This document shows, one piece after another, positions 1-64,000 of a stretch of DNA of 64,000 nucleotides. The stretch comes from Acidobacteria bacterium SCN 69-37 (GTDB lineage: Bacteria > Acidobacteriota > Vicinamibacteria > Vicinamibacterales > SCN-69-37): contig MEDJ01000013.1 in the NCBI GenBank assembly GCA_001724025.1, positions 1 through 64,000 of the forward strand. The letters are read 5' to 3'. Positions within the stretch are counted from its first letter, which is position 1; each line of letters begins with the position of its first letter. Under the pieces are notes generated by a model. The model made no database searches, was not told the DNA's origin, and saw only the letters and a program-made list of their open reading frames with translations. The position numbers and the translations under genes are program-made.

Positions 1-343
1 CGTCGAGGCCCGCCGCGGCCAGGCCGCGGCGGGCCTCGCGCTTGCCGCCCAGTTCGATGGCCTGCGATACCACGGCGAACGTGTCGGGCTCGAGTCCGCG
101 GGCGCGCGCGCCGGCGGCCCAGTTCTCGGACCGCAGTTCGATGGACGGATTCGGCAGGGCGCCGGCGTGAGTCAGGCCGAGGCCCGCGGCCTCGACGCGG
201 GCCTCGGCGGCCGCCAGTTCCGGCGCCACGTCACGGGCGCGCGCCAGCGCGTCTGCCAGCGTCAGCGGCGCCTGCGCCGACACCGACGTCGCGGCCACCA
301 CCAGTAACGCGCCTGATACACACCACCCTCGTGCCCACGGCAT
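1..343 (-). CDS. TolC-family outer membrane efflux protein (5' part only)
   Basis: Only the first ~114 residues lie in the window; the rest runs off the left edge. The protein begins with a signal peptide (hydrophobic GALLVVAATSVSAQA), followed by TLADALARARDVAPEL and ALPNPSIELRSENW, then SQAIELGGKREARRGLA. That order is typical of the first helical repeat of outer-membrane factors of the CzcC/TolC kind, which form the outer-membrane channel of RND or ABC efflux pumps. The ATG at 343-341 is chosen because the signal peptide follows at once. The start lies in the loop of a long perfect hairpin (312-362). No partner pump gene is visible. Family assignment is good; substrate unknown. Confidence 0.7.
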   Translation of the reverse strand, partial: MPWARGWCVSGALLVVAATSVSAQAPLTLADALARARDVAPELAAAEARVEAAGLGLTHAGALPNPSIELRSENWAAGARARGLEPDTFAVVSQAIELGGKREARRGLAAAGLD

Positions 344-362
344 GAGGGTGGTGTGTATCAGG
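312..362. repeat. 19-bp perfect inverted repeat over the start of the TolC-family gene
   Basis: Arms 312-330 and 344-362 are exact reverse complements (19 bp). Inside the 13-nt loop, 332-335 pair with 339-342, leaving a 3-nt tip. In the minus-strand mRNA the start codon sits in the loop and the ribosome-binding region in the upstream arm, so the hairpin could occlude initiation. It could also be a dispersed palindromic element. Confidence 0.8.
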
Positions 363-452
363 GGTGGATGAGAAGGATGTGAGAGAGCGTGATCTCAGGT
401 ACGACGGGGACGACAGGCGACCGGTGTACGACCGGCGATCGGTGTGCTGGGC

Positions 453-500
453 GACGGCCTCCCGGCCTCCTTCCCGCCTGCCGCCTCCCGCCTTCCGTCA
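453..500. repeat. Polypyrimidine/polypurine intergenic repeat tract
   Basis: Irregular CCTCC, CCTTCC and GCCTCCCGCC units abutting the stop codon of the DUF1080 gene. The same tract type recurs at about 2253, 2773, 52729, 54290 and 56398, always between genes. The purine strand is GGG-rich and could form a G-quadruplex or triplex. Confidence 0.6.
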
Positions 501-1151
501 GTTCAGCTGCCGGATCCGGATGTTCCGATAGTGCACCGTGCTGCCCGGGTCGTGCGCCTGGAGCGCAATGGTGCCCGTGCGGATCCGGCGATCGGGATTG
601 TTGGGGCCGCCGCCATCCCAGTTGGCCGGCTGCATCCAGTGCACCAGGTGCTTGTCGTTCACCTGTATCATCACCATGTCTCCCTGGACCGTGATCGTCT
701 CGGTGAACCACTCGTGATCCTTCGCCGGTGCCTCCGTGATATTGACGATCTGGTACAGGCTGCCCGTCCGGATCGGATCGCGATCGAAGGAGTTGTTCAC
801 CTGCACCTCGAATCCCTTCGCCGGCCAGCCGGAGTCCTGGTATTCCGTCATGATGAAAATGCCGCCGTTCGAATTGGGCATGGTCATCACGTCGACCTTC
901 AATTCGAAGTTGCGGAAGGCGTGGTTGCCGACGGGGCCATCGTAGTAGGCGTGCCCCGGCGTGCCGTTGGCGACAATCGCACCGTCCTTGATGGAAAACG
1001 CCCCGGGGTTGGCCAGGCGCCAGCCCGTGAAGTCCTGGCCGTTGAACAGTGATGTGAAGCCCGGCTCGACGGTCGACGACGCCTGGGGCGCGCGCGCCGC
1101 CGGCGCGATCGACAGGGCCAGGACGACGAGCAGGGACGCGAGAATCCGCAT
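498..1151 (-). CDS. DUF1080 (3-keto-disaccharide hydrolase-like) secreted protein
   Basis: 217 residues with an N-terminal signal peptide (MRILASLLVVLALSIAPAARA) and then one DUF1080 domain: GFTSLFNGQDFTGWRLAN, the FELKVDVMT strand, NGGIFIMTEYQDSGWPAKGFEVQVNN, and a C-terminal STVHYRNIRIRQL. The family has a concanavalin-like fold. Some members hydrolyse 3-keto-glycosides, and many are found with Gfo/Idh oxidoreductases and sugar isomerases, both abundant elsewhere in this window. The ATG at 1151 has a good ribosome-binding site (GAGGAGATCGTC). It is monocistronic here. The exact substrate is not inferable. Confidence 0.85.
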   Translation of the reverse strand: MRILASLLVVLALSIAPAARAPQASSTVEPGFTSLFNGQDFTGWRLANPGAFSIKDGAIVANGTPGHAYYDGPVGNHAFRNFELKVDVMTMPNSNGGIFIMTEYQDSGWPAKGFEVQVNNSFDRDPIRTGSLYQIVNITEAPAKDHEWFTETITVQGDMVMIQVNDKHLVHWMQPANWDGGGPNNPDRRIRTGTIALQAHDPGSTVHYRNIRIRQLN

Positions 1152-1239
1152 GACGATCTCCTCTGGGGCAGATGAACGGCTGTCCGGAAGGCGCCATCGT
1201 ACCGGGCGGATCGGCCACGGTCAATCATCGTCGCTTTGG

Positions 1240-1251
1240 TATGCTCCTGCA
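1240..1251 (+). promoter_or_regulatory. -10-like box directly before a GTG start
   Basis: TATGCT (1240-1245) ends 6 nt before the GTG at 1252, with no room for a ribosome-binding site. This suggests a leaderless transcript. The same spacing recurs at several other genes here. No good -35 is visible. Confidence 0.4.
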
Positions 1252-2244
1252 GTGCGCGTGCCCGGGCTGATCGTGCTGCTCGTCGCCACCCTCGCGGGCT
1301 GCAGCGGAGGTGGCGGCGTGGCGCCGAGCGCCGTGGTGCCAGGTGCACCACCAACGACAGGCGAATCGGTCACCGTGCAGGGCCACGTCGTCGCTACCGT
1401 GACCGGCGAATCGTTGCCGCACGTGGCGATCGAACTGGGCGGCAGCCAGGTCAGTGCCGATGCCGCCGGGGCGTTCGCCTTCACCTGGTCGGGCACGCAC
1501 CCGCGCAGCAGCCGGCTCGCGATCAGCGGCCCGACGATCCTCTCGCGCACCAGCACGATCCAGACGTCCACCTCGCGCGAGATCACGATCGACGCCATTG
1601 CGCTCGACAGCGGATTCGACCTCGAGTACTACAGGAAGATCGTGCGCAACGCGACCGACGCGCCCGGGACACTGCGATCCCTCCAGCGCTGGACGCAGGC
1701 CCCACGCGTCTACCTGCGGACCGTCGATCAGGCCGGCGAGCCGATCGACGCGGCCACGCTGCAGTCCACGGAAGCCGCCCTGACCGACGATGCCGCGGCC
1801 TGGACGGGCGGACGTTTCGGCGTGATGGAGGTGGTACGCGGCACGGAGACGCGCGAGGGACAGAGCGGCTGGATCACCGTCAAGTGGCCGAACCCGGCCA
1901 ACCCGGGGAACAACTGCGGCCGCGCACAGGTCGGTGTCGATGGCGGCTGGATCGAGTTGAACTACCGCAACCAGGCGTGTGCGTGCGGGGGCTCACGCGT
2001 GGGGTCCGGCATCGTGCGGCACGAACTGGGACATGCGCTCGGGCTCTTCCACACGAACGAGCCCGGCGATCTCATGCAGTCGACGCTGGATCGCGCGATG
2101 GCATGCGACGGCCATGCCACCGCACGCGAACGCTTTCACGCCGCCATCGCCTACAGCCGGCCCGTCGGCAACACCGATCCGGACAACGACCCGACAGCCA
2201 CGGTCCAGCGACACGCCGGCGGGACGATTGTGATAGAGGATTGA
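1252..2244 (+). CDS. Metzincin-type zinc metalloprotease lipoprotein
   Basis: 330 residues from the GTG at 1252. The N-terminus is a lipoprotein signal (VRVPGLIVLLVATLAGC), with lipidation expected on Cys16. A carboxypeptidase-regulatory/CNA-B-like beta segment follows (SVTVQGHVVATVTGESLPH). The C-terminal half carries HELGHALGLFH, an exact HExxHxxGxxH zinc site, followed by NEPGDLMQS where the metzincin Met-turn is expected. Four closely spaced Cys (NNCGRAQ, QACACGG) suggest disulfides. It is probably an outer-membrane or periplasmic peptidase. An upstream ATG would extend the frame, but only the GTG yields the lipobox. No neighbour explains its substrate. Confidence 0.75.
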   Translation: MRVPGLIVLLVATLAGCSGGGGVAPSAVVPGAPPTTGESVTVQGHVVATVTGESLPHVAIELGGSQVSADAAGAFAFTWSGTHPRSSRLAISGPTILSRTSTIQTSTSREITIDAIALDSGFDLEYYRKIVRNATDAPGTLRSLQRWTQAPRVYLRTVDQAGEPIDAATLQSTEAALTDDAAAWTGGRFGVMEVVRGTETREGQSGWITVKWPNPANPGNNCGRAQVGVDGGWIELNYRNQACACGGSRVGSGIVRHELGHALGLFHTNEPGDLMQSTLDRAMACDGHATARERFHAAIAYSRPVGNTDPDNDPTATVQRHAGGTIVIED

Positions 2245-2252
2245 GGGACGGC

Positions 2253-2325
2253 TGGGAGGCGGCGGGCTGGAAGGAGGCTGGAAGCCTTCCGGCCTCCTCC
2301 CAGCCCGTCGCCTTCCCGCCTGTCC
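2253..2325. repeat. Polypurine then polypyrimidine intergenic tract
   Basis: GGCTGGGAGGCGG/GGAAGGAGG units switch to CCGGCCTCCTCCC/GCCTTCCCGCC units, making a long imperfect hairpin between two convergent genes. It belongs to the same family as the tract at 453-500 and may act as a bidirectional terminator. Confidence 0.55.
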
Positions 2326-2727
2326 TCAGGCCGGCGGAATCTGCAGGACCTGTCCGACCTTGATCTTGTCCGGATCGCTCAACTGATCGCGATTGGCCTC
2401 GAAGATCTTCGGGTACTTCGTCGCGTCGCCGTAGAACTCCTTCGCAATCTTCGAAAGCGTATCGCCGCTCTTCACCGTGTAGGCCTGCGCCCTGGGTGGC
2501 GTCGGCAGCGACGAATCGATCGTGAGATCGGCGTGCAGGTCCGCATATGTCGGATCGATCTGCTTGATGGCCGTCCAGACCTCGTTCTTCGCCTGCTCGG
2601 ATGGCGCGCGCCCCTTGATGAAGAGCTTGTCGTCCTGCACGTGCAGGTTCGACAGGCTGACGCCGGTTGCCGTGATGGTGCTGAGCGCCGCCGCGTATTT
2701 CTGTTTGAGCTGTTCGAAACGATCCAT
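2326..2727 (-). CDS. BON-LysM domain protein (YgaU/Kbp-like)
   Basis: 133 residues with no signal peptide. Residues ~1-70 form a BON-like domain (LSNLHVQDDKLFIKGRAPSEQAKNEVW). Residues ~80-131 are a canonical LysM (AYTVKSGDTLSKIAKEFYGD, then IFEANRDQLSDPDKIKVGQVLQIP). Length and domain order match E. coli Kbp/YgaU, a small cytoplasmic potassium-binding protein. Start ATG 2727 has RBS GAGAGGTGG. TATAGT lies about 40 nt upstream as a possible -10. Function by family resemblance only. Confidence 0.85.
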   Translation of the reverse strand: MDRFEQLKQKYAAALSTITATGVSLSNLHVQDDKLFIKGRAPSEQAKNEVWTAIKQIDPTYADLHADLTIDSSLPTPPRAQAYTVKSGDTLSKIAKEFYGDATKYPKIFEANRDQLSDPDKIKVGQVLQIPPA

Positions 2728-2772
2728 GAAGCCACCTCTCTGTGGAACTCGTGGGAAGGCTTCTACTATAAG

Positions 2773-2812
2773 GCGGGGAGGCGACAGGCGGGAAGGAGGC
2801 GGGAAGCGCGTC
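2773..2812. repeat. Polypurine intergenic tract (GGCGGGGAGGCGACAGGCGG type)
   Basis: GGG-rich repeat between the LysM gene and the blaI promoter. It has four or more closely spaced G-runs on the plus strand, so G-quadruplex formation is possible. Confidence 0.5.
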
Positions 2813-2838
2813 GGCCGCCCACCCTACGAAGATCGTCG

Positions 2839-2868
2839 TTGACTTACGATATTCTTCGTATGTAGACT
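2839..2868 (+). promoter_or_regulatory. blaI promoter with overlapping BlaI-type operator
   Basis: -35 TTGACT (2839-2844), 18-bp spacer, -10 TAGACT (2863-2868); the ATG of blaI follows 6 nt later, so the mRNA is probably leaderless. The spacer holds a dyad, TACGA (2845-2849) and TCGTA (2856-2860). A further copy TACGAAGA (2825-2832 region) mirrors TCTTCGTA. A repressor bound between -35 and -10 fits BlaI autoregulation. Inference from sequence only. Confidence 0.65.
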
Positions 2869-2874
2869 GCCGCC

Positions 2875-3264
2875 ATGCCCCCGATTCCCCGCCCGACCGA
2901 CGCCGAACTCGCCATCCTCCGGGTGCTCTGGGCCCGCGGCCCCTCCACCGTGCGGGAAGTCCACACGGACATGGCCGACACGCGCACCGTGGCCTACACC
3001 ACCACGCTGAAGCTGCTGCAGGTGATGACCGCCAAGGGGCTGGTCACGCGCGAGGCGCGCGGCCCGCAGCACATCTACCGCGCGCGGCACAGCGAGCAGC
3101 TGATGCAGCGGCGGCTCGTGCGGGATCTCGTCGATCGCGCGTTCGGCGGCTCGACATCGCAGTTCGTCCTGCAGGCGCTGGCCAGTCGCAGGACCTCACC
3201 CGGGGAGCTCGACGAGATCCGTCGGCTGCTCGACACGTACGGCAAGGACACCGAAGAGGAGTAG
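2875..3264 (+). CDS. blaI: BlaI/MecI/CopY-family transcriptional repressor
   Basis: 129 residues. Residues ~8-75 form the winged helix (PTDAELAILRVLWARGPSTV, then TTLKLLQVMTAKGLVTR), and the C-terminal part is the dimerisation region where BlaI proteins are normally cleaved. BlaI represses its own operon until a membrane M56 sensor-protease inactivates it. The next gene starts 4 nt downstream and encodes exactly such a sensor, so the pair is a signalling unit. In Acidobacteria these pairs are often not linked to beta-lactamase, and none is present here. The ATG lies 6 nt after a -10 box. Confidence 0.9.
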   Translation: MPPIPRPTDAELAILRVLWARGPSTVREVHTDMADTRTVAYTTTLKLLQVMTAKGLVTREARGPQHIYRARHSEQLMQRRLVRDLVDRAFGGSTSQFVLQALASRRTSPGELDEIRRLLDTYGKDTEEE

Positions 3265-3268
3265 GACC

Positions 3269-5131
3269 ATGGATCTCGTCACGACGCACGTCGTTTCGGC
3301 CGTCGGCATCACCCTCGTCCATTCGCTCTGGCAGGGCGCCATCGTCGGCCTCGTCACGGCCGCGGTGCTCGCCACCTGCCCGCGTGCGATGGCCCGCACG
3401 CGCCATGGCATCGCCGGTGCCGGTCTGGCCGCGATGACGATCGCGCCGCTGGTGACACTCGGGCTCGTCTGGCAGACCGCACCGGCGATGACCGCGGGAC
3501 TGCCCACCTTCGCAACCGCCGCCACCGCAGACGTCGGCGGCACCCCGGCCACGCTCAGCGCAGCCCTCCGCGCGTGGCTGCCGATGGTCGTGATCCTCTG
3601 GGCGCTCGGCGTCCTGGCGCTCACGACGCGCCTCGTGGTGGCCTGGCTGCGCACCGAGCGGATCCGGCGACGGGACGTATACCCTGTCGGTGACGGGCTG
3701 ACGCGAGCCCTGCACCGGCTCGCCCGCGACCTTGGCGTCCGGCGTGCCGTCTCGCTCGTCGAGTCCCCGTGGATCGACGTCCCGACGGTCATCGGCTGGA
3801 TCCGGCCGACGATCCTCCTGCCGATCGGCGCGCTCACCGGCCTGTCCGTGCAGCACATCGAGGCGGTGCTCTCGCACGAACTCGCCCACATCAGGCGGCA
3901 CGACTACCTGATCAACATGCTCCAGAGCTTCGCCGAGACGCTCTTCTTCTATCACCCCGCAGTGTGGTGGCTGTCGAAGCAGATCCGCATCGAGCGCGAG
4001 CACTGCTGCGACGACGTGGCGGTGGAGGTGTGCGGGAGTCCGCTGCTGTATGCCCGGGCGCTGGCGGCGCTCGAGGAATCACGCCAGCACGACGCAGCAT
4101 TCGCGCTCGCCGCCACGGATGGATCACTCGTTCAACGCGTGCGTCGCCTGATGGGTCCCGTGCACGACGACAGGCGCACGCCCTCGCTGCCGATTGCGGC
4201 GTGCACGGCGGTGATTCTCGCGACGCTCACGCTCGGCGTCGCGGGCGCCCAGCCGCGTGTCTCGGCCGCCGCCCCGCAACCGCAGGGACCAGCCCCGACG
4301 CCGGTCACCGAGGACCGGACTGCCCCGCGCGCGCTGCGCATTGGCGGCGACATCAAGGCCCCGGAAAAAATTCACCACGTCAATCCGATCTATCCGGAAG
4401 CCGCCCGCGCGGCAGGCATCAGCGGCGTCGTCATTCTCGAGGCCACCATCGACACGGACGGATCGGTGTCGTTCATGCGGGTGCTGCGCTCGATTCCGGA
4501 TCTGGACCAGGCGGCCATCAATGCCGTCCGTCAGTGGCGCTACGTCCCGACGCTGCTGAACGGTGAGCCCTGGCCGGTCATCATGACCATCGCGGTCAAC
4601 TTCACGTCGCAACTATCCGCGGACGAGCTTGCCGCGCTCGAACGCCGCTATGCCGAGCTGCAGCGGGAACTCCTGAACAGCCCGTCGGACGAACTTCGAG
4701 AACGGTACCGCGAGATGCAGATCGCGCAACGGCGCCTCGAAGCGCAAATGGCAGCGGCGCGGGCCGCAAGCGGCCCATCGGCCACAGCCGCGCGCGCCTC
4801 ATCAGCGGGCGTAGCCGCGGCGTCTGGCTCGTACACGCCCGGCGTGCCGCTGCGCATCGGTGGCAACATCAAGGAACCGGCCAAGATCCGCCACGTCAAC
4901 CCGGCCTATCCGAAACTCGCCTACGCGTCGAAGGTCTCGGGCGTCGTCATCATCGAAGCGACGGTCGACGAGTCCGGTCACGTTGCGGACACGAAGATCC
5001 TGCGCTCGATCCCCATGCTCGACCAGGCCGCGCTCGAGGCCGTGCGCCAGTGGGAGTACGTACCGACGCTGATGAACGGCGTGCCCGTGCCCGTCATCAT
5101 GACCGTGACCGTGAACTTCACGCTGCACTGA
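3269..5131 (+). CDS. BlaR1-like M56 membrane peptidase with two TonB C-terminal domains
   Basis: 620 residues. Four hydrophobic segments lie in the first ~330 residues. The M56 zinc site HELAH is at ~203-207, followed by EREHCCDDVAV, the usual third-ligand region. The sensor module differs from BlaR1: in place of a penicillin-binding domain there are two homologous TonB-C-type domains (~350-450 and ~530-620), each with LRIGG(D/N)IK, HVNP(I/A)YP, SGVV(I)xEATxD and a VRQWxYVPTLxNG ending. They are joined by an alanine-rich helical linker. The expected role is to sense an envelope signal and cleave BlaI intracellularly. Ligand unknown. Confidence 0.85.
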   Translation: MDLVTTHVVSAVGITLVHSLWQGAIVGLVTAAVLATCPRAMARTRHGIAGAGLAAMTIAPLVTLGLVWQTAPAMTAGLPTFATAATADVGGTPATLSAALRAWLPMVVILWALGVLALTTRLVVAWLRTERIRRRDVYPVGDGLTRALHRLARDLGVRRAVSLVESPWIDVPTVIGWIRPTILLPIGALTGLSVQHIEAVLSHELAHIRRHDYLINMLQSFAETLFFYHPAVWWLSKQIRIEREHCCDDVAVEVCGSPLLYARALAALEESRQHDAAFALAATDGSLVQRVRRLMGPVHDDRRTPSLPIAACTAVILATLTLGVAGAQPRVSAAAPQPQGPAPTPVTEDRTAPRALRIGGDIKAPEKIHHVNPIYPEAARAAGISGVVILEATIDTDGSVSFMRVLRSIPDLDQAAINAVRQWRYVPTLLNGEPWPVIMTIAVNFTSQLSADELAALERRYAELQRELLNSPSDELRERYREMQIAQRRLEAQMAAARAASGPSATAARASSAGVAAASGSYTPGVPLRIGGNIKEPAKIRHVNPAYPKLAYASKVSGVVIIEATVDESGHVADTKILRSIPMLDQAALEAVRQWEYVPTLMNGVPVPVIMTVTVNFTLH

Positions 5132-5219
5132 CGCGCACCGGACCTGTCCGCTTTACACACCGCAGTGACGATTGTTTGTCGCGCGTCGACCGCGAACAGC
5201 CGGATTGTTCCGAACGGAG

Positions 5220-5260
5220 CGCACGGACTTCAGCCCGTGCGGATGCGCCAGGGGCTGAAG
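5220..5260. repeat. Hairpin of the CTTCAGCCC intergenic family (variant)
   Basis: CGCACGG (5220-5226) pairs with CCGTGCG (5235-5241) around a loop containing ACTTCAGC. An inverted fragment GGGGCTGAAG follows at 5251-5260. Related elements occur at about 10471, 21716, 52779, 54187 and 54264. It lies between blaR1 and the bPH2 gene pair. Confidence 0.5.
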
Positions 5261-5316
5261 TATGACATCGAGAATGGCCGACAGGGGTCGATCAGGACGG
5301 CACACCACCGGGCTGC

Positions 5317-5328
5317 TACGATGGCGCC
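5317..5328 (+). promoter_or_regulatory. -10-like box before a GTG start
   Basis: TACGAT (5317-5322) ends 6 nt before GTG 5329, with no ribosome-binding site between them. This matches the leaderless pattern seen at 1252, 2875, 28729 and 54416. Confidence 0.35.
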
Positions 5329-5874
5329 GTGGATCTCTCCCCTGTCCCACGACTCGCCGACGCCGGCGCCGTGGCGGATCCAGCCGGCCCCTGGCGTCCG
5401 CTGGCGCCCGCTGCGGCCACCGTGCGCGCCATCGCGGGCGCGATCGGCGGCGCCGTGCTGTCGATGCCGGTTGCCGCGGCCCTGGCCGGGCTGCTCGTCG
5501 GCCGCCTCGGCGTGCCCGCACTGATCGGCGGGCCTGCGGTCGTCGTGACGTGCCCGATCGTGGGAGCGGCATGCGGAGCCTGGCTCGGCTATCTCCGCTG
5601 GCGCCGCACGCGCTGGCAGCTCGATGCCGTCGGGTTGCACGTGCGGCGCGGCCTGCTGTGGCACGTCGAGGTGCTGGTGCCGCGCTCGCGTGTGCAGCAC
5701 CTGGACGTGGAGCGCGGGCCGCTCGAGCGCCAGTTCGCGCTGGCCACGCTCGTGGTCCACACCGCCGGCACGCAGACAGCGGCTCTCCGCCTGTCCGGAC
5801 TCGACGACCATGATGCCGTCGCGCTGCGCGACGCGCTGATCCCCGACGCCACGCAGCATGTCGACGCCCTCTGA
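5329..5874 (+). CDS. bPH2 (DUF304) membrane protein, YdbS-like
   Basis: 181 residues. Two transmembrane segments (~35-60 and ~65-90) precede one bacterial PH-like domain (RWQLDAVGLHVRRGLLWHVEVLVPRSRVQHLDVERGP in pieces). The VPRSRVQHLDVERGPLER signature is typical of YdbS. The gene overlaps the next, which encodes a larger bPH2 protein, by 17 bp; ydbS-ydbT pairs in Firmicutes have the same arrangement. The pair is poorly characterised, with roles suggested in envelope stress or antimicrobial resistance. GTG start chosen for the upstream -10 spacing. Confidence 0.8.
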   Translation: MDLSPVPRLADAGAVADPAGPWRPLAPAAATVRAIAGAIGGAVLSMPVAAALAGLLVGRLGVPALIGGPAVVVTCPIVGAACGAWLGYLRWRRTRWQLDAVGLHVRRGLLWHVEVLVPRSRVQHLDVERGPLERQFALATLVVHTAGTQTAALRLSGLDDHDAVALRDALIPDATQHVDAL

Positions 5875-7393
5875 TCCGATCGTCCCCGGCGCCGACGCCG
5901 CGGGCGACGATCGCCGCCTGCACCCGCTCTCGTGGCTGTTCGTGCTGCTCCAGCAGCTGCGGTCGTTTGCGGTACCACTCGTCGTGCTGGTCGCCACCGG
6001 TCGCGGCGGCCCGGCACTCGGGCTGCCACTCGTGGGCGTTGCCGGTCTCGTCGTGGTCTCCCTGATCCAGTACGTCAGCTACCGCTACCGCGCCGGTGTC
6101 GACGGCTTCGTCATCACGAGCGGCGTGCTCCAGCGCACGCGCCGCGACATTCCGTACGAGCGCATCCACACGGTGAACCTGCACCAATCGCTGCTGCACC
6201 GGATCTTCGACGTGACCGAGGTGCGGCTCGAGTCGGCCGGGGGCAAGGAAGCCGAAGCGGTGATGCGCGTGCTCTCGATGGCCGACGCTCGCGCGCTCGA
6301 GCAGCTCGTGCGCGAACGAGGCGCCGCGTGTCGAGACGAGGTCACGGAGACCGCGGCCGCGACACTCGATCCGGCCGACACACGGCTGCTCGCCCTCGGC
6401 ACGATGGACGTCGTCCGCCTGGGCCTGATCTCGAATCGCGGCATGGTGGTCGTCGCCGCCGTGGCCGGGGCGTCGTGGCAGTTCGCCGACGACGTCGGCG
6501 TCGCGCGCGACGACGTGCCGGGGCTGGCGCGCGACTGGTTCCGCCTGGTGCGCGACGTCGCGTCGACCTACACGCACGACGCGATGACGATGGCCATCGT
6601 GGCGATCCTGATCCTGGTGCCCGCGCTGATCCTCGTACGCGCGCTGTCGGTCCTGCTCGCGCTGCTCCAGTATCACGGGTTCACGCTGAGCGAGACCGGC
6701 AGGCAGCTGCGCGTCGAACGCGGCCTGCTCAGCCGGGTGCGCAACCAGGTGCCGAAACGCCGGATTCAGGTCTGGCGGATCGACGAGACTCTGCTCCATC
6801 GCTGGTTCGGCCGCCAGGCGCTTCGCGTCGACAGCGCCGCCGGGAGCGGCGACGACGAACACGCGGTGCGATATCTCGCGCCGGTGGCCACGCCCGTCAC
6901 GGTGAACGGCATCGTCGGGCACCTGCGAACGGACGACGTCTGGCCGCCGGCCGCATGGCAGTCGATCCACCCGCGCGCGTGGCGCCGGTACTTCATCGCA
7001 CCGGCCGTGATGACCATTATCGCTACGGCCATCCTGACCTGGGTGGAAGGCCCCGTGGGGCTGTTGACGATCGTAGTAGTCCCGCTGCTTTGGATGCGCG
7101 CGAGGGCCCTGGCGCGTTTCGCAGGGTACGCCGTGACGGATCGGACGATCGCTGTGCGCGGCGGATGGTGGCATCGCTCGTGGGGCCTGGCGGAGATCCG
7201 CAAGCTGCAGACGTTGCGCGTCACCGCCTCGCCCTTCGATCGCCGGCTCGGCATGGCCACGCTCTGGCTCGACACGGCTGGCGCGTCAGCTGGTGACGGC
7301 GTGCTGCGGATCCCCTACATGCCGACCGCCGAGGCGAAGCGGTTGTACGCGGAATTGACGCAGCGCATGACGGCTGCGACAACCACGTCGTAG
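5858..7393 (+). CDS. bPH2 (DUF304) membrane protein, YdbT-like
   Basis: 511 residues with three bPH2 modules interleaved with transmembrane pairs. The modules are recognisable at ~80-150 (ITSGVLQRTRRDIPYERIHTVNL), ~275-345 (RVERGLLSRVRNQVPKRRIQVWRIDE) and ~430-500 (AVRGGWWHRSWGLAEIRKLQTLRV). This matches the YdbT architecture. It is translationally coupled to the preceding YdbS-like gene, and the two probably form one membrane complex. The stop codon runs into a GC palindrome that may terminate the operon. Confidence 0.8.
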   Translation: MSTPSDPIVPGADAAGDDRRLHPLSWLFVLLQQLRSFAVPLVVLVATGRGGPALGLPLVGVAGLVVVSLIQYVSYRYRAGVDGFVITSGVLQRTRRDIPYERIHTVNLHQSLLHRIFDVTEVRLESAGGKEAEAVMRVLSMADARALEQLVRERGAACRDEVTETAAATLDPADTRLLALGTMDVVRLGLISNRGMVVVAAVAGASWQFADDVGVARDDVPGLARDWFRLVRDVASTYTHDAMTMAIVAILILVPALILVRALSVLLALLQYHGFTLSETGRQLRVERGLLSRVRNQVPKRRIQVWRIDETLLHRWFGRQALRVDSAAGSGDDEHAVRYLAPVATPVTVNGIVGHLRTDDVWPPAAWQSIHPRAWRRYFIAPAVMTIIATAILTWVEGPVGLLTIVVVPLLWMRARALARFAGYAVTDRTIAVRGGWWHRSWGLAEIRKLQTLRVTASPFDRRLGMATLWLDTAGASAGDGVLRIPYMPTAEAKRLYAELTQRMTAATTTS

Positions 7394-7446
7394 GGGCGAC
7401 GCATGCGTCGCCCATGCACCTTCACCCAGACATGCGTCGCCCCTGC
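7391..7446. repeat. Palindromic repeat GGGCGACGCATGCGTCGCCC plus half copy
   Basis: A perfect 20-bp palindrome at 7394-7413 starts inside the stop codon of the YdbT-like gene. A half element (ATGCGTCGCCCCTGCG) follows at 7431-7446. The same palindrome, extended to 28 bp, lies just after the next gene (7841-7868), so the yciH-like gene is bracketed. It could serve as a terminator hairpin. Confidence 0.8.
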
Positions 7447-7467
7447 GCCTCAACCCAAATCAGTCCC

Positions 7468-7827
7468 ATGGCCGATCACCCGTTCCACAATCCATTCGCG
7501 GCACTGAAACCGCTGCGCGACACGATGCCGGAACCACAGGCACCCGCCGAACCGCCACCTGCCCCGCCGGATCCTCCCGCGTCCACGCCACGCGTGGCCC
7601 GCGCCGTCGTCCGTCTGGAGCGCAGCGGACGCAGCGGCAAGGAGGTGACCGTGATCGATCATCTCAATCTGGAGGCGCAGGACCTCGAGCGCTGGTTGAA
7701 AGCGCTGAAGGCGTCACTGGGTTGTGGCGGAGCGATCGAGGGGGCCTCGATCGTGCTGCAGGGCGATCACCGCAAGCGGCTGCCCGGGCTGCTGACAGCG
7801 CGGGGAGTGAAGAAGATCAGCTCGTAG
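7468..7827 (+). CDS. yciH: SUI1/eIF1-family translation factor (YciH-like)
   Basis: 119 residues. The first ~45 are a proline-rich, probably disordered tail. Residues ~48-119 form the SUI1 fold: VVRLERSGRSGKEVTVIDHL, then LERWLKALKASLGCGGAIEG and VLQGDHRKRLPGLLTARGVK. The (C)GxGG(A/T) and QGDHR motifs are diagnostic. Bacterial YciH homologues bind the 30S subunit and affect start-site fidelity under stress; that role is assumed here. An upstream in-frame ATG (7414) lies inside the palindromic repeat, so ATG 7468 is preferred. Confidence 0.85.
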   Translation: MADHPFHNPFAALKPLRDTMPEPQAPAEPPPAPPDPPASTPRVARAVVRLERSGRSGKEVTVIDHLNLEAQDLERWLKALKASLGCGGAIEGASIVLQGDHRKRLPGLLTARGVKKISS

Positions 7828-7868
7828 GGCGACGCATGTCGTAGGGGCGACGCATGCGTCGCCCCTAC
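7828..7868. repeat. 28-bp perfect palindrome with an adjoining partial copy
   Basis: Positions 7841-7868 are a perfect 28-bp palindrome centred on GCATGC. Positions 7826-7838 are a truncated direct copy of its left half. It lies between two convergent genes (yciH and ahcY), is the same family as 7391-7446, and probably works as a bidirectional terminator. Confidence 0.8.
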
Positions 7869-7881
7869 GTCGTGACCCGCG

Positions 7882-9381
<1,500 letters not shown>

Positions 9382-9405
9382 CAGTGACTCCTCGAATGGT
9401 TGCGG

Positions 9406-10383
9406 TTACAGCACTACGGATGATGCGAACGAATCCGCCGCGGGTTTGACGGCCGTGGCGGCAAACAACGTGGGGCCTTTCGCGTCGGCATTCGGCACGA
9501 TCTCGGTGAGGCGACGCAGAACCAGGCCGCTCTGATCGCACAGGCGCCGCACCTGATCGGCATCGAAGCCGAGCCACACGTGGCCCATCTGCTGACGATA
9601 CGCCTCGCGTTCGTGCGGCGTCATGTCGACGAGCAGCAGGCGCCCGCCGGGCTTCAGCACGCGGGCGGCCTCGGTCAGCGCGGCGGCCGGCGACGGCAGA
9701 TGGTGCAGCACGAGCATCATGACGACGGCGTCGAGCGCGTGGTCGTCGATCGGCAGCGCCTCGAGCGAGCCGCGACGCAGATCGACGTTCGCCAGGTGCG
9801 CCGTGCGACCGCGCGCGGCCGCGAGCATCTCGTCGGATCCGTCCACGCCAATCACGCGCCGCACGGACGAGGCGAGCAGCGGCAGCACCGGCCCGGTGCC
9901 GCAGCCGAGATCGCCCACGACCCAGTCGTCGGGCAGCAGGCCGACGAGTGCCTGCGCGGCGAACTGCCCGCCGAACAGGTCCTCGCGCAGGTGATCCCAC
10001 TCGCCCGCGGCGCTGGCGAAGAACGCCTGCGAGGTGCGGCCGCGACCGGCCAGCACCTGCGACAACCGCCGCGCGTCCTGTTCGATGCCCGGCCGGCCGG
10101 CCAGGTGCGCGCGCGTCAGGGCCCAGATCTGGCGGCGTGCCTCGTCGCCGGCCGACGCCAGCGCGTAGTAGCGACTGGTGCCATCGCGGCGCGAGCTGAC
10201 CCAGCCGGCATCGGCCAGCGTTTTCAGGTGACGACTGACTGTCGACTGCGGCAACTGCAGCACGCCGCAGATCTCCGACACCGTCAGCTCCTGCTGCTCC
10301 AGCAGCCAGAGGAGGCGGCAGCGCGTGGCGTCGGCGAGGGCCGAGAACGAGTCGAGCAGCGGCAGGTCGGCGACTGGAGTCAA
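9406..10383 (-). CDS. ArsR-family regulator fused to a SAM-methyltransferase-like domain (SahR-like)
   Basis: 325 residues. Residues ~8-85 are an ArsR winged helix (LADATRCRLLWLLEQQELTV, QSTVSRHLKTLADAGWV). Residues ~140-280 form a class I methyltransferase fold with motif I VGDLGCGTGPVLPLL and motif II VIGVDGSDEML. SahR in Proteobacteria is an ArsR protein whose methylase-like domain binds SAH and derepresses ahcY, metE/H, metF and metK. Co-transcription with ahcY here makes the same role likely. It starts at TTG 10383, where homology begins. The alternative is a regulator/enzyme of unrelated function; no such link is visible. Confidence 0.8.
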   Translation of the reverse strand: MTPVADLPLLDSFSALADATRCRLLWLLEQQELTVSEICGVLQLPQSTVSRHLKTLADAGWVSSRRDGTSRYYALASAGDEARRQIWALTRAHLAGRPGIEQDARRLSQVLAGRGRTSQAFFASAAGEWDHLREDLFGGQFAAQALVGLLPDDWVVGDLGCGTGPVLPLLASSVRRVIGVDGSDEMLAAARGRTAHLANVDLRRGSLEALPIDDHALDAVVMMLVLHHLPSPAAALTEAARVLKPGGRLLLVDMTPHEREAYRQQMGHVWLGFDADQVRRLCDQSGLVLRRLTEIVPNADAKGPTLFAATAVKPAADSFASSVVL

Positions 10384-10431
10384 TCCGTAAATCCGGATGG
10401 AATGATACAGCGGAAGGCGACGAGCCTACAA
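10383..10431 (-). promoter_or_regulatory. Promoter and candidate operator of the sahR-like/ahcY operon
   Basis: On the minus strand, -10 TATCAT (10407-10402) and a weak -35 TTGTAG (10431-10426) are 18 bp apart. Around the transcription start lies the dyad ATCCG (10383-10387) / CGGAT (10394-10398), overlapping the TTG start. Such a site would suit autoregulation by the ArsR domain. The operator identity is inferred. Confidence 0.45.
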
Positions 10432-10468
10432 GGCGACGGCGACGAGACTACCGGGGGAGGCGGGACTC

Positions 10469-10489
10469 TTCGGAGCCCGGGGCTTCAGC
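10469..10489. repeat. Partial CGGAGCCCGGGGCTTCAGC element
   Basis: Truncated copy of the CTTCAGCCCC hairpin family; only one arm is retained (10471-10489). Confidence 0.45.
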
Positions 10490-10570
10490 ACGTGGACGCA
10501 GCGGCATAGCGTTGGGCGGCGGGCGGTGCGGCTCCGCGACAGACAGCGGGAGGCGTAAGATGATCGGTCC

Positions 10571-10762
10571 GTGACAACGGACGATTCATCGAGGCCCGGC
10601 AGGCGACGCGCGATGCTGCAGACACTGCTCATTGTGATCATCGCGCTGGGCCTGGCGTTCGCCTTCGCGCGGACGCTGACCCGGCGGCTGATCTCGACCT
10701 GGCATCCGGAAGGGACCGCAGCCACGACGCCGGCTGCCCCGCGATCCGCCGACGCACCGTAG
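10571..10762 (+). CDS. Small single-pass membrane protein, unknown
   Basis: 63 residues from GTG 10571: a charged N-terminus (DDSSRPGRRR), one hydrophobic helix (MLQTLLIVIIALGLAFAFA), then RTLTRRLIS and an Ala/Pro-rich tail. TAAGAT lies 9 nt before the start, so a leaderless transcript is possible. No family recognised. The transmembrane segment with flanking arginines makes it credible despite its size. Confidence 0.45.
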   Translation: MTTDDSSRPGRRRAMLQTLLIVIIALGLAFAFARTLTRRLISTWHPEGTAATTPAAPRSADAP

Positions 10763-11043
10763 CCTCCGCGGCGCGGGATCCTGCCGCCGCTCCTATAATC
10801 GGAGCCGTCGTCACGCACGGACTGGATGAGGCGTCGGCGCGCTGACACAACGGGCGCGTGCATGTCGGCCTGACGACACCGCCCCTGGAACGGCTGCCCA
10901 TCCTGTCGGTTCGAACACGGTTCTGTCAGGGGTCCGGGTACGTGGCATTCCTCTTGCCTTCAACCCGGGCCGTATCTCCGTCGCCGATGCCGATGTCGCG
11001 CAGGGCGGCGACCCGTCTCGACGCGTGTGCAGAAGGACTTGCC
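10763..11043. other. Intergenic region (281 bp)
   Basis: No credible gene. It holds the sigma-54-type promoter at 10943-10957 and about 85 nt of leader before the PilZ gene. Confidence 0.6.
10943..10957 (+). promoter_or_regulatory. Sigma-54 type -24/-12 promoter
   Basis: TGGCATTCCTCTTGC has GG (10944-10945) and GC (10956-10957) separated by exactly 10 bp, with near-consensus TGGCA and TTGC. Transcription would start near 10969, upstream of the PilZ/coiled-coil operon. An enhancer-binding activator would be required; none is encoded nearby. Confidence 0.65.
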
Positions 11044-11682
11044 GTGGCCGCCACCTATCAGGACGATTCGTCCGACTCCCCGCTCACCCGTGACGACATG
11101 GGATCGACAGCGGCCACCGCGACCAACCGCCGCGAGTACGCCCGTGTCCGTCCCGACGATCGGAACCAGCTCGCCGCGTCGCTGACGAGCGGATCCCAGG
11201 TCCGCTTGATCGATCTGTCGCGTGGCGGTGCGCAATTCGAGTGCGAGCGACGGTTCCTGCCCAACGCCAGCGTGTCCCTGCGCCTGCGCACGCGCGATGG
11301 CGAGGTTCCCGTCACCGGACGCGTCGTCCGATCGCGCATCGTGCGGCTGGCTTCGGGCGGTCTCGGCTACACGGTGGGCGTGGCCTTCAGCAACCTGCTG
11401 CCGACCGATCCCGGCGAGGACGATCACGCGGCGGCGCCCTTCCGACACGAGGCGCCAGATGCGCAGGCGCTCGAGACTGTCGATGTGCCACCTGTTGCTT
11501 CCGTGCCGACGGCTACGGACGACGCGGTGATCGCCACGGAACCGGCCGCGGACATCACGGCCGAAGAAGCGCTGGCCTTCGAAGCCACAGCCGAGTTGGC
11601 GCCGACCATGATGACAGTGACGGCCACTGTCGATACCACCTCCGAGCAGCTCCATGACATGTTCAATGGCAACGACTGGTAG
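11044..11682 (+). CDS. PilZ-domain protein
   Basis: 212 residues from GTG 11044, chosen for RBS AGAAGGA 6 nt upstream; an upstream frame extension has no such site. Residues ~30-125 form a PilZ domain: NRREYARVRPDDRN, then RLIDLSRGGAQFECER (D/NxSxxG motif) and GYTVGVAFSNL. The RxxxR region is present as RREYAR, so cyclic-di-GMP binding is plausible. The C-terminal ~85 residues are acidic and low-complexity. It lies 21-24 nt upstream of the giant coiled-coil protein, so the two are probably co-transcribed from the sigma-54 promoter and work together. Confidence 0.8.
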   Translation: MAATYQDDSSDSPLTRDDMGSTAATATNRREYARVRPDDRNQLAASLTSGSQVRLIDLSRGGAQFECERRFLPNASVSLRLRTRDGEVPVTGRVVRSRIVRLASGGLGYTVGVAFSNLLPTDPGEDDHAAAPFRHEAPDAQALETVDVPPVASVPTATDDAVIATEPAADITAEEALAFEATAELAPTMMTVTATVDTTSEQLHDMFNGNDW

Positions 11683-11706
11683 GCGTGCCGCAGCGGAGCG
11701 GGCGTG

Positions 11707-14700
11707 ATGTCGGCCACCCTCGATGTCTCGCTGAAAGTCCTGTACGTCCAGGGCCCCGCCGCCGAGGCCGATCGCGCGGCGATCGACCAGCTCCGCCGGG
11801 CCTCGGCCGAACTGCAGATCACGACGATTGCCGGATCGGCAGCCGCGCTGGCGGAGTTGCGCCGCACCCCTGGCTGGCAGGCACTGCTCGTCTCGTCGTC
11901 GCTGCCGCAGAACGAGGTCCTCGCGCTCGTCGCGAGCCTGCGCCGCGATCGCATCCCGATCGCGATCGTGCCGATTCTCGACGATACGCACCAGGACCTG
12001 TTCGCGTCGGCCGTTGCCACCGGCGCCGACGACGTGCTGGTGCGGCGCGGCGACACGCTGGTCAACATCAACGAGACGCTGACCCGCATCCGGCAGAGTC
12101 CGCACCTGTTTCCCGCCGAGCAGCGCCGCCGGATCGCGGTGCTCTATGCGGGACGCGATCCGCTCGTGTGGAACCTGCTCGACCAGGTCCCGTTCGTCAG
12201 GGCCGGACGGGTGACCACAGGGATCGATGGCACCTGCTCGGTACGACGCCCAGGCGCCGGCGACGACAGCCTGCGCGCCGACGCGGTCATCATCGACGAG
12301 GCGCCCGGCGACGCGCATCCGCTGCAGGTCCTGAAGTCGGTCAAGGCGCAGGCCTCGGATCTTCCGGTCATCGTGCTGACATCGGCCGGCGCGGCCGACA
12401 TCGCCACGGCGGCCCTGGAGCTCGGCGCTGACGACACGGTCCTCAAGACCGGCATCTTCCGTCGTCGTCTCATCGCCACGCTCCGTCGCGTGCACCAGCG
12501 GCTGGAGCTGTCGGCGCAGCAGCACGAGACGCGTACGCGCGAGGAACGGCTGCGCCAGATCGTCGAGCACGTGCCCACCGGCATCATGGTGGTGGCCGGC
12601 GATGCACGCGTCCTGGCGATGAACGCCGCGGCGCTGCAGGTGTTCGGCGCGTCGAAGCCGCGGGACGTCGTCGGCCGCGACTTCCGCGATCTGGTCCACG
12701 GGCCCGATCGCGAGGCGGTGACCACCCTGATCCGCCAGGTGACGAAGGGCGACGCCGCGGGCCTGACGTTCGATGCCCTGACGCTCGACGGCCAGCAGGC
12801 CGCGGCCCGCATCGACGCCGTGATGCTCGAACGCGACGCACGCGGTGGGCGCGGCATCGTCGCCAGCATCGCGCGCGCCGTCGCGCCTCACGTCGAAACC
12901 GGCGCCGATGGCCCGTCCGCGGAGGAACTCGCGACGCTCCGCGACGCGCTACAGACGCTCGAGCGGCACTACGCGGAACTCGAAGACGCGCGCGCCCGCG
13001 AACGTGCCGCGTGGGACACGGAACGCCAGGATCTCGGTGCGCGCCTGGAAACCGCCGAACGGATGGCCGCCGAGCGGCAGACGCTCCAGGATCGGCTCGA
13101 CGAGGTGACGGCCGAGCTGGCCCGCACGAGCCAGGCGTTCACCGCCGAACGGCTGTCGCTCGAGCGCCGACTCGTCGAGCTGGAAGACGCGGCACGTGAG
13201 GCCGCAGCCGCCGGAGCATCGCAGGCCGATCTCGAAACGGCGCTCGCGGCCGTGCGCGAGGAGCAGCGCCAGGCAATTGCGGCGCATGCGCTCGAACGCA
13301 CAGGCTGGCAGGACATCCGCACCGAACTCGAGGCGCGCGTGCGCCAGCTCGACGACCTGCACCAGACCGAGCACGACACGCTCGTCGCCTCGCTGCGCAC
13401 CGAGGTGCAGCGGCTCGAGCAGACGCTCGCCGACGAACAGGTCCGCTGGACCGCCACGCACGATCAGCTCGACGCCGAACTGCGTCACGCGCGCGAGGCC
13501 TTGTGGGCCGAGCACACTGAACGCGATACGGCGCGCGCCGCCTTCGACGCCCAGGTCGCCGAACTTCGCACGACACTCGACACCGAACGTGCCGAGTGGC
13601 AGGAGCAGCGTGCAGCGCTCGAACATGAGCGACAGAGCCTGATCGATCACGGCACCGAGCTCGGCGGACTGGCCGAGGAACGCCATCGCCTCGCGGCCGA
13701 GTTCGACGCCGCACGCGCCGCCTGGACGGCCGAGCGTGACGCGATCACCGCCGATCTTGCCGCCGCTCGCGCCGCCCAGGAGACCGGCGCCGCCGATCGC
13801 GATCACCTCCAGGCCGACCTCACACAGCAACTCCACGACGCGCACGCCGCCCTCGAGGCCGAGCGCCGCGACTGGCAGGCGACGCAGCAGACGCTCGACG
13901 ACGCCCGACGTCAGATCGAGGCCGCGCTCGTGCACGAACGCGCCGAGTGGCAGGAGCAGCGCACGGCGTTCGAGCATGAGCGACAGAGCCTGATCGATCA
14001 CGGCACCGAGCTCGGCGGACTGGCCGAGGAACGCCATCGCCTGGCGGCCGAGTTCGGCGCCGCACGCGCCGCGTGGACGGCCGAGCGTGACGCGATCGCC
14101 GCCGATCTCGCCGCCGCTCGCGCGGCCCAGGAGACCGGCGCCGCCGATCGCGATCGGCTCCAGGCCGACCTCACGCAGCAACTCCACGACGCGCGGGCGG
14201 CCCTCGAGGCCGAGCGCCGCGACTGGCAGGCTACAGAGCGGACACTCGACGAGGCCCGACGTCAGATCGAGGCCGCGCTCGCGCACGAACGTACCGAGTG
14301 GCAGGCGCAGCGCACGGCGTTCGAGCACGAACGACAGAGCCTGATCGAGCAGTCCGCCGAGCTCGGCGGACTGGCCGAGGAGCGCCATCGCCTGGCAGCC
14401 GAGTTCGAGGCCGCGCGCACTGCGTGGACGGCCGAGCGTGACGCAATCACCGCGGATCTCGCGGCGACACGCGAACAGGTCGAGCGCATCGACGAAGCCT
14501 TGCGCGCACTGACCGACGAATACGACGCCACGCGTGCGCGGCTCGAGCAGGAACGCGACGACGCCCGGACGGGTGCCGAGGCGATCCGCGATCGGCTGAC
14601 GACCACTGAGACCGAACTCGTCCAGGCACGGGCGTCCGTGCGCGACGACCGCGAGGCGTGGGAAGCGCGGCTCGCTGCCCTCGAGACCGCGCTGGCCGAT

Positions 14701-16995
14701 GCGTCGGCGGCCGCGACGGCCCACACCGAACAGGAGGCCACCTGGCAGCAGGAGCGTGCCTCGCTCATCCAGTCCGCCGTCGAGACCCGGACCGCGGCCG
14801 ATCAGGAACGCGGCCACCTGGTCTCGCTCCACACCCGCGAATCCGAAGAGTGGCGTCAGGCCGTCGATCAGGCCCGGGCCGAACGCGATCACGCCATCGA
14901 CAGGCTGTCCCTGCTCGAGACCGCCCTCGAGGCCACGCGCGCGCAGCTGACGGACATCGACGAACTCCGGGCCGCGCTGGCCACGACGCACGCCGAGCGC
15001 CAGGCAGCCAGCGAGCGCGCGCAGGCGGCCGAGATCCTCCTCGATACCGAACGCACGCGCGTCGAGACGATTGCGGCGGAGCGCGACGAGGCGAAGCGTC
15101 TCCTCGACGATGCCGACTCGCTGCGCGAAACGCTCGACACGGCACGGCACGAACACGATCGGGCCCTGCAGCAGATCGCCGCGCTCGAGGCCGACCTGGC
15201 CGACGCGCGCCGGCAGATCGACGGGCTCGCCGACGCGCACCGGGCGCTCGCGGCCATCGAGGCGGCGCACGACCGATTGACCGCGCGCGCGCACATGCTC
15301 GACACCAACCTGGCTGACGCGCACCGGCGGATCGCCGAACTGGAGCCGCTGCAGACCGCGCTCGACACGGCGCGCCAGGACGGCGCCCAACTGCAGGGCC
15401 GCCTCGCGCACCTCGAGCAGGATCTCGAGACCGCACGCGCCACGATCGCGGAACACGAGATCCTAGGCGAGGCGCTCGAGGCCACGCGCAACGAGCTGCG
15501 GCACACGGACGCCACGCACCACGCCGAACGCGACGCGTGGCGGCAGCGCCAGGAGACGCTCGAGCGCGATCTTCGCGATCTGGACACCCGCTATCGCGTC
15601 GACCGCCAGGCCTGGGCCGACCTGCGTGCGGGCCTCGAAGCGGAGCTGACCGACGCGTCTCGGCTGATCCGCGAACAGCAGTTCCTGACGAGTACCATCG
15701 GATCCCTGCAGTCCGAGTGCGCAGCCCTCAGCGGTGCGCTGGCCGGTGAACGCGCCGACCAGGATCGACTGCGCGACGAGCTCGACACGGTACGCGCCGC
15801 GCTCGCCGAGAGCGAGGCGCACAGGGATGCCATCGAAGCCGAGATCGCCCGTGTCTCGCGCGAGGCCGACGAACGCCTCACCAACGCCGCGGCGCACCAC
15901 ACGGCTCGCGCACGGGCACTCGAAGAGGCACGTCATCAACTGGAGACGCAGCTCGCCATCACGCTCGACGAGGCGGAACGACTGCAGGCACGATTGACCG
16001 CCGACGCCGCGCGCACCGCCAACGCCCAGGCGCGTCTCGTGGCCGCCGAGGCCTTCGGGTACGCGGTGACGACGATGGACGGCGAGCTCCTCCGGTGCAA
16101 CGATGCCTTCGCGCGGATGTTCGGCTACCTCGACGCCGCGGACGCCCGCACCCGGACCGCCCGTCAGTCTTTTCCGCCGCTCGCCCGTCGTCCCGAAATC
16201 TCGGCCCGACTGGCAGCCGAAGGACAGGTGACGCGCGTGGCCTCGTGCGTGGAACGCGTCGATGGCCACGCGGTCCGGATCATCGAGACAGCCACGGTCC
16301 TGCACGACGATGACCAGCCTTGCGTCGAACACATCATCGTCGCCGGGCCATCCGGTCCCACTGCCGACGAACTCCAGCGGCGTCGTCTCGAGGAAGTGGG
16401 CACGCTGGCCGCGTCGATGGTGGCCGAACTGGAGCCCCTGGCCGCAGCCGCGCACGACTGCAGCGTCGAGCTGGCGCAGCAGGCCGGGCGCCGGAACTTC
16501 CTCACGGCAGAGACGGCCGACCTGCGCGCCGCTACCGTTCGCCTCGCAGCCCTCGTCAGCCAACTGGCGCGGTTCAGCCGGCGACAGCAGCGTGACGCCG
16601 CGCCGCTCGACCTGGGACGGCTCGTACGCGAGGCCGAGCCGATGCTCGCGCGGCTGGCGGGCCCCTACGTCGGATTCACGATGGACATTGGACCGACAAC
16701 GCCGCTCGAGGCACACACCGACGACGTCCAGCAGTTACTGACATCGCTGGTGACATCGTGTCGTGATCTTCTTCCTGCCGGCGGCACGATTGCGTTCTCG
16801 GTGCGCCAGGACGCGCGCGACGTGCCTGGGCCGCTGGTCTCGGCCACAGCGTCCGGCTACGGCGTGCTGGCGCCGGGCGCCCTGCCGACGCTGGACGTGG
16901 TGGCTGCGCGCTGCGGCGGCCAGTTCGCCATTCGCCGCGAGGCCGGCCACGCGGTCACACTGGACGTGATGTTCCCCCGCTGCGGGACGCGCTAG
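11707..16995 (+). CDS. Giant REC-REC-PAS-coiled-coil-PAS protein with degenerate histidine-kinase end
   Basis: 1762 residues from ATG 11707 (GGAG upstream). Residues ~1-138: REC-like fold without the phospho-Asp (VSSSLP at that place). ~142-258: second REC with Asp (AVIIDEAPG), Thr (VIVLTSAG) and Lys (TVLKTG) in place. ~278-391: PAS. ~398-1443: about 1050 residues of Ala/Glu/Arg-rich coiled coil containing 117-residue tandem repeats. ~1443-1558: PAS. ~1558-1762: DHp-like RRLEEVGTLAASMVAELEPL, where the catalytic His is Ala, and an ATPase-like domain whose N-box Asn is Ser and whose DxGxG box is missing. It is therefore probably a non-catalytic scaffold or sensor. Downstream of a PilZ gene; perhaps a polarity or motility organiser (speculative). 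Confidence 0.75.
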   Translation: MSATLDVSLKVLYVQGPAAEADRAAIDQLRRASAELQITTIAGSAAALAELRRTPGWQALLVSSSLPQNEVLALVASLRRDRIPIAIVPILDDTHQDLFASAVATGADDVLVRRGDTLVNINETLTRIRQSPHLFPAEQRRRIAVLYAGRDPLVWNLLDQVPFVRAGRVTTGIDGTCSVRRPGAGDDSLRADAVIIDEAPGDAHPLQVLKSVKAQASDLPVIVLTSAGAADIATAALELGADDTVLKTGIFRRRLIATLRRVHQRLELSAQQHETRTREERLRQIVEHVPTGIMVVAGDARVLAMNAAALQVFGASKPRDVVGRDFRDLVHGPDREAVTTLIRQVTKGDAAGLTFDALTLDGQQAAARIDAVMLERDARGGRGIVASIARAVAPHVETGADGPSAEELATLRDALQTLERHYAELEDARARERAAWDTERQDLGARLETAERMAAERQTLQDRLDEVTAELARTSQAFTAERLSLERRLVELEDAAREAAAAGASQADLETALAAVREEQRQAIAAHALERTGWQDIRTELEARVRQLDDLHQTEHDTLVASLRTEVQRLEQTLADEQVRWTATHDQLDAELRHAREALWAEHTERDTARAAFDAQVAELRTTLDTERAEWQEQRAALEHERQSLIDHGTELGGLAEERHRLAAEFDAARAAWTAERDAITADLAAARAAQETGAADRDHLQADLTQQLHDAHAALEAERRDWQATQQTLDDARRQIEAALVHERAEWQEQRTAFEHERQSLIDHGTELGGLAEERHRLAAEFGAARAAWTAERDAIAADLAAARAAQETGAADRDRLQADLTQQLHDARAALEAERRDWQATERTLDEARRQIEAALAHERTEWQAQRTAFEHERQSLIEQSAELGGLAEERHRLAAEFEAARTAWTAERDAITADLAATREQVERIDEALRALTDEYDATRARLEQERDDARTGAEAIRDRLTTTETELVQARASVRDDREAWEARLAALETALADASAAATAHTEQEATWQQERASLIQSAVETRTAADQERGHLVSLHTRESEEWRQAVDQARAERDHAIDRLSLLETALEATRAQLTDIDELRAALATTHAERQAASERAQAAEILLDTERTRVETIAAERDEAKRLLDDADSLRETLDTARHEHDRALQQIAALEADLADARRQIDGLADAHRALAAIEAAHDRLTARAHMLDTNLADAHRRIAELEPLQTALDTARQDGAQLQGRLAHLEQDLETARATIAEHEILGEALEATRNELRHTDATHHAERDAWRQRQETLERDLRDLDTRYRVDRQAWADLRAGLEAELTDASRLIREQQFLTSTIGSLQSECAALSGALAGERADQDRLRDELDTVRAALAESEAHRDAIEAEIARVSREADERLTNAAAHHTARARALEEARHQLETQLAITLDEAERLQARLTADAARTANAQARLVAAEAFGYAVTTMDGELLRCNDAFARMFGYLDAADARTRTARQSFPPLARRPEISARLAAEGQVTRVASCVERVDGHAVRIIETATVLHDDDQPCVEHIIVAGPSGPTADELQRRRLEEVGTLAASMVAELEPLAAAAHDCSVELAQQAGRRNFLTAETADLRAATVRLAALVSQLARFSRRQQRDAAPLDLGRLVREAEPMLARLAGPYVGFTMDIGPTTPLEAHTDDVQQLLTSLVTSCRDLLPAGGTIAFSVRQDARDVPGPLVSATASGYGVLAPGALPTLDVVAARCGGQFAIRREAGHAVTLDVMFPRCGTR
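13591..14460 (+). repeat. 351-bp in-frame tandem repeat, about 2.4 copies
   Basis: Units begin at 13591, 13942 and 14293, a period of exactly 351 bp = 117 codons; the third is truncated near 14460. Shared blocks include EWQEQR, FEHERQSLI, ELGGLAEERHRLAAEF and AAWTAERDAI. The units are nearly identical at DNA level, indicating recent internal duplication within the coiled coil. Confidence 0.85.
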
Positions 16996-17017
16996 GGGCG
17001 GGCCCCGGTGCCCGCCC
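16996..17017. terminator. Bidirectional hairpin between convergent genes
   Basis: GGGCGGGC (16996-17003) pairs with GCCCGCCC (17010-17017) around a 6-nt loop, right after the coiled-coil gene stop and before the stop of the convergent isomerase gene. There is no long U-tract. Confidence 0.55.
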
Positions 17018-17027
17018 GCACCATCCT

Positions 17028-17891
17028 TTACCCGTCGATCAACCGCCGCAGATTGCGTCCGCAGATCAGGCTGGCCTCGCGCTTGTCGCCGCCCGCACCC
17101 GACCAGTGCGTCTCGAGGCTGATCCAGCCGTCGTACCCCTCACGCTTCAACGCCGCGATCTGCCCCACCCAATCGACGCCCATCTCCCCGAGCGGGCCCC
17201 AGGTCGGCGTGTGTCCGTTGACGTGGCAGTCCTTCGCATGGACGTGCACCACGCGCGCCGCGGGCAGCGCACGGTATCCGTCGGGATACGGCACGTCACC
17301 GGCCACCAGGGCATTGGCGGGATCCCAGATGATCCCGAGCGCCGGATGATCGACGGCCGCCATTACCGCGGCAGTCTCCGCACCCGTGGCCACGTTGCAG
17401 GCATGCTCGTTCTCGAGCCCGATCGTCACGCCGCGCGGCGCGGCATCGGCCAGCCCACGCAGGGCCACGACCACGTCGTCGAAGACGCGACCGGGATCGA
17501 CGGTCCGCCAATAGGAAAAGACGCGGACGACACGCGCCCCCGTCCGCTCGGCAATCGCGAAGGCCCTGTCTGTCAATCGCGGCTGATCGTCGAACGTGTG
17601 CGTCGAGGCGAACGCATCCTGCTGAAACCTCGTGTCGAGCGCCGGGCCGCCGGGCAGAACGCACTTGAGCAGCGGCGAGGCAACGGACACGATCGTCATG
17701 CCGCGCGCCTCGACCCGATCGCGCACGCGATCGATCGCGTCGTCATCGAGGTCGATGATGTTGCGATCCCCTATCATTCGCAGTTCGGCACCGGCCATGC
17801 CGACGGACGCCATGGCGTCGAGCGCGACGTCGAGATCTCGCGAGAACTCGTCGGTAATGGCCGCCAGCCGCATGATCGCCACGTCAGACAT
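17028..17891 (-). CDS. Sugar phosphate isomerase/epimerase (AP-endonuclease-2 fold), copy A
   Basis: 287 residues, a xylose-isomerase-like TIM barrel. Metal and substrate residues are visible: GLENEHACN (Glu), GIIWDPANAL (Asp), VVHVHAKDCHVN (His, Asp) and the terminal WISLETHW (Glu). Start ATG 17891 is chosen by comparison with copy B (MSMARPRLAAITDEF); it overlaps the stop of the upstream Gfo/Idh gene by 8 nt, implying translational coupling. It is the last gene of the PVC-dehydrogenase/Gfo-Idh/isomerase operon A. Cytosolic. It probably isomerises or epimerises an oxidised sugar intermediate; substrate unknown. Confidence 0.85.
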   Translation of the reverse strand: MSDVAIMRLAAITDEFSRDLDVALDAMASVGMAGAELRMIGDRNIIDLDDDAIDRVRDRVEARGMTIVSVASPLLKCVLPGGPALDTRFQQDAFASTHTFDDQPRLTDRAFAIAERTGARVVRVFSYWRTVDPGRVFDDVVVALRGLADAAPRGVTIGLENEHACNVATGAETAAVMAAVDHPALGIIWDPANALVAGDVPYPDGYRALPAARVVHVHAKDCHVNGHTPTWGPLGEMGVDWVGQIAALKREGYDGWISLETHWSGAGGDKREASLICGRNLRRLIDG

Positions 17892-18903
17892 CCGCGAGCA
17901 TCTGGCGCTCGCCCGTGCGGCCGGCGCGATAGATCGCGTCGACCACCTCGAGCGCCCGAAGGCCATCGCGCCCGCCGACGGCCGGCGTGCGACCGGTGCG
18001 GATGGCGTCGGCAAAATCCAGGAACTGCCGCTCGAACGGCTCGATGGCAATGGCCATCGGGTCGGACGCGCCTGACGCCGCCTCCTGCGCCACGGGCGGC
18101 GTGCTGCCGACGTCGTCCTGCACGTCCCACGTCGTGAGGCGATCGCCGGTGACGATGGCCGTGCCCTTCGTACCGTGAATCTCGATTCGTTCCGGGTAGC
18201 CTGGCCAGAACGCCGTGGATGCCTGAATCACGCCGGTGGCGCCGCTGGCGAACCGCAGCAGCGCGCTGACGTTGTCCTCGGACTCGATCGTGTGCGCGCC
18301 GCCGAGTTGCCAGACGGCCGACACGTCACGCACGGGCCCCATGAGCCAGCGGAGGAGATCCACCTGGTGGATCGCCTGGTTGATCAGCGCCCCGCCGCCC
18401 TCGACGTCCCACGTCCCCTTGCCGGGCCTGCCGTAGTACTCGTCGGACCGGTGCCATTTCACGTACGCGTCGCACTGCAGGAGACGCCCGAGACGTCCTG
18501 CCTTGATCGCCGCGTCGAGGAACACGCTCGATTCGTCGAACCGGTGCTGACTGACGACGCCGAGCGGAATGCCGGCGGCGTCGGCCACCTCGTTCATCCG
18601 ACGCGCCTGTGCCAGCGAGGTCGCGATCGGCTTCTGGACCTGGACGGGCGTGCCGTGCGCCGCGCACAACTCGACGATGCCCAGCCGCACGTTCGGCAGC
18701 GTGCACACGTCGACGTAATCGATCTCCGAATGCCGGCACAGGGCCTCGGCATCGGCAAACACCTCGCCGCCATGCTCGGCCACGAACGCGCGCGCTGCCG
18801 CCGCGTTGACGTCCACGGCCCCGCGCACGCTGAACCCGATGCGACGGTACGCACGGGCGTGCAGGCGCGCGATGGCGCCGGTCCCCACGATTCCCACTCT
18901 CAC
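17884..18903 (-). CDS. Gfo/Idh/MocA-family oxidoreductase, copy A
   Basis: 339 residues from GTG 18903 (RBS GGAGG, 5 nt). Rossmann motif VGIVGTGAIARLHARAYR at the N-terminus; cofactor/catalytic VQVQKPIAT (the usual EKP appears as QKP); GGGALINQAIHQVDLLRWL carries the conserved His. An NAD(P)-dependent sugar dehydrogenase acting in the cytosol. The gene lies 20 nt after the PVC-type dehydrogenase and overlaps the isomerase, giving a three-step cassette. Copy B (24759-25778) has exactly the same length and is very similar. The substitution Glu to Gln in the EKP motif is shared by both copies. Confidence 0.88.
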   Translation of the reverse strand: MRVGIVGTGAIARLHARAYRRIGFSVRGAVDVNAAAARAFVAEHGGEVFADAEALCRHSEIDYVDVCTLPNVRLGIVELCAAHGTPVQVQKPIATSLAQARRMNEVADAAGIPLGVVSQHRFDESSVFLDAAIKAGRLGRLLQCDAYVKWHRSDEYYGRPGKGTWDVEGGGALINQAIHQVDLLRWLMGPVRDVSAVWQLGGAHTIESEDNVSALLRFASGATGVIQASTAFWPGYPERIEIHGTKGTAIVTGDRLTTWDVQDDVGSTPPVAQEAASGASDPMAIAIEPFERQFLDFADAIRTGRTPAVGGRDGLRALEVVDAIYRAGRTGERQMLADV

Positions 18904-18923
18904 ACGTTCCTCCGTTGCCGGCG

Positions 18924-21650
18924 TCAGGGCGCCGGCGGTACGAGCGCCATGAGCTCGTCGTGCGTCCAGGGCGTGGTGCGCCCCGTCGTGGCCGCGCGCG
19001 CCGCGGCCACCGCGGCCGCGTCGATAGGCGATCCCGCGTTGCCCCACTGCCGCCGAACGTACGTCAGCACGCCCGCAATCTCTTCGTCGGAGAGCGACTG
19101 GCCGAGCGGCGGCATCAGCCCGATCGAGCCTTCCTTCCCGCCGACCACGATGCGCGCCGTCACCTCGGGCGGAGCCAGCGCGAGCGTCGATCCCACGAGC
19201 GACGGTGCGATGCGCTCGAGTCCGCGACCATCGACCTGGTGGCACGCCACGCAGAGATTCGCGAACACGACGCGGCCGGCCTCGAAGCGCGCGCGCTCGG
19301 CAGGCGTCAGGGGCACAATCGGCGTGGCGCCGGGCTTGCCGGGCCACTCCACGCGATCGAGCAGCCGCGTGGCGCGATCGCCCAGCGCCCCACCGGCGCT
19401 GGCCAGCGTCGTCAACGCGCGCGGCTCCTGGCCGAGACGAATCGGCGCCGGCCCACCGCTGCGGCCGGGTGCGGCTGCGGCCGGCATGAACGCCGACGCG
19501 CCACCGGGACCGCCACGGCCACCGGGACAGGTCGGGCACGGGACCGGCGTGGTCGTCGCCACCGTCGGCCGCGGGTCAGGCGTGCCGGGCAACCGCGCAT
19601 TCAGCCACGCCGCCTCGAATCCGGCCAGCACGGCCGCACGCTGCCAGTCGGGCCTGCCGCCATCACCGCTCCACGCGAGCAGCTGATCGACAGCAGCCTC
19701 GTCGGCCGATCGCAGGGCCGTGGCCGCCAGCATGGTGATGGCCGCCTCGCGCGCCGGCGACGCGTCTGTCGATGCCAGCAACTGGTCCAGCACGCGTGTT
19801 TCCACGCCGCGCAGGCCGCTCAGCGCCGCGTCCACCAGGACCGGATCGCCGCCATCACGCGCGAGCAGCCGGGCCATCGCACGCACGCGGCGATCGTCCT
19901 GATCCGGCAGCACGCCGAGCGTGGCCGCCAGTTGGCGTCGCACACCAGCGTCCTCATCCTCGATCCGGTCGAGCACCGCCTCGACGATCGAGGCGCCCGG
20001 GTCGGTGATCCATCGCTCGGCCATGCGCACGGCCGCCATGCGGGTGGCGCGCGCCGGTGCCGTGAGCGCGCGTTGCACCGTGGCCTCGTCGATCGCCCCG
20101 AGACCGTCGAGAATCCACAGCGCGTGCAGCTGTTCACGCGGATGACCGTCGTCGCCGGCCAGCGTCCGCAGTCGCGGCACGACGCTCATGTCGCCCCGCT
20201 GCACGAGCACTTGCTGCGCCCTGTCACGCCACCAGCCGTTCGGGTGCGACAGGAATCCGACGAGTGCCGCCGACGATGCGGTCGAGATGTGCGGCTGCGG
20301 CCCGCGCGGCAGGGTGTCGTGTACCACGCGATACAGGCGGCCGAACCCGGGCGGCAACGTCAAATCGCGCGACACGATCTGATCGCGCAGGTACTCCGTC
20401 ACGTAGTCGCGGTGCTGGATGATGCCGCGATACATGTCCAGGATGTAGAGCACGCCGTCCGGGCCGGGCGCGAGGTACACCGGGCGGAACCGCTCGTCGG
20501 TCGAGACGAGGAACTCGGCGCCCTCGTAGGCCTTGCGCGCCACCAGGTCCGGTCCGTCCTCGCGCAGCACGATCCGGCTGACCAGGTTCGCGGCCGGCTC
20601 GACGACGAACGCGTTGCCGTAGACATCGGCTGGCAGGCGATCGCCGCGGAAGATGACGGGCGCCGATACCGACGTGAAGTTGGCCAGCGCGCCGTTCGGG
20701 CCGAGGACGTTGAAGATGTACCCGCGGTTGACGCCCGGCGTGGCGTGCGCGGGCCACACGCGGTTGACCTCGCGGTCGGGCCCGGCGAGCGACTCGTACG
20801 CGCCCCGCGTCCGCAGCAGGTTGGGATTGCGCGCGTAGTAGGGTGTTGGCACATAGTCGACGTGCAGCACCGACTCGTTCGTGTTGCGGAAGATCCGGCC
20901 CGCGTCGTCGTGCGTCACGCCCCACTGGCCGCGCGAGAGCGTGTGCTGCACCTCGAAGGTGTTCCCCGGCCGCCAGCGCAGGAGCGTCGTGCCCTCCGAC
21001 GTGTGCAGCCAGTTGTCGAAGCCCCACCAGAGACTGTTCTCGTTGTGCTCGATGCCGGCCTCGCGGCGGCCGTAGGTCGTGGTGACGCGCGTCTTCGTCC
21101 CCGCGTGCCCCTCGGCATCGAACGCCACGAACCAGAGATCCGGCGGCTCGGCCACCAGCACGCCGCCCGTGAGCACCTTCAGCGCCCGCGGCAGCACGAG
21201 ACCGTCGAGAAAGACACGCCGGCGATCCATGCGCCCATCACCGTCGCTGTCCTCGAGCACGACGATGCGCCCGTCCGGCTGGCGCTCGCGCTCGTTCGAC
21301 GGATTGAGCTCCGGCATGAACGCGGGCATCTCGATCACCCACAGGCGGCCGTCGGCATCGAACTCCATGGCGATCGGATCCTGGAGCAGCGGTTCGGCGG
21401 CCACCAGTTCCACCCGGTAGCCCGGCGGCACGGTGAACGTGGCCATCGAGTCCTCGGGCGACTTCGGCGTCGAGTCCGTCGACACGGGCACGACAGGCGG
21501 CGGCCACGGCCGACGCGCGGGGTCGGCGGACGCGGGCGGCGCGGAGTCGGCAGACGCGGGAACCTGAGGCGAGAGGGCGTCGACAGGCACCAGCATCACG
21601 CCGGCCGACACGAGGAACGTGAACAGGACGAGGAGGCGTGTATGGCGCAC
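18924..21650 (-). CDS. PVC-type membrane-bound dehydrogenase with C-terminal cytochrome c, copy A
   Basis: 908 residues: signal peptide, then a ~400-residue beta-propeller dehydrogenase-like domain (VPPGYRVELVAAEPLLQDP, LVLPRALKVL, RGIIQHRDYVTEYLRDQI), a HEAT-like alpha-helical region (~480-690), a Gly/Pro linker with PCPTCPGGRGG, and a cytochrome c domain with CVACH (CxxCH) and distal Met in GLMPPLG. This is the Pirellula/Verrucomicrobium-type heme dehydrogenase architecture; periplasmic sugar oxidation passing electrons to the respiratory chain is inferred. First gene of operon A. The start is GTG with a weak RBS. Two paralogues are in this window. Confidence 0.85.
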   Translation of the reverse strand: MRHTRLLVLFTFLVSAGVMLVPVDALSPQVPASADSAPPASADPARRPWPPPVVPVSTDSTPKSPEDSMATFTVPPGYRVELVAAEPLLQDPIAMEFDADGRLWVIEMPAFMPELNPSNERERQPDGRIVVLEDSDGDGRMDRRRVFLDGLVLPRALKVLTGGVLVAEPPDLWFVAFDAEGHAGTKTRVTTTYGRREAGIEHNENSLWWGFDNWLHTSEGTTLLRWRPGNTFEVQHTLSRGQWGVTHDDAGRIFRNTNESVLHVDYVPTPYYARNPNLLRTRGAYESLAGPDREVNRVWPAHATPGVNRGYIFNVLGPNGALANFTSVSAPVIFRGDRLPADVYGNAFVVEPAANLVSRIVLREDGPDLVARKAYEGAEFLVSTDERFRPVYLAPGPDGVLYILDMYRGIIQHRDYVTEYLRDQIVSRDLTLPPGFGRLYRVVHDTLPRGPQPHISTASSAALVGFLSHPNGWWRDRAQQVLVQRGDMSVVPRLRTLAGDDGHPREQLHALWILDGLGAIDEATVQRALTAPARATRMAAVRMAERWITDPGASIVEAVLDRIEDEDAGVRRQLAATLGVLPDQDDRRVRAMARLLARDGGDPVLVDAALSGLRGVETRVLDQLLASTDASPAREAAITMLAATALRSADEAAVDQLLAWSGDGGRPDWQRAAVLAGFEAAWLNARLPGTPDPRPTVATTTPVPCPTCPGGRGGPGGASAFMPAAAAPGRSGGPAPIRLGQEPRALTTLASAGGALGDRATRLLDRVEWPGKPGATPIVPLTPAERARFEAGRVVFANLCVACHQVDGRGLERIAPSLVGSTLALAPPEVTARIVVGGKEGSIGLMPPLGQSLSDEEIAGVLTYVRRQWGNAGSPIDAAAVAAARAATTGRTTPWTHDELMALVPPAP

Positions 21651-21715
21651 GGATGTGCCTGTGACATTACGCCGCGTGTACGAGACCGGTCAAGGCGCGA
21701 TCGCGATCAGTTTTC

Positions 21716-21807
21716 CCCGGGGCTCCGAAGAGTTCACGGACGGTCCATGCGCGCGAGCCGGCGGCCCGGGCCTCAGAATTCGGAGCCCTGGGGCTTCAGC
21801 CCCAGGG
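21716..21807. repeat. CTTCAGCC-type hairpin and an inverted half element
   Basis: CCCTGGGGCT (21786-21795) and AGCCCCAGGG (21798-21807) form a perfect 10-bp stem with a 2-nt loop, preceded by CGGAG. A half element, CCCCGGGGCTCCGAA, lies in opposite orientation at 21716-21730. It sits between the dienelactone hydrolase gene and the PVC-type gene and may terminate or attenuate read-through. Confidence 0.7.
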
Positions 21808-21821
21808 AACCTACGCGATCG

Positions 21822-22682
21822 CTACGCGAGCGCGCGCCCGTACAGATCGAGCAACCGGCTCCAGGCCTTCTCGGCCAGCGGTTCGCTGTAGACCGCCGAG
21901 TCCGGCGGGCACCAGCCGTGCGCGCCCGCGTACACCTCGATTTCGGCCGGCCGGCCCGCGGCCGTGAACGTGTCGCGCAGCACCGTCTTCTCCTCCGGCG
22001 CCCGCGCATCGTCATTGGCCGCAATGGCCACGAGGAATTGTGCCTGCGTCTTCGCCGCCTGCAGGTGCGGACTCGTGGGGGCCGTCGTCACCAGGCCGCC
22101 ACCGTGGAACGACGCCACGGCCCCGACACGTCCGGGCACGGCGGCGGCCGTGCGGAACGCCATCGGTCCGCCCATGCAATAGCCCTGTGTGCCGATCTTC
22201 CGATTCGTCGCCACGGACCGCTGCGCGTCGAGCCACCCGATGAACGCCCGCGCATCGGTCATGTGCGTCGTCTCGTTGAGCGCGCCCGCCAGCGGTCGCA
22301 TCTCTGCGATCGGCGTGGCCGATCCCTGCGGCGCCGTCGGCGCCTTCTGGACCCGGTAGAACGGATTGACGACGAGCACGGCGTAGCCGGATTCGGCGAG
22401 CCGCTTGCCCATCTGCCGGAAGGCCGGCCGCAGGCCGAAGATGTCGGGCCAGATCAGCACGCCCGGGGCCGTGCCGGCCACCGGGTGGACGAAGTACGCA
22501 TCGGCCGAGCCGTCGGGCGTGGTGATCGTGACCTCGGCCTCGGTCACGTCAACGGCCCCGACGACCGCGGGCAGCGCCATGGCCACGCCCGCGCCGAGCA
22601 TGACGCCGAACTGCCGCCGCGTCACCAGTCCGCGCGCCTCGAACTGCTGCCGATCGTCGTCGAAGTGATCCTGATCGCACAT
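21822..22682 (-). CDS. Dienelactone hydrolase-family protein, probably Tat-exported
   Basis: 286 residues from ATG 22682 (RBS GGGAG). Near the N-terminus, TRRQFGVMLGAGVAMALP resembles a twin-arginine signal. The alpha/beta-hydrolase core has the nucleophile elbow GYCMGG (Cys, as in dienelactone hydrolase), TRLL-type strands, an AANDDARAPEE Asp region and the AGAHGW His. The family cleaves lactones and related esters; a sugar lactone is plausible beside sugar dehydrogenases, but this is inference. Ten nt downstream of rpiB and co-directional, so probably one operon. Confidence 0.8.
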   Translation of the reverse strand: MCDQDHFDDDRQQFEARGLVTRRQFGVMLGAGVAMALPAVVGAVDVTEAEVTITTPDGSADAYFVHPVAGTAPGVLIWPDIFGLRPAFRQMGKRLAESGYAVLVVNPFYRVQKAPTAPQGSATPIAEMRPLAGALNETTHMTDARAFIGWLDAQRSVATNRKIGTQGYCMGGPMAFRTAAAVPGRVGAVASFHGGGLVTTAPTSPHLQAAKTQAQFLVAIAANDDARAPEEKTVLRDTFTAAGRPAEIEVYAGAHGWCPPDSAVYSEPLAEKAWSRLLDLYGRALA

Positions 22683-22692
22683 GGTATTCTCC

Positions 22693-23121
22693 CTATTCGT
22701 CGAGTTTCCGGATCCGCGCGACGTGCCGTCCACCTTCGAACGGCGTCGTCAGCCAGGCGTCGACGATCCGGATCGCCAGATCCTCGGCAATCGTGCGCTC
22801 GCCCATCGCGATCATGTTCGCGTCGTTGTGCGCACGGGCGAGCCGTGCGATGTCTTCGCTCCAGCAGAGCGCGCACCGCACGCCGCGATGCCTGTTGGCG
22901 GCCATCGCCTCGCCGTTGCCCGATCCGCCCAGCACGATGCCCCGCTCGCACCGGCCGTCGGCCACGGCCGCCGCCGCGAGATGGATGAAGTCCGGATAGT
23001 CGACGGCTTCCGTCGACGACGTCCCGAAGTCGATCGTCTCGTGCCCGAGCGCCGCGAGATGACGGACAATGGCGGTCTTGTACCGGAAACCGGCGTGATC
23101 GGAAGCGATCGCAATCGTCAT
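22693..23121 (-). CDS. rpiB: Ribose-5-phosphate isomerase B family (RpiB/LacAB)
   Basis: 142 residues. MTIAIASDHAGFRYK at the N-terminus, GTSSTEAVDYPDF, and VLGGSGNGEAMAANRHRG. The catalytic Cys of E. coli-type RpiB is absent (GGSGNGE), and the following Glu marks the mycobacterial Glu-dependent subtype. It interconverts ribose-5-P and ribulose-5-P or isomerises a related sugar phosphate in the cytosol. Start ATG 23121; the downstream hydrolase follows after 10 nt. Confidence 0.88.
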   Translation of the reverse strand: MTIAIASDHAGFRYKTAIVRHLAALGHETIDFGTSSTEAVDYPDFIHLAAAAVADGRCERGIVLGGSGNGEAMAANRHRGVRCALCWSEDIARLARAHNDANMIAMGERTIAEDLAIRIVDAWLTTPFEGGRHVARIRKLDE

Positions 23122-23265
23122 ACGCAGGGGGCGATGATACCGCAAGCGGGCCGTCCTTCCCGTCCCCGCGTCCCCGGCGCGTCCATGTGACAATCAGCGC
23201 GACTGCCTGCCGGACACCGGCACTTCCCGCGCGGACCGTGACGACAGATCGAGGAGGCGACGAGC

Positions 23266-23622
23266 ATGCCGCAGCAGGACGACGTGAGGCCCGGCGTGGA
23301 CGCGGTCCGCGGTGTCGACCTCGACGCGCAGAGCCGGTGCGCGCACTACCACGGCGCCGCGGACATCGTCGCCATCAAGTTCATGTGCTGCGGCGTCTAC
23401 TACGCGTGCACGGACTGCCACGCGGCCGTGGCCGATCACCCGGCGCAGGTCTGGCCCTCGGACCGCTGGGACGAGCGCGCGATCCGCTGCGGCGCCTGCG
23501 CTTCGACGCTGACGATCGCGACCTACCTGAACGGGACGCCCGCCTGTCCCGTCTGCGGCGCGGGGTTCAACCCGCGCTGTCGTTCCCACCACCACTACTA
23601 CTTCGCGGTGCCGGCCGAATAG
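23266..23622 (+). CDS. CHY zinc-finger protein
   Basis: 118 residues from ATG 23266 with a strong RBS (GAGGAGGCGACGAGC). The zf-CHY pattern is complete: RCAHYHG, MCCGVYYACTDCHAA, IRCGACAST, CPVCGAGFNPRCRSHHHYYF, giving at least three zinc sites. Small bacterial CHY proteins are cytosolic and their role is unknown; eukaryotic relatives are E3 ligases or import factors. It is the only plus-strand gene between the two duplicated operons. Confidence 0.85.
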   Translation: MPQQDDVRPGVDAVRGVDLDAQSRCAHYHGAADIVAIKFMCCGVYYACTDCHAAVADHPAQVWPSDRWDERAIRCGACASTLTIATYLNGTPACPVCGAGFNPRCRSHHHYYFAVPAE

Positions 23623-23895
23623 CGCCGCTGCGCCAGCACGCCCGTTACTCGGGTGCTGGGCGTCGTTCGCGTAGCGCCGGTGGCGCCGTGCCCATCGTTC
23701 GATCAACACCAGCACGAGCACCACCGCCAGCAGGCCGAGGGCAATCTGCGCCGTGCCCGTATGGCGCAGGCCCTGGCCGCGACGATCGTGATCGGATCCT
23801 ACGTCCTGGCCGAGCGGATCGTGCTGACATCCATACGCCCGATGGCGCGCAACGCCTCGTCCTGAGGTCTCGATCGGGCCCTCTCCAGCGGGCCC
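23623..23895. other. Intergenic region without a convincing gene
   Basis: 273 bp between the CHY gene and the convergent isomerase. A hydrophobic stretch on the minus strand (ALGLLAVVLVLVLIERW) has no acceptable start codon or RBS. Nothing else stands out. Confidence 0.5.
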
Positions 23896-24762
23896 TCAGG
23901 CGTGGGCGTCGATCAATCGCCGCAGATTGCGGGCGCAGATCAGGCTGGCCGCCGCCTTGTCGCCGTCCGGGCCGGGCCAGTGCGTCTCGAGGCTGATCCA
24001 GCCTGGATATCCGTCACGGATCAGCGCCGCGATCTGCCCCGGCCAGTCGACGCTCATCGCGCCAACCGGTCCCCACGTCGGCGTATGGTCGTGCACGTCG
24101 CAGTCCTTGGCGTGGACATGGATCACCCGCCGGGGGTCGAGGACCCGGTAACCGTCCGGATACGGGGTTTCGCCGGCGACCAGGGCATTGGCCGGATCCC
24201 AGATCAGCCCGAGCGCCGGATGATCGACGGCCGCCATGACCGTCGCCGCTTCGGTCGCCGTCCCCACGTTGCAGGCGTGCTCGTTCTCCAGCCCGATCAC
24301 GATGCCGTCGGGCACGGCGTCGGTCAGACGACGGAGCGCGACCACGACGTCGTCGAACACACGCGCCGGCTCGACGGTCCGCCAGTAGGAGAAGACGCGG
24401 AGGATGCCCGCGCCGGTCCGCTCCGCAATCCGGAACGCCCGCTCGCTCAGCCGCGGCTGGTCCTGGAACGTGTGGCGTGCGGCAAACGCGTCCTGCTGAA
24501 AGCGCATATCGAGCGGCCGCCCGCCCGGCAGCACGCACTTCAGGAGGGGCGACGCAATCGACAGCACGGTCATGCCCCGCGCCTCCACCCGTTCCCGGAT
24601 CCGATCGATCGCGTCGTCGTCCAGATCGATGATGTTGCGCCCGTCGATCGTGCGGAGTTCGACGCCGGCCAGACCGACAGAGGCCATGGCCTCGAGCGCT
24701 GTGTCGAGGTCCGGCGAAAATTCGTCGGTGATGGCCGCGAGCCTGGGACGCGCCATGCTCAT
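23896..24762 (-). CDS. Sugar phosphate isomerase/epimerase, copy B
   Basis: 288 residues, with the same TIM-barrel signature residues as copy A (GLENEHACNVG, GLIWDPANAL, VIHVHAKDCDVH, WISLETHW). ATG 24762 overlaps the TGA of the upstream Gfo/Idh gene as ATGA, so translation is coupled. Third gene of operon B. A large majority of residues match copy A by eye; differences are scattered, so the duplication is not very recent. Confidence 0.85.
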   Translation of the reverse strand: MSMARPRLAAITDEFSPDLDTALEAMASVGLAGVELRTIDGRNIIDLDDDAIDRIRERVEARGMTVLSIASPLLKCVLPGGRPLDMRFQQDAFAARHTFQDQPRLSERAFRIAERTGAGILRVFSYWRTVEPARVFDDVVVALRRLTDAVPDGIVIGLENEHACNVGTATEAATVMAAVDHPALGLIWDPANALVAGETPYPDGYRVLDPRRVIHVHAKDCDVHDHTPTWGPVGAMSVDWPGQIAALIRDGYPGWISLETHWPGPDGDKAAASLICARNLRRLIDAHA

Positions 24763-25778
24763 TGCTCGACCACCGCCTGCCGCTCGCCCGTCCGGCACGC
24801 CTGATAGATGGCCTCGACGATCTCGAGCGCCACGAGCCCCTCGCGCCCGCCGACCGCCGGCGTGCGCCCCGTGCGGATCGCCTCGGCAAAGTCCGTGAAC
24901 TGGCGTTCGAACGGCTCCAGCGAAATCGCCATCGGATCGGACGCGCCCGACGCGGCCTGCTGCGCGATGGGGGGCGTGCTGCCGCTGTCGTCCTGCACAT
25001 CCCACGTGGTGAGCCGATCGCCGGTGACCACGGCGGTGCCCTTCGTGCCGTGAATCTCGATGCGCTCCGGATAGCCGGGCCAGAACGCCGTCGACGCCTG
25101 AATGACGCCGGTGGCGCCATTGGCGAAACGCAGCAGGGCGCTGAGATTGTCCTCGGACTCAATCCGGTGAGCCGCGCCGAGTTGCCACGTCCCCCACACC
25201 TCCGCCACCGGGCCGATGAGCCAGCGGACGAGATCCACCTGGTGGATGGCCTGATTGATCAGCGCGCCGCCGCCCTCCACCTCCCACGATCCCTTGCCCG
25301 GTCGGCCGTAGTACTCGTCGGTACGATGCCACTTCACGTACGCGTCGCATTGGAGGATCCGCCCCAGCCGCCCGGCCTCGATCGCCTGTTCGAGGAACCG
25401 GCTCGACTCGTCGAACCGGTGCTGACTGACGACGCCGAGCACGATGCCGGCGGCCGTCGCGACGTCGATCATGCGACGGGCCCGCTCGACCGTCGTCGCG
25501 ATCGGCTTCTGGACCTGGACGTGCTTGCGGTATGTCGCGCAGATCTCGACGATCTGGAGACGGACGTTGGGCAACGTGCAGACATCGACGTAGTCGACGT
25601 CGGCCCGCGCACACAGGGCGTCGACGTCCGCCACGACTTCCCCGCCGTGCTCGGCAACGAAGTGCTGCGCTGCCGCGGCGTTGACGTCCGTGACCGCGCG
25701 GACGCTGAAGCCGAGATTCCGATACGCACGGGCGTGCAGACGCGCGATGGCGCCGGTGCCCACGATTCCCACTCTCAC
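24759..25778 (-). CDS. Gfo/Idh/MocA-family oxidoreductase, copy B
   Basis: 339 residues from GTG 25778 (GGAGGGG upstream), the same length as copy A. Same motifs: VGIVGTGAIARLHARAYR, VQVQKPIAT, GGGALINQAIHQVDLVRWL, STAFWPGYPERIEIHGTKG. NAD(P)-dependent sugar oxidoreductase in the cytosol. It sits between a PVC-type dehydrogenase (59 nt upstream) and the isomerase it overlaps. The two copies share the unusual QKP in place of EKP, so that change predates the duplication. Confidence 0.88.
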   Translation of the reverse strand: MRVGIVGTGAIARLHARAYRNLGFSVRAVTDVNAAAAQHFVAEHGGEVVADVDALCARADVDYVDVCTLPNVRLQIVEICATYRKHVQVQKPIATTVERARRMIDVATAAGIVLGVVSQHRFDESSRFLEQAIEAGRLGRILQCDAYVKWHRTDEYYGRPGKGSWEVEGGGALINQAIHQVDLVRWLIGPVAEVWGTWQLGAAHRIESEDNLSALLRFANGATGVIQASTAFWPGYPERIEIHGTKGTAVVTGDRLTTWDVQDDSGSTPPIAQQAASGASDPMAISLEPFERQFTDFAEAIRTGRTPAVGGREGLVALEIVEAIYQACRTGERQAVVEQ

Positions 25779-25837
25779 TGGTCCCCTCCGAACTGGACGC
25801 CGCGTACGGCGCGCCCCTGCGTCGTGTCGATGCGCCC

Positions 25838-28519
25838 TTACGGCGCGGCTGCGGCCGCCAGGGCCGCGATCTCGTCCTGGCTCCACGGACGCGTGCGTCC
25901 CGCCGTGGCCGCCCGGGCCTCGCGTACGGCCGCCGGATCGACAGGCGACGCGACGTTGCCCCACTGGCGGCGGACGTAGGTGAGCACCTCGGCAATCTGG
26001 TCGTCGCTGAGGGACTGGCCGAGCGGCGGCATCAGGCCGACAGATCCCTCCTTGCCGTTCAGGACGATCCGCGCCGTCACGCCCGACGCCGCCAGGGCCA
26101 GATCGGAACCGACGAGCGTCGGCGCGACGCCGTCACGGCCACGCCCGTCGGACTGATGACACGCCACGCAGAGATTGGCGAATACCGTACGGCCCGCCTC
26201 GAAGCGCGCGAACTCGCCGGGCGTCAGCGGGGTGATGGGCGTGGCCCCGGGCTTGCCCGGCCACTCGAGGCGCGCCAGGACGCGGGTTGCGCGTTCGGCC
26301 AGCGGCCCCCCGCCGGCCGCCAGCGCCGACAGCGAGACCGGCTCGCGTCCGACCCGGACCGGCGCCGGGCCTCCGCCGCGCCCACCGCGCCCGCCGCCAC
26401 GCCCGCCGCCGGCCTGGGGCTGCATGAATGCCGATCGCCCACCTGGCCCACCGCGTCCGCCAGGACACGTCGGACACGGTTCCTCGGTGGTCTGTGCCGC
26501 GACGGGCCGCGGCGCCGGCGTGCCGGGCAGCCGGGCATTGAGCCAGGCCGCCTCCACCCCGCCGAGCACCGCCGACCGCTGCCAGTCTGGACGGGACGGC
26601 TCGCCGATCCACGTGAACAGCTGGCCAATCGCGACGTCGTCGGCCGATCGCACCACGGTGGCGGCCAGCATCGTGACGGCCGCTTCGCGCGCCGGGGACG
26701 CCTGCGCCGATGCCAGCAGTTGCTGGAGCACCGCGACTTCCGCGCCGCGCAGCCCACTGAGCGCCGCGTCCATGGCAATCGGATCGTCGCCATCGCGATC
26801 GAGCAGCGCGGCCACCGCCGGGACACGCGCCTCGTCCGGCAACTGGCCGAGCGAGGCCGCCACCTGCCGGCGGACGGCCAGATCGGCATCCTGGATGCGC
26901 GCCCGGACATCGGCCACGATCGGGTGGGTCGCCTCCGTCATCCAGCGTTCGGCAATCCGCACGGCGGCAATGCGCACCGCTCGATCGGGGGCCGACAGCG
27001 CGTGCCGGACCGTCGCCACGTCGATGCGATCGAGCCCGTCGAGAATCCAGAGCGCGTGGAGCTGCGTGCGCGGAGTGCCGTCGCTGACGGCCAGCGCCGT
27101 GAGCGCGGGTACGGCCGACATGTCGGCGCGCTGGACGAGCAGCTGGTGCGCCATGTCTCTCCACCAGCCGTTCGGGTGCGACAGCCCATCGACGAGTTGC
27201 GCGGTCGTCGCCGACGACAGATGCGGCGCCGGGCCGCGGCCCGTCGTCTCGTGGACCACGCGGTAGAGGCGGCCGTAGCCGGTCGGCTCCGCGAGCTGCC
27301 TCGACAGGATCTGGTCGCGCAGGTACTCGGTCACGTAATCACGGTGCTGGATGATGCCGCGGTACATGTCGAGCACGTAGAGCGTGCCGTCCGGGCCGGG
27401 CGAGAGATACACGGGACGGAACCGCTCGTCGGTCGACGCGAGGAACTCGGCGCCCTCGTACGCCTTGCGTGCCACCACATCCGGCCCTTCGTCGTGCAGG
27501 ACGATCCGGCTGACGAGGTTGGCCGCCGGCTCGGCCACGAACGCGTTGCCATACACGTCGGCGGGCAGATGATCACCCCGGAAGATCACCGGCGCCGACA
27601 CGGACGTGAAGTTCACCAGCCCGCCGTCGGGGCCGAGCACGCCAGCCACGTACCCGCGATTGACCCCTGGCGTGGCGTGCGCCGGCCACACGTGATTGAG
27701 CTCGCGGTCCGGTCCTTCGAGCGACTCGTAGCTGCCGCGCGTGCGCAGCAGGCTGGGGTTGCGCTCGTAGTACGGCGTCGGCACGAGGTCCACGTGCAGG
27801 GACGATTCATTGGTATTGCGATAGATGCGCGCCTGATCGTCGTGCGTCGCGCCCCATTGCCCGCGCGACAGCGTCCGACGCACCTCGAACGTTCCATCGG
27901 CCCGACGACGCAGGAGCGTCGTCCCTTCCGAGGTGTACAGCCAGTTGTCGAAGCCCCACCAGAGACTGTTCTCGTTGTGCTCGATGCCGGCGTCGCGACG
28001 GCCATAGGTGCCGGTGACGCGCGTCTTCGCCCCCGCGCGGCCGTCCGGCTCGAATGCCACGAACCAGAGGTCGGGCGGCTCGGCCACCAGGATCCCATCG
28101 GCCAGCACCTTCATGGCACGCGGCAGGACCAGGCCATCGAGGAAGACACGGCGCGTGTCCATCCGTCCGTCGTCGTCGGTGTCTTCGAGCACCACGACGC
28201 GCCCGGTGGACGCGCGCTCCTGCTCGTTCGACGGATTGGCCACCGGCATGAAGGCCGGCATCTCCAGCACCCAGAGCCGGCCGTCGGCATCGAACTCCGT
28301 AACGATCGGATCCTGGATGAGCGGCTCGGCCGCGACCAGTTCGACCCGGTAGCCCGGCGGAACCACGAAGGTGCGCATCGACGCCTCGGGCGATTTCGGT
28401 TCCGAATCGAGCGACACCGGTGCGACGGGCGGCGGCCATGGCCTGGCGTCCTGCCAGGCCGCCAGCGCGCCCCCCGCACACACGAGCCACGAGACGAGCA
28501 GCCATCGAGAGCGTGTCAT
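25838..28519 (-). CDS. PVC-type membrane-bound dehydrogenase with C-terminal cytochrome c, copy B
   Basis: 893 residues with the same order as copy A: signal peptide, propeller domain (VPPGYRVELVAAEPLIQDP), HEAT-like region, Gly/Arg-rich linker (PCPTCPGGRGGPGG then GGGRGGGRGGRGGG), and cytochrome c with CVACH and GLMPPLG. Exported; likely oxidises a sugar or sugar acid and reduces its own heme. First gene of operon B. ATG 28519. Its promoter lies in an AT-rich divergent region shared with kdgK, which ties this operon to the hexuronate locus. Confidence 0.85.
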   Translation of the reverse strand: MTRSRWLLVSWLVCAGGALAAWQDARPWPPPVAPVSLDSEPKSPEASMRTFVVPPGYRVELVAAEPLIQDPIVTEFDADGRLWVLEMPAFMPVANPSNEQERASTGRVVVLEDTDDDGRMDTRRVFLDGLVLPRAMKVLADGILVAEPPDLWFVAFEPDGRAGAKTRVTGTYGRRDAGIEHNENSLWWGFDNWLYTSEGTTLLRRRADGTFEVRRTLSRGQWGATHDDQARIYRNTNESSLHVDLVPTPYYERNPSLLRTRGSYESLEGPDRELNHVWPAHATPGVNRGYVAGVLGPDGGLVNFTSVSAPVIFRGDHLPADVYGNAFVAEPAANLVSRIVLHDEGPDVVARKAYEGAEFLASTDERFRPVYLSPGPDGTLYVLDMYRGIIQHRDYVTEYLRDQILSRQLAEPTGYGRLYRVVHETTGRGPAPHLSSATTAQLVDGLSHPNGWWRDMAHQLLVQRADMSAVPALTALAVSDGTPRTQLHALWILDGLDRIDVATVRHALSAPDRAVRIAAVRIAERWMTEATHPIVADVRARIQDADLAVRRQVAASLGQLPDEARVPAVAALLDRDGDDPIAMDAALSGLRGAEVAVLQQLLASAQASPAREAAVTMLAATVVRSADDVAIGQLFTWIGEPSRPDWQRSAVLGGVEAAWLNARLPGTPAPRPVAAQTTEEPCPTCPGGRGGPGGRSAFMQPQAGGGRGGGRGGRGGGPAPVRVGREPVSLSALAAGGGPLAERATRVLARLEWPGKPGATPITPLTPGEFARFEAGRTVFANLCVACHQSDGRGRDGVAPTLVGSDLALAASGVTARIVLNGKEGSVGLMPPLGQSLSDDQIAEVLTYVRRQWGNVASPVDPAAVREARAATAGRTRPWSQDEIAALAAAAAP

Positions 28520-28591
28520 CCGCCGGTCACTCCTGAAGGGCCTGGCGCGCCAGGCCGAATGTCATGAATTCCTGCTTGCTGGACGACACAC

Positions 28592-28620
28592 GATATACCA
28601 CTAGATTGACGATATTCCAA
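28592..28620 (-). promoter_or_regulatory. Promoter of operon B (minus strand)
   Basis: In a strikingly AT-rich 200-bp stretch, the minus strand reads TTGGAA (28620-28615), a 17-bp spacer, then TATATC (28597-28592). The spacer/-10 junction contains TGGTATATC, a GGTAT half-site also seen at the regulator gene. Confidence 0.5.
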
Positions 28621-28692
28621 GTGATAATACCTTAAAATAATTTCAAGCGTAATAATTGATTCAATATCGCTATCTTATTCCCACAAGCACGC

Positions 28693-28728
28693 TTGACATC
28701 ATACCTTTAGACAAACTACCATCCGATT
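28693..28728 (+). promoter_or_regulatory. kdgK promoter with putative regulator site
   Basis: -35 TTGACA (28693-28698, consensus), 18-bp spacer, -10 TACCAT (28717-28722), then 6 nt to the GTG start: a leaderless configuration. GACATCATACC (28695-28705) overlaps the -35 and spacer. The same 11-mer occurs at the FadR-type regulator gene and, with one mismatch, at the TonB receptor promoter. Confidence 0.6.
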
Positions 28729-29853
28729 GTGGTTACTCCACAAGACGAATCAGACATCATTCAACTGGCCCTGCGGGAGCCCGACGCCACACGGTGGGGC
28801 CTCGTCGCCCTGGGCGAAGTGATGCTCCGGCTCGATCCCGGCGATACGCGTATCTCGACGACCAGGCAGTTCCGCGCCTGGGAAGGGGGCGGCGAGTACA
28901 ACGTCGCGCGCGGCCTGCACCGGTGCTTCGGCCTGCCCACGGCCGTGGTCACGGCCCTGGTCGACAATCCGGTCGGTCAACTCGTGCAGGACCTGATCAA
29001 CCAGGGCGGCGTCGACTCGAGCCACATCCGCTGGGTGGCGTTCGATGGCATCGGGCGCACGGCGAGAAACGGCCTCAATTTCACCGAACGCGGTTTCGGG
29101 GTCCGGCCCGCGCTCGGCTGTTCGGATCGCGCCAATACCGCGGTGTCGCAACTGACGGCCGGCACCATCGACTGGAGTCGGATCTTCGGACGCGAGGGGG
29201 CACGCTGGTTCCACACCGGCGGCATCTTTGCCGCGTTGTCGGACTCGACGCCGGACGTGGCGCTCGAGGCCATGTCCGCCGCCCACGACGCCGGCACTGT
29301 CGTGTCCTACGATCTCAACTACCGCCCGTCGCTCTGGCATGCCCTGGGCCGCGATCGTGCGGCCCAGCTCAACCGGGCACTCGTCGAACAGGTCGACGTC
29401 CTGTTCGGCAATGAAGAGGATTTCACCGCCGCCCTGGGCTTCGAAGTGGAAGGCCTCGACGACAACCTCACACAGTTCGATCTCGAGGGCTTCCGGCACA
29501 TGTTCGAACGCGTGCAGACGGCCTACCCGCGCCTGAAGGTCATCGCCACGACGCTGCGTGGCGCCACGAGTGCCAGCCGCAACGACTGGGCGGCGATTCT
29601 CTGGGCTGGCGGGCGCCTGTACCAGTCGATCATCCGCAACGACCTCGAGATCTATGACCGTGTCGGCGGCGGCGACTCGTTCGCGTCGGGCGTCATCTAC
29701 GGGCTGATGACGGGCAAAGGGCCCCAGTGGGCGGTGGAATGCGGCGCCGCGCACGGCGCGCTGGCCATGACCACGCCGGGCGACACGTCGATGGCCACGG
29801 CCGCCGAGGTCTTTCGGACCATGAGCGGCGCGAGCGTGCGCGTGGCGCGCTGA
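28729..29853 (+). CDS. kdgK: 2-keto-3-deoxygluconate kinase (PfkB family)
   Basis: 374 residues from GTG 28729. PfkB fold: [27 protein letters not shown] and the C-terminal [14 protein letters not shown] with the catalytic Asp. DLNYRPSLW is typical of KDG kinases. It phosphorylates 2-keto-3-deoxy-D-gluconate to KDPG. Next come the KDPG aldolase gene (11 nt) and mannonate dehydratase (overlapping), so the operon covers the lower hexuronate pathway. The FadR-type regulator further along probably controls it through the -35/-10 site. PfkB proteins vary in specificity, but context is decisive here. Confidence 0.9.
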
Positions 29854-29864
29854 GGACGACACGC

Positions 29865-30527
29865 ATGACGATGCCCCTGAACTCCCGCGACGATGTGCTC
29901 GCGCACCTGCTCGATGTCGGAATCATCCCTGTCGTCAGGGTGCCGACCCTCGACGAGGCCGTCCAGGCCGCCTCGCTCGTCGAGGCCGGCGGCGTGCCGG
30001 TCGTCGAGATCACGATGACCGTCCCGTCGGCTCCCGAGGCCATTGCGGCCGTCGCGCGGGCCGGCCGCGTGCTGGTCGGCGCGGGCACGGTGCTCAGCGG
30101 AGCGCAGGCCGAGGCGTGCCTGGACGCAGGAGCCCGGTTCATCGTGACGCCGGTGCTGGTCCCCGACGTCATCGACGTCTGCCGGGCGCGCGATGTCCCG
30201 GTCATCATGGGTGCGCTCACGCCGTCGGAGATCCTGACGGCCTGGCGGCTCGGTGCGGATCTGGTCAAGGTGTTCCCGGCCCATGCGGTCGGCGGCCCCG
30301 CGTACCTGCGGGCGGTCCTCGGCCCCCTGCCGCAGATCCGCCTCGTCCCGACCGGCGGCGTGACCCTCGACAGCGTGCCCGCCTTCTTCGCCGCCGGCGC
30401 CGTGGCCATCGGCGTCGGCGGCGACGTCGTGAACCCGCGCCTGCTGGCCACCGGTCAGGCCGACGAGATCACCGCGCGGGCACAGGCCTTCAGCGCCGCG
30501 GTACGGGCGGCGCGGCAACGAGCGTGA
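29865..30527 (+). CDS. eda: 2-keto-3-deoxy-6-phosphogluconate aldolase
   Basis: 220 residues from ATG 29865 (RBS TGAGGA). KDPG/KHG aldolase motifs: [26 protein letters not shown] (Glu), [22 protein letters not shown], and [17 protein letters not shown] with the Schiff-base Lys. It cleaves KDPG to pyruvate and glyceraldehyde-3-P. Second gene of the kdgK operon; its TGA overlaps the ATG of manD. Confidence 0.93.
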
Positions 30528-31741
30528 TGGCGATGACGATCCGAGACGCACAGGTATTCGTCTGCTCCCCCGGCCGCAACTTCGTGACGCTGAAGATCCG
30601 GACCGATGAGGGGATCTACGGCATCGGCGACGCGACGCTCAACGGCCGCGAACTGGCGGTGGCCAGCTATCTCTCCGACCACGTCGTGCCGTGCCTGATC
30701 GGTCGCGATCCGTTCCAGACCGAGGACATCTGGCAGTACCTCTACCGCGGCGCGTACTGGCGCAAGGGGCCGGTCACGATGACGGCCATCGCCGCCGTCG
30801 ACATGGCGCTGTGGGACATCAAGGGCAAGGCGCTCGATACGCCGATCTACAACCTCCTCGGCGGCCCTTCGCGCTCGGGCGTGATGGTCTACGGACACGC
30901 CAACGGCCGCGACATCGCCGAAACGGTGGACGAGGTCGCCAGGTACCAGGCGGACGGGTATCTGGCGGTCCGGGCACAGAGCGGCGTGCCCGGTCTGCCA
31001 TCGACCTACGGCGTGTCGGGCGACAAGCTCTTCTACGAGCCGGCTGCCAGAGGCCTGCCGCCGGAAAACGTGTGGTCGTCGGAGAAGTACCTGCTGCAGG
31101 TGCCGAAACTGTTCGAACGCCTCCGGCTCACGTGCGGCGACGACCTCCACCTGCTGCACGATGCCCACCATCGCCTGAAGCCGATCGAGGCCGCCCGGCT
31201 CGGCAGGGCACTCGAGCCCTATCACCTTTTCTGGCTGGAAGATGCGACGCCGGCCGAGCTGCAGGAAGGATTCCGCATCATCCGCCAGCACACGACCACG
31301 CCGCTGGCCGTCGGCGAAATCTTCGATTCGGTGTGGGACGCCAGGACGCTCATCGCCGAACAGCTCATCGACTACCTGCGCATGACCGTCGTCCACGGCG
31401 GCGGCATCACGCCCATCGTCAAGGCAGCCGCGTTCGCCGCGATGCACCATGTGCAGACCGGCTTCCACGGCGCGACCGACCTGTCACCGGTCACGATGGG
31501 GACCGCCCTGCACGTCGATCTCGCGATCCCGAACTTCGGCATCCAGGAGTACATGCGGCACACACCGGAGACCGACGCGGTGTTCCCGCACGCGTATACG
31601 TTCGAACGCGGGATGCTGCACCCAGGCCAGGCGCCCGGTCACGGCGTCGACTTCGACGAGGCGCTGGCCGCCCGGTATCCCTACGAACGCGCGTACCTGC
31701 CGATCAACCGGCGCCTCGACGGCACGATGTGGAACTGGTGA
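30527..31741 (+). CDS. manD: D-mannonate dehydratase, enolase superfamily (ManD)
   Basis: 404 residues from ATG 30527 (TGATG overlap with eda). Enolase-superfamily features: HDAHHR (metal Asp and catalytic His), FWLEDATP (Glu), LAVGEIF (Glu), and the diagnostic C-terminus [11 protein letters not shown]. ManD converts D-mannonate to 2-keto-3-deoxygluconate and can replace UxuA, which is not present here. Third gene of the operon, followed by a strong hairpin. Cytosolic, Mg-dependent. Some family members act on D-gluconate with low activity, but the hexuronate context favours mannonate. Confidence 0.9.
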
Positions 31742-31795
31742 GTCTTCGCTGATCGGCCCGATGGCGGCCCCGCGGCCGCGTCGATCAGCCACCGG

Positions 31796-31832
31796 GGGGA
31801 AGTCCTCGCACGCCTCCTGCGAGTACTTCCCC
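31796..31832. terminator. Strong hairpin between convergent manD and isomerase genes
   Basis: GGGGAAGT (31796-31803) pairs with ACTTCCCC (31825-31832), then after one mismatch CTCGCA (31805-31810) pairs with TGCGAG (31818-31823), with a 7-nt loop. AGTCCTTTT follows on the plus strand, so it can end manD transcription. Confidence 0.7.
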
Positions 31833-31854
31833 TCAGTCCTTTTCGGCTCCGGAT

Positions 31855-32925
31855 TCAGGCCAGCAGGACGCGCCGGCAGTAGTCGACGCTCTTGCGGATC
31901 TCGGTGACGCGGTCCGATCCTTCGGGCACCGCATACTCGAACTCGATCGTGGCCTGCATGTTCCACTTGTTGTCGCGGATGGCCTGCAGGATCTCGCGGA
32001 TCTGCGTGTCGCCCTCGCCGAACGGCACGTTCTGCCCGCCGTTGCTCCCGAACCGGCGATCCTTCACGTGGATGTGCGGAATGCGCTCGTGGTGCGCGGT
32101 GATGAACGGCAGCGGCGAACTGTTGTGCGCGGCCGTCCAGTGGCCGATGTCGATGTTCGCCCCGTTGTAACGCGCCTCCGCGAAGACGCGCTCGTAGAGG
32201 GCCGGCTCGCCCTGCGCGTGGTGATGGTACGCCATGATGATCCGGTGCTTGTCGGCGAACGCCCCGATGCGCCGGGTGTCGTCGATGGGATCCGGGAGTT
32301 CGGCCGACACGGCCCGTGCGCCGAGATCGCGCGCCATCTGGAAGAAGTAGTCGAGTTCCTCGTCCGAGATCGTGTACAGCCCGTCGACCTTCAGGACCTC
32401 GATGACCACGCCCGCATTCTCGTACATCTGCCGCAGGTCCTTCAGCCGGCTCGTCGGCGCCGCCAGCCGCCATTGACGGACCTCGGCGGCCTCCCGCTTC
32501 GCCGCCTCGACCTGCTCGGGCGTCGGGGCACCGCGCCCACCGCCACGAGTCCCGCCCGCCGGCGCGCCACCGCGACCACGACCACCGCCACCGCCGGCGC
32601 CGCGAGCCGCCGCGGCCTCCGCCGCAGCCGCCGCCGCGGCGCGGACCGTCGGCGATCCGAGAAAGTGCTCCACCGGCTGTGCGCGCAGTTCGAGCCCTCC
32701 GATCCCGACCTCCTTCACGCGCGCCAGCAGGTCCTCGGCCGAGACATTACTGCCCCCGCCGAAGCTGTACGGCACGTTCAGGCCCACCTGCACGCCTGCC
32801 CAACGCGACATCGGCTGCACGGCCGCCTGCATCGCCGCGTCGATCCCGCTCGTGTGCAGCACGATTCCCGCGGCGGGTACCGCCGTCAACGCCAGTTTTC
32901 CGAATTCCCGTCTCGTATACGCCAT
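31855..32925 (-). CDS. Tat-exported sugar isomerase/epimerase-like TIM-barrel protein
   Basis: 356 residues from ATG 32925 (RBS AGGAG, 6 nt). The N-terminus YTRREFGKLALTAVPAAG is a twin-arginine signal. The body is an AP-endonuclease-2/xylose-isomerase-like barrel with metal-site strands (MAYHHHAQGEP, NIDIGHWTAAHN, HIHVKDRRF, ATIEFEYAVPEG). Between the first barrel elements lies a ~50-residue Ala/Gly/Arg-rich insertion, unusual for the fold. Last gene of the minus-strand block with the SDR and MFS genes. It probably acts in the periplasm on a sugar; substrate unknown. Confidence 0.8.
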   Translation of the reverse strand: MAYTRREFGKLALTAVPAAGIVLHTSGIDAAMQAAVQPMSRWAGVQVGLNVPYSFGGGSNVSAEDLLARVKEVGIGGLELRAQPVEHFLGSPTVRAAAAAAAEAAAARGAGGGGGRGRGGAPAGGTRGGGRGAPTPEQVEAAKREAAEVRQWRLAAPTSRLKDLRQMYENAGVVIEVLKVDGLYTISDEELDYFFQMARDLGARAVSAELPDPIDDTRRIGAFADKHRIIMAYHHHAQGEPALYERVFAEARYNGANIDIGHWTAAHNSSPLPFITAHHERIPHIHVKDRRFGSNGGQNVPFGEGDTQIREILQAIRDNKWNMQATIEFEYAVPEGSDRVTEIRKSVDYCRRVLLA

Positions 32926-32997
32926 CACCTGCTCCTTCTCGACTGCCGGATCGTCCCGCCTCGAGCGCGGAGGCCATCACGGCATGGACACACCCCG

Positions 32998-33798
32998 TCA
33001 ACTGTTCACGCCCGACGCCAGGAACCCGCCGTCCACGACAATGCACTGCCCCGTCACGAAACTGGCGGCATCCGAGGCCAGGAACACGGCGGCGCCGGCA
33101 ATCTCGTCGAGCGTGCCGAAGCGCTGCATCGGCGTCCGCATCAGCAGTTCGTGGCCCCGCGGCGTGTCGTCGAGCAGCGACGCGTTGAGTGCCGTCCGGA
33201 ACACGCCGGGTGCCACCGCGTTCACGTTCACCCCGTCGCGCGCCCACTCGACGGCCAGCGACCGCGTCAGGGCCATCAACGCGGCCTTCGACGCGGCATA
33301 GGGCGCCACGTCACGGAAACTGACGAACGAGTTCAGCGACACGACGTTCACGATCCGGCCGCGCTGCCGGGCCGCCAGCCTCCCGTGAAACACCTGACAT
33401 GCCCGCAGCGCACCCGTGGCATTGACATCCATCGTGCGTGCCCACTCGTCGTCGCCGACCTCCAGCGTCGGCCGACGTGCGATGGTACCGGCGGCATTGA
33501 CGAGGATATCGACCTGTCCGAGTTCCGCGACGACGCGGTCGTGCATGGCCTGGAGCGAACGCCGGTCGCCCACATCGGCGGCGACCGTCACGGTGCGGCG
33601 GCCAAGCCGCGTGATGTCGGCTCCGACGGCGGCGCCCAGGTCCTTCCGTCGTCCCGTCGCCACGACGTCGGCGCCGCTGCGTGCCAGTCCGAGTGCAATC
33701 GCCCGTCCCAGGCCGGACGTGCCGCCGACCACGACCGCGACGCGGTCCGCCAGGTCGATGACCGGCATCACGGTCCCGTTCCGCTCGTCGCGCGTCAT
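32998..33798 (-). CDS. Short-chain dehydrogenase/reductase (KduD/gluconate-5-dehydrogenase type)
   Basis: 266 residues from ATG 33798 (RBS GGAG); an internal ATG at 33768 is an alternative. NAD(P) motif VVGGTSGLGRAIALGLARSG, NAAGTIARRP (NNAG position), catalytic Ser-Tyr-Lys in VVSLNSF and PYAASKAALMAL, ending CIVVDGGFLASG. Closest in style to 2-deoxy-D-gluconate-3-dehydrogenase and gluconate-5-dehydrogenase. The locus lacks a UxuB/UxaB-type hexuronate reductase, so this SDR is the best candidate for fructuronate reduction to mannonate (inference). It lies 11 nt after the MFS gene. Confidence 0.85.
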   Translation of the reverse strand: MTRDERNGTVMPVIDLADRVAVVVGGTSGLGRAIALGLARSGADVVATGRRKDLGAAVGADITRLGRRTVTVAADVGDRRSLQAMHDRVVAELGQVDILVNAAGTIARRPTLEVGDDEWARTMDVNATGALRACQVFHGRLAARQRGRIVNVVSLNSFVSFRDVAPYAASKAALMALTRSLAVEWARDGVNVNAVAPGVFRTALNASLLDDTPRGHELLMRTPMQRFGTLDEIAGAAVFLASDAASFVTGQCIVVDGGFLASGVNS

Positions 33799-33809
33799 CG
33801 ACCGCTCCG

Positions 33810-35129
33810 CTACTCCGGCAGGGTCTCGCCCTTGGTCTCGGGCGCCCACAGCAACGCGACCATGCCGACCAGGTACACGGCGCTCATCGCCACGGCCGCG
33901 GTCCGGAACGACAGGAGAGACGCCAGATATCCCAGGAGAATGGGCGCGGGCGCGGCCAGGTACCGGACCGTGTTGTAGCAGAAGCCGACGCCGGTTCCGC
34001 GCAGCCGCGTGGGAAACAACTCCGGGAAATAGATCGAGTACCCCGCGAACACGGACATCTGCGCAAAGCCCATCATCGGGAGCATCCAGTACGCATCCGA
34101 GGCCGACTGCAGCGAGCGGAACACGAACATCGTGGCCGCCATGCTGATGACGAGCGCGCCGAAGAACGCCGCGCGCCGGCTGAGGAAGGCCGCGACGAAC
34201 GTGAACGCGAGCATGCCGAGGAACGCGCCCACGTCCTGGAACGCCGTGCCGAGGGCCCGGACGCGATCGATGACGGGCTGCGGTTCGCCCTGCAGCGCCG
34301 TCGAGATGAGTTCCGGCGAGAAGAACCCGATCCCCCAGAGCCCGACCATGCCGGACACGCCGAGCATCAGGCCGATGATCGCGTGATGACGCCACCGGGG
34401 ATGCCCGAACAGCTCGCTGAGCGAACCCGTTCGGGCGCCGCCCCCCTGCTGCGCCAGCGCGCGCGCGTCGAGCCAGGCCTGCGGTTCCTTCAGGAGGAAC
34501 ACGATGGGCACGGCCAGCAGCGACGGGACGATGCCGATCAGGAACAACAGACGCCACCCCGGCACGCCCCACGTCATCCCGCCCGGTGGGATCCAGAAAC
34601 TGACGATCGACCCGAGGATGTTGCCCGTCGCCGACAGCGCCTGCAGCGCGCCGAGCGCCAGGACCCGGAACTGCCCGGGCACGCTCTCGGCCACCAGCGT
34701 GGTCGCCGCACCGAACATCCCGCCAATGCCGATGCCGGCCAGGAAGCGATAGATCGTGAAGTCGAGCCACCCGTGCGCGAAGCCCGACAGGCCGGTGAAG
34801 CCCGAATAAACCAGCAGCGTCAGCGTCATCGTCTTCACACGCCCGACGCGGTCGCTGAGCAGGCCGAAGATGATGCCGCCGGTCGCCCAGCCGAGAATCA
34901 TCGACGTCGTGGCATAGCCCCCGTAGGTCGCCGTCGCGTCGGACGAGGCCGCCGCGCCGAGCAGGTCGGCCAGCGCCGGTTGTCTGGCCAGCACGAACAA
35001 CCGCTGGTCCATGCAGTCGAACAACCAGCCCATCGACGCGATGATGACGACCAGCCAGTGATAGGGCGTCACGCCCGCGAATATGCTCCCGGTGGCAACC
35101 CGGTTCTGCCCATCGACGTTCACGTGCAT
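33810..35129 (-). CDS. MFS transporter, probably for a sugar acid
   Basis: 439 residues with about 12 hydrophobic segments and the MFS signature GLLSDRVGRVKTMTLTLL between TM2 and TM3. The N-terminal MGWLFDCMDQRLFVLARQPAL is typical of the sialate/aromatic-acid/hexuronate branch. Inner-membrane uptake of a hexuronate is likely because the gene is followed by the SDR and lies in the hexuronate locus. The start ATG 35129 is the first credible Met; an 82-bp gap separates it from the upstream PVC-type gene. Confidence 0.85.
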   Translation of the reverse strand: MHVNVDGQNRVATGSIFAGVTPYHWLVVIIASMGWLFDCMDQRLFVLARQPALADLLGAAASSDATATYGGYATTSMILGWATGGIIFGLLSDRVGRVKTMTLTLLVYSGFTGLSGFAHGWLDFTIYRFLAGIGIGGMFGAATTLVAESVPGQFRVLALGALQALSATGNILGSIVSFWIPPGGMTWGVPGWRLLFLIGIVPSLLAVPIVFLLKEPQAWLDARALAQQGGGARTGSLSELFGHPRWRHHAIIGLMLGVSGMVGLWGIGFFSPELISTALQGEPQPVIDRVRALGTAFQDVGAFLGMLAFTFVAAFLSRRAAFFGALVISMAATMFVFRSLQSASDAYWMLPMMGFAQMSVFAGYSIYFPELFPTRLRGTGVGFCYNTVRYLAAPAPILLGYLASLLSFRTAAVAMSAVYLVGMVALLWAPETKGETLPE

Positions 35130-35211
35130 TGGTCCCCTGACTTTCCGTTTCGTGGCGATCCCGACGAGCCCCCGCTCATTGGCGGCCTCGCGTGCGAGCG
35201 GGAGTCCTCAC

Positions 35212-37950
35212 CTACTGTGCGGCCGCCGGCAAAGCGGCAAGTTCCTGGTTCGTCCAGGGCCGGGCCCGCGGCGGCAACTGGCCCCGGATCCGCTGGATCT
35301 CGGCAGGCGCCACCGGATCGGCGACATTCCCCCACGACCGGCGGACATAGGTCAGCACCTGCGCGATCTGCTCGTCACTGAACACCTGGCCCAGGGGCGG
35401 CATCAGCCCCACAGGCCCCTCCTTGCCGTCCACGAGAATCCGGACCGCACGCCCGACGCCGCCCTCGAGCATCACGGAACCGGCCAGGGGCGGCGCCACC
35501 TTGTCTTCGCCCAGCCCCGTTGCCTGATGGCAGGCGATGCACAGGTTCCCATAGATTTCCCGCCCGGCCTCGAATCGCTGCTGCTCGGCAGTCGTGAGCG
35601 GCCGGACGACGGTGCTGCCGGGCTTGCCCGGCCATTCGACTCGTCCCAGCACCGCAGACAGGCGCCTCGCAATGTCGTCGGTCCCGCCCGATCGGGCCAC
35701 GGCCACGGCCGGCGCGGCGGCGAGCCTCAGGGCCGGCCCGCCGGCACGCCCGCGGCCGCCCCCGCCGCGCGCGGCCGCGGGTGCGTCGGCCGGGGCGTTC
35801 GCGCGACCCGCGCGCCCGGCCCCGGCCGGGGCCGGATCGGGAATGGCACGCGCCCCACCGGGTCCCCCGCGCGCGCCGGGACAGGTCGGGCAGGGCTCTT
35901 CCGCGGCTGCGGGGCCCGCCCCGCGGCCGCGACCGGCCGCAGGGCTGCCGGGCGCCGGCGCATCGAGCACGGCGACTTCCGCGCCGCCGAGCAAGGCGAG
36001 TTGCTGCCAGCGCGAACGGCCCGGATCCGCGATCTGCGCGAGCACCGTCCCGGCCTGCGCCGCATTGTTGCCGCGCACGATCGTGGCCGCGAGCATCGTG
36101 ACCGCGTCGACGCGCGTCGACGCCTCGGGCCCATCGAGCAGACGCGCCAGGACGTCGGGCTCGACGCCTGCGAGCCCGCTCAACACGGCGTCCATCACGA
36201 CCGGATCGGCGCCATCTGTCACGAGCACACGCACGGCCGCGTCCACACGCGCCGGTGCGGGCATCGCCCCCACCGTCGCGGCCAGTTGCTGCCGAACCGC
36301 CCAGTCGGGATCGGTGACCCGTGCGATCACGGCGGCCCGCACGTCGGCGTTCGTGGCGAGAAACCGTTCCGCGACGCGCAGCGCGCCCGCGCGCACGTCG
36401 CGGTCCTCATCGGCCAGCCGGGCCAGGACGACGTCGGGCGACACCGTGTCCATGCCGTCCAGCGTCCACAGCGCGTGCAGGCGCGTGCGCGGGTCGGGTG
36501 CGGCGCCGGCGAGCGCCACGAGCCGCGGCGTGGCCGCGGCGTCGCGCCGCTCGACGAGCAGCCGCTGCGCCGTGTCGCGCCACCACCCGTTTGGATGCGC
36601 CAGAGCCGCCACCAGCTGCTCGGACGTGGCGCCGGCGAGCGTCGTGCGCGTGTCGCGGCTGGTCGTCTCGTGCACGATGCGGAAGATGCGGCCCAGTCGC
36701 GTCGGCGGCTCGAGCTGCCGTTGCTTGATCTGTTCGTACAGGTACTCCGTGATGTACCCGCGATGCTGGATGATCCCCCGGTACATGTCAACCACGTAGA
36801 GCGTGCCGTCCGGGGCGCTGGCGAGGTGCACCGGCCGGAACCGTTCGTCGGTCGACGCCAGGAATTCCGCCGTCTCGTACACCCGGGCCGCGGCCAGGCC
36901 GCGCCCCGTATCGGTCACGCGGATGCGGCCGAGAACGTTGGCTGACGGTTCGGCCACGAACACGTTGCCGCGCAGGTCCTCCGGCAGCCGGTCTCCGCGA
37001 TAGACCGTCGGCGAGTGCACCGCCGTATAGGACGCCAGCGTCTTGTCGTCGCGCAGCACGCCGGTCTGGTAGCCGCGATTGACCCCGGGGGTCGGCCGTA
37101 CGGGCCACACCGCGTTGACCTCCCCGTTCGGCCCGAGCAACGACTCGTAGCTGCCCCGCGTACGGACGAGGTTCGAGTGCCGCGCGTAGTACGGCGTCGG
37201 CACCGTGTCCACGTACAACACGGCCGAGTTGCTGTTGCGATACAGGCGACCGGCGTCGTCCTGCGAATTGCCCCACTGGCCGCGCGACAGCGTGGGCCGG
37301 GTCTCGAGCCGGCCCTGCTTCCACCGGAAGAACACGTCGGTTTCCGAGGTGTGCAGCCAGTTGTCGATCGCCCAGGTCAGGCTGTTCGCGTTGTGCTCGA
37401 CGTTGGCCTCGCGCCGGCCGAACTGTCCCACGATCTCCTTGCGATCCATCACGAGATCACCGTCCGCATCGGCCATGAACCACAGCGTCGGCGGCTCGGC
37501 GACCAGGACGCCGCCGTCGACGACCTTGATGGCACGCGGCAGCACCAGGCCGTCGGCGAACACCGTGCGCGTGTCCAGACGTCCGTCCCCGTCGCGGTCC
37601 TCGAGCACGACGACCCGCCCTGTCGGATCCAACTCGTCCGACGCGCGGACGTCGCGCATGTAGCCCGGCATCTCGATGAGCCACATCCGGCCGGCCTCGT
37701 CGAAATCCATGACCACGGGATCCTGCACCAGCGGCTCGCTCGCCACCAGTTCGACGCGATAGCCGGGCGGCAGCACGAACGTCCCCATCTCGTCCTCCGG
37801 CGACCGCACCGGGGCCGGCGCGTCTTCGGGGACCGGGCTGAGCGCCGGCGGCCACAGGCGCCCGCCGGACTGATCGGCCAGCAGGACGATCCCCGCCACG
37901 GCCGCGATGACGCAGACGCTCAGACTCTGACGCAGGGTGGCACATGACAT
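35212..37950 (-). CDS. PVC-type membrane-bound dehydrogenase with C-terminal cytochrome c, third paralogue
   Basis: 912 residues from ATG 37950. Signal peptide, propeller (LPPGYRVELVASEPLVQDP), HEAT-like region, and a linker with PCPTCPGARGGPGG followed by Ala/Gly/Arg-rich sequence. The cytochrome c domain has CIACH and GLMPPLG. It is more divergent from copies A and B than those are from each other. It sits between the TonB receptor and the MFS transporter, suggesting periplasmic oxidation of the imported substrate. No Gfo/Idh partner is adjacent. Confidence 0.85.
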   Translation of the reverse strand: MSCATLRQSLSVCVIAAVAGIVLLADQSGGRLWPPALSPVPEDAPAPVRSPEDEMGTFVLPPGYRVELVASEPLVQDPVVMDFDEAGRMWLIEMPGYMRDVRASDELDPTGRVVVLEDRDGDGRLDTRTVFADGLVLPRAIKVVDGGVLVAEPPTLWFMADADGDLVMDRKEIVGQFGRREANVEHNANSLTWAIDNWLHTSETDVFFRWKQGRLETRPTLSRGQWGNSQDDAGRLYRNSNSAVLYVDTVPTPYYARHSNLVRTRGSYESLLGPNGEVNAVWPVRPTPGVNRGYQTGVLRDDKTLASYTAVHSPTVYRGDRLPEDLRGNVFVAEPSANVLGRIRVTDTGRGLAAARVYETAEFLASTDERFRPVHLASAPDGTLYVVDMYRGIIQHRGYITEYLYEQIKQRQLEPPTRLGRIFRIVHETTSRDTRTTLAGATSEQLVAALAHPNGWWRDTAQRLLVERRDAAATPRLVALAGAAPDPRTRLHALWTLDGMDTVSPDVVLARLADEDRDVRAGALRVAERFLATNADVRAAVIARVTDPDWAVRQQLAATVGAMPAPARVDAAVRVLVTDGADPVVMDAVLSGLAGVEPDVLARLLDGPEASTRVDAVTMLAATIVRGNNAAQAGTVLAQIADPGRSRWQQLALLGGAEVAVLDAPAPGSPAAGRGRGAGPAAAEEPCPTCPGARGGPGGARAIPDPAPAGAGRAGRANAPADAPAAARGGGGRGRAGGPALRLAAAPAVAVARSGGTDDIARRLSAVLGRVEWPGKPGSTVVRPLTTAEQQRFEAGREIYGNLCIACHQATGLGEDKVAPPLAGSVMLEGGVGRAVRILVDGKEGPVGLMPPLGQVFSDEQIAQVLTYVRRSWGNVADPVAPAEIQRIRGQLPPRARPWTNQELAALPAAAQ

Positions 37951-38018
37951 GGGACACCTCACACGGAACACCCACGCCGGCCGCATCGGCCAGGGCGGCG
38001 ACAGGGTCGCCCCCGGAA

Positions 38019-38078
38019 CCGACGGCAGGCCGTCGGCTCCAGGGGCGGAAGGGCACGGCCGTCGCCAGACGGCCGTGC
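38019..38078 (-). terminator. Two hairpins after the TonB receptor gene
   Basis: CCGACGG (38019-38025) / CCGTCGG (38030-38036), and an 11-bp stem from 38053-38063 / 38068-38078 (CACGGCCGTC arm, 4-nt loop). Located 15 nt after the receptor stop on the minus strand. No U-tract, so termination may be partial and allow expression of the downstream PVC-type gene. Confidence 0.55.
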
Positions 38079-38093
38079 GGCGTCGAGCCGCCG

Positions 38094-41000
38094 CTAGAAC
38101 GAAAAGCGGAGCTGGAGTTGTACCGTACGCGGCGCCTGATAGTTGTTCGCCACGCCGAAGCCGGCCCCGCTCGGCCGGGACCGCGAGTCGACCAGGTTCC
38201 CGCTGGCGTCGAACGCGGCGTTCGTTGCCACGTCCGGCGCGTTGGGCGAGGCCAGGTTCATCGTGGTCTGACGGCCGGTGACGATCGCCGAGTTGGGCGC
38301 ATTGAAGATGTCCAGTCGCAGTTGCACCGACCGTCCGCCACCGAGACGGATGTTGCGCGCCAACGCCAGATCGAGCGTGCTCGTGAAACAGCCGCGCAGG
38401 TAGTCGTTCGCCGATTCGAGCCCGAGACTGTTGGGCAACGGACCGGCAAAGGCCGCCGTGTTGAACTGCCGATGGGGGTCGGCACTGCAGCCGGCGCCGG
38501 GATCGCCCACGACCCGGATACGTGCGGCGTAGTTGGGCGAGCCGGTGAGGTTGATGCTGCTGCCGCCGCTGCTGTAGCTGTAGCCGACCGTGTACGGCGC
38601 GCCCGTGGATCCCGTCCAGACGCCCGACACCTGCCAGTCGTTGACGATCACGGCCAGCACCCTGGCCACGCCGCCGTCCGCGGCGAGGTCGGGCAGGTCC
38701 CACACGAAGTTGCCCTTGAGCAGGTGCCGCGATCCCAGCGCGTTCCCCAGCAGATCGTCGGCCTGTCCCTGGTCGGCGCGGAGACGATATGACCCGTCGG
38801 CCGCATGTTCGAGCCGGGCGGTCGTGTTCTGCCGATCCGAGAGGCTGATCGTGTCGTTGAATCCGAACGAGAGTCCGTTCGAGAAGCGCCGGTTGAACGA
38901 CGCCTGAATCGAGTGGTACGTCCGCCAGCCGCGGCTCCACTGCTGCGTGATGTTGCCGTAGCCGCGATACGCACGGAGGCGATCCTCGTGGATGGCGCTG
39001 GCCCCGGGCGTCGCGCTCGCCGCCAGCGTCGGATCCTGGTTCTCCGGCAGGTACGCGGCGCCGAAGTCCACGGCATTGATGTTGACCGACTGCAGCAGGT
39101 TGAACCCGTGCTGGCCGACGTAGGCCACATCGAGCGTCGAACTCCAGGGCAGCGCCATCTGCACGCCCGTGTTCCACTGCGTCGACGAGGGCAGCTTGCT
39201 GTCGTATTCGTACACCGACAGCGCCGGGGCGCCCTGGGTCGACAGTCCGGCGCTGCCGATCGACTGCAGCTGTCCGTAGCGGGCCGTGATCAGGGTGTAG
39301 GCAGGCGGATTCTCGACCTGCGGCATGATCGCGTTGCCGTCGGGCCGGTCGAAGAAGAGCCCCACGCTGCCCCGCACGACGATGTTCTGGTTGCCCGTGG
39401 CGTCATAGGCCATGCCGAAACGCGGGTTCACACCGAGCGCGGGGTAGTTGTAGGTCGTCTTCGTGATGCCCTGTCCCGACAGGAACAGGCCGTTGGTGAA
39501 ATTGCCGGAGCCGGGCACGAGCGTGCCGATGGCGAGCGACGAATTCGGGCCGAGCAGTTGCCCGGTCGCCGGATTCTGTGCCTGCCGGTTCGCGCCCGTG
39601 CACGTGCCGGCGCCGTTCGCGCACGCGGCCACGTAGAGCAGAGGCGCCTCGGCCGAGTTCCATCGCTCGGGCAGGAAGTTCGACGCCTGGCCGAGTTCGT
39701 CGTACTGCGGTCCCTGCTGCACGAACCGCAGCCCGTAATCGAACGTCAGCCGGTTGCTCACCTTCCAGTTGTCCTGGACGTAGCCCTCGGTGTTCCGGTA
39801 CACGAAGTTCCCTTCGACGTAGTTCGAGGCCTGCGAGTACGACGAGAAGATCCCCAGGACGGCGTTGGCGTACCCGAATCCCGAGTCGATCGGATTGTTC
39901 GAGTCGTTCCCGAAATTGATGGTGCCGTTCCAGTTGGCGCGCTGCTGGGCCTTGTAGCTCTGCGTGTTGAAGAAGCCCGCCTTCAGGGTGTGGCGCCCGG
40001 CCACCTTCGTGACGCTCAACGACAGATCCCACGTCCGGTTCACGTTCAGGAATCCGGGGAACGGCGTGTTCGGCGGCGTGTTGGCCGAGGCCACGCGGTT
40101 GCCCCACTGGAACCCCGGCGCCATCTGGATCCGCGTGCCGTCCCAGATGCTCGGCTGCACGTCCTGCATGACCGAAAACGCGTAGTACGCGGGATTCAGG
40201 ATGGTCGCATCCGGAAACAGGTACGGGATGTCCCCGAGCCCGGCGTTCAGCCGGTTGCTGACGTCGTTGACCGGAAGGGCGCCACGGCAGAAGTTGGCCC
40301 CGTTGCCGTTGAGCGCACAGCCTGCCTGTTCATTGCTGCTGCGTCCCCAGGTCGCTTCCAGGAACGTCGACGGGTTCAACGTGTAGTTGATCGACACGGA
40401 ATTGGTCGCCACGAACGGCCGCTGCATGATCGTGTCGTTGAACCCCGGGAGATTGCCGAGAATGACCTTCCGCGGCTGGTGCCAGGCCGAGAACTTGTAG
40501 GTCATGCGCAGCGCCGGCAGCGCCTGCCAGTCGGCGCGGATGGCCGGCTGGAACGAGGTCAGATTCTCGACGGGCGTCGTTGCCTGATAGTTGTAGGGCA
40601 GGCGCTCCGACGCCGCGATGTTCGGCTCCGGATAGCGGCTGAGCACGTTGACGCCCGGCTGATAGAGCCGGTCGGACGGAATCCGGCCGATGACCCCGTC
40701 CGCCTGGAAGCACCCGGCCGTATTGGCCGCGGTACACGGCAGGTTCGACTGCGGATCGCGGATCAGGTTGAAGATGCTGCCGTTGTTGTCGGTGGACTGG
40801 GAGAAGTCCCCCGCGCGCTCGATCATCGTCGGCACGCGGAGACGCACGACGTTGTTGCCCGATGTCCGCGGCTGGAACTCCTGCGCGTAGAAGAAGAACA
40901 GGCGGTTGTTCCCGCCGGGCCGGCCGATGGGCCCGCCGACCGAGAAGCCCCAGTCGCGCTGCTGGCTGCGGGCCTTCGCGTCCCCGTTGAGCTCGTTGAC

Positions 41001-41765
41001 CCGGCTGTTGGCGTTCCACTTCGAGTTGCGTTCGACGTCGTAGAGCGACCCGTGGAAACGATTCGTCCCGCCACGCGTGACGGCCGTGATCTGCAGGCCG
41101 CTCGATCGTCCGTACTCGGCCTGGTAGCCGGACGTGAGGATCTTGACCTCGGCAATCGACTCCGTGTTGACGGCCATGAGCAGACGGTTGCTGCCCGTGT
41201 CCATCGTGCCGACGCCGTCCATCATGAAGTTCGTCTGCCCGCCGCCGCCCACGCGGCTCGTGCCCGACACGCCCGGCGCGAGCGCGGCCAGGTCCGCGAA
41301 ATTCCGCGTGGTCATCGGCAGGTTCACCACGGCATCCGTGGCGATGGTGAACGAGCGCTCGCCCGACTGCGACTGCACCGCAGGTGCCTCGGCCGTGACC
41401 TCCACGACCTCAGAGGTGCCAACCGAAATCATGATGGGTGGAATCCCGATACGATCGCCGGGGCTCACCTGCAGCCCGGCTCGGCGTGACGTCCGGAAGC
41501 CACTCATCGAAACCTCAAGGGCGTACCGGTCGGGCGCGACGTTCGGAAAGGCATACCCGCCATCGGCGCCGGTCACTGCCGGCACCGAACGTGTGTCTCG
41601 TGTCTCGCTTACCAACACGACGGTGGCGCCGGGAATGACGCCCCCCTGCTCGTCCTGGACAACGCCGGTCACCACGCCGGTCGTCACCTGGGCGGCGGCG
41701 ACGGGCGGCAGCATCATCGCGCCCACCAACGCCAACGCCCCAAACCCCGGAAGTACTCCGCTCAT
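38094..41765 (-). CDS. Oar-like TonB-dependent receptor with carboxypeptidase-regulatory domain
   Basis: 1223 residues. Signal peptide to ~25; CarboxypepD-regulatory beta domain ~27-110 (VTGVVQDEQGGVIPGATVVL); plug ~115-240 (LPMTTRNFADLAALAPGVSG, NFMMDGVGTMD, VKILTSGYQAEYGRSSG, TRGGTNRFHGSLYD); then a large beta-barrel ending in aromatic TVQLQLRFSF. This is the acidobacterial SusC/Oar-like type, importing oligosaccharides or similar across the outer membrane. No SusD is visible. It has a strong promoter with a regulator-like site just downstream, so it is probably induced with the hexuronate genes; pectin- or glucuronan-derived oligomers are plausible ligands. Confidence 0.9.
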   Translation of the reverse strand: MSGVLPGFGALALVGAMMLPPVAAAQVTTGVVTGVVQDEQGGVIPGATVVLVSETRDTRSVPAVTGADGGYAFPNVAPDRYALEVSMSGFRTSRRAGLQVSPGDRIGIPPIMISVGTSEVVEVTAEAPAVQSQSGERSFTIATDAVVNLPMTTRNFADLAALAPGVSGTSRVGGGGQTNFMMDGVGTMDTGSNRLLMAVNTESIAEVKILTSGYQAEYGRSSGLQITAVTRGGTNRFHGSLYDVERNSKWNANSRVNELNGDAKARSQQRDWGFSVGGPIGRPGGNNRLFFFYAQEFQPRTSGNNVVRLRVPTMIERAGDFSQSTDNNGSIFNLIRDPQSNLPCTAANTAGCFQADGVIGRIPSDRLYQPGVNVLSRYPEPNIAASERLPYNYQATTPVENLTSFQPAIRADWQALPALRMTYKFSAWHQPRKVILGNLPGFNDTIMQRPFVATNSVSINYTLNPSTFLEATWGRSSNEQAGCALNGNGANFCRGALPVNDVSNRLNAGLGDIPYLFPDATILNPAYYAFSVMQDVQPSIWDGTRIQMAPGFQWGNRVASANTPPNTPFPGFLNVNRTWDLSLSVTKVAGRHTLKAGFFNTQSYKAQQRANWNGTINFGNDSNNPIDSGFGYANAVLGIFSSYSQASNYVEGNFVYRNTEGYVQDNWKVSNRLTFDYGLRFVQQGPQYDELGQASNFLPERWNSAEAPLLYVAACANGAGTCTGANRQAQNPATGQLLGPNSSLAIGTLVPGSGNFTNGLFLSGQGITKTTYNYPALGVNPRFGMAYDATGNQNIVVRGSVGLFFDRPDGNAIMPQVENPPAYTLITARYGQLQSIGSAGLSTQGAPALSVYEYDSKLPSSTQWNTGVQMALPWSSTLDVAYVGQHGFNLLQSVNINAVDFGAAYLPENQDPTLAASATPGASAIHEDRLRAYRGYGNITQQWSRGWRTYHSIQASFNRRFSNGLSFGFNDTISLSDRQNTTARLEHAADGSYRLRADQGQADDLLGNALGSRHLLKGNFVWDLPDLAADGGVARVLAVIVNDWQVSGVWTGSTGAPYTVGYSYSSGGSSINLTGSPNYAARIRVVGDPGAGCSADPHRQFNTAAFAGPLPNSLGLESANDYLRGCFTSTLDLALARNIRLGGGRSVQLRLDIFNAPNSAIVTGRQTTMNLASPNAPDVATNAAFDASGNLVDSRSRPSGAGFGVANNYQAPRTVQLQLRFSF

Positions 41766-42183
41766 GCCCTCACCCCCTCACCAAGGTCTGCAGGCACGGA
41801 CTGGCACCTGCCGATCTTCTTCTGTTGTCGGCCCACAACTAACGACCGAACAGACAGACATCAGACCACTTGGAATGAGGAAGTTTATACAGATACGCCA
41901 TGAGACTTGTCAACAAAGATTTGTCGATCTCGTGACGTCCGGATATGACACCGAAATCAGTGCATCTGGACCCCAAAAAAGAAACCGCCTCGCGGTGTGC
42001 CGGCAGTTACCCCACGCCGACAGACCTGTTCGAGGTATGACCTCTCGAAATCATAAAGAAAAACACCGGAGGTTACGCGCGGAGACAGGCACCCGATCCG
42101 CCGGCCGACGCCGGACAGACAGCGCCGAATCCGGCCGGGGCGTGCGGGCCGATGCGGGCCGCGGGGCCCGCGCGTGTCTGTTG
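41766..42183. other. Intergenic region between regulator and TonB receptor
   Basis: 418 bp without a gene. It contains the receptor promoter (41857-41913) and a ~110-nt leader ending in a GAGGGGG-type RBS. Near the regulator stop there is a GC hairpin (GCGGGCC...GGCCCGC, about 42150-42170) that may terminate the regulator transcript. Confidence 0.6.
41857..41913 (-). promoter_or_regulatory. TonB receptor promoter and putative regulator site
   Basis: Minus strand: -35 TTGACA (41913-41908), 18-bp spacer, -10 TATAAA (41889-41884). The site GACATCAGACC (plus-strand 41857-41867, within CAGACATC) lies just past the expected start of transcription, a repressor-like position. It differs by one base from the sites at kdgK and the regulator gene. 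Confidence 0.65.
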
Positions 42184-42933
42184 TCAGGATTCGCTGGCGA
42201 CGGCCGGCTCGGGCGCCCCGGCACCGACCAGCGCCTCGCCGAACTCGACTCGCTGCAGCCGCTCGGCGTCGACGAGGTGCTCGATCATGCAACGCGAGGC
42301 CGCCGCCGGATCGCGATCCCGGATCGCGAGATAGACGAGCCGGTGGCGCTCGGCCACCGGCTGCAGGTCGCGGCCGCGATGCGCCGTTCCCTTGCGCGCC
42401 TCGAAGAACATGCCCGACACCATCTCGACCAGCGACGCCATGATCGGATTCTTCGACGCGGCAGCGACGGCCCGGTGAAACGCGACGTCGTAGCGGAGAA
42501 ACGCGATCGCATCGCCCAGCGATACGAACATGCCCGTGACCGCGTCGGAGATGGCCGCCAGGTCGTCGCCCGTGGCCCGCTGCGCGGCCAGCCCGGCCAC
42601 CGTACTCTCGAGCGACCGGCGGGCTTCGAACATGTCGCTCCGCGAGACACCGTGGAGCGCCGAGAGGAAATGGAACTGCTCGCTGTCGAGTACGAGCGGG
42701 CCGTCGGCGACGAACGTGCCGGTCCCGTGACGGATGACGAGGATGCCCTTGTTGGCGAGCAGCTGCAGGCCGGCGCGGACGCTCGTCCGGCTGACGCCGA
42801 GGCGCTGGACCATCTCCCGCTCAGGAGGCAGTTTCTGTCCGCGCTGCAGTTCGCCCTTGAGGATCAGCTGCCTCACGTGATCGGCGACGAGCGCCGTGGC
42901 CGCACTGGCCGCGACCATCGGCCTGCGTGTCAT
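42184..42933 (-). CDS. FadR-type GntR transcriptional regulator
   Basis: 249 residues from ATG 42933; TATGAT ends 7 nt upstream, fitting a leaderless start (ATG 42942 and 42945 are alternatives). GntR winged helix at ~10-75 (VADHVRQLILKGELQRGQKLPPEREMV in pieces, GVSRTSVRAGLQLLANKGI), then a helical FCD ligand domain (FEARRSLESTVAGLAAQ, DVAFHRAVAAAS, ERHRLVYLAI) with the Asp/His metal-type residues. Relatives UxuR/ExuR respond to hexuronates. Located between uxaC and the TonB receptor, it is the likely regulator of this locus. Confidence 0.88.
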   Translation of the reverse strand: MTRRPMVAASAATALVADHVRQLILKGELQRGQKLPPEREMVQRLGVSRTSVRAGLQLLANKGILVIRHGTGTFVADGPLVLDSEQFHFLSALHGVSRSDMFEARRSLESTVAGLAAQRATGDDLAAISDAVTGMFVSLGDAIAFLRYDVAFHRAVAAASKNPIMASLVEMVSGMFFEARKGTAHRGRDLQPVAERHRLVYLAIRDRDPAAASRCMIEHLVDAERLQRVEFGEALVGAGAPEPAVASES

Positions 42934-42935
42934 GA

Positions 42936-42964
42936 CAGACATCATACCAGTAAGGAGATGTCTG
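42936..42964. promoter_or_regulatory. Operator at the FadR-type regulator gene
   Basis: Perfect inverted repeat CAGACATC (42936-42943) / GATGTCTG (42957-42964) with a 13-bp spacer, overlapping the -10 TATGAT. It includes GACATCATACC (42938-42948). The position implies autoregulation. Confidence 0.6.
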
Positions 42965-42993
42965 ACGCGACGAGACGACGCGACGGTCGTCGC

Positions 42994-44406
42994 TCACGCC
43001 GGCAATTCGAAGCCGAAGTACCGCGCCGCGTTGCCGAAGCAGACGTCTTCCACGAGACCGCCGACCAGCGTGCCATCGTCGGGCAGTTCGCCGTGCACGA
43101 TGTCGTCCCCGAGCAGGTTGCAGAGCACGCGGCGGAAGTACTCGTGGCGCGGGAACGAGAGGAACGACCGCGAGTCGGTCGTCATGCCGACGAACCGGCT
43201 GAGCAGCCCGACGTTCGACAGCGCGTTCATCTGCCACTGCATGCCTTCCTTCTGATCGAGGAACCACCAGCCGCTGCCGAACTGCACCTTGCCGGGCACC
43301 GATCCGTCCTGGAAGTTGCCGATCATCGTCGCGAACACGTAGTTGTACGCGGGGTTGACGTTGTAGACGATCGTCTTCGGCAGCGCGCCCTCCCGGTCGA
43401 GCCGATCGAGGAACGTCCCGAGCGCGTCGGCCTGCACGTCATCGCCAATCGAGTCATAGCCGGTGTCGCGCCCCATGCCGCGCATCGCGCGCGTGCTCGC
43501 GTTGCGCCGCGCCCCGAGGTGCAGCTGCATCGTCCAGCCCTTCTCGGCGTCGAGCCGGCCGAAGAACGCCATCATGTGCGCGGCGAACCGCTCGGCCGCC
43601 GCGCCGTCGACGACGCGTCCGGAGCGTGCGGCGTCGAACGTCGCCCCGGCCTCGGCCTCGTCACACGGGTCCATAGGACACCGGTTCAGCCCGTGATCCG
43701 ACAGCCGGCCGCCGACGTCGTGGAAGTCCTGGTGACGACGCCGCAGCACCTGGAGGAAGTCGGCAAAGCGGACGATGTCGAAGTTGGCCGTCGCGGCCAG
43801 CCGATCGACCCAGGGATTGAAGACGTTGGGCTGATGGACGTCGAGCGCACGATCGGGTCTGAACGTCGGGTAGACACGCGTGCGCAGGCCGGACGCCCTG
43901 ATGGCCTGGTGTGCGTCGAGGCTGTCGGCCGGGTCGTCGGTCGTGCAGACGACCTGGACGCGGAACGTGTCGAGCATGCCGTGGACACTCAGCGCGTCGG
44001 TCGCCAGCCGCTCGTTCGCGCGCGCCCAGATCGACGGTGCCGACTCGCGATTGAGCCGATCGGCAATGCCGAAGTAGCGCTGCAGCTCGAGGTGCGTCCA
44101 GTGATAGAGCGGATTGCGCAGCGTCTTCGGGACCGTGTCGGCCCAGGCGAGGAACTTGTCGTACGGGTCGGCGTCGCCGGTGCAGAACCGCTCGGGCACA
44201 CCGTTGGCCCGCATCGCGCGCCATTTGTAGTGATCACCCTCGAGCCAGGCCTCGGTGAGGGTCGAGAAGCGCCGGTTCGCCGCGATGTCCTGCGGTGACA
44301 GGTGGCAGTGATAGTCGACGATCGGCTGCGGTGCGGCGTGGTCCCGGTACAGGCCCCACGCCGCATCGCTGTGCAGCAGGAAACGATTGGAAAGGAACGT
44401 GGACAT
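42994..44406 (-). CDS. uxaC: Glucuronate/galacturonate isomerase
   Basis: 470 residues from ATG 44406. UxaC motifs: PIVDYHCHLSPQDIA, GDHYKWRAMRANGV, NPLYHWTHLELQRYFGI, VVCTTDDPADSLDAH, KVQFGSGWWFLDQKEGM, TDSRSFLSFPRHEYFRR. It isomerises D-glucuronate to D-fructuronate (and galacturonate to tagaturonate), the entry step for the manD-kdgK-eda route. GTG 44418, 8 nt after TAGGAT, is an alternative leaderless start. It follows the sulfite reductase gene by 23 nt but is functionally unrelated to it. Confidence 0.96.
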   Translation of the reverse strand: MSTFLSNRFLLHSDAAWGLYRDHAAPQPIVDYHCHLSPQDIAANRRFSTLTEAWLEGDHYKWRAMRANGVPERFCTGDADPYDKFLAWADTVPKTLRNPLYHWTHLELQRYFGIADRLNRESAPSIWARANERLATDALSVHGMLDTFRVQVVCTTDDPADSLDAHQAIRASGLRTRVYPTFRPDRALDVHQPNVFNPWVDRLAATANFDIVRFADFLQVLRRRHQDFHDVGGRLSDHGLNRCPMDPCDEAEAGATFDAARSGRVVDGAAAERFAAHMMAFFGRLDAEKGWTMQLHLGARRNASTRAMRGMGRDTGYDSIGDDVQADALGTFLDRLDREGALPKTIVYNVNPAYNYVFATMIGNFQDGSVPGKVQFGSGWWFLDQKEGMQWQMNALSNVGLLSRFVGMTTDSRSFLSFPRHEYFRRVLCNLLGDDIVHGELPDDGTLVGGLVEDVCFGNAARYFGFELPA

Positions 44407-44407
44407 C

Positions 44408-44425
44408 GCGCGGGTCACCCCGCGC
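44408..44425. terminator. Short GC hairpin between sulfite reductase and uxaC
   Basis: GCGCGGG (44408-44414) / CCCGCGC (44419-44425), 4-nt loop, immediately before the uxaC ATG. It may separate the two functional units or cover the uxaC initiation region; no U-tract. Confidence 0.4.
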
Positions 44426-44429
44426 TATC

Positions 44430-46262
44430 CTACAACGCGCACTCGCCTTCGGACGTCTCCGGGGCGAAGGCGTGATCCTCCGCCAGGTCGATGAAGTCCT
44501 CGGGTCTGGCGTCCTCGGGCGCGAGCGGTTCGAGATCGGCCAGGAGCGTCTTGACGGCCTTGAGATCGACGCGGTTGAAGAACGCCGCTGCCGACTCGCC
44601 GTCCTGCCGCTCGGCCGCGAACAGCTCGGCCAGCCGCTCGGCGGCCTGCGGCCCGCGGCGCGCGGGAATCTTCGCCACGAGCCGGCCGAACGTCGCCCCC
44701 TCGACGCCGGCGCCGCCCCCGACCATCACGAAGTACTGGGGGGCCGGACGGCCGTCGACCTTGCGCAGGCTGCCCTGGAACCCCACGGCCGCGATGTGGT
44801 GCTGGCCGCAGCCGTTCGGGCATCCGCTCACCTTGATGTCGAGCGAGGGCGCGAGCGCGATCAGCCGCCTATTGGCGCGGATGTGCTCCTCGACGTATCG
44901 GCCGAGCCCGCGCGACTGCGTCACGGCCAGTTTGCACGACTCGGCGCCCGGGCAGCTCGTCACGTCCGCAATCGTGTCGGCGTCGCCGAGCGGCAGCCCC
45001 ATCGCGCACAGCCGCTCGTACAGCGCCCGCGTCTCCTCCTGCCGGACCCAGCGGAAGACGACGTTCTGTCCCGGGGTCACGCGCGTCTGCCCGTCACCGT
45101 AGGCCAGCGACAGATCGGCCAGCACGCGCATCTGCTCGCTCGACAGGTCGCCGAGCGGCACCGTGGCAATGACGGTCACGTAGCCCGACTGCTTCTGCGG
45201 CCGCACGTTTGTGGCCGCCCACTCCGCGTACTGCGCGTCGGTCACGTCGAAGACCGGGGCGGGTTCGGGATGGATACCGGGACCGCGCACTTCGCCGGCC
45301 GTCACGCGCGTGGCGATGTCGGCCACCGACGGCGCCTCGGGCCGCGGCCACGACGGCGCCTCCTCGTCGGGCAGCGTGGCCGGATCGACAGGCAGCGCCA
45401 CGCCGCCCTCGGCCCGGATCTCGGCCCGCCGCTGCTCGAACTCGGCGACGAACGTCTCCCACCCGAGCTTCTTGATCAGGAACTTGAGCCGGTTCTTGTG
45501 CTTGTTCTTGAAGTCGCCGAGCGCGTGGAACACGCGGACGATCGCCTCGGCCACCTCGAGCATCTCCTCGGCCGGCAGGAACTCGTAGAGCCGGTAGCCG
45601 CTGACGGGCATGATCGAGGTGCTGCCGCCGACGAACACGCGGAAGCCGCGCCGGCCGTCGACGATCAGGCCGACCAGGCCGATGTCGTTGATGGCCACCT
45701 TGATCGTGTCGGTCGGGCCGCCCTCGAACGAGATCTTGAACTTGCGCGGCAGGATGCCCGAGAGCCGGTGACGCAGGAAATAGCGCGTCATGATCTCGGA
45801 GTACGGCGTGACGTCGAACGGTTCGTCGAGCGCCACGCCGGAGAACACGCTCGACGTGATGTTGCGCACAGCCCCGCCGCAGGCTTCGCGCGACGTCATG
45901 CCGGCCTCGGCCAGGCGCCGCATCGCAGGCTCGACGTCGTGCACCTTCACGAAGTGGTACTGCATGTTCTGCCGCGTGGTGATGTGCCCGAACCCGCGCG
46001 AGTAGCGATCGGCGACGTCGGCCATCGCGCGCCACTGATCGACGGTCACCACACCCTGCGGATTCTTGATCCGCAACATGTGGACGTCGTCCTGGCGCTG
46101 GCCGTAGGTGCCGCGCAGCAGGCGGAATCCGCGCCACTGGTCCGGCGTGATTTCACCCCGCTCGAACTTGTCGAGCATGGTGGCGAACTCGTCGATGTCG
46201 GTACCCTTCGCGAACGACGAGCGCGCGCGGCCCACGGTCTTCAGATCGTCCTGGACTGCCAT
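44430..46262 (-). CDS. Siroheme-dependent sulfite (or nitrite) reductase, ferredoxin type
   Basis: 610 residues from ATG 46262. Two ferrodoxin-like half domains and a siroheme/4Fe-4S site: TTRQNMQYHFVKV, SREACGGAVRNIT, TSCPGAESCKLAV (~435) and SGCPNGCGQHHIA (~478), giving four Cys ligands. Family members reduce sulfite or nitrite by six electrons. Siroheme-synthesis genes directly upstream and cysD/cysN across the locus favour assimilatory sulfite reduction; no nitrate reductase is present. Third gene of the minus-strand operon controlled by the Cys-rich leader; its start overlaps the methyltransferase gene by 22 nt. Confidence 0.9.
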   Translation of the reverse strand: MAVQDDLKTVGRARSSFAKGTDIDEFATMLDKFERGEITPDQWRGFRLLRGTYGQRQDDVHMLRIKNPQGVVTVDQWRAMADVADRYSRGFGHITTRQNMQYHFVKVHDVEPAMRRLAEAGMTSREACGGAVRNITSSVFSGVALDEPFDVTPYSEIMTRYFLRHRLSGILPRKFKISFEGGPTDTIKVAINDIGLVGLIVDGRRGFRVFVGGSTSIMPVSGYRLYEFLPAEEMLEVAEAIVRVFHALGDFKNKHKNRLKFLIKKLGWETFVAEFEQRRAEIRAEGGVALPVDPATLPDEEAPSWPRPEAPSVADIATRVTAGEVRGPGIHPEPAPVFDVTDAQYAEWAATNVRPQKQSGYVTVIATVPLGDLSSEQMRVLADLSLAYGDGQTRVTPGQNVVFRWVRQEETRALYERLCAMGLPLGDADTIADVTSCPGAESCKLAVTQSRGLGRYVEEHIRANRRLIALAPSLDIKVSGCPNGCGQHHIAAVGFQGSLRKVDGRPAPQYFVMVGGGAGVEGATFGRLVAKIPARRGPQAAERLAELFAAERQDGESAAAFFNRVDLKAVKTLLADLEPLAPEDARPEDFIDLAEDHAFAPETSEGECAL

Positions 46263-47044
46263 GTGTACTCCTCTACCAATGTCCCGGTGGCCACGGACGC
46301 CACACCGGCCGCCGTCGTCACCACATCCCCGATGACGATCACGCCCGGCAGATCCGGGGCGTCGACGTCATCCCATCGCGCGTGACCCAGGGTCCCGATC
46401 GTCCCGAGCCAGACCCGCTGGCCCGGCCGCGACGCACTCACCACGATTGCCGCGGGGGTCCCGGCGTCCCACCCGGCTCCCACCAGGAACCCGGCGATCT
46501 CGAGACGATGCCCCATCCCCATCAGCACCACCAGCGTCGCCGCGCCGGGCGCCAGCCCGCCGAGCAGCGGCTCGTATGCGTCGGGGCCGTGCCCGCTGAC
46601 CACGACGAATCCCGACGCCACGCCCCTGTGCGTCACCGGAATCCCGGCCAGACCGGGCGCGGCAATCGCACTCGACAGGCCCGGCACGACTTCGAACGGC
46701 ACACCGGCGGCCGACAGGGCCAGGGCCTCCTCGCCGCCACGGCCGAAGACGAACGGATCGCCGGACTTGAGCCGCACCACGCGCTGGCCGAGACGGGCGG
46801 CGGCAATCAGCAGCTCGTTGACGCCCGACTGGGTGAGCGTCTTCTCGCCCTTGCGTCTCGCCACCGACACCAGCTCCGCCCGCGTGGCCAGCGCCAGCAC
46901 GGCCGCCGGGACGAGCCCGTCGTAGAGCACGAGATCGGCGCGCTCCAGCCGATCGATGGCCCGCCGCGTGAGCAGGTCGGGATCGCCGGGGCCGGCGCCG
47001 ACGAGCGAAACCCAGCCGCGCACCGCCGGCCGCGCCTCAGGCAC
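46241..47044 (-). CDS. cobA: Uroporphyrinogen-III C-methyltransferase (SUMT)
   Basis: 267 residues from GTG 47044, overlapping the upstream gene by 8 nt. SUMT motifs: VSLVGAGPGDPDLLTRRA, ADLVLYDGLVP, VVRLKSGDPFVFGRGGEE, VVPGLSSAIAAPGLAGIPVTHRG in pieces. It makes precorrin-2 with two SAM molecules, the first step to siroheme. With the precorrin-2 dehydrogenase upstream it equals a split CysG. The reading frame continues upstream, but that part is the out-of-frame shadow of the preceding gene. Confidence 0.93.
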   Translation of the reverse strand: MPEARPAVRGWVSLVGAGPGDPDLLTRRAIDRLERADLVLYDGLVPAAVLALATRAELVSVARRKGEKTLTQSGVNELLIAAARLGQRVVRLKSGDPFVFGRGGEEALALSAAGVPFEVVPGLSSAIAAPGLAGIPVTHRGVASGFVVVSGHGPDAYEPLLGGLAPGAATLVVLMGMGHRLEIAGFLVGAGWDAGTPAAIVVSASRPGQRVWLGTIGTLGHARWDDVDAPDLPGVIVIGDVVTTAAGVASVATGTLVEEYTWQSRTI

Positions 47045-47645
47045 GGTCGCCCTCCAGCGCCGCGATCCGGTGCGCACACCCGGGCATGCGCCCGCAGTAG
47101 CGCCCCGCAATGACCTCGGCCATCCGCACACGCCGATCGGCCATCGACACGCCCGTCGATCGCCAGACGTCGCGCAGACTGTCGCCCTCGCGCAGCCAGC
47201 CGTCGATCGTCGTGGCGTCCGGCAGCAGGGCGTCGATCCCTTCGCGGAGCAGGCCCGCGAGCGCCGGGGCACGACCGGCCGTGGAAATGGCCACGGCCGC
47301 ATCGCCGCGCCGGATCACGCCGCCGAGATACGCCGTCGCATTGGCCGGATCGTCGACGGCATTGACGAACACGCGACGGGCCGACGCCTCCTGCGCCACC
47401 GCGGCATTCACCGCCGGCGTGGCCGCCGCCACCACGTACCAGACGCCGTCGAGATCGCGCGGCTCGAACGGCCGCTGGTGGACGCGCACGCCAGCGGCCC
47501 TGACGGCCTCGCAGACGTCGGGCGCCACGACGGTCACGTCAGCCCCCACGGCGATCAGCCCCTCGAGCTTGCTCGCCGCCACGGGTCCGGCCCCGACCAC
47601 GAGGACGGCGCGACCCGCCAGCTTGAGGAACACCGGGAACAACAT
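47037..47645 (-). CDS. Precorrin-2 dehydrogenase/sirohydrochlorin ferrochelatase (CysG N-terminal type)
   Basis: 202 residues from ATG 47645 (RBS GGAG, 6-7 nt). MLFPVFLKLAGRAVLVVGAG at the start, NAD motif VVGAGPVAASKLEGL, NAVDDPANATAYLGGVIRRG, AISTAGRAPALAGLLREGI: the Met8p/CysG-N family. It oxidises precorrin-2 and inserts iron to give siroheme for the reductase two genes downstream. First structural gene after the cysteine-codon leader and terminator; earlier in-frame starts lie within that leader and are rejected. Confidence 0.9.
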   Translation of the reverse strand: MLFPVFLKLAGRAVLVVGAGPVAASKLEGLIAVGADVTVVAPDVCEAVRAAGVRVHQRPFEPRDLDGVWYVVAAATPAVNAAVAQEASARRVFVNAVDDPANATAYLGGVIRRGDAAVAISTAGRAPALAGLLREGIDALLPDATTIDGWLREGDSLRDVWRSTGVSMADRRVRMAEVIAGRYCGRMPGCAHRIAALEGDRA

Positions 47646-47687
47646 CTCGTTCTCCACGTGCGATCGGTCCTGCTCCCAGAAACAACA

Positions 47688-47720
47688 AAACCCGCGTGCC
47701 GGCATGCGGCTCGCGGGTTT
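47688..47720 (-). terminator. Intrinsic terminator (attenuator) before the siroheme/sulfite reductase operon
   Basis: On the minus strand AAACCCGCG (47720-47712) pairs with CGCGGGTTT (47696-47688); after an A-A mismatch GCCG (47710-47707) pairs with CGGC (47701-47698). TTTTGTTGTT follows. It lies 43 nt before the first structural gene and 33 nt after the leader ORF, where a read-through decision would be made. Confidence 0.8.
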
Positions 47721-47770
47721 CAGGAGAACACTCTTCGTCTCGACCGTGCTGGTCAACTCCCGTGCGAACC
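47708..47770 (-). promoter_or_regulatory. Candidate antiterminator pairing in the siroheme operon leader
   Basis: GGTTCGC (47770-47764) can pair along its full length (one G-U) with GCGAGCC (47714-47708), and GGG (47761-47759) with CCC (47717-47715). The 3' partner is the upstream arm of the terminator, so the structures exclude each other. The 5' partner is the end of the leader ORF, which a ribosome reaching the stop codon would cover. Confidence 0.6.
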
Positions 47771-47833
47771 GGTATCCGCGTCGTCCATCGGACAACAGGG
47801 GAGACAACAGCACGCAAGGGACGGGCGAATCAT
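47753..47833 (-). CDS. Cysteine-rich leader peptide of the siroheme/sulfite reductase operon
   Basis: 26 residues, MIRPSLACCCLPCCPM followed by DDADTGSHGS. Five Cys codons occur within seven codons (TGC TGT TGT CTC CCC TGT TGT, 47812-47792). It starts 10 nt after a -10-like TACCGT, so the mRNA is leaderless or nearly so. It is followed by an antiterminator segment and an intrinsic terminator. The expected job is regulatory: scarcity of Cys-tRNA stalls the ribosome on the Cys codons and lets the operon be transcribed. Cysteine-codon leader ORFs with this role are known in mycobacteria. The peptide itself probably has no function. Confidence 0.75.
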   Translation of the reverse strand: MIRPSLACCCLPCCPMDDADTGSHGS

Positions 47834-47843
47834 GAACTCACGA

Positions 47844-47872
47844 ACGGTAGCACGGACGCTTCCGGCAGACAA
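47844..47872 (-). promoter_or_regulatory. Promoter of the siroheme/sulfite reductase operon
   Basis: Minus strand: TTGTCT (47872-47867), 17-bp spacer, TACCGT (47849-47844). The leader ATG begins 10 nt after the -10. Confidence 0.45.
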
Positions 47873-48055
47873 GCCCGGGCGCGCGGGCGGCGGCGCGGCA
47901 CCGTCACGCCTTCGCGTGAAGCGCGCCGGGCGGCGGTCGATTACCCCCACAGCCCCGTGTCGACGCCCCAGCCCCTGCCCCCGCGCCCCACCGCCGACCT
48001 TGCGGCGTTGCCCGCCCCGTCCATCAGGCTCACCGCCATCCACCACCGCCGGATG

Positions 48056-48321
48056 CACCGTCGTCTCCGGCTCGAGGTCGACCTGCGGCAGGCCATCGAG
48101 ACCGATCGGATCACGTCGGTCTATCAGCCGATCGTCGACGTCCGGACGGGCGCCGTCGCGTCGTTCGAGGCGCTGGCCCGCTGGGATCACCCCCGACCTC
48201 GGTCCGATTCCGCCCGACGAGTTCGTCCCGATTGCCGAAGAGACGGGCCTGATCGTCCCCCTGTCCCAGACGATCCTGTGCCGGGCCCTGGACCTGCTCA
48301 CTCGCCTGAACCGGCAGCCCC
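48056..48321 (+). pseudogene. Broken EAL-domain (cyclic-di-GMP phosphodiesterase) fragment
   Basis: One frame reads RRLRLEVDLRQAIETDRITS, VYQPIVDVRTGAVASFEALA and RWDHP. After a frameshift near 48190-48200 another frame continues LGPIPPDEFVPIAEETGLIV and PLSQTILCRALDLLTRL. Together they match the first third of an EAL domain including its EAL-type FEALARW motif, but the remaining two thirds are missing. It is a relic of a GGDEF/EAL gene, lying between the two cysteine leaders. No other cyclic-di-GMP enzyme is in the window apart from the PilZ protein. Confidence 0.75.
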
Positions 48322-48500
48322 ACGGCCGGCATGTCAGACGCCGCGACGTGTCAGGCGCGCCGACACCCGGCAGTCCGGACGGCCGACACCACGTCCCCTG
48401 GCGCGACAGGGATCGGTCCCCTCGCGACGGGCGCCGTCGACCTGACGAGACTGCTGATAAGGACGGGTAGGAGTGATGCCGCGCGGGGACGCGGCCGGGG

Positions 48501-48758
48501 TCAGGGCTTCGACGAGGACTCGCGGCGGCCGTTGACCAGCGAAACCTTGGGGATCTCGACGAACTGCTGCAGGGCCAGGTCGATGAATCGGCCCGCGACA
48601 GCGGAGGGCGTCCGCCCATAGATCCCCTCGGTCGCGAGGAGTTCGAGGATGTCCAGCGACTGCCGGGACAGAGTGACGCGAATGGTTACGCTCTCGACAC
48701 TGGATGCCTGGGAACGTTCCTTCGGCACGACCACATCCTTCCTCTTCACTATCTTCAT
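48501..48758 (-). CDS. Small ribbon-helix-helix-like protein
   Basis: 85 residues from ATG 48758. A basic N-terminus (MKIVKRKDVVVPKERSQ), then a strand TIRVTLSRQS followed by two helices (LDILELLATEGIYG, TPSAVAGRFIDLALQQFVE), the layout of CopG/MetJ-type DNA-binding proteins. The C-terminus is polar. It lies between the two divergent sulfur operons, next to the cysM-side promoter, and might regulate them or may just be an isolated regulator. No toxin partner is seen. The family call rests on the predicted secondary pattern. Confidence 0.55.
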   Translation of the reverse strand: MKIVKRKDVVVPKERSQASSVESVTIRVTLSRQSLDILELLATEGIYGRTPSAVAGRFIDLALQQFVEIPKVSLVNGRRESSSKP

Positions 48759-48851
48759 GCGCTAAAGGTGTCGGGAAGCTCGAAGCGATTATGCGAACTT
48801 CCACCCGTTCGGACAAGGGCGCGATGCACGCCCAGACGAGGGTACGTCAGG

Positions 48852-48881
48852 TTGACACTGTCTGCCGCCGTGGGTTATCAA
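48852..48881 (+). promoter_or_regulatory. Promoter of the cysM-cysD-cysN operon
   Basis: -35 TTGACA (48852-48857, consensus), 18-bp spacer, -10 TATCAA (48876-48881). The leader ORF starts 9 nt after the -10, implying a leaderless or 1-3 nt leader mRNA. Confidence 0.65.
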
Positions 48882-48890
48882 AGAGGGGTC

Positions 48891-48986
48891 GTGTCGTTCG
48901 AATGGAGCACAGCCAGCGGGTGTCCCTGTTGTCGGTCCTGTCAAGACGGGCCTGACCCGATGGCGCACGCGACCACGATGTTCTGA
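48891..48986 (+). CDS. Cysteine-rich leader peptide of the cysM-cysD-cysN operon
   Basis: 31 residues from GTG 48891: VSFEWSTASGCPCCRSC then QDGPDPMAHATTMF. Cys codons fall at 48921, 48927, 48930 and 48939 (four within seven codons). It is followed by an antiterminator segment and a canonical terminator before the structural genes. Sequence and layout parallel the leader of the divergent arm, although the peptides are not homologous, so both probably arose by selection for Cys-codon content. Predicted role: stalling on Cys-tRNA shortage permits read-through. Confidence 0.75.
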   Translation: MSFEWSTASGCPCCRSCQDGPDPMAHATTMF

Positions 48987-49027
48987 CACCGAAGATCCGG
49001 TCGCCCAACGGCGCCCATCGCAGGCCC
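48948..49027 (+). promoter_or_regulatory. Long-range antiterminator in the cysM leader
   Basis: GGGCCTG (48948-48954) pairs perfectly with CAGGCCC (49021-49027); CGATGG (48958-48963) pairs with CCATCG (49015-49020); CGC (48964-48966) pairs with GCG (49011-49013). The 3' strand takes GCCC (49024-49027) from the terminator stem, so the structures are mutually exclusive. The 5' strand starts 7 nt after the last Cys codon and is inside the ORF, so a ribosome going to the stop would block it. Confidence 0.7.
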
Positions 49028-49055
49028 GGAACCTCGTCAGGTTCCGGGCTTTTTT
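49024..49055 (+). terminator. Intrinsic terminator (attenuator) before cysM
   Basis: GCCCGGAACCT (49024-49034) pairs perfectly with AGGTTCCGGGC (49039-49049) around a 4-nt loop, followed by six T (49050-49055). It is a textbook Rho-independent terminator 27 nt upstream of the structural gene, not downstream of one, which marks it as an attenuator. Confidence 0.9.
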
Positions 49056-49082
49056 GTTGGCACGCGCACTCGACACTCCTGC

Positions 49083-50456
49083 ATGGCTCATTCGACACTC
49101 GCCTCACCGTCGGTACGCGGATCGTCGCTCCTCGATCAGATCGGCCACACGCCGCTCGTCCGCCTGCCACGCTTCGAGCCGCGGCCCGGGGTCGAGATCT
49201 ACGCGAAGCTCGAGATGCGCAATCCGGGCGGCTCGGTCAAGGATCGGGCCGCGCTGGCGATGATGCTCGAGGGCGAGCGGCTGGGCCGGCTCGGCCCGGG
49301 CCGGATCCTGCTCGATGCGACGTCGGGCAACACCGGCATCGCCTACGCCATGCTCGGTGCGGCGCGCGGACACCGCGTGCGGCTCTGCGTGCCGGCCAAC
49401 GTCACGCCCGAACGCAAGCGGCTCCTGCGCGTCTACGGCGCGGACCTCGTGTTCACCGATCCGATGGAAGGATCGGACGGCGCGATCCGGCAGGTGCGGG
49501 CCATCTTCGAGCGCGATCCGCACCGGTACTACTACCCCGACCAGTACAGCAACCCGGCCAACTGGCAGGCGCACTTCAACGGTACGGGCGTCGAGATCCT
49601 GGAGCAGACGCAGGGACGCGTCACGCACTTCGTGGCGGGCCTCGGCACGAGCGGGACGTTCATGGGCACGGGCCGGCGGCTGCGGCAGGACAAGCCGGAC
49701 GTCCGGCTGATCTCGGTCCAGCCCGACACGCCGCTGCACGGGCTCGAAGGACTCAAGCACATGGAGTCGGCCATCGTGCCGGCCATCTACGACCCGACGC
49801 TGGCCGACGAGGATCTGCGCGTCGATACCGAAGACGCGCATCACCTGATCCGGCGGCTGGCGCACGAGGAGGGCCTGTTCGTCGGTCCCTCGAGTGGCGC
49901 CGCACTGTCGGCAGCCATCCGGCTGGCGGCCGGCCTGACCGACGCCGTCATCGTCGCGATTTTCCCGGACGGCGGCGACCGGTATCTCTCGGATGCACTG
50001 TGGGATCAGTCCAGGGACGACGAGGAGACGAGCGTGGCCGATGCCCCCGTGCACGTGAAGATCACAGAAGACCAGCTGACGGCGATCCGCCGGCACGGCG
50101 CCCGCATTTATCCCGACGAGTGCTGCGGCGCGCTGCTCGGCCCCAAGGCCGGCGAGGTCACCGAGGCCTACGCGCTCGACAACACCTTCCCCGACGGCCG
50201 CCGGCGTCGGTTCCTCGTGGGCCCCGACGAATACCGGCGTGCCGAGGCGCGCGCGGCCGACACGGGCCTCCAGTTGCTCGGTTTCTATCACTCGCACCCG
50301 GATCACCCGGCCGAGCCGTCGCAGTTCGACCTCGATCACGCCTGGCCGAACCTCAGCTATCTGATCGTGTCGGTCCGGCAGGGTCAGCCGAAGGAAGCGC
50401 GGTCGTGGCGCTTGAAGGCCGACAGGTCCGCGTTCGACGAAGAGTTCGTCTGCTAG
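49083..50456 (+). CDS. Fusion of CysM-type cysteine synthase and Mec-type JAMM (M67) peptidase
   Basis: 457 residues. Residues 1-~315 are a PLP cysteine synthase: SLLDQIGHTPLVRL, Lys53 in NPGGSVKDRAA, TSGNTG (80-85), GLGTSGTFMGTGRRLR; the P..GLEGLKHMESAIVP region resembles mycobacterial CysM. Residues ~330-457 form a JAMM domain: YPDECCGALLGP, then GFYHSHPDHPAEPSQFDLDH with HxH...S..D zinc ligands. In mycobacteria, CysM adds O-phosphoserine to the sulfur-carrier thiocarboxylate CysO and Mec releases cysteine from CysO-Cys; here both enzymes are one polypeptide. No CysO-like carrier is in the window. First gene after the cysteine leader; cysD follows. Confidence 0.88.
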   Translation: MAHSTLASPSVRGSSLLDQIGHTPLVRLPRFEPRPGVEIYAKLEMRNPGGSVKDRAALAMMLEGERLGRLGPGRILLDATSGNTGIAYAMLGAARGHRVRLCVPANVTPERKRLLRVYGADLVFTDPMEGSDGAIRQVRAIFERDPHRYYYPDQYSNPANWQAHFNGTGVEILEQTQGRVTHFVAGLGTSGTFMGTGRRLRQDKPDVRLISVQPDTPLHGLEGLKHMESAIVPAIYDPTLADEDLRVDTEDAHHLIRRLAHEEGLFVGPSSGAALSAAIRLAAGLTDAVIVAIFPDGGDRYLSDALWDQSRDDEETSVADAPVHVKITEDQLTAIRRHGARIYPDECCGALLGPKAGEVTEAYALDNTFPDGRRRRFLVGPDEYRRAEARAADTGLQLLGFYHSHPDHPAEPSQFDLDHAWPNLSYLIVSVRQGQPKEARSWRLKADRSAFDEEFVC

Positions 50457-50468
50457 TGACGCATCATC

Positions 50469-51410
50469 ATGTACACCGCTGAATCCGCACGTCCCCGCTC
50501 GGCGCCCGTGCCGCGTCTCGATCACCTGCGCGCGCTCGAGGCCGAGAGTATCGCCATCATGCGCGAGGTCGTGGCCGAGTTCGAACGGCCCGTCATGCTC
50601 TACTCGATCGGCAAGGACTCGTCGGTCCTGCTGCGCCTGGCCCAGAAGGCGTTCCATCCCGGACCGATTCCGTTCCCGCTGCTCCACATCGACACGACGT
50701 ACAAGTTCCGCGAGATGATCGAGTTCCGCGATCGCTACACGCGGGAGATCGGCGCGCGGCTCATCGTCCACACGAACACGGACGCGATCGCGGCCGGCAC
50801 GCAGCCGTTCGCCGTCGGCACGCAGCGGTGCTGCGGGCTGTTGAAGACGCGGGCACTGCTCGACGGACTCGAGGCCGGCGGCTACGACGCCGCGTTCGGC
50901 GGCGCGCGGCGCGACGAGGAACGATCGCGCGCCAAGGAGCGGGTCTTCTCGCTGCGCGACGAGAAGGGGCAGTGGGATCCGAAGCGCCAGCGGCCCGAAC
51001 TCTGGCACCTGCTGAACGGGCGCGTGCGCAAGGGCGAGAGCATCCGCGTGTTCCCGCTCTCGAACTGGACCGAGATCGACGTGTGGCAGTACATCCACGA
51101 GGAACAGATCCCGGTGGTGCCGCTCTACTTCGCCGAACCGCGCGAGGTCGTGGTGCGCGGCACCTCGCTGATTCCCGTCGAGCAGCCGTTCGTGCCGCTG
51201 CTGCCCGGCGAGCGGCCGCAGCTGGTGATGTGCCGCATGCGCTCGCTCGGCTGCTCGCCCTGCACCGGGGCGATCCGCTCGGAGGCGACCACGGTCCCGC
51301 AGATCATCGAGGAACTGGTCAGCGTGCGCCAGTCCGAACGGCAGCTGCGCGTGATCGATCACGACCAGGACGGCTCGATGGAAATCAAGAAGCGGGAAGG
51401 GTACTTCTGA
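50469..51410 (+). CDS. cysD: Sulfate adenylyltransferase small subunit
   Basis: 313 residues from ATG 50469. PP-loop ATP pyrophosphatase motif [20 protein letters not shown], then [37 protein letters not shown], the [11 protein letters not shown] region and CSPCTGA; ends KKREGYF, the normal CysD terminus. With CysN it activates sulfate to APS in the cytosol. Twelve nt after the CysM-Mec gene; its TGA overlaps the cysN ATG. Confidence 0.97.
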
Positions 51411-52729
51411 TGGTCGGGACGGGCGCCACCGAGTCGACCCTCCTCCGCATCTGCACGGCCGGCAGCGTCGACGACGGCAAGAGCACGCTGATCGGCCGGC
51501 TGCTGTACGACTCGCAGTCGGTCTACGAGGACCAGCTGCTGTCGGTCGAGAAGGCCTCGAAGAACCGGACGGCCGGGCCGATCGACTTCTCCCTGTTCAC
51601 TGACGGCCTGCGCGCCGAGCGCGAGCAGGGGATCACGATCGACGTCGCCTACCGGTACTTCGCCACGAGCCGGCGCAAGTTCATCCTGGCCGACACGCCG
51701 GGCCACGAACAGTACACGCGCAACATGGCGACGGGCGCCTCGACGGCCGACGTGGCGATCCTGCTCGTCGATGCGCGGCACGGTCTGCTCGACCAGTCGC
51801 GCCGGCACGCACGCATCGCGTCGCTGCTCGGCATCCGGCACTTCGTCCTGGCGGTCAACAAGATGGACCTCATCGACTTCGATCGCGAGGTCTTCGAGGA
51901 CATCACGTCGGGCTTCGCGAAACTGCTCGGCGGGGCGGCGCTGCACCCGATTCCGATCAGCGCGCTGCACGGCGACAACGTCATCACGCGGAGCGATCGC
52001 ACGCCCTGGTTCGAGGGCCCGAGCCTGCTCGAATACCTCGAGACGGTCGACGTGGACCAGCAGGCGCCGCGCGGCCCCTTCCGCATGCCCGTGCAGCTGG
52101 TGATCCGTCCCAACCAGGATTTCCGCGGATATGCGGGACAGATCCTGTCCGGCACGGTCCGCGTCGGCGACACGATCACCACGTGGCCGTCGGTCCGGTC
52201 GAGCCGGGTGAAGCGCATCGTGACGTGGGGCGGCGATCTCGACGAGGCGTTCGCGCCCATGTCGGTGACACTGGTGCTCGAGCAGGAGCTCGACATCAGC
52301 CGCGGCGACGTGTTCGTCGACGGCCCCATCCACATGGGCCGCCGCTTCGAGGCCGACGTCGTCTGGATGGACGAGCGGCCGCTCGAACCCAATCGTCTCT
52401 ACGTGCTCAAGCACGCGTCGGGCACGACGACCGCGCAGGTCGATACGCGCCTGCTGCTCAACGACGTCGGCCGCATCACGGTCGAGACGTCGCGCGCGAT
52501 CATCTTCGACCGGTACAGCGAGCAGCGCGGCACCGGCGCCTTCATCCTGATCGAGCCGACGACGAACTTCACCGCGGGCGCCGGCATGATCGCCGCGCCA
52601 CTGGCGGAGCAGACGGCCGGCAGCCACCCGGGTGTGGCCGAGCGGCTCGCGCAGATCGCCCGGTCCGCCCACTCCGAGGGCGAGGCCATCGAAGCCGTCC
52701 GGCGCGTGCTGGAGGAGATGCTGACGTAG
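51410..52729 (+). CDS. cysN: Sulfate adenylyltransferase large subunit (GTPase)
   Basis: 439 residues from ATG 51410 (overlap TGATG). EF-Tu-like GTPase: GSVDDGKSTLIGRLLYDSQ (P-loop), TDGLRAEREQGITIDVAYRY (switch I), DTPGHEQYTRNM, VNKMDLIDF. There is no APS-kinase (CysC) fusion; the protein ends after the third domain. The GTPase drives APS synthesis by CysD. Last gene of the operon. Neither an APS/PAPS reductase nor a separate cysC is in this window, so the APS reduction step must be encoded elsewhere. Confidence 0.96.
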   Translation: MVGTGATESTLLRICTAGSVDDGKSTLIGRLLYDSQSVYEDQLLSVEKASKNRTAGPIDFSLFTDGLRAEREQGITIDVAYRYFATSRRKFILADTPGHEQYTRNMATGASTADVAILLVDARHGLLDQSRRHARIASLLGIRHFVLAVNKMDLIDFDREVFEDITSGFAKLLGGAALHPIPISALHGDNVITRSDRTPWFEGPSLLEYLETVDVDQQAPRGPFRMPVQLVIRPNQDFRGYAGQILSGTVRVGDTITTWPSVRSSRVKRIVTWGGDLDEAFAPMSVTLVLEQELDISRGDVFVDGPIHMGRRFEADVVWMDERPLEPNRLYVLKHASGTTTAQVDTRLLLNDVGRITVETSRAIIFDRYSEQRGTGAFILIEPTTNFTAGAGMIAAPLAEQTAGSHPGVAERLAQIARSAHSEGEAIEAVRRVLEEMLT

Positions 52730-52800
52730 GAGGCGGGGAGAGGCTGCAGGCGGGGAGAAGGCCGGAAGACTTTCGGCGCCCCGAGGCTTCAGCCTCGGGG
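52729..52800. repeat. Polypurine tract followed by CTTCAGCC hairpin
   Basis: GGAGGCGGGGAG-type tract (52729-52765), then CCCCGAGGCT (52779-52788) / AGCCTCGGGG (52791-52800), a perfect 10-bp stem with TC loop and trailing GGGATTT. It ends the cysM-cysD-cysN operon and faces the convergent symporter gene. Both repeat families meet here. Confidence 0.7.
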
Positions 52801-52871
52801 GGATTTCCCCGATCTGGGCCTCCATCTTCTGAATTGTCCCCCCCGGCGGTCGCACCGCCCGCCGCCCGGCC

Positions 52872-54122
52872 CTACGCGGCCTCGCCCCGCGCGACGACGA
52901 CGGCTGCCGCCAGGTCGCCGGTCACGTTCAGCGTCGTCCGGCACATGTCGAGGAACCGATCGACTCCGAGGATCAGGCCGATGCCTTCGGGGGGCACGCC
53001 GACCATCCCGAGAATCAGTGCAACCACGGGCAGCGACCCCGCCGGCACGCCGGCCGTACCGATCCCGCCGAGGATGCACACCATCATCACCAGCAGTTGC
53101 TGCCCAATCGTCAGATCCACGCCGAAGAACTGCGCGAGGAACAGGACGGTGACGCCCTCGAACAGCGCGGTCCCGTTCTGGTTGGCCGTGGCCCCCACCG
53201 TCAGCACGAACCGCGCCACGTGGCGAGGCAGCCGCAGCTGCTCGTCGGCGACGCGGAGCGCGGTCGGCAGGGTCGCGTTGCTCGATGCGGTCGAGAACGC
53301 GAGGACGATGGCTTCCTGCGAGGCGCGGAAGAACGCGACGGGCGACATCCCGCCCAGCACTTTCACCGCCAGGCTGTAGACGACGATGCCGTGGATCGCG
53401 AGCGCGGTCACGACCACGACCACGTAGATGGCCAGCCGTCCGAGCAGTTCCCACCCGAACTGCGCGGCGAGATTGAAGACGAGACAGGCCACCGCGTACG
53501 GCGCGAGCCGGATGACCAGATCGATCAGGGTCATCGAGATATCGAACAGCCCCTCGATCGCCTCGCGCAGACGCCCGGCGCCGGCCGTGGGCGTCAGCAC
53601 CATGCCCACACCGAACAGCACGGCAAAGAACATCACAGCCAGGATGTCGTTGCTGGCCGCGGCCCTGATGACGTTGTCGGGCACGATCTGCACGACCATC
53701 GACAGGCCCTGCGCCTGCGAGGCATTCCCGCTCACGATCGCCTGTGCCCGATCGGCACCGTCGGCCAGCAGTTGCCGGGCCACGGCCGGATCGATGCCGT
53801 CACCCGGGCGGATCAGGTTGACGAGCGCGAGCCCGATGCCCACAGCGATGGCCGACACCACGACGGTATAGGCCAGCGTCTTCCACCCGACGCGCCCGAG
53901 TGCGCGGATGTCGCCCATCTCGGACACGCCCATGACGAGCGCCGAGAACAGCAGCGGGATGACGAGCATGAACAGCAGGCGCAGGAAGATCTGTCCCGCC
54001 GGCTGCGTGACGTACGTCGTCAGCCACTCGACCCACGGCGCCCCGGGCGCCAGCCAGTGGACGAGCAAGCCGGCCACGAGCCCGAATACGAAGCCGACGA
54101 GCATCCTGCTGTGCAGCGGCAT
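52872..54122 (-). CDS. Dicarboxylate/amino acid:cation symporter (DAACS family)
   Basis: 416 residues with about eight transmembrane segments and two re-entrant loops. Family marks: LHSRMLVGFVFGLVAGLLVH, LLFSALVMGVSEMGD, AFSTASSNATLPTAL (serine-rich HP1), GATANQNGTALFEGVTVLFLAQ (TM7 ion-binding NxxGT), and a GGIGTAGVPAGSLPV loop (HP2). It imports glutamate/aspartate or C4-dicarboxylates with Na+ or H+. Substrate cannot be fixed from sequence by eye. TAGAAT ends 5 nt before the ATG, another possible leaderless start. Monocistronic. Confidence 0.9.
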   Translation of the reverse strand: MPLHSRMLVGFVFGLVAGLLVHWLAPGAPWVEWLTTYVTQPAGQIFLRLLFMLVIPLLFSALVMGVSEMGDIRALGRVGWKTLAYTVVVSAIAVGIGLALVNLIRPGDGIDPAVARQLLADGADRAQAIVSGNASQAQGLSMVVQIVPDNVIRAAASNDILAVMFFAVLFGVGMVLTPTAGAGRLREAIEGLFDISMTLIDLVIRLAPYAVACLVFNLAAQFGWELLGRLAIYVVVVVTALAIHGIVVYSLAVKVLGGMSPVAFFRASQEAIVLAFSTASSNATLPTALRVADEQLRLPRHVARFVLTVGATANQNGTALFEGVTVLFLAQFFGVDLTIGQQLLVMMVCILGGIGTAGVPAGSLPVVALILGMVGVPPEGIGLILGVDRFLDMCRTTLNVTGDLAAAVVVARGEAA

Positions 54123-54186
54123 GGGGCATTCTACAGAAGACTGGCGGCACGGCCGCGGGCGGCGCGGCGGGCCGTCGCCAACCGTC

Positions 54187-54285
54187 CCCCGGGGCTGAAG
54201 CCCCGGGGCTCCGGACCTCCTCGTGACGCGTAGCCTTGTGGCCTTGTGGCCACACAGCCTCGTCCCCGAGGCTGAAGCCTCGGGG
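54187..54285. repeat. Two CTTCAGCC-family hairpins in tandem
   Basis: CCCCGGGGCT / AGCCCCGGGG at 54187-54196 / 54199-54208, and CCCCGAGGCT / AGCCTCGGGG at 54264-54273 / 54276-54285. Each has a perfect 10-bp stem with GA loop and trailing CTCCG. Both are in the same orientation, 77 bp apart, in the region between the symporter and the two-component genes. Confidence 0.8.
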
Positions 54286-54289
54286 CTCC

Positions 54290-54372
54290 GAAAGCCTTCC
54301 AGCCCTCCAGCCTTCCGGCCTTCCAGCCTCCTCCCAGCCTGCAGCCTCCCCGCCTCCCGTCCCTCCCCCGCC
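54290..54372. repeat. Polypyrimidine intergenic tract
   Basis: GCCTTCCAGCCCTCCAGCC, CCTCCTCCCAGCCTGCAGCC, then TCCCCGCCTCCCGTCCCTCC. The longest member of this repeat family in the window. No gene. Confidence 0.6.
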
Positions 54373-54402
54373 CGAGTGACGCGGGCGCGCGCGACATCGG
54401 CG

Positions 54403-54415
54403 TAGACTCGCCCGC
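54403..54415 (+). promoter_or_regulatory. -10 box before the histidine kinase
   Basis: TAGACT (54403-54408) ends 7 nt before ATG 54416. It is the same hexamer and nearly the same spacing as at blaI, with no ribosome-binding site between. Confidence 0.4.
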
Positions 54416-55726
54416 ATGACGCGCGGCCTCCCGCTCGACGCCATCGATTCGCGAACGGTCCTTCGTCTCTACGCGCTCGTTGTCGGTCCCATCGGCTTCG
54501 CCATTCTGGCGTGGGGACCCATGTGGCTGGGCGGGCCCCTGAACGGACAGCCGTGGGGCGTGAATGCGCTCACGCGCCTGGCAGGTGCGTGCGCCATCGC
54601 GTCGGCCCTGTGCGCGCACGCGTCGAGCCTCGTCGAGAATCCCCTCGACCGTCGTCGCTGGCTCGGCTGGTTCCTGATCGCACACGCGATCGTCCTGGCG
54701 ATCACCTACGTGCAGATACACGCCGTGTGGGACGATGCCGCCCCGATCGAGGTACGCTGGGCGTTCATCGGGCTCTTCTTCGTGACGGCCGGCCTGTACG
54801 GCGGCTGGATTCGTCACGGTGGAGATCCTGCCCCGCTCTCCCACTACTGGGGCTGGCTCGGCGCGCCGCCTCCAGGCGCGTCGACGCTCCTCGAGACGGC
54901 CTACCAGGAGCAGATGCGTGAGGCCGGTGCCCAGGAAGAACGCCACCGGCTCGCGCGCGATCTGCACGATTCCGTCAAGCAGCAGATCTTCGCGATTCAG
55001 ACAGCGGCCGCGACGGCCGAGGCCAGACTCGACGACGACCAGGCAGGTGTACGTCAGGCGCTGGCACAGGTGCGCACCAGCGCGCGTGAGTCGATGGCCG
55101 AGATGGACGCGATGCTCGATCACCTCCGCACGACGGTCGTGGAAAACGCGGGCCTGATCGATGCCCTGAAACGACAGTGCGAGGCGCTCTCGTTCCGCAC
55201 GGGCGCGCGCGTCGACTTCCACGCGGCACCGCTGCCCGGCGTCGATGCGCTGCCGACAGGCACGCATCAGGCGCTCCTGCGTGTCGCTCAGGAGGCGCTG
55301 TCGAACGTCGCACGTCACGCGCGGGCGACCGAGGTGCAGGTAACGCTCGCGCCTGCCGCGCGCACGCTCGATCTGACCATCGTCGACAACGGTCGCGGCT
55401 TCGAGAAGGACGACGTCCGTCACGGGATGGGCAGCGAGAACATGCGCGAGCGGATACGGGCACTCGGCGGCAGCCTGCAGACCACGAGCCATCCAGGCCA
55501 GGGCACGACAGTGACGGCGTGGGTGCCGTTGCTCGTGGAGGAGCCCGCGGTCTATCTGAAGCGTGCGTTCTGGCCGGGCGCGACAGGCACCGCGCTGTTG
55601 ATCCTTCTCGCTTTCGACGCCTCCCGTACGTCCTACCTGCCCTTTGCCGTGTTGATGGCACTCGACAGCGCGCGCTACGTCGCCGCCTGGCGACGCGCAA
55701 GGCGCCTGCAGACGGTCGCGTCATGA
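54416..55726 (+). CDS. NarL-type sensor histidine kinase with C-terminal membrane segments
   Basis: 436 residues. About four transmembrane helices (~20-150) act as the sensor. HisKA_3 follows at ~180-245 with the phospho-His in ERHRLARDLHDSVKQQIF. The ATPase domain (~290-375) has QEALSNVARHARAT (N box), VDNGRGFEKDD and GMGSENMRERI. After the kinase core come two further hydrophobic helices (TGTALLILLAFDASR, LPFAVLMALDSARYVAAW), which is unusual. The stop overlaps the response-regulator ATG (ATGA). The signal sensed is unknown. Confidence 0.88.
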   Translation: MTRGLPLDAIDSRTVLRLYALVVGPIGFAILAWGPMWLGGPLNGQPWGVNALTRLAGACAIASALCAHASSLVENPLDRRRWLGWFLIAHAIVLAITYVQIHAVWDDAAPIEVRWAFIGLFFVTAGLYGGWIRHGGDPAPLSHYWGWLGAPPPGASTLLETAYQEQMREAGAQEERHRLARDLHDSVKQQIFAIQTAAATAEARLDDDQAGVRQALAQVRTSARESMAEMDAMLDHLRTTVVENAGLIDALKRQCEALSFRTGARVDFHAAPLPGVDALPTGTHQALLRVAQEALSNVARHARATEVQVTLAPAARTLDLTIVDNGRGFEKDDVRHGMGSENMRERIRALGGSLQTTSHPGQGTTVTAWVPLLVEEPAVYLKRAFWPGATGTALLILLAFDASRTSYLPFAVLMALDSARYVAAWRRARRLQTVAS

Positions 55727-56361
55727 CGCCCATTCGCGTCGTCCTCGTCGACGATCACCGCGTCGTCACGCAGAGCCTGAAGGCGTGGCTGGAGTCGTTT
55801 CCCGACATTCGCGTGGTCGGTGTCGCAGCCAATGGTGAATCCGCGATCGACCGGATCGTCGAGTGGTCACCCGATGTCGTGCTGCAGGATCTGCTGATGC
55901 CGGGCGGCATCGATGGCATCGAGACAACGAAACGTATCCGGCAATTGTGTCCGTCGACGCGCGTGATCGCGCTCACGGCATCCATCGACGAGCCGCGCAT
56001 GACCGGCGTGCTGCGCGCCGGCGCCTCGGGCTACGTGCGGAAGAACGCGGAACCGGAGGCGCTGGTGGACGCGGTCCGCGCCGTGGCGAAGGGACGGACG
56101 GTCATCGATCCAGCTGCCGCGCGTGCGCTCGCCGAGGCCACGGACACGCCGTCCGAATCACTCACGCCGCGCGAGATCGACGTCCTGCGTCTGCTCGCGC
56201 TGGGCCAGTCGAATCGCGACATTGCGGCCGCACTCGGCGTGGGCGAGGAGACGATCAAGACGCACGTCTCGCGCGTCCTCGCCAAACTCCACGTCGACAA
56301 CCGCGCCCAGGCCATCGTCGAAGCTCTGCGACGTCGCCTCGTGTCGGTCGACGAGTTGTAG
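55723..56361 (+). CDS. NarL/FixJ-type response regulator
   Basis: 212 residues. REC domain 1-~120: IRVVLVDDHRVVTQSL (acidic pair), phospho-Asp in PDVVLQDLLMPGGIDG, Thr/Ser in VIALTAS, Lys in YVRKNAE. LuxR-type HTH ~145-205: LTPREIDVLRLLALGQSNRD, then GVGEETIKTHVSRVLAKLHV. Translationally coupled to the sensor kinase, so they are cognate partners. Targets unknown; it may regulate its own operon. A strong hairpin begins at its stop codon. Confidence 0.93.
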   Translation: MTPIRVVLVDDHRVVTQSLKAWLESFPDIRVVGVAANGESAIDRIVEWSPDVVLQDLLMPGGIDGIETTKRIRQLCPSTRVIALTASIDEPRMTGVLRAGASGYVRKNAEPEALVDAVRAVAKGRTVIDPAAARALAEATDTPSESLTPREIDVLRLLALGQSNRDIAAALGVGEETIKTHVSRVLAKLHVDNRAQAIVEALRRRLVSVDEL

Positions 56362-56394
56362 GGGCGCCCCGGGCCGGGCAAGCCCGGCCCCTAC
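56358..56394. terminator. Hairpin after the response regulator gene
   Basis: GGGCCGGGC (56371-56379) pairs perfectly with GCCCGGCCC (56382-56390), 2-nt loop. Outer GTAGGGGC (56358-56365) can pair with the following CCCCTAC, overlapping the TAG stop. TTTCC follows. It separates convergent genes. Confidence 0.65.
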
Positions 56395-56397
56395 GTT

Positions 56398-56452
56398 TCC
56401 GATTTCCTCCCACGCCTCCCAGCCTCCTCCCAGCCTGCCGCCTCCCAGCCTT
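56398..56452. repeat. Polypyrimidine intergenic tract
   Basis: CCTCCCACGCCTCCCAGCC, TCCTCCCAGCCTGCCGCC and TCCCAGCCTTTCAG abut the stop of the ICMT-like gene. Same family as 54290-54372. Confidence 0.6.
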
Positions 56453-57103
56453 TCAGAAGATTCCCGGCACCGCACGCCACCGCACGCGGCTCGCGTACTC
56501 GGTGTAGCCCGGCAGGTCGCGCTGGAGCATCGCGTCCTCGATGAGCGTTCGACGGACGAAGACCGGCACGACGGGCAGGAGCGCGAGTCCAGCCCACCAC
56601 GACGCGAGTGCAGGCCCGGCCCCGAGACAGACGAGCAATACGGCCAGGTACATGGGATGCCGCACGATGGCGTAGGGACCGTGTGAGATGACCTGATGCT
56701 CGCGTTCGTGCTGCACGCGGACCGCCGACGAAGCGAAGGGGTTGGTGGCAAGCGTCCAGCCGACGAGCAGGAACCCGGCCGCCACCATGGCGAGACCGGC
56801 GACAATCACCGGAACCGGCAGGGCACTCCAGCCGAACCGCGCGTCGAGTCCTGCCACGATGAGGTGCGCGGCAAACGGCAGGACCACCAGCCGCCGCGTC
56901 GCGCGGTCGCGATCGGACGGGGGACGTAAACGCTCGGCGACCAGCGCCGGACTCCAGCGCACGAGCAGCGTGTAGACGGTTGCGGCGATGACGTACATCA
57001 CGCCGACGTACGCCCAGAAGGGCCAGACGTCGAGTCGCCCGGCTGCCGTGAAGAGAATCGCGAGGAACACGAACGCCGGCACGCCGAAGCGGAGGAACAT
57101 CAT
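56453..57103 (-). CDS. Isoprenylcysteine carboxyl methyltransferase-like membrane protein
   Basis: 216 residues with four or five transmembrane helices. The C-terminal part holds the ICMT/PEMT signature: HQVISHGPYAIVRHPMYLAVLL, then DAMLQRDLPGYTEYASRVRW. Members of this family methylate small or lipidated substrates at the membrane with SAM; bacterial substrates are mostly unknown. The gene overlaps the MarR regulator by 4 nt (ATGA), so it is probably controlled by it. Confidence 0.85.
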   Translation of the reverse strand: MMFLRFGVPAFVFLAILFTAAGRLDVWPFWAYVGVMYVIAATVYTLLVRWSPALVAERLRPPSDRDRATRRLVVLPFAAHLIVAGLDARFGWSALPVPVIVAGLAMVAAGFLLVGWTLATNPFASSAVRVQHEREHQVISHGPYAIVRHPMYLAVLLVCLGAGPALASWWAGLALLPVVPVFVRRTLIEDAMLQRDLPGYTEYASRVRWRAVPGIF

Positions 57104-57567
57104 GGTGTGTCCTTTCCAGGGCCGCGCGCCTCGAGCGCGGCAACGGTCGCGCGCAGCGCGTCGAGCAGCTGCCGCTGCACACGCGGCGGCAGCGCGCCCA
57201 CCACGTCCGCGAAGCCGCGGCGGCGGATCGCTTCGAGGCGATCCATCTGGCGGCGGCCGCGCCGCGAGAGCGCGACGAGCGTGCGCCGGCCATCCGCCGC
57301 GTCGGCGCGCCGCTCCACGAGTCCGCGCCGCTCGAGTTGGGAAACGAGTTGGCTGGTGGTGGCCTGCGCGCGCGACAGACGCGCCTGCAGACCCGCAATC
57401 GTCAGCGGTCCCGCGCTGGCAATCTGCTGGAGCGCCAGTGACTGCGCCATCGTCAGGTCGAGGCCGTCGAGCTGCGCGAGCCCCGGCTGCATGTGACTGA
57501 GCACACGGCGACGGAAGTCCGCCAGCGCGTCCCAGAGCAGGGTCGAGGATCGGTCCCGGCTATTCAT
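57100..57567 (-). CDS. MarR-family transcriptional regulator
   Basis: 155 residues. Winged helix: LTMAQSLALQQIASAGPLTI, LQARLSRAQATTSQLVSQLE, RRGLVERRADAADGRRTLVAL (DxRxxxxxLT-like wing), then a dimerisation helix. First gene of a two-gene operon with the ICMT-like protein. Its promoter carries three ACGATA half-sites, arguing for autorepression relieved by a small ligand. ATG 57567 has a short leader. Confidence 0.9.
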   Translation of the reverse strand: MNSRDRSSTLLWDALADFRRRVLSHMQPGLAQLDGLDLTMAQSLALQQIASAGPLTIAGLQARLSRAQATTSQLVSQLERRGLVERRADAADGRRTLVALSRRGRRQMDRLEAIRRRGFADVVGALPPRVQRQLLDALRATVAALEARGPGKDTP

Positions 57568-57574
57568 CGCTCAA

Positions 57575-57605
57575 ACGATATATCGTGCTAACGATACAAT
57601 TACAA
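57575..57605 (-). promoter_or_regulatory. marR-type promoter with palindromic operator
   Basis: Perfect palindrome ACGATATATCGT (57575-57586) and a third half-site ACGATA (57591-57596). Minus-strand -35 TTGTAA (57605-57600), 17-bp spacer, -10 TATATC (57582-57577) overlaps the palindrome. AT-rich against the GC-rich surroundings. Confidence 0.65.
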
Positions 57606-57608
57606 CAA

Positions 57609-58498
57609 CCATGACGTCCGCCCGGACTTCGATGCGACGTACTGGTCGGCCGTGCCGATGGCATGGTTCGCGGCGCTGGGACTGGCCGGACAGTCCGGCG
57701 GTCAGCGGCTGGTCCCGACGGTGGCCATCCCGGCGATGATCGTCTCGGTGGCGCTCGTGGCCGCCGGGTTCCGCGCCTTGAGCCAGGGCTACATGACGCG
57801 TGTGTCGACCATCGTCCGTTCGCGTCGCACGGGACGCGCGCGGCGCGGTGCCGATGGCCATGCTCGCGCTGTTCGCACTCGGGCGCGGCCTCCGATCGCC
57901 CTTCAGCGACGCGCCGGGATTTTCGACCGCACACCTGCTCCCGCACGTCCTTGGCGCGGCGGCGATCACGGCGGCCGACTTCCTGCCGTTCAGCGATCAC
58001 TACAAGGCGCGCTGGATCCTGCTCACGGTGCCGGCGTCAGGACTGCGTGGCGTCGTGCGCGGCACGATGGCGGCGCTCGGGCTGATGGGCGTGATCGTGC
58101 CGTCTCTCGTGCTCTTCGGCGCGACGTCGGCGCTGTGGACCGTTGCCGACGCCACGGTATTCGGCGCGTACAGCGCAGCCGTGCTGGCGTTCTACATTGG
58201 TGCGTTCGCGTGGATGCAGGCCGGCCTGCCGTTCACGCGTCCACCGGATCCCACACGCGCCGCGTCGCACATGACGGCGATGATGGGCATTCTCGTGGTC
58301 GCGCTCGTCCTCGGCGCCATCCAGGCGATCTGGGTCTTTCCTCATTACGGACGTATCGCTGCGGCGACCGCAGTGCTCGCCACGGTCGCCTGGCTCGCGG
58401 GGCGCGCGTCGACTCGCGTCCTCGAGAACCGCGTGCCCGATTACCTGCGCCGGTTCACCGAGGGCCCGGCGCGCATGTTCTCGGTTGGCGATGGATGA
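57609..58498 (+). pseudogene. Truncated and frameshifted membrane-protein gene
   Basis: A membrane protein of at least seven hydrophobic segments is readable in two frames. The first part (~57609-57850) has DVRPDFDATYWSAVPMAW and PAMIVSVALVAAGFRALSQGY; after a frameshift near 57835-57860, MAMLALFALGRGL, FSDHYKARWILLTVPASGLR, ALWTVADATVFGAY and so on to VPDYLRRFTEGP (stop 58496-58498). No proper start exists; the 5' end abuts the marR promoter, as if cut off by its arrival. Alternatively a shorter gene starting near 57800-57857 is still translated. Family not recognised. Confidence 0.55.
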
Positions 58499-58524
58499 AA
58501 CGCGGAGGCACGGAGGACGCGGAG
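58497..58524. repeat. Left copy of an inverted GAAACGCGGAGGC repeat
   Basis: GAAACGCGGAGGCACGGAGG then ACGCGGAG, starting in the stop codon of the broken membrane gene. The inverted partner is at 58731-58759, with only two differences over about 28 bp. Confidence 0.7.
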
Positions 58525-58783
58525 AATGAAACACGGTGTGGAGGGCGTCAGACTCGTGTGAACCGTGTCGCTGAGTCACCGGGGAGCGCGACGAGCGGCC
58601 GCAACGCGGCGGGCGACCATTCCGAACGAGGCTCTCGTTTCCGGTCCCGCGTCATGCCGTCCGGCGCTCGTCGCGCGTTGGCATGCCCGCTTTCCCCGAT
58701 CCGTGTCAGACATTCGCTTCCCCGCAGACCCTCCGCGTCGCTCCGCGCCTCCGCGTTTCTCGTCTCTCCGTGCGCTTCGCGTT
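58499..58783. other. Intergenic region bounded by inverted repeats
   Basis: 285 bp with no convincing gene, enclosed by the GAAACGCGGAGGC inverted repeats. The interior shows no family. Confidence 0.5.
58731..58759. repeat. Right copy of the inverted GAAACGCGGAGGC repeat
   Basis: CTCCGCGTCGCTCCGCGCC then TCCGCGTTTC, followed by a degenerate second copy (CTCCGTGCGCTTCGCGTTTC, 58765-58785). It lies next to the stop codon of the HAD gene. Confidence 0.65.
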
Positions 58784-59422
58784 TCACAGCCCGGCGACAT
58801 CCACCACTTCCCGCACGCCCTCCAGCACACGCCACGCGCCCTCGAACCGCGAACCACGCGTGAGCCGGCTCGGCACGATGACGCAGCGCAGGCCGGCGGC
58901 GACGGCGGCAGCCAGGCCGCGCTCGGAATCCTCGATGACGACGCACGCGGCCGGATCGGCACCGGATCGGGCGACGGCGGCGAGATACGGTGCCGGATCG
59001 GGCTTCGAGGCCGTATAGTCCCCGCTCGCGAGCACGAAATCGAAGTAGCGCAGCCAGCCCGTCCGGCCGTGGATGATGTCGAAGTGATCGCGGCGCGAAC
59101 TCGTCACGATGGCCAGGCGCGCCCGGCCGTGCAAGGCCTCGAGCATCTCGGCCACGCCGTCAATCGCCAGCGGCGCGCGCGCCAGCATCCGGGCGTAGAG
59201 CGCGTTGCGGCGCGCGCGCATGTCCGCGAGCGTCTCCGCCGTCCACCCCTGCGTGCGGCCGACGTGCAGCAACCCCTGGTTCTGGCGCATGAACCACTCC
59301 ACGTACTCGGCGTCGGACAGCGTGAGGCCGTGCTCGGCCAGCACCGCACGGGTGGCGTCGCGGTACAGCGGCTCCGTTTCAACCAGCACGCCGTCGTTGT
59401 CGAAGAAGATCCAGGAGGCCAT
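58784..59422 (-). CDS. HAD-superfamily hydrolase (beta-phosphoglucomutase/phosphoglycolate phosphatase type)
   Basis: 212 residues from ATG 59422. HAD motif I FFDNDGVLVETEPLY (DxD with Asn between), a helical cap (~15-85), motif II LAIVTSSRR, Lys in YTASKPDPAPY, motif IV VVIEDSERGLAAAVAAGL. Subfamily I cap placement fits phosphoglycolate phosphatase or beta-phosphoglucomutase-like enzymes; substrate unknown. Divergent from the fructose-bisphosphatase gene, with about 67 bp between starts. Confidence 0.88.
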   Translation of the reverse strand: MASWIFFDNDGVLVETEPLYRDATRAVLAEHGLTLSDAEYVEWFMRQNQGLLHVGRTQGWTAETLADMRARRNALYARMLARAPLAIDGVAEMLEALHGRARLAIVTSSRRDHFDIIHGRTGWLRYFDFVLASGDYTASKPDPAPYLAAVARSGADPAACVVIEDSERGLAAAVAAGLRCVIVPSRLTRGSRFEGAWRVLEGVREVVDVAGL

Positions 59423-59489
59423 GGGGATGGTATGCTTACCGGTCAGGCGGTTGGTACCCGGGAACGTCCAGCGTCGTGGACGTCTTGTG

Positions 59490-60515
59490 ATGATTATGTC
59501 GAATTCGCCAGCTCGTCGGGCGCATTGCCCGAACCTCACCTCGCTGCAGTCACACATCCTCAAGGAAGAGGAACAGTTCCCCACGGCCGGCGGTGATTTC
59601 ACGTGGATCCTGTCGGCGCTGTCGCTGGCGGCCAAGTCCATCGCGCACAAGGTCCGCACCGCGCGCATCGAGGACGTGCTCGGCGATCAGGGCGGAGCGG
59701 CCAACGTGCACGGCGAGACGCAGCAGAAGCTCGACGTCATCGCGAACGACATCCTGATGACCTGCCTCGGCAACCGGCCGAGCGTGGCCGTGGTCGCGTC
59801 CGAGGAAGACGAACAGCCGACCATCCTGCGGCGCGGCAACCAGGGGGGCAAGTACTGCGTCATCTTCGATCCGCTCGACGGTTCGTCGAACCTGGACGTC
59901 TGCGTGAGCGTCGGTACCATCTTCTCGATCCTCCGCAACGACCCGAACATTCCCGGCGCGGCCGAGACGCTGCAGCAACCTGGCATCAAACAGGTGGCGG
60001 CCGGCTACATCCTCTACGGTTCGTCGACGGTGTTCGTGTTGACGACCGGGACCGGCGTGTACATGTTCGTCCTCGATCCCGCCCTCGGATCGTTCGTGCG
60101 TGTCGGCGACCGGCTGCGGATCCCGGCCAGCGGCCGGAGCTACTCGGTGAACGAGGCGTATCGACACTCGTTTCCCGACGGCTTCCGGCAGTATCTCGAT
60201 TGGGCCCACGCGCACGACTACTCGAGCCGCTACATCGGTTCGATGGTGTCCGACGTGCACCGCATCCTGCTGAAGGGCGGCGTGTTCCTCTATCCGCCGA
60301 CGCAGAAGAACCCGGGCGGCAAGCTTCGGCTGATGTACGAAGCGAATCCGATGGCGATGATCATCGAGCAGGCCGGCGGCAAGGCCGTGATTGGCTCGAC
60401 CGACAATCCCGCCGGACGCCTGGTCGAAATCGTTCCCACTGGCATCCACCAGCGCACCAGCGTCGTCCTCGGATCACCCGACGAAGTCGATCGGGTGCTG
60501 TCGCACCTGACGTAA
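59490..60515 (+). CDS. fbp: Fructose-1,6-bisphosphatase class I
   Basis: 341 residues from ATG 59490 (59496 is an alternative). FBPase I motifs: LTSLQSHILKEEEQFPTAGGD, GETQQKLDVIANDI, VASEEDEQP (metal Glu pair), CVIFDPLDGSSNLDVCVSVG (signature), GGVFLYPPTQKNPGGKLRL, and the substrate loop YEANPMAMIIEQAGG. Gluconeogenic removal of the C1 phosphate. It fits growth on sugar acids, which yield pyruvate and triose phosphate and need gluconeogenesis. Expression signals are unclear. Confidence 0.96.
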   Translation: MIMSNSPARRAHCPNLTSLQSHILKEEEQFPTAGGDFTWILSALSLAAKSIAHKVRTARIEDVLGDQGGAANVHGETQQKLDVIANDILMTCLGNRPSVAVVASEEDEQPTILRRGNQGGKYCVIFDPLDGSSNLDVCVSVGTIFSILRNDPNIPGAAETLQQPGIKQVAAGYILYGSSTVFVLTTGTGVYMFVLDPALGSFVRVGDRLRIPASGRSYSVNEAYRHSFPDGFRQYLDWAHAHDYSSRYIGSMVSDVHRILLKGGVFLYPPTQKNPGGKLRLMYEANPMAMIIEQAGGKAVIGSTDNPAGRLVEIVPTGIHQRTSVVLGSPDEVDRVLSHLT

Positions 60516-60631
60516 TCGCGCGGCCGGCGGCCGCCGACCGGGCCGGCACGGGCAGGCGTCCGTGCGCGGACGCGCCGAGGGGCCGATAGAGTGAACGACG
60601 GACGCGCACACCTCGCGCCGGCTCGAGTGAG

Positions 60632-61459
60632 ATGACAGAGACCCCGCACGCTATCCGCCTCCTGCTCGCCGACGTCGACGGCACGATCCTCACCCCGGAC
60701 CACACACCGACCCCGCAGACGGTCGCCGCCGTGCAGCGCCTGCGCGATGCCGACATCGCCGTCACGCTGACGACCGGACGCCCGCCGCAGGGCTTGACGT
60801 CGCTCATCCGTGCGCTCGACCTGACGGATCCACTCGCCGCGCTGAGCGGCGGGGTCATCGTGCGGCCCGACCTGGATGTCATCATCGAGCACCGGATGGA
60901 GTTTTCCGCCGCCGAGACGGCCGTGGCCGTGCTGACCGGTGGCGCGTTCGACATCTGGGTCTACACGGCCGATCAATGGCTGGTTCGCGGCGCGCCGGGT
61001 CCGCGCGTCGATCGCGAGGCTGCGATCGTCGGATTTCACCCGACCGTCGTCGAGAACTTCGACGCCGTGCTGTCGCGCGTGGTGAAGATCGTGGGCGTCA
61101 GCGACGATCCGCTGGCCGTGGTGCGCATGACGGCCGAGGCCCGTCGCCGGTGCGGCCGTCGCGTGCTGGTGACGAGCGAGCCGCCGTATACCGCTGTCGA
61201 GATCACCGATCCGCTCGCCAACACCGGCGAAGTCCTGATGGCGCTGGCCGATGCGTTCGACGTGCCCGTCGAGCAGGTGGCCACGATTGGCGCCAGCGCG
61301 GTGGACGTGCCGATGTTCGAGGCGAGTGGCGTGAGCGTGGCCATGGGTCAGGCGAGCGCCGAGGTCCGGGGTGCGGCGTCGTTCGTGGCGCCGTCGAATG
61401 CGGACGACGGCTTTGCCGTGGCCGTCGAGCGGTTCGTGCTGGGCACGGGCGCCGCCTGA
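60632..61459 (+). CDS. Cof-type HAD-IIB hydrolase with altered motif IV
   Basis: 275 residues from ATG 60632. Motif I LLLADVDGTILTPDH, motif II TLTTGRPPQGL, C2b cap (~85-185), then VEQVATIGASAVDVPMFEASGVSVAMGQA. The usual GDSxND metal motif reads GASAVD: the first Asp is Ala and the Asn is Val, while the last Asp is kept, so metal binding may be weakened. Sugar-phosphate phosphatase is the default family role; low activity or a changed role is possible. 117 bp after fbp; a separate promoter is likely. Confidence 0.85.
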   Translation: MTETPHAIRLLLADVDGTILTPDHTPTPQTVAAVQRLRDADIAVTLTTGRPPQGLTSLIRALDLTDPLAALSGGVIVRPDLDVIIEHRMEFSAAETAVAVLTGGAFDIWVYTADQWLVRGAPGPRVDREAAIVGFHPTVVENFDAVLSRVVKIVGVSDDPLAVVRMTAEARRRCGRRVLVTSEPPYTAVEITDPLANTGEVLMALADAFDVPVEQVATIGASAVDVPMFEASGVSVAMGQASAEVRGAASFVAPSNADDGFAVAVERFVLGTGAA

Positions 61460-61600
61460 TCGCGCCTGCCGCGCGCGTCACGCCGCGCAACGTCTCCGTC
61501 TCTCTTGATCTCCCCGCCCGTCCGTGGCAGGGTGGTGCCGCACCATCACCTTGACATTGGACCCGGACGGTCGCAGGCCGCGCCGGGACGAGGAGCGGAT

Positions 61601-63232
<1,632 letters not shown>

Positions 63233-63234
63233 CC

Positions 63235-63285
63235 ACGCGCGCGGATCACGCCAGGGCCCCACGGCCTGGCGTGATCCGCGCGCGT
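63235..63285. terminator. 21-bp perfect hairpin between convergent genes
   Basis: Positions 63235-63255 and 63265-63285 are exact reverse complements, with a 9-nt loop. The right arm ends in the first base of the stop codon of the convergent methyltransferase gene. Very stable; a bidirectional terminator. Confidence 0.85.
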
Positions 63286-64000
63286 TACGGCCGCTTCGTT
63301 GCCGTCCACGTGGCGCCGGTCATCGTGTCGCCGTCGACCGTGCCCGTGTACGTCGTGCCTTCCACCGTGAACGTGATCGTCCGGCCGTCGAGTCGGCCGC
63401 CGGTCACCTCGCGCGTCCCGAGCGTCCCGCTCACGCGCTGGAACGCCTGGGCCAGCGCCAGCGTCTCGTCGCCGAGCTGCCACGTCCCCTCCACCTTCGC
63501 CGGCACGATCCAGAGCAGCGCCTCGCACCAGCTCGCGCACGCCCCCTCGACCCGGCTCTCCTGATCGGGCTCCCAGTCGGCCATCCTGAACGTGTTCGAC
63601 ACGATCCGCGTGCCTGGCTCGAGTTCGAGCAGGGCGGGCCGCAACCGCAGGTTGATCGATGACAGCAGGAACATCGTGATGACGTCCGCCTTGCGCAGTT
63701 CGTCGATCCGCGTGAAGAGATCCGCCTGCTCGAACGTCGCGCGATCGGACACCCCGGCCTCGCGCGCCCGTCGCTGGGCGAGCGCGACCATGTCGGGGTT
63801 GTACTCGATGCCGTGCGCACGCAGGCCGCGTCGCGCGGCCGTGATCACCGTCCGGCCATCGCCCGATCCGAGATCGATGAGGAAATCGGCCGGCGTCGCG
63901 TTCGCCAGCTCGAGCATCCGGTCTACCAGTTCCTGCGGCGTGGGCACCCAGACCACGTCCTTGCCCGGCTGCCCCACCTTCGGCTCGAACGGCGCCACCG
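63285..64000 (-). CDS. Class I SAM-dependent methyltransferase-like protein (5' end outside window)
   Basis: At least 237 residues; the N-terminus lies beyond the right edge (a GTG at 63998 is probably internal). VVWVPTPQELVDRMLELA leads into motif I FLIDLGSGDGRTVITAARRG, then HGIEYNPDMVALAQ. The C-terminal ~80 residues are beta-rich (GTRIVSNTFRMADWEPDQES, TITFTVEGTTYTGTVDG) and not part of the methyltransferase fold. Many acidobacterial relatives have a signal peptide, so export is possible. Substrate unknown. Confidence 0.75.
   Translation of the reverse strand, partial: VAPFEPKVGQPGKDVVWVPTPQELVDRMLELANATPADFLIDLGSGDGRTVITAARRGLRAHGIEYNPDMVALAQRRAREAGVSDRATFEQADLFTRIDELRKADVITMFLLSSINLRLRPALLELEPGTRIVSNTFRMADWEPDQESRVEGACASWCEALLWIVPAKVEGTWQLGDETLALAQAFQRVSGTLGTREVTGGRLDGRTITFTVEGTTYTGTVDGDTMTGATWTATKRP

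Follow-up and report, generated by a model that had tools for sequence, protein, structure and literature searches.

A candidate cysteine-responsive transcription attenuator with a near-leaderless cysteine-rich reading frame upstream of cysM-mec, cysD and cysN in Acidobacteriota

Leader open reading frames (ORFs) with cysteine codons were predicted in mycobacteria without conserved terminator hairpins (Seliverstov 2005, PMC1262725). Mycobacterial leaderless polycysteine short ORFs have been reported as Cys-responsive attenuators (Canestrari et al. 2020, PMID 32181921, as cited in PMC9094748 and PMC13236596), and these poly-Cys leaders are described as acting by translation attenuation (PMC13236596). 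In Rhodobacterales, the uORFC-8-2 motif before cysS, which has two Cys codons, is a predicted ribosome-mediated transcription attenuator (Brewer et al. 2021, PMC8632094). Almost none of the attenuators predicted in Acidobacteria has been assigned a function (Naville and Gautheret 2010, PMC2965389). The initial annotation of the DNA studied here held that Cys leader ORFs are known in mycobacteria and that none was known to be described for Acidobacteriota; this agrees with the part of the literature that was searched, in which no Acidobacteriota Cys-leader attenuator was found, an absence that is not proof.

The window, which is the whole 64-kb stretch of DNA that was analysed, contains a leader that is very probably a cysteine-responsive, ribosome-mediated transcription attenuator located before cysM-mec, cysD and cysN, and equivalent predicted attenuators precede several sulfur-assimilation operons across the order. 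The parts of the leader and the genes behind it are as follows, with peptides given up to their stop codons.

48852..48881, plus strand: sigma-70-type promoter, TTGACA, 18 nt, TATCAA (-35 at 48852-48857, -10 at 48876-48881; the hexamers align with identical ones in L004, a relative of the same genus)
48891..48986, plus strand: leader ORF with GTG start nine bases past the -10, near-leaderless, peptide VSFEWSTASGCPCCRSCQDGPDPMAHATTMF, stop TGA at 48984-48986
48921..48941, plus strand: putative regulatory Cys codons, TGT CCC TGT TGT CGG TCC TGT (Cys codons at 48921, 48927, 48930 and 48939)
48934..48952, plus strand: strand 1:2 hairpin, GGUCC..GGGCC, candidate pause or anti-antiterminator hairpin, from the minimum free energy (MFE) fold of the whole leader; the counterpart helix is kept across the order
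48948..48966, plus strand: predicted antiterminator 5' strand (strand 2), GGGCCTGACCCGATGGCGC, from duplex energies and ribosome-footprint folding
49011..49027, plus strand: predicted antiterminator 3' strand (strand 3), GCGCCCATCGCAGGCCC, overlapping the terminator 5' arm, from duplex energies and footprint folding
49022..49055, plus strand: intrinsic terminator, 3:4 hairpin at 49022-49051 followed by TTTTTT
49083..50456, plus strand: cysM-mec fusion, PLP cysteine synthase with JAB/Mec domain, first structural gene (Pfam PALP 1.2e-68, Prok-JAB 4e-24; NCBIfam cysM is the best match but below cut-off)
50469..51410, plus strand: cysD, sulfate adenylyltransferase small subunit (NCBIfam CysD above cut-off)
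51410..52729, plus strand: cysN, sulfate adenylyltransferase large subunit (NCBIfam CysN TIGR02034 above cut-off)

The promoter, GTG ORF, Cys codons, and 11-bp terminator with six T described in the initial annotation are all present base for base. The terminator hairpin has 13 pairs, including A-U and G-U at its base, and 11 of these run uninterrupted from 49024. The competing helix proposed between 48948-48966 and 49011-49027 is also real. It is interrupted by a bulged C and claims, as stated, four bases of the 11-bp stem, or six of the 13-bp stem, the contested bases being AGGCCC. By duplex energies, the pairing of strand 2 with strand 3 beats shuffled sequences (z -4.1), with the leader's own strand 3 being the best of 64, and the leader as a whole folds more stably than dinucleotide shuffles (z -2.9). 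The whole-leader MFE fold pairs the region of the 1:2 hairpin; the hairpin is absent, that is, not favoured, in the folded transcript ending at 49030. A scan of both strands of the window for a promoter, near-leaderless start, and Cys cluster in combination gave a single match, the site at 48852-49055. An alternative ATG frame, MEHSQRVSLLSVLSRRA, was rejected as the leader ORF, being not conserved in L004.

The proposed mechanism begins with RNA polymerase, which, judging by the promoter spacing, would start approximately 2-4 nt before the GTG, such that the leader ORF would be translated from a leaderless or near-leaderless 5' end. When charged tRNA-Cys is scarce, the ribosome is expected to stall in the CPCC stretch and to cover strand 1, leaving strand 2 free. 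Free strand 2 would then pair with strand 3 and remove the foot of the terminator 5' arm, a pairing and competition that were both computed, and with the terminator prevented polymerase would read on into cysM-mec, cysD and cysN. When charged tRNA-Cys is plentiful, the ribosome would clear the Cys codons and unwind strand 2 as strand 3 is being transcribed; behind the passing ribosome, strand 2 would probably re-pair with strand 1 and the terminator would form.

A search with the CysM-Mec protein identified an 86% identical locus in the same genus (L004), loci with 78-79% identity in two other genera of its family, and a relative of the window's cysM-mec in a Luteitalea MAG. Equivalent leaders lie upstream of the relatives' genes, encoding VSLIWSVASGCPCCRTCQYGPARAALAT in L004, MSFCCNGAAVCLCCRPTKVCRGRTRP in L065, and a partial peptide ending in RSAAACLCCRPLEGLPLACATKNS in L005, whose contig begins within the leader ORF, and behind each comes a GGCCCGGA..TTCCGGGC terminator with a T-tract. 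The Cys cluster, frame, promoter, antiterminator, and terminator are kept across the family leaders. The inner antiterminator helix covaries, reading GATGG/CCATC in the window, GTTGG/CCAAC in L005, GGGCGC/GCGCCC in L065, and GGCGCT/AGCGCC in L004, and the outer helix reads GGGCCTG/CAGGCCC in the window, GGTCTGTC/GACAGGCC in L065, and GGGTCTG/CAGGCCC in L005; these changes come from side-by-side reading by eye and are not a tool count, as the family alignment (A4) misaligns strands 2 and 3. Among the CysM-Mec homologues of other Acidobacteria that were read or scanned, none was found to be preceded by such a leader. Near the gene in two relatives, L066 and L232, lie additional ThiS/MoaD- and ThiF-like parts, an arrangement reminiscent of the mycobacterial CysO-Mec cysteine pathway. 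An Acidobacteriota-like CysM-Mec (63% identity) also occurs in L014, a contig titled as a Bifidobacterium breve MAG, and the label of this record looks wrong.

A cysD search was performed over 162 genomes of the order and the DNA upstream of the hits was read. Most upstream regions with a close cysD contain Cys-rich short ORFs, for example MFLSSWPCACCCTCTRTVKVPAPSVLPFD. Both a leader and a terminator were present in 66 of 79 scanned regions, and removal of one duplicate and one false case left 64 leaders. In these, 30-63 nt separate the end of the Cys cluster from the stop and 23-55 nt separate the stop from the terminator; the 1:2 hairpin is placed after the Cys run, and strand 2 also pairs with a strand 3 that overlaps the terminator 5' arm. 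This arrangement bears on the foremost alternative, translation attenuation as in mycobacteria, in which a stalled ribosome would open a structure hiding the ribosome-binding site of the first gene and the terminator would be incidental. The mycobacterial leaderless poly-Cys short ORFs are described as working in this way, but an intrinsic terminator and U-tract lie between leader and gene in those 66 regions, strand 3 overlaps the terminator 5' arm, and pairing to the gene start is not needed to explain the data, which makes this alternative improbable beside transcription attenuation.

Cys makes up 19.7% of leader residues (347 of 1762) in the 64 leaders with an intrinsic terminator. TGT (223) and TGC (124) are both used, and the 347 in-frame TGY triplets compare with 92 and 29 in the shifted frames, which argues for selection on codons rather than for a repeat. 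The genes behind the leaders, which mostly belong to sulfur assimilation, include cysD, siroheme synthase (many cases), cysH, CysK/CysM-type cysteine synthase, TauE/SafE exporters, an NMT1-type substrate-binding protein, a porin, and an ATP-grasp ligase. It is very unlikely that the nascent Cys-rich chain acts as an arrest peptide that senses a metal or thiol in place of a ribosome sensing Cys-tRNA: CPCC-like motifs could in general bind metal, but the number of Cys residues (3-8 per leader) and their spacing vary freely, no other residue is fixed, and the downstream genes are those of sulfur assimilation and not metal genes. A Cys leader also flags genes with a possible place in cysteine metabolism, such as the ligase and the porin. 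The ATP-grasp ligase (RimK-like; L243:365-1321 and L245:381-1625) may be a thiol or peptide ligase working in cysteine metabolism. The porin, of the Porin_O_P family (L241:1199-2560, minus strand), perhaps serves a sulfur source; of all the antiterminators in the set, that of its leader is the weakest (z +1.2). A very Cys-rich leader-like ORF at L168:1487, CSCCCSCLARAACCCACMRPATGW, has no terminator that could be found and might act on translation as in mycobacteria.

Transcription normally starts approximately 7 nt after the -10. Among the 58 leaders with an assignable promoter, 53 carry an ATG or GTG in frame with the Cys codons 5-13 nt past the -10, compared with one in each of the other frames, and because of this spacing the leader mRNAs look leaderless or nearly so. 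In alignment A3, the 1:2 hairpin and terminator show standard pairs in 96.7% of cells, with changes on both sides in six pairs and 15 cells; 0/500 shuffles scored as high, a count that is not a probability because the order genomes, mostly MAGs, are related by descent. The antiterminator, for which the pairing scheme was drawn by hand from one leader, pairs in 80.9% of cells across the order leaders versus 20-55% for slid versions. Its covariation score is 0.223 versus 0.181 in shuffles (2/500), and its both-side changes are barely above shuffles, 280/500 of which reach its pair count. The terminator and pause hairpin are thus conserved with compensatory changes, and the same holds, more weakly, for the antiterminator. 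In duplex energies, strand 2 of the 64 leaders averages -27.9 kcal/mol with its own strand 3 versus -23.5 kcal/mol with the strand 3 of other leaders, and the pairing beats dinucleotide shuffles at p<0.05 in 70% of them (mean z -2.3). Failure of relatives to keep the Cys codons or the two alternative stems had been named in advance as grounds for rejection; instead, all are kept in the family and across the order. The conserved RNA stretches beyond the Cys codons could also be expected of a metabolite riboswitch or a protein-bound attenuator (responding, for example, to O-acetylserine, SAM, or a CysB-like factor) with an accidental ORF, but the leader matches no Rfam family even at E<=1, there is strong constraint on the ORF frame and start codon, and three competing helices explain the conserved stretches, so that this alternative deserves no more credence than the arrest peptide.

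Ribosome-mediated attenuation was modelled by excluding the bases of the ribosome footprint from folding for different positions of the A-site. In the window leader, the probability of the antiterminator was 1.0 for the outer and 0.87 for the inner helix with the A-site up to codon 15 (Arg15); the outer helix fell to 0.09 with the A-site at codon 17 (Cys17) and to 0 beyond, and the inner helix was lost from codon 20. Across the 64 leaders, the terminator 5' arm was paired at 0.78 with a stalled ribosome versus 0.34 with the ribosome four codons past the last Cys. Footprint folding thus reproduces the logic of trp-type attenuation tuned to Cys-tRNA that had been proposed from the sequence, and supports it as a model. 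The further proposal that a ribosome reaching the stop would cover strand 2 stands in part: the stop lies 18 nt past the 3' end of strand 2, such that a ribosome at the stop is not squarely on that strand, but strand 2 would be disrupted in transit. In the ribosome-free window leader, the antiterminator is favoured in the transcript ending at 49030, which implies that basal termination needs translation or kinetics outside the model. Equilibrium folding of the full-length transcript gives the terminator in all cases; switching must therefore depend on kinetics, as it does in trp.

A covariance model (R1) was built from 23 order leaders, none of them from the window's family, and it retrieves the window leader (E 1.2e-4) though trained without it. 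R1 sites are present in 111/162 order genomes at E<=0.05, with two to five in several genomes. At E<=1e-3 over 396 phylum genomes, R1 sites occur in 22 order genomes, 3 genomes from a sister family within the class, and 3/~345 others, which lie outside the class; two of the sister-family loci encode peptides ending in MCCCCQAPGAPGVFGHVAFEGLSS and MRGACCCRARVAPGHGRPALITLTP. R1 itself contains Cys codons, and the Cys richness of its matches is therefore partly circular; the start-codon frame test, downstream genes, and family leaders are not. A pattern from the window's own genome, TGYNNNTGYTGYCGN, was discarded as a leader finder, with 105 matches versus 106 for the reversed control and so no excess. 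That a constitutive terminator merely adjoins a chance Cys-rich ORF can be given almost no credence: GC-rich genomes yield many Cys-rich frames, and the window has 17 windows of at least four Cys in nine codons, but the fixed promoter-start-Cys-terminator geometry kept across dozens of genera contradicts chance for the order as a whole. It is likely that the order (apparently Vicinamibacterales), and probably the class, co-regulates sulfur assimilation through ribosome-sensed leaderless poly-Cys transcription attenuators. These would make up the first family of amino-acid attenuators to be assigned in Acidobacteriota and would be an independent parallel to the mycobacterial system, working at the level of termination and not of translation. 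This would amount to a testable order-wide cysteine regulon and a set of unannotated short ORFs, and would provide sequence evidence for leaderless translation in Acidobacteriota.

A second Cys leader, missing from the initial annotation, precedes the divergent siroheme synthase and sulfite reductase genes of the window.

47844..47872, minus strand: weak promoter, TTGTCT, 17 nt, TACCGT
47753..47833, minus strand: second Cys leader ORF, peptide MIRPSLACCCLPCCPMDDADTGSHGS, ATG 10 nt past the weak -10 TACCGT, upstream of siroheme synthase / sulfite reductase
47679..47719, minus strand: terminator and T-rich tract
44430..47645, minus strand: siroheme synthase N-domain, uroporphyrinogen methyltransferase, and nitrite/sulfite reductase (Pfam NAD_binding_7, TP_methylase, NIR_SIR), under the second leader

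Its candidate antiterminator, 47757-47772 with 47707-47726, is weaker by duplex energies (z -1.2, p 0.13). No convincing Cys leader was seen upstream of the window genome's own cysH and two TauE loci, and the count of Cys leaders for this genome is a minimum. The cysH gene lies elsewhere (L264 around 1384-1400; G000 contig C7), and because it has a TACCGT -10-like site 9 nt before its ATG, the genome may use leaderless mRNAs more widely.

The Acidobacteriota leaders resemble the mycobacterial poly-Cys ORFs in that a leaderless Cys-rich short ORF heads cysteine and sulfur operons, with several per genome, and the near-leaderless start, a mycobacterial trait, recurs here by promoter spacing (53/58). 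Mycobacteria belong to a different phylum and the likeness lies in layout, with no sequence relation claimed; unlike the mycobacterial leaders, which are described as acting in translation control and in which no conserved terminator hairpins were seen, the Acidobacteriota leaders analysed have an intrinsic terminator and a predicted antiterminator. They share with uORFC-8-2 of Rhodobacterales the predicted ribosome-mediated transcription attenuation, tandem Cys codons, and an intrinsic terminator, but uORFC-8-2 has two Cys codons inside the first stem and occurs only before cysS in Alphaproteobacteria, whereas the Acidobacteriota leaders have 3-8 Cys codons, sulfur assimilation genes, and a near-leaderless start. 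With the enterobacterial trp/his/leu attenuators they have in common regulatory codons, predicted 2:3 and 3:4 helices, and an intrinsic terminator, and a candidate 1:2 helix is kept in the leaders of the order although not favoured in the truncated window transcript; they differ in the amino acid, the near-leaderless start, a stop past strand 2, and the predicted control of many operons at once, and, unlike in trp, the window antiterminator is also predicted by folding to form without a ribosome. As read from sequence and folding models, the leaders combine a short ORF with a run of end-product codons, an intrinsic terminator, and a mutually exclusive antiterminator that would use the terminator 5' arm, as in trp-type systems. 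The window leader is accordingly classed under ribosome-mediated transcription attenuation, as a variant not described before in Acidobacteriota within the searched literature, and it represents an apparently independent case of poly-Cys sensing coupled to transcription termination.
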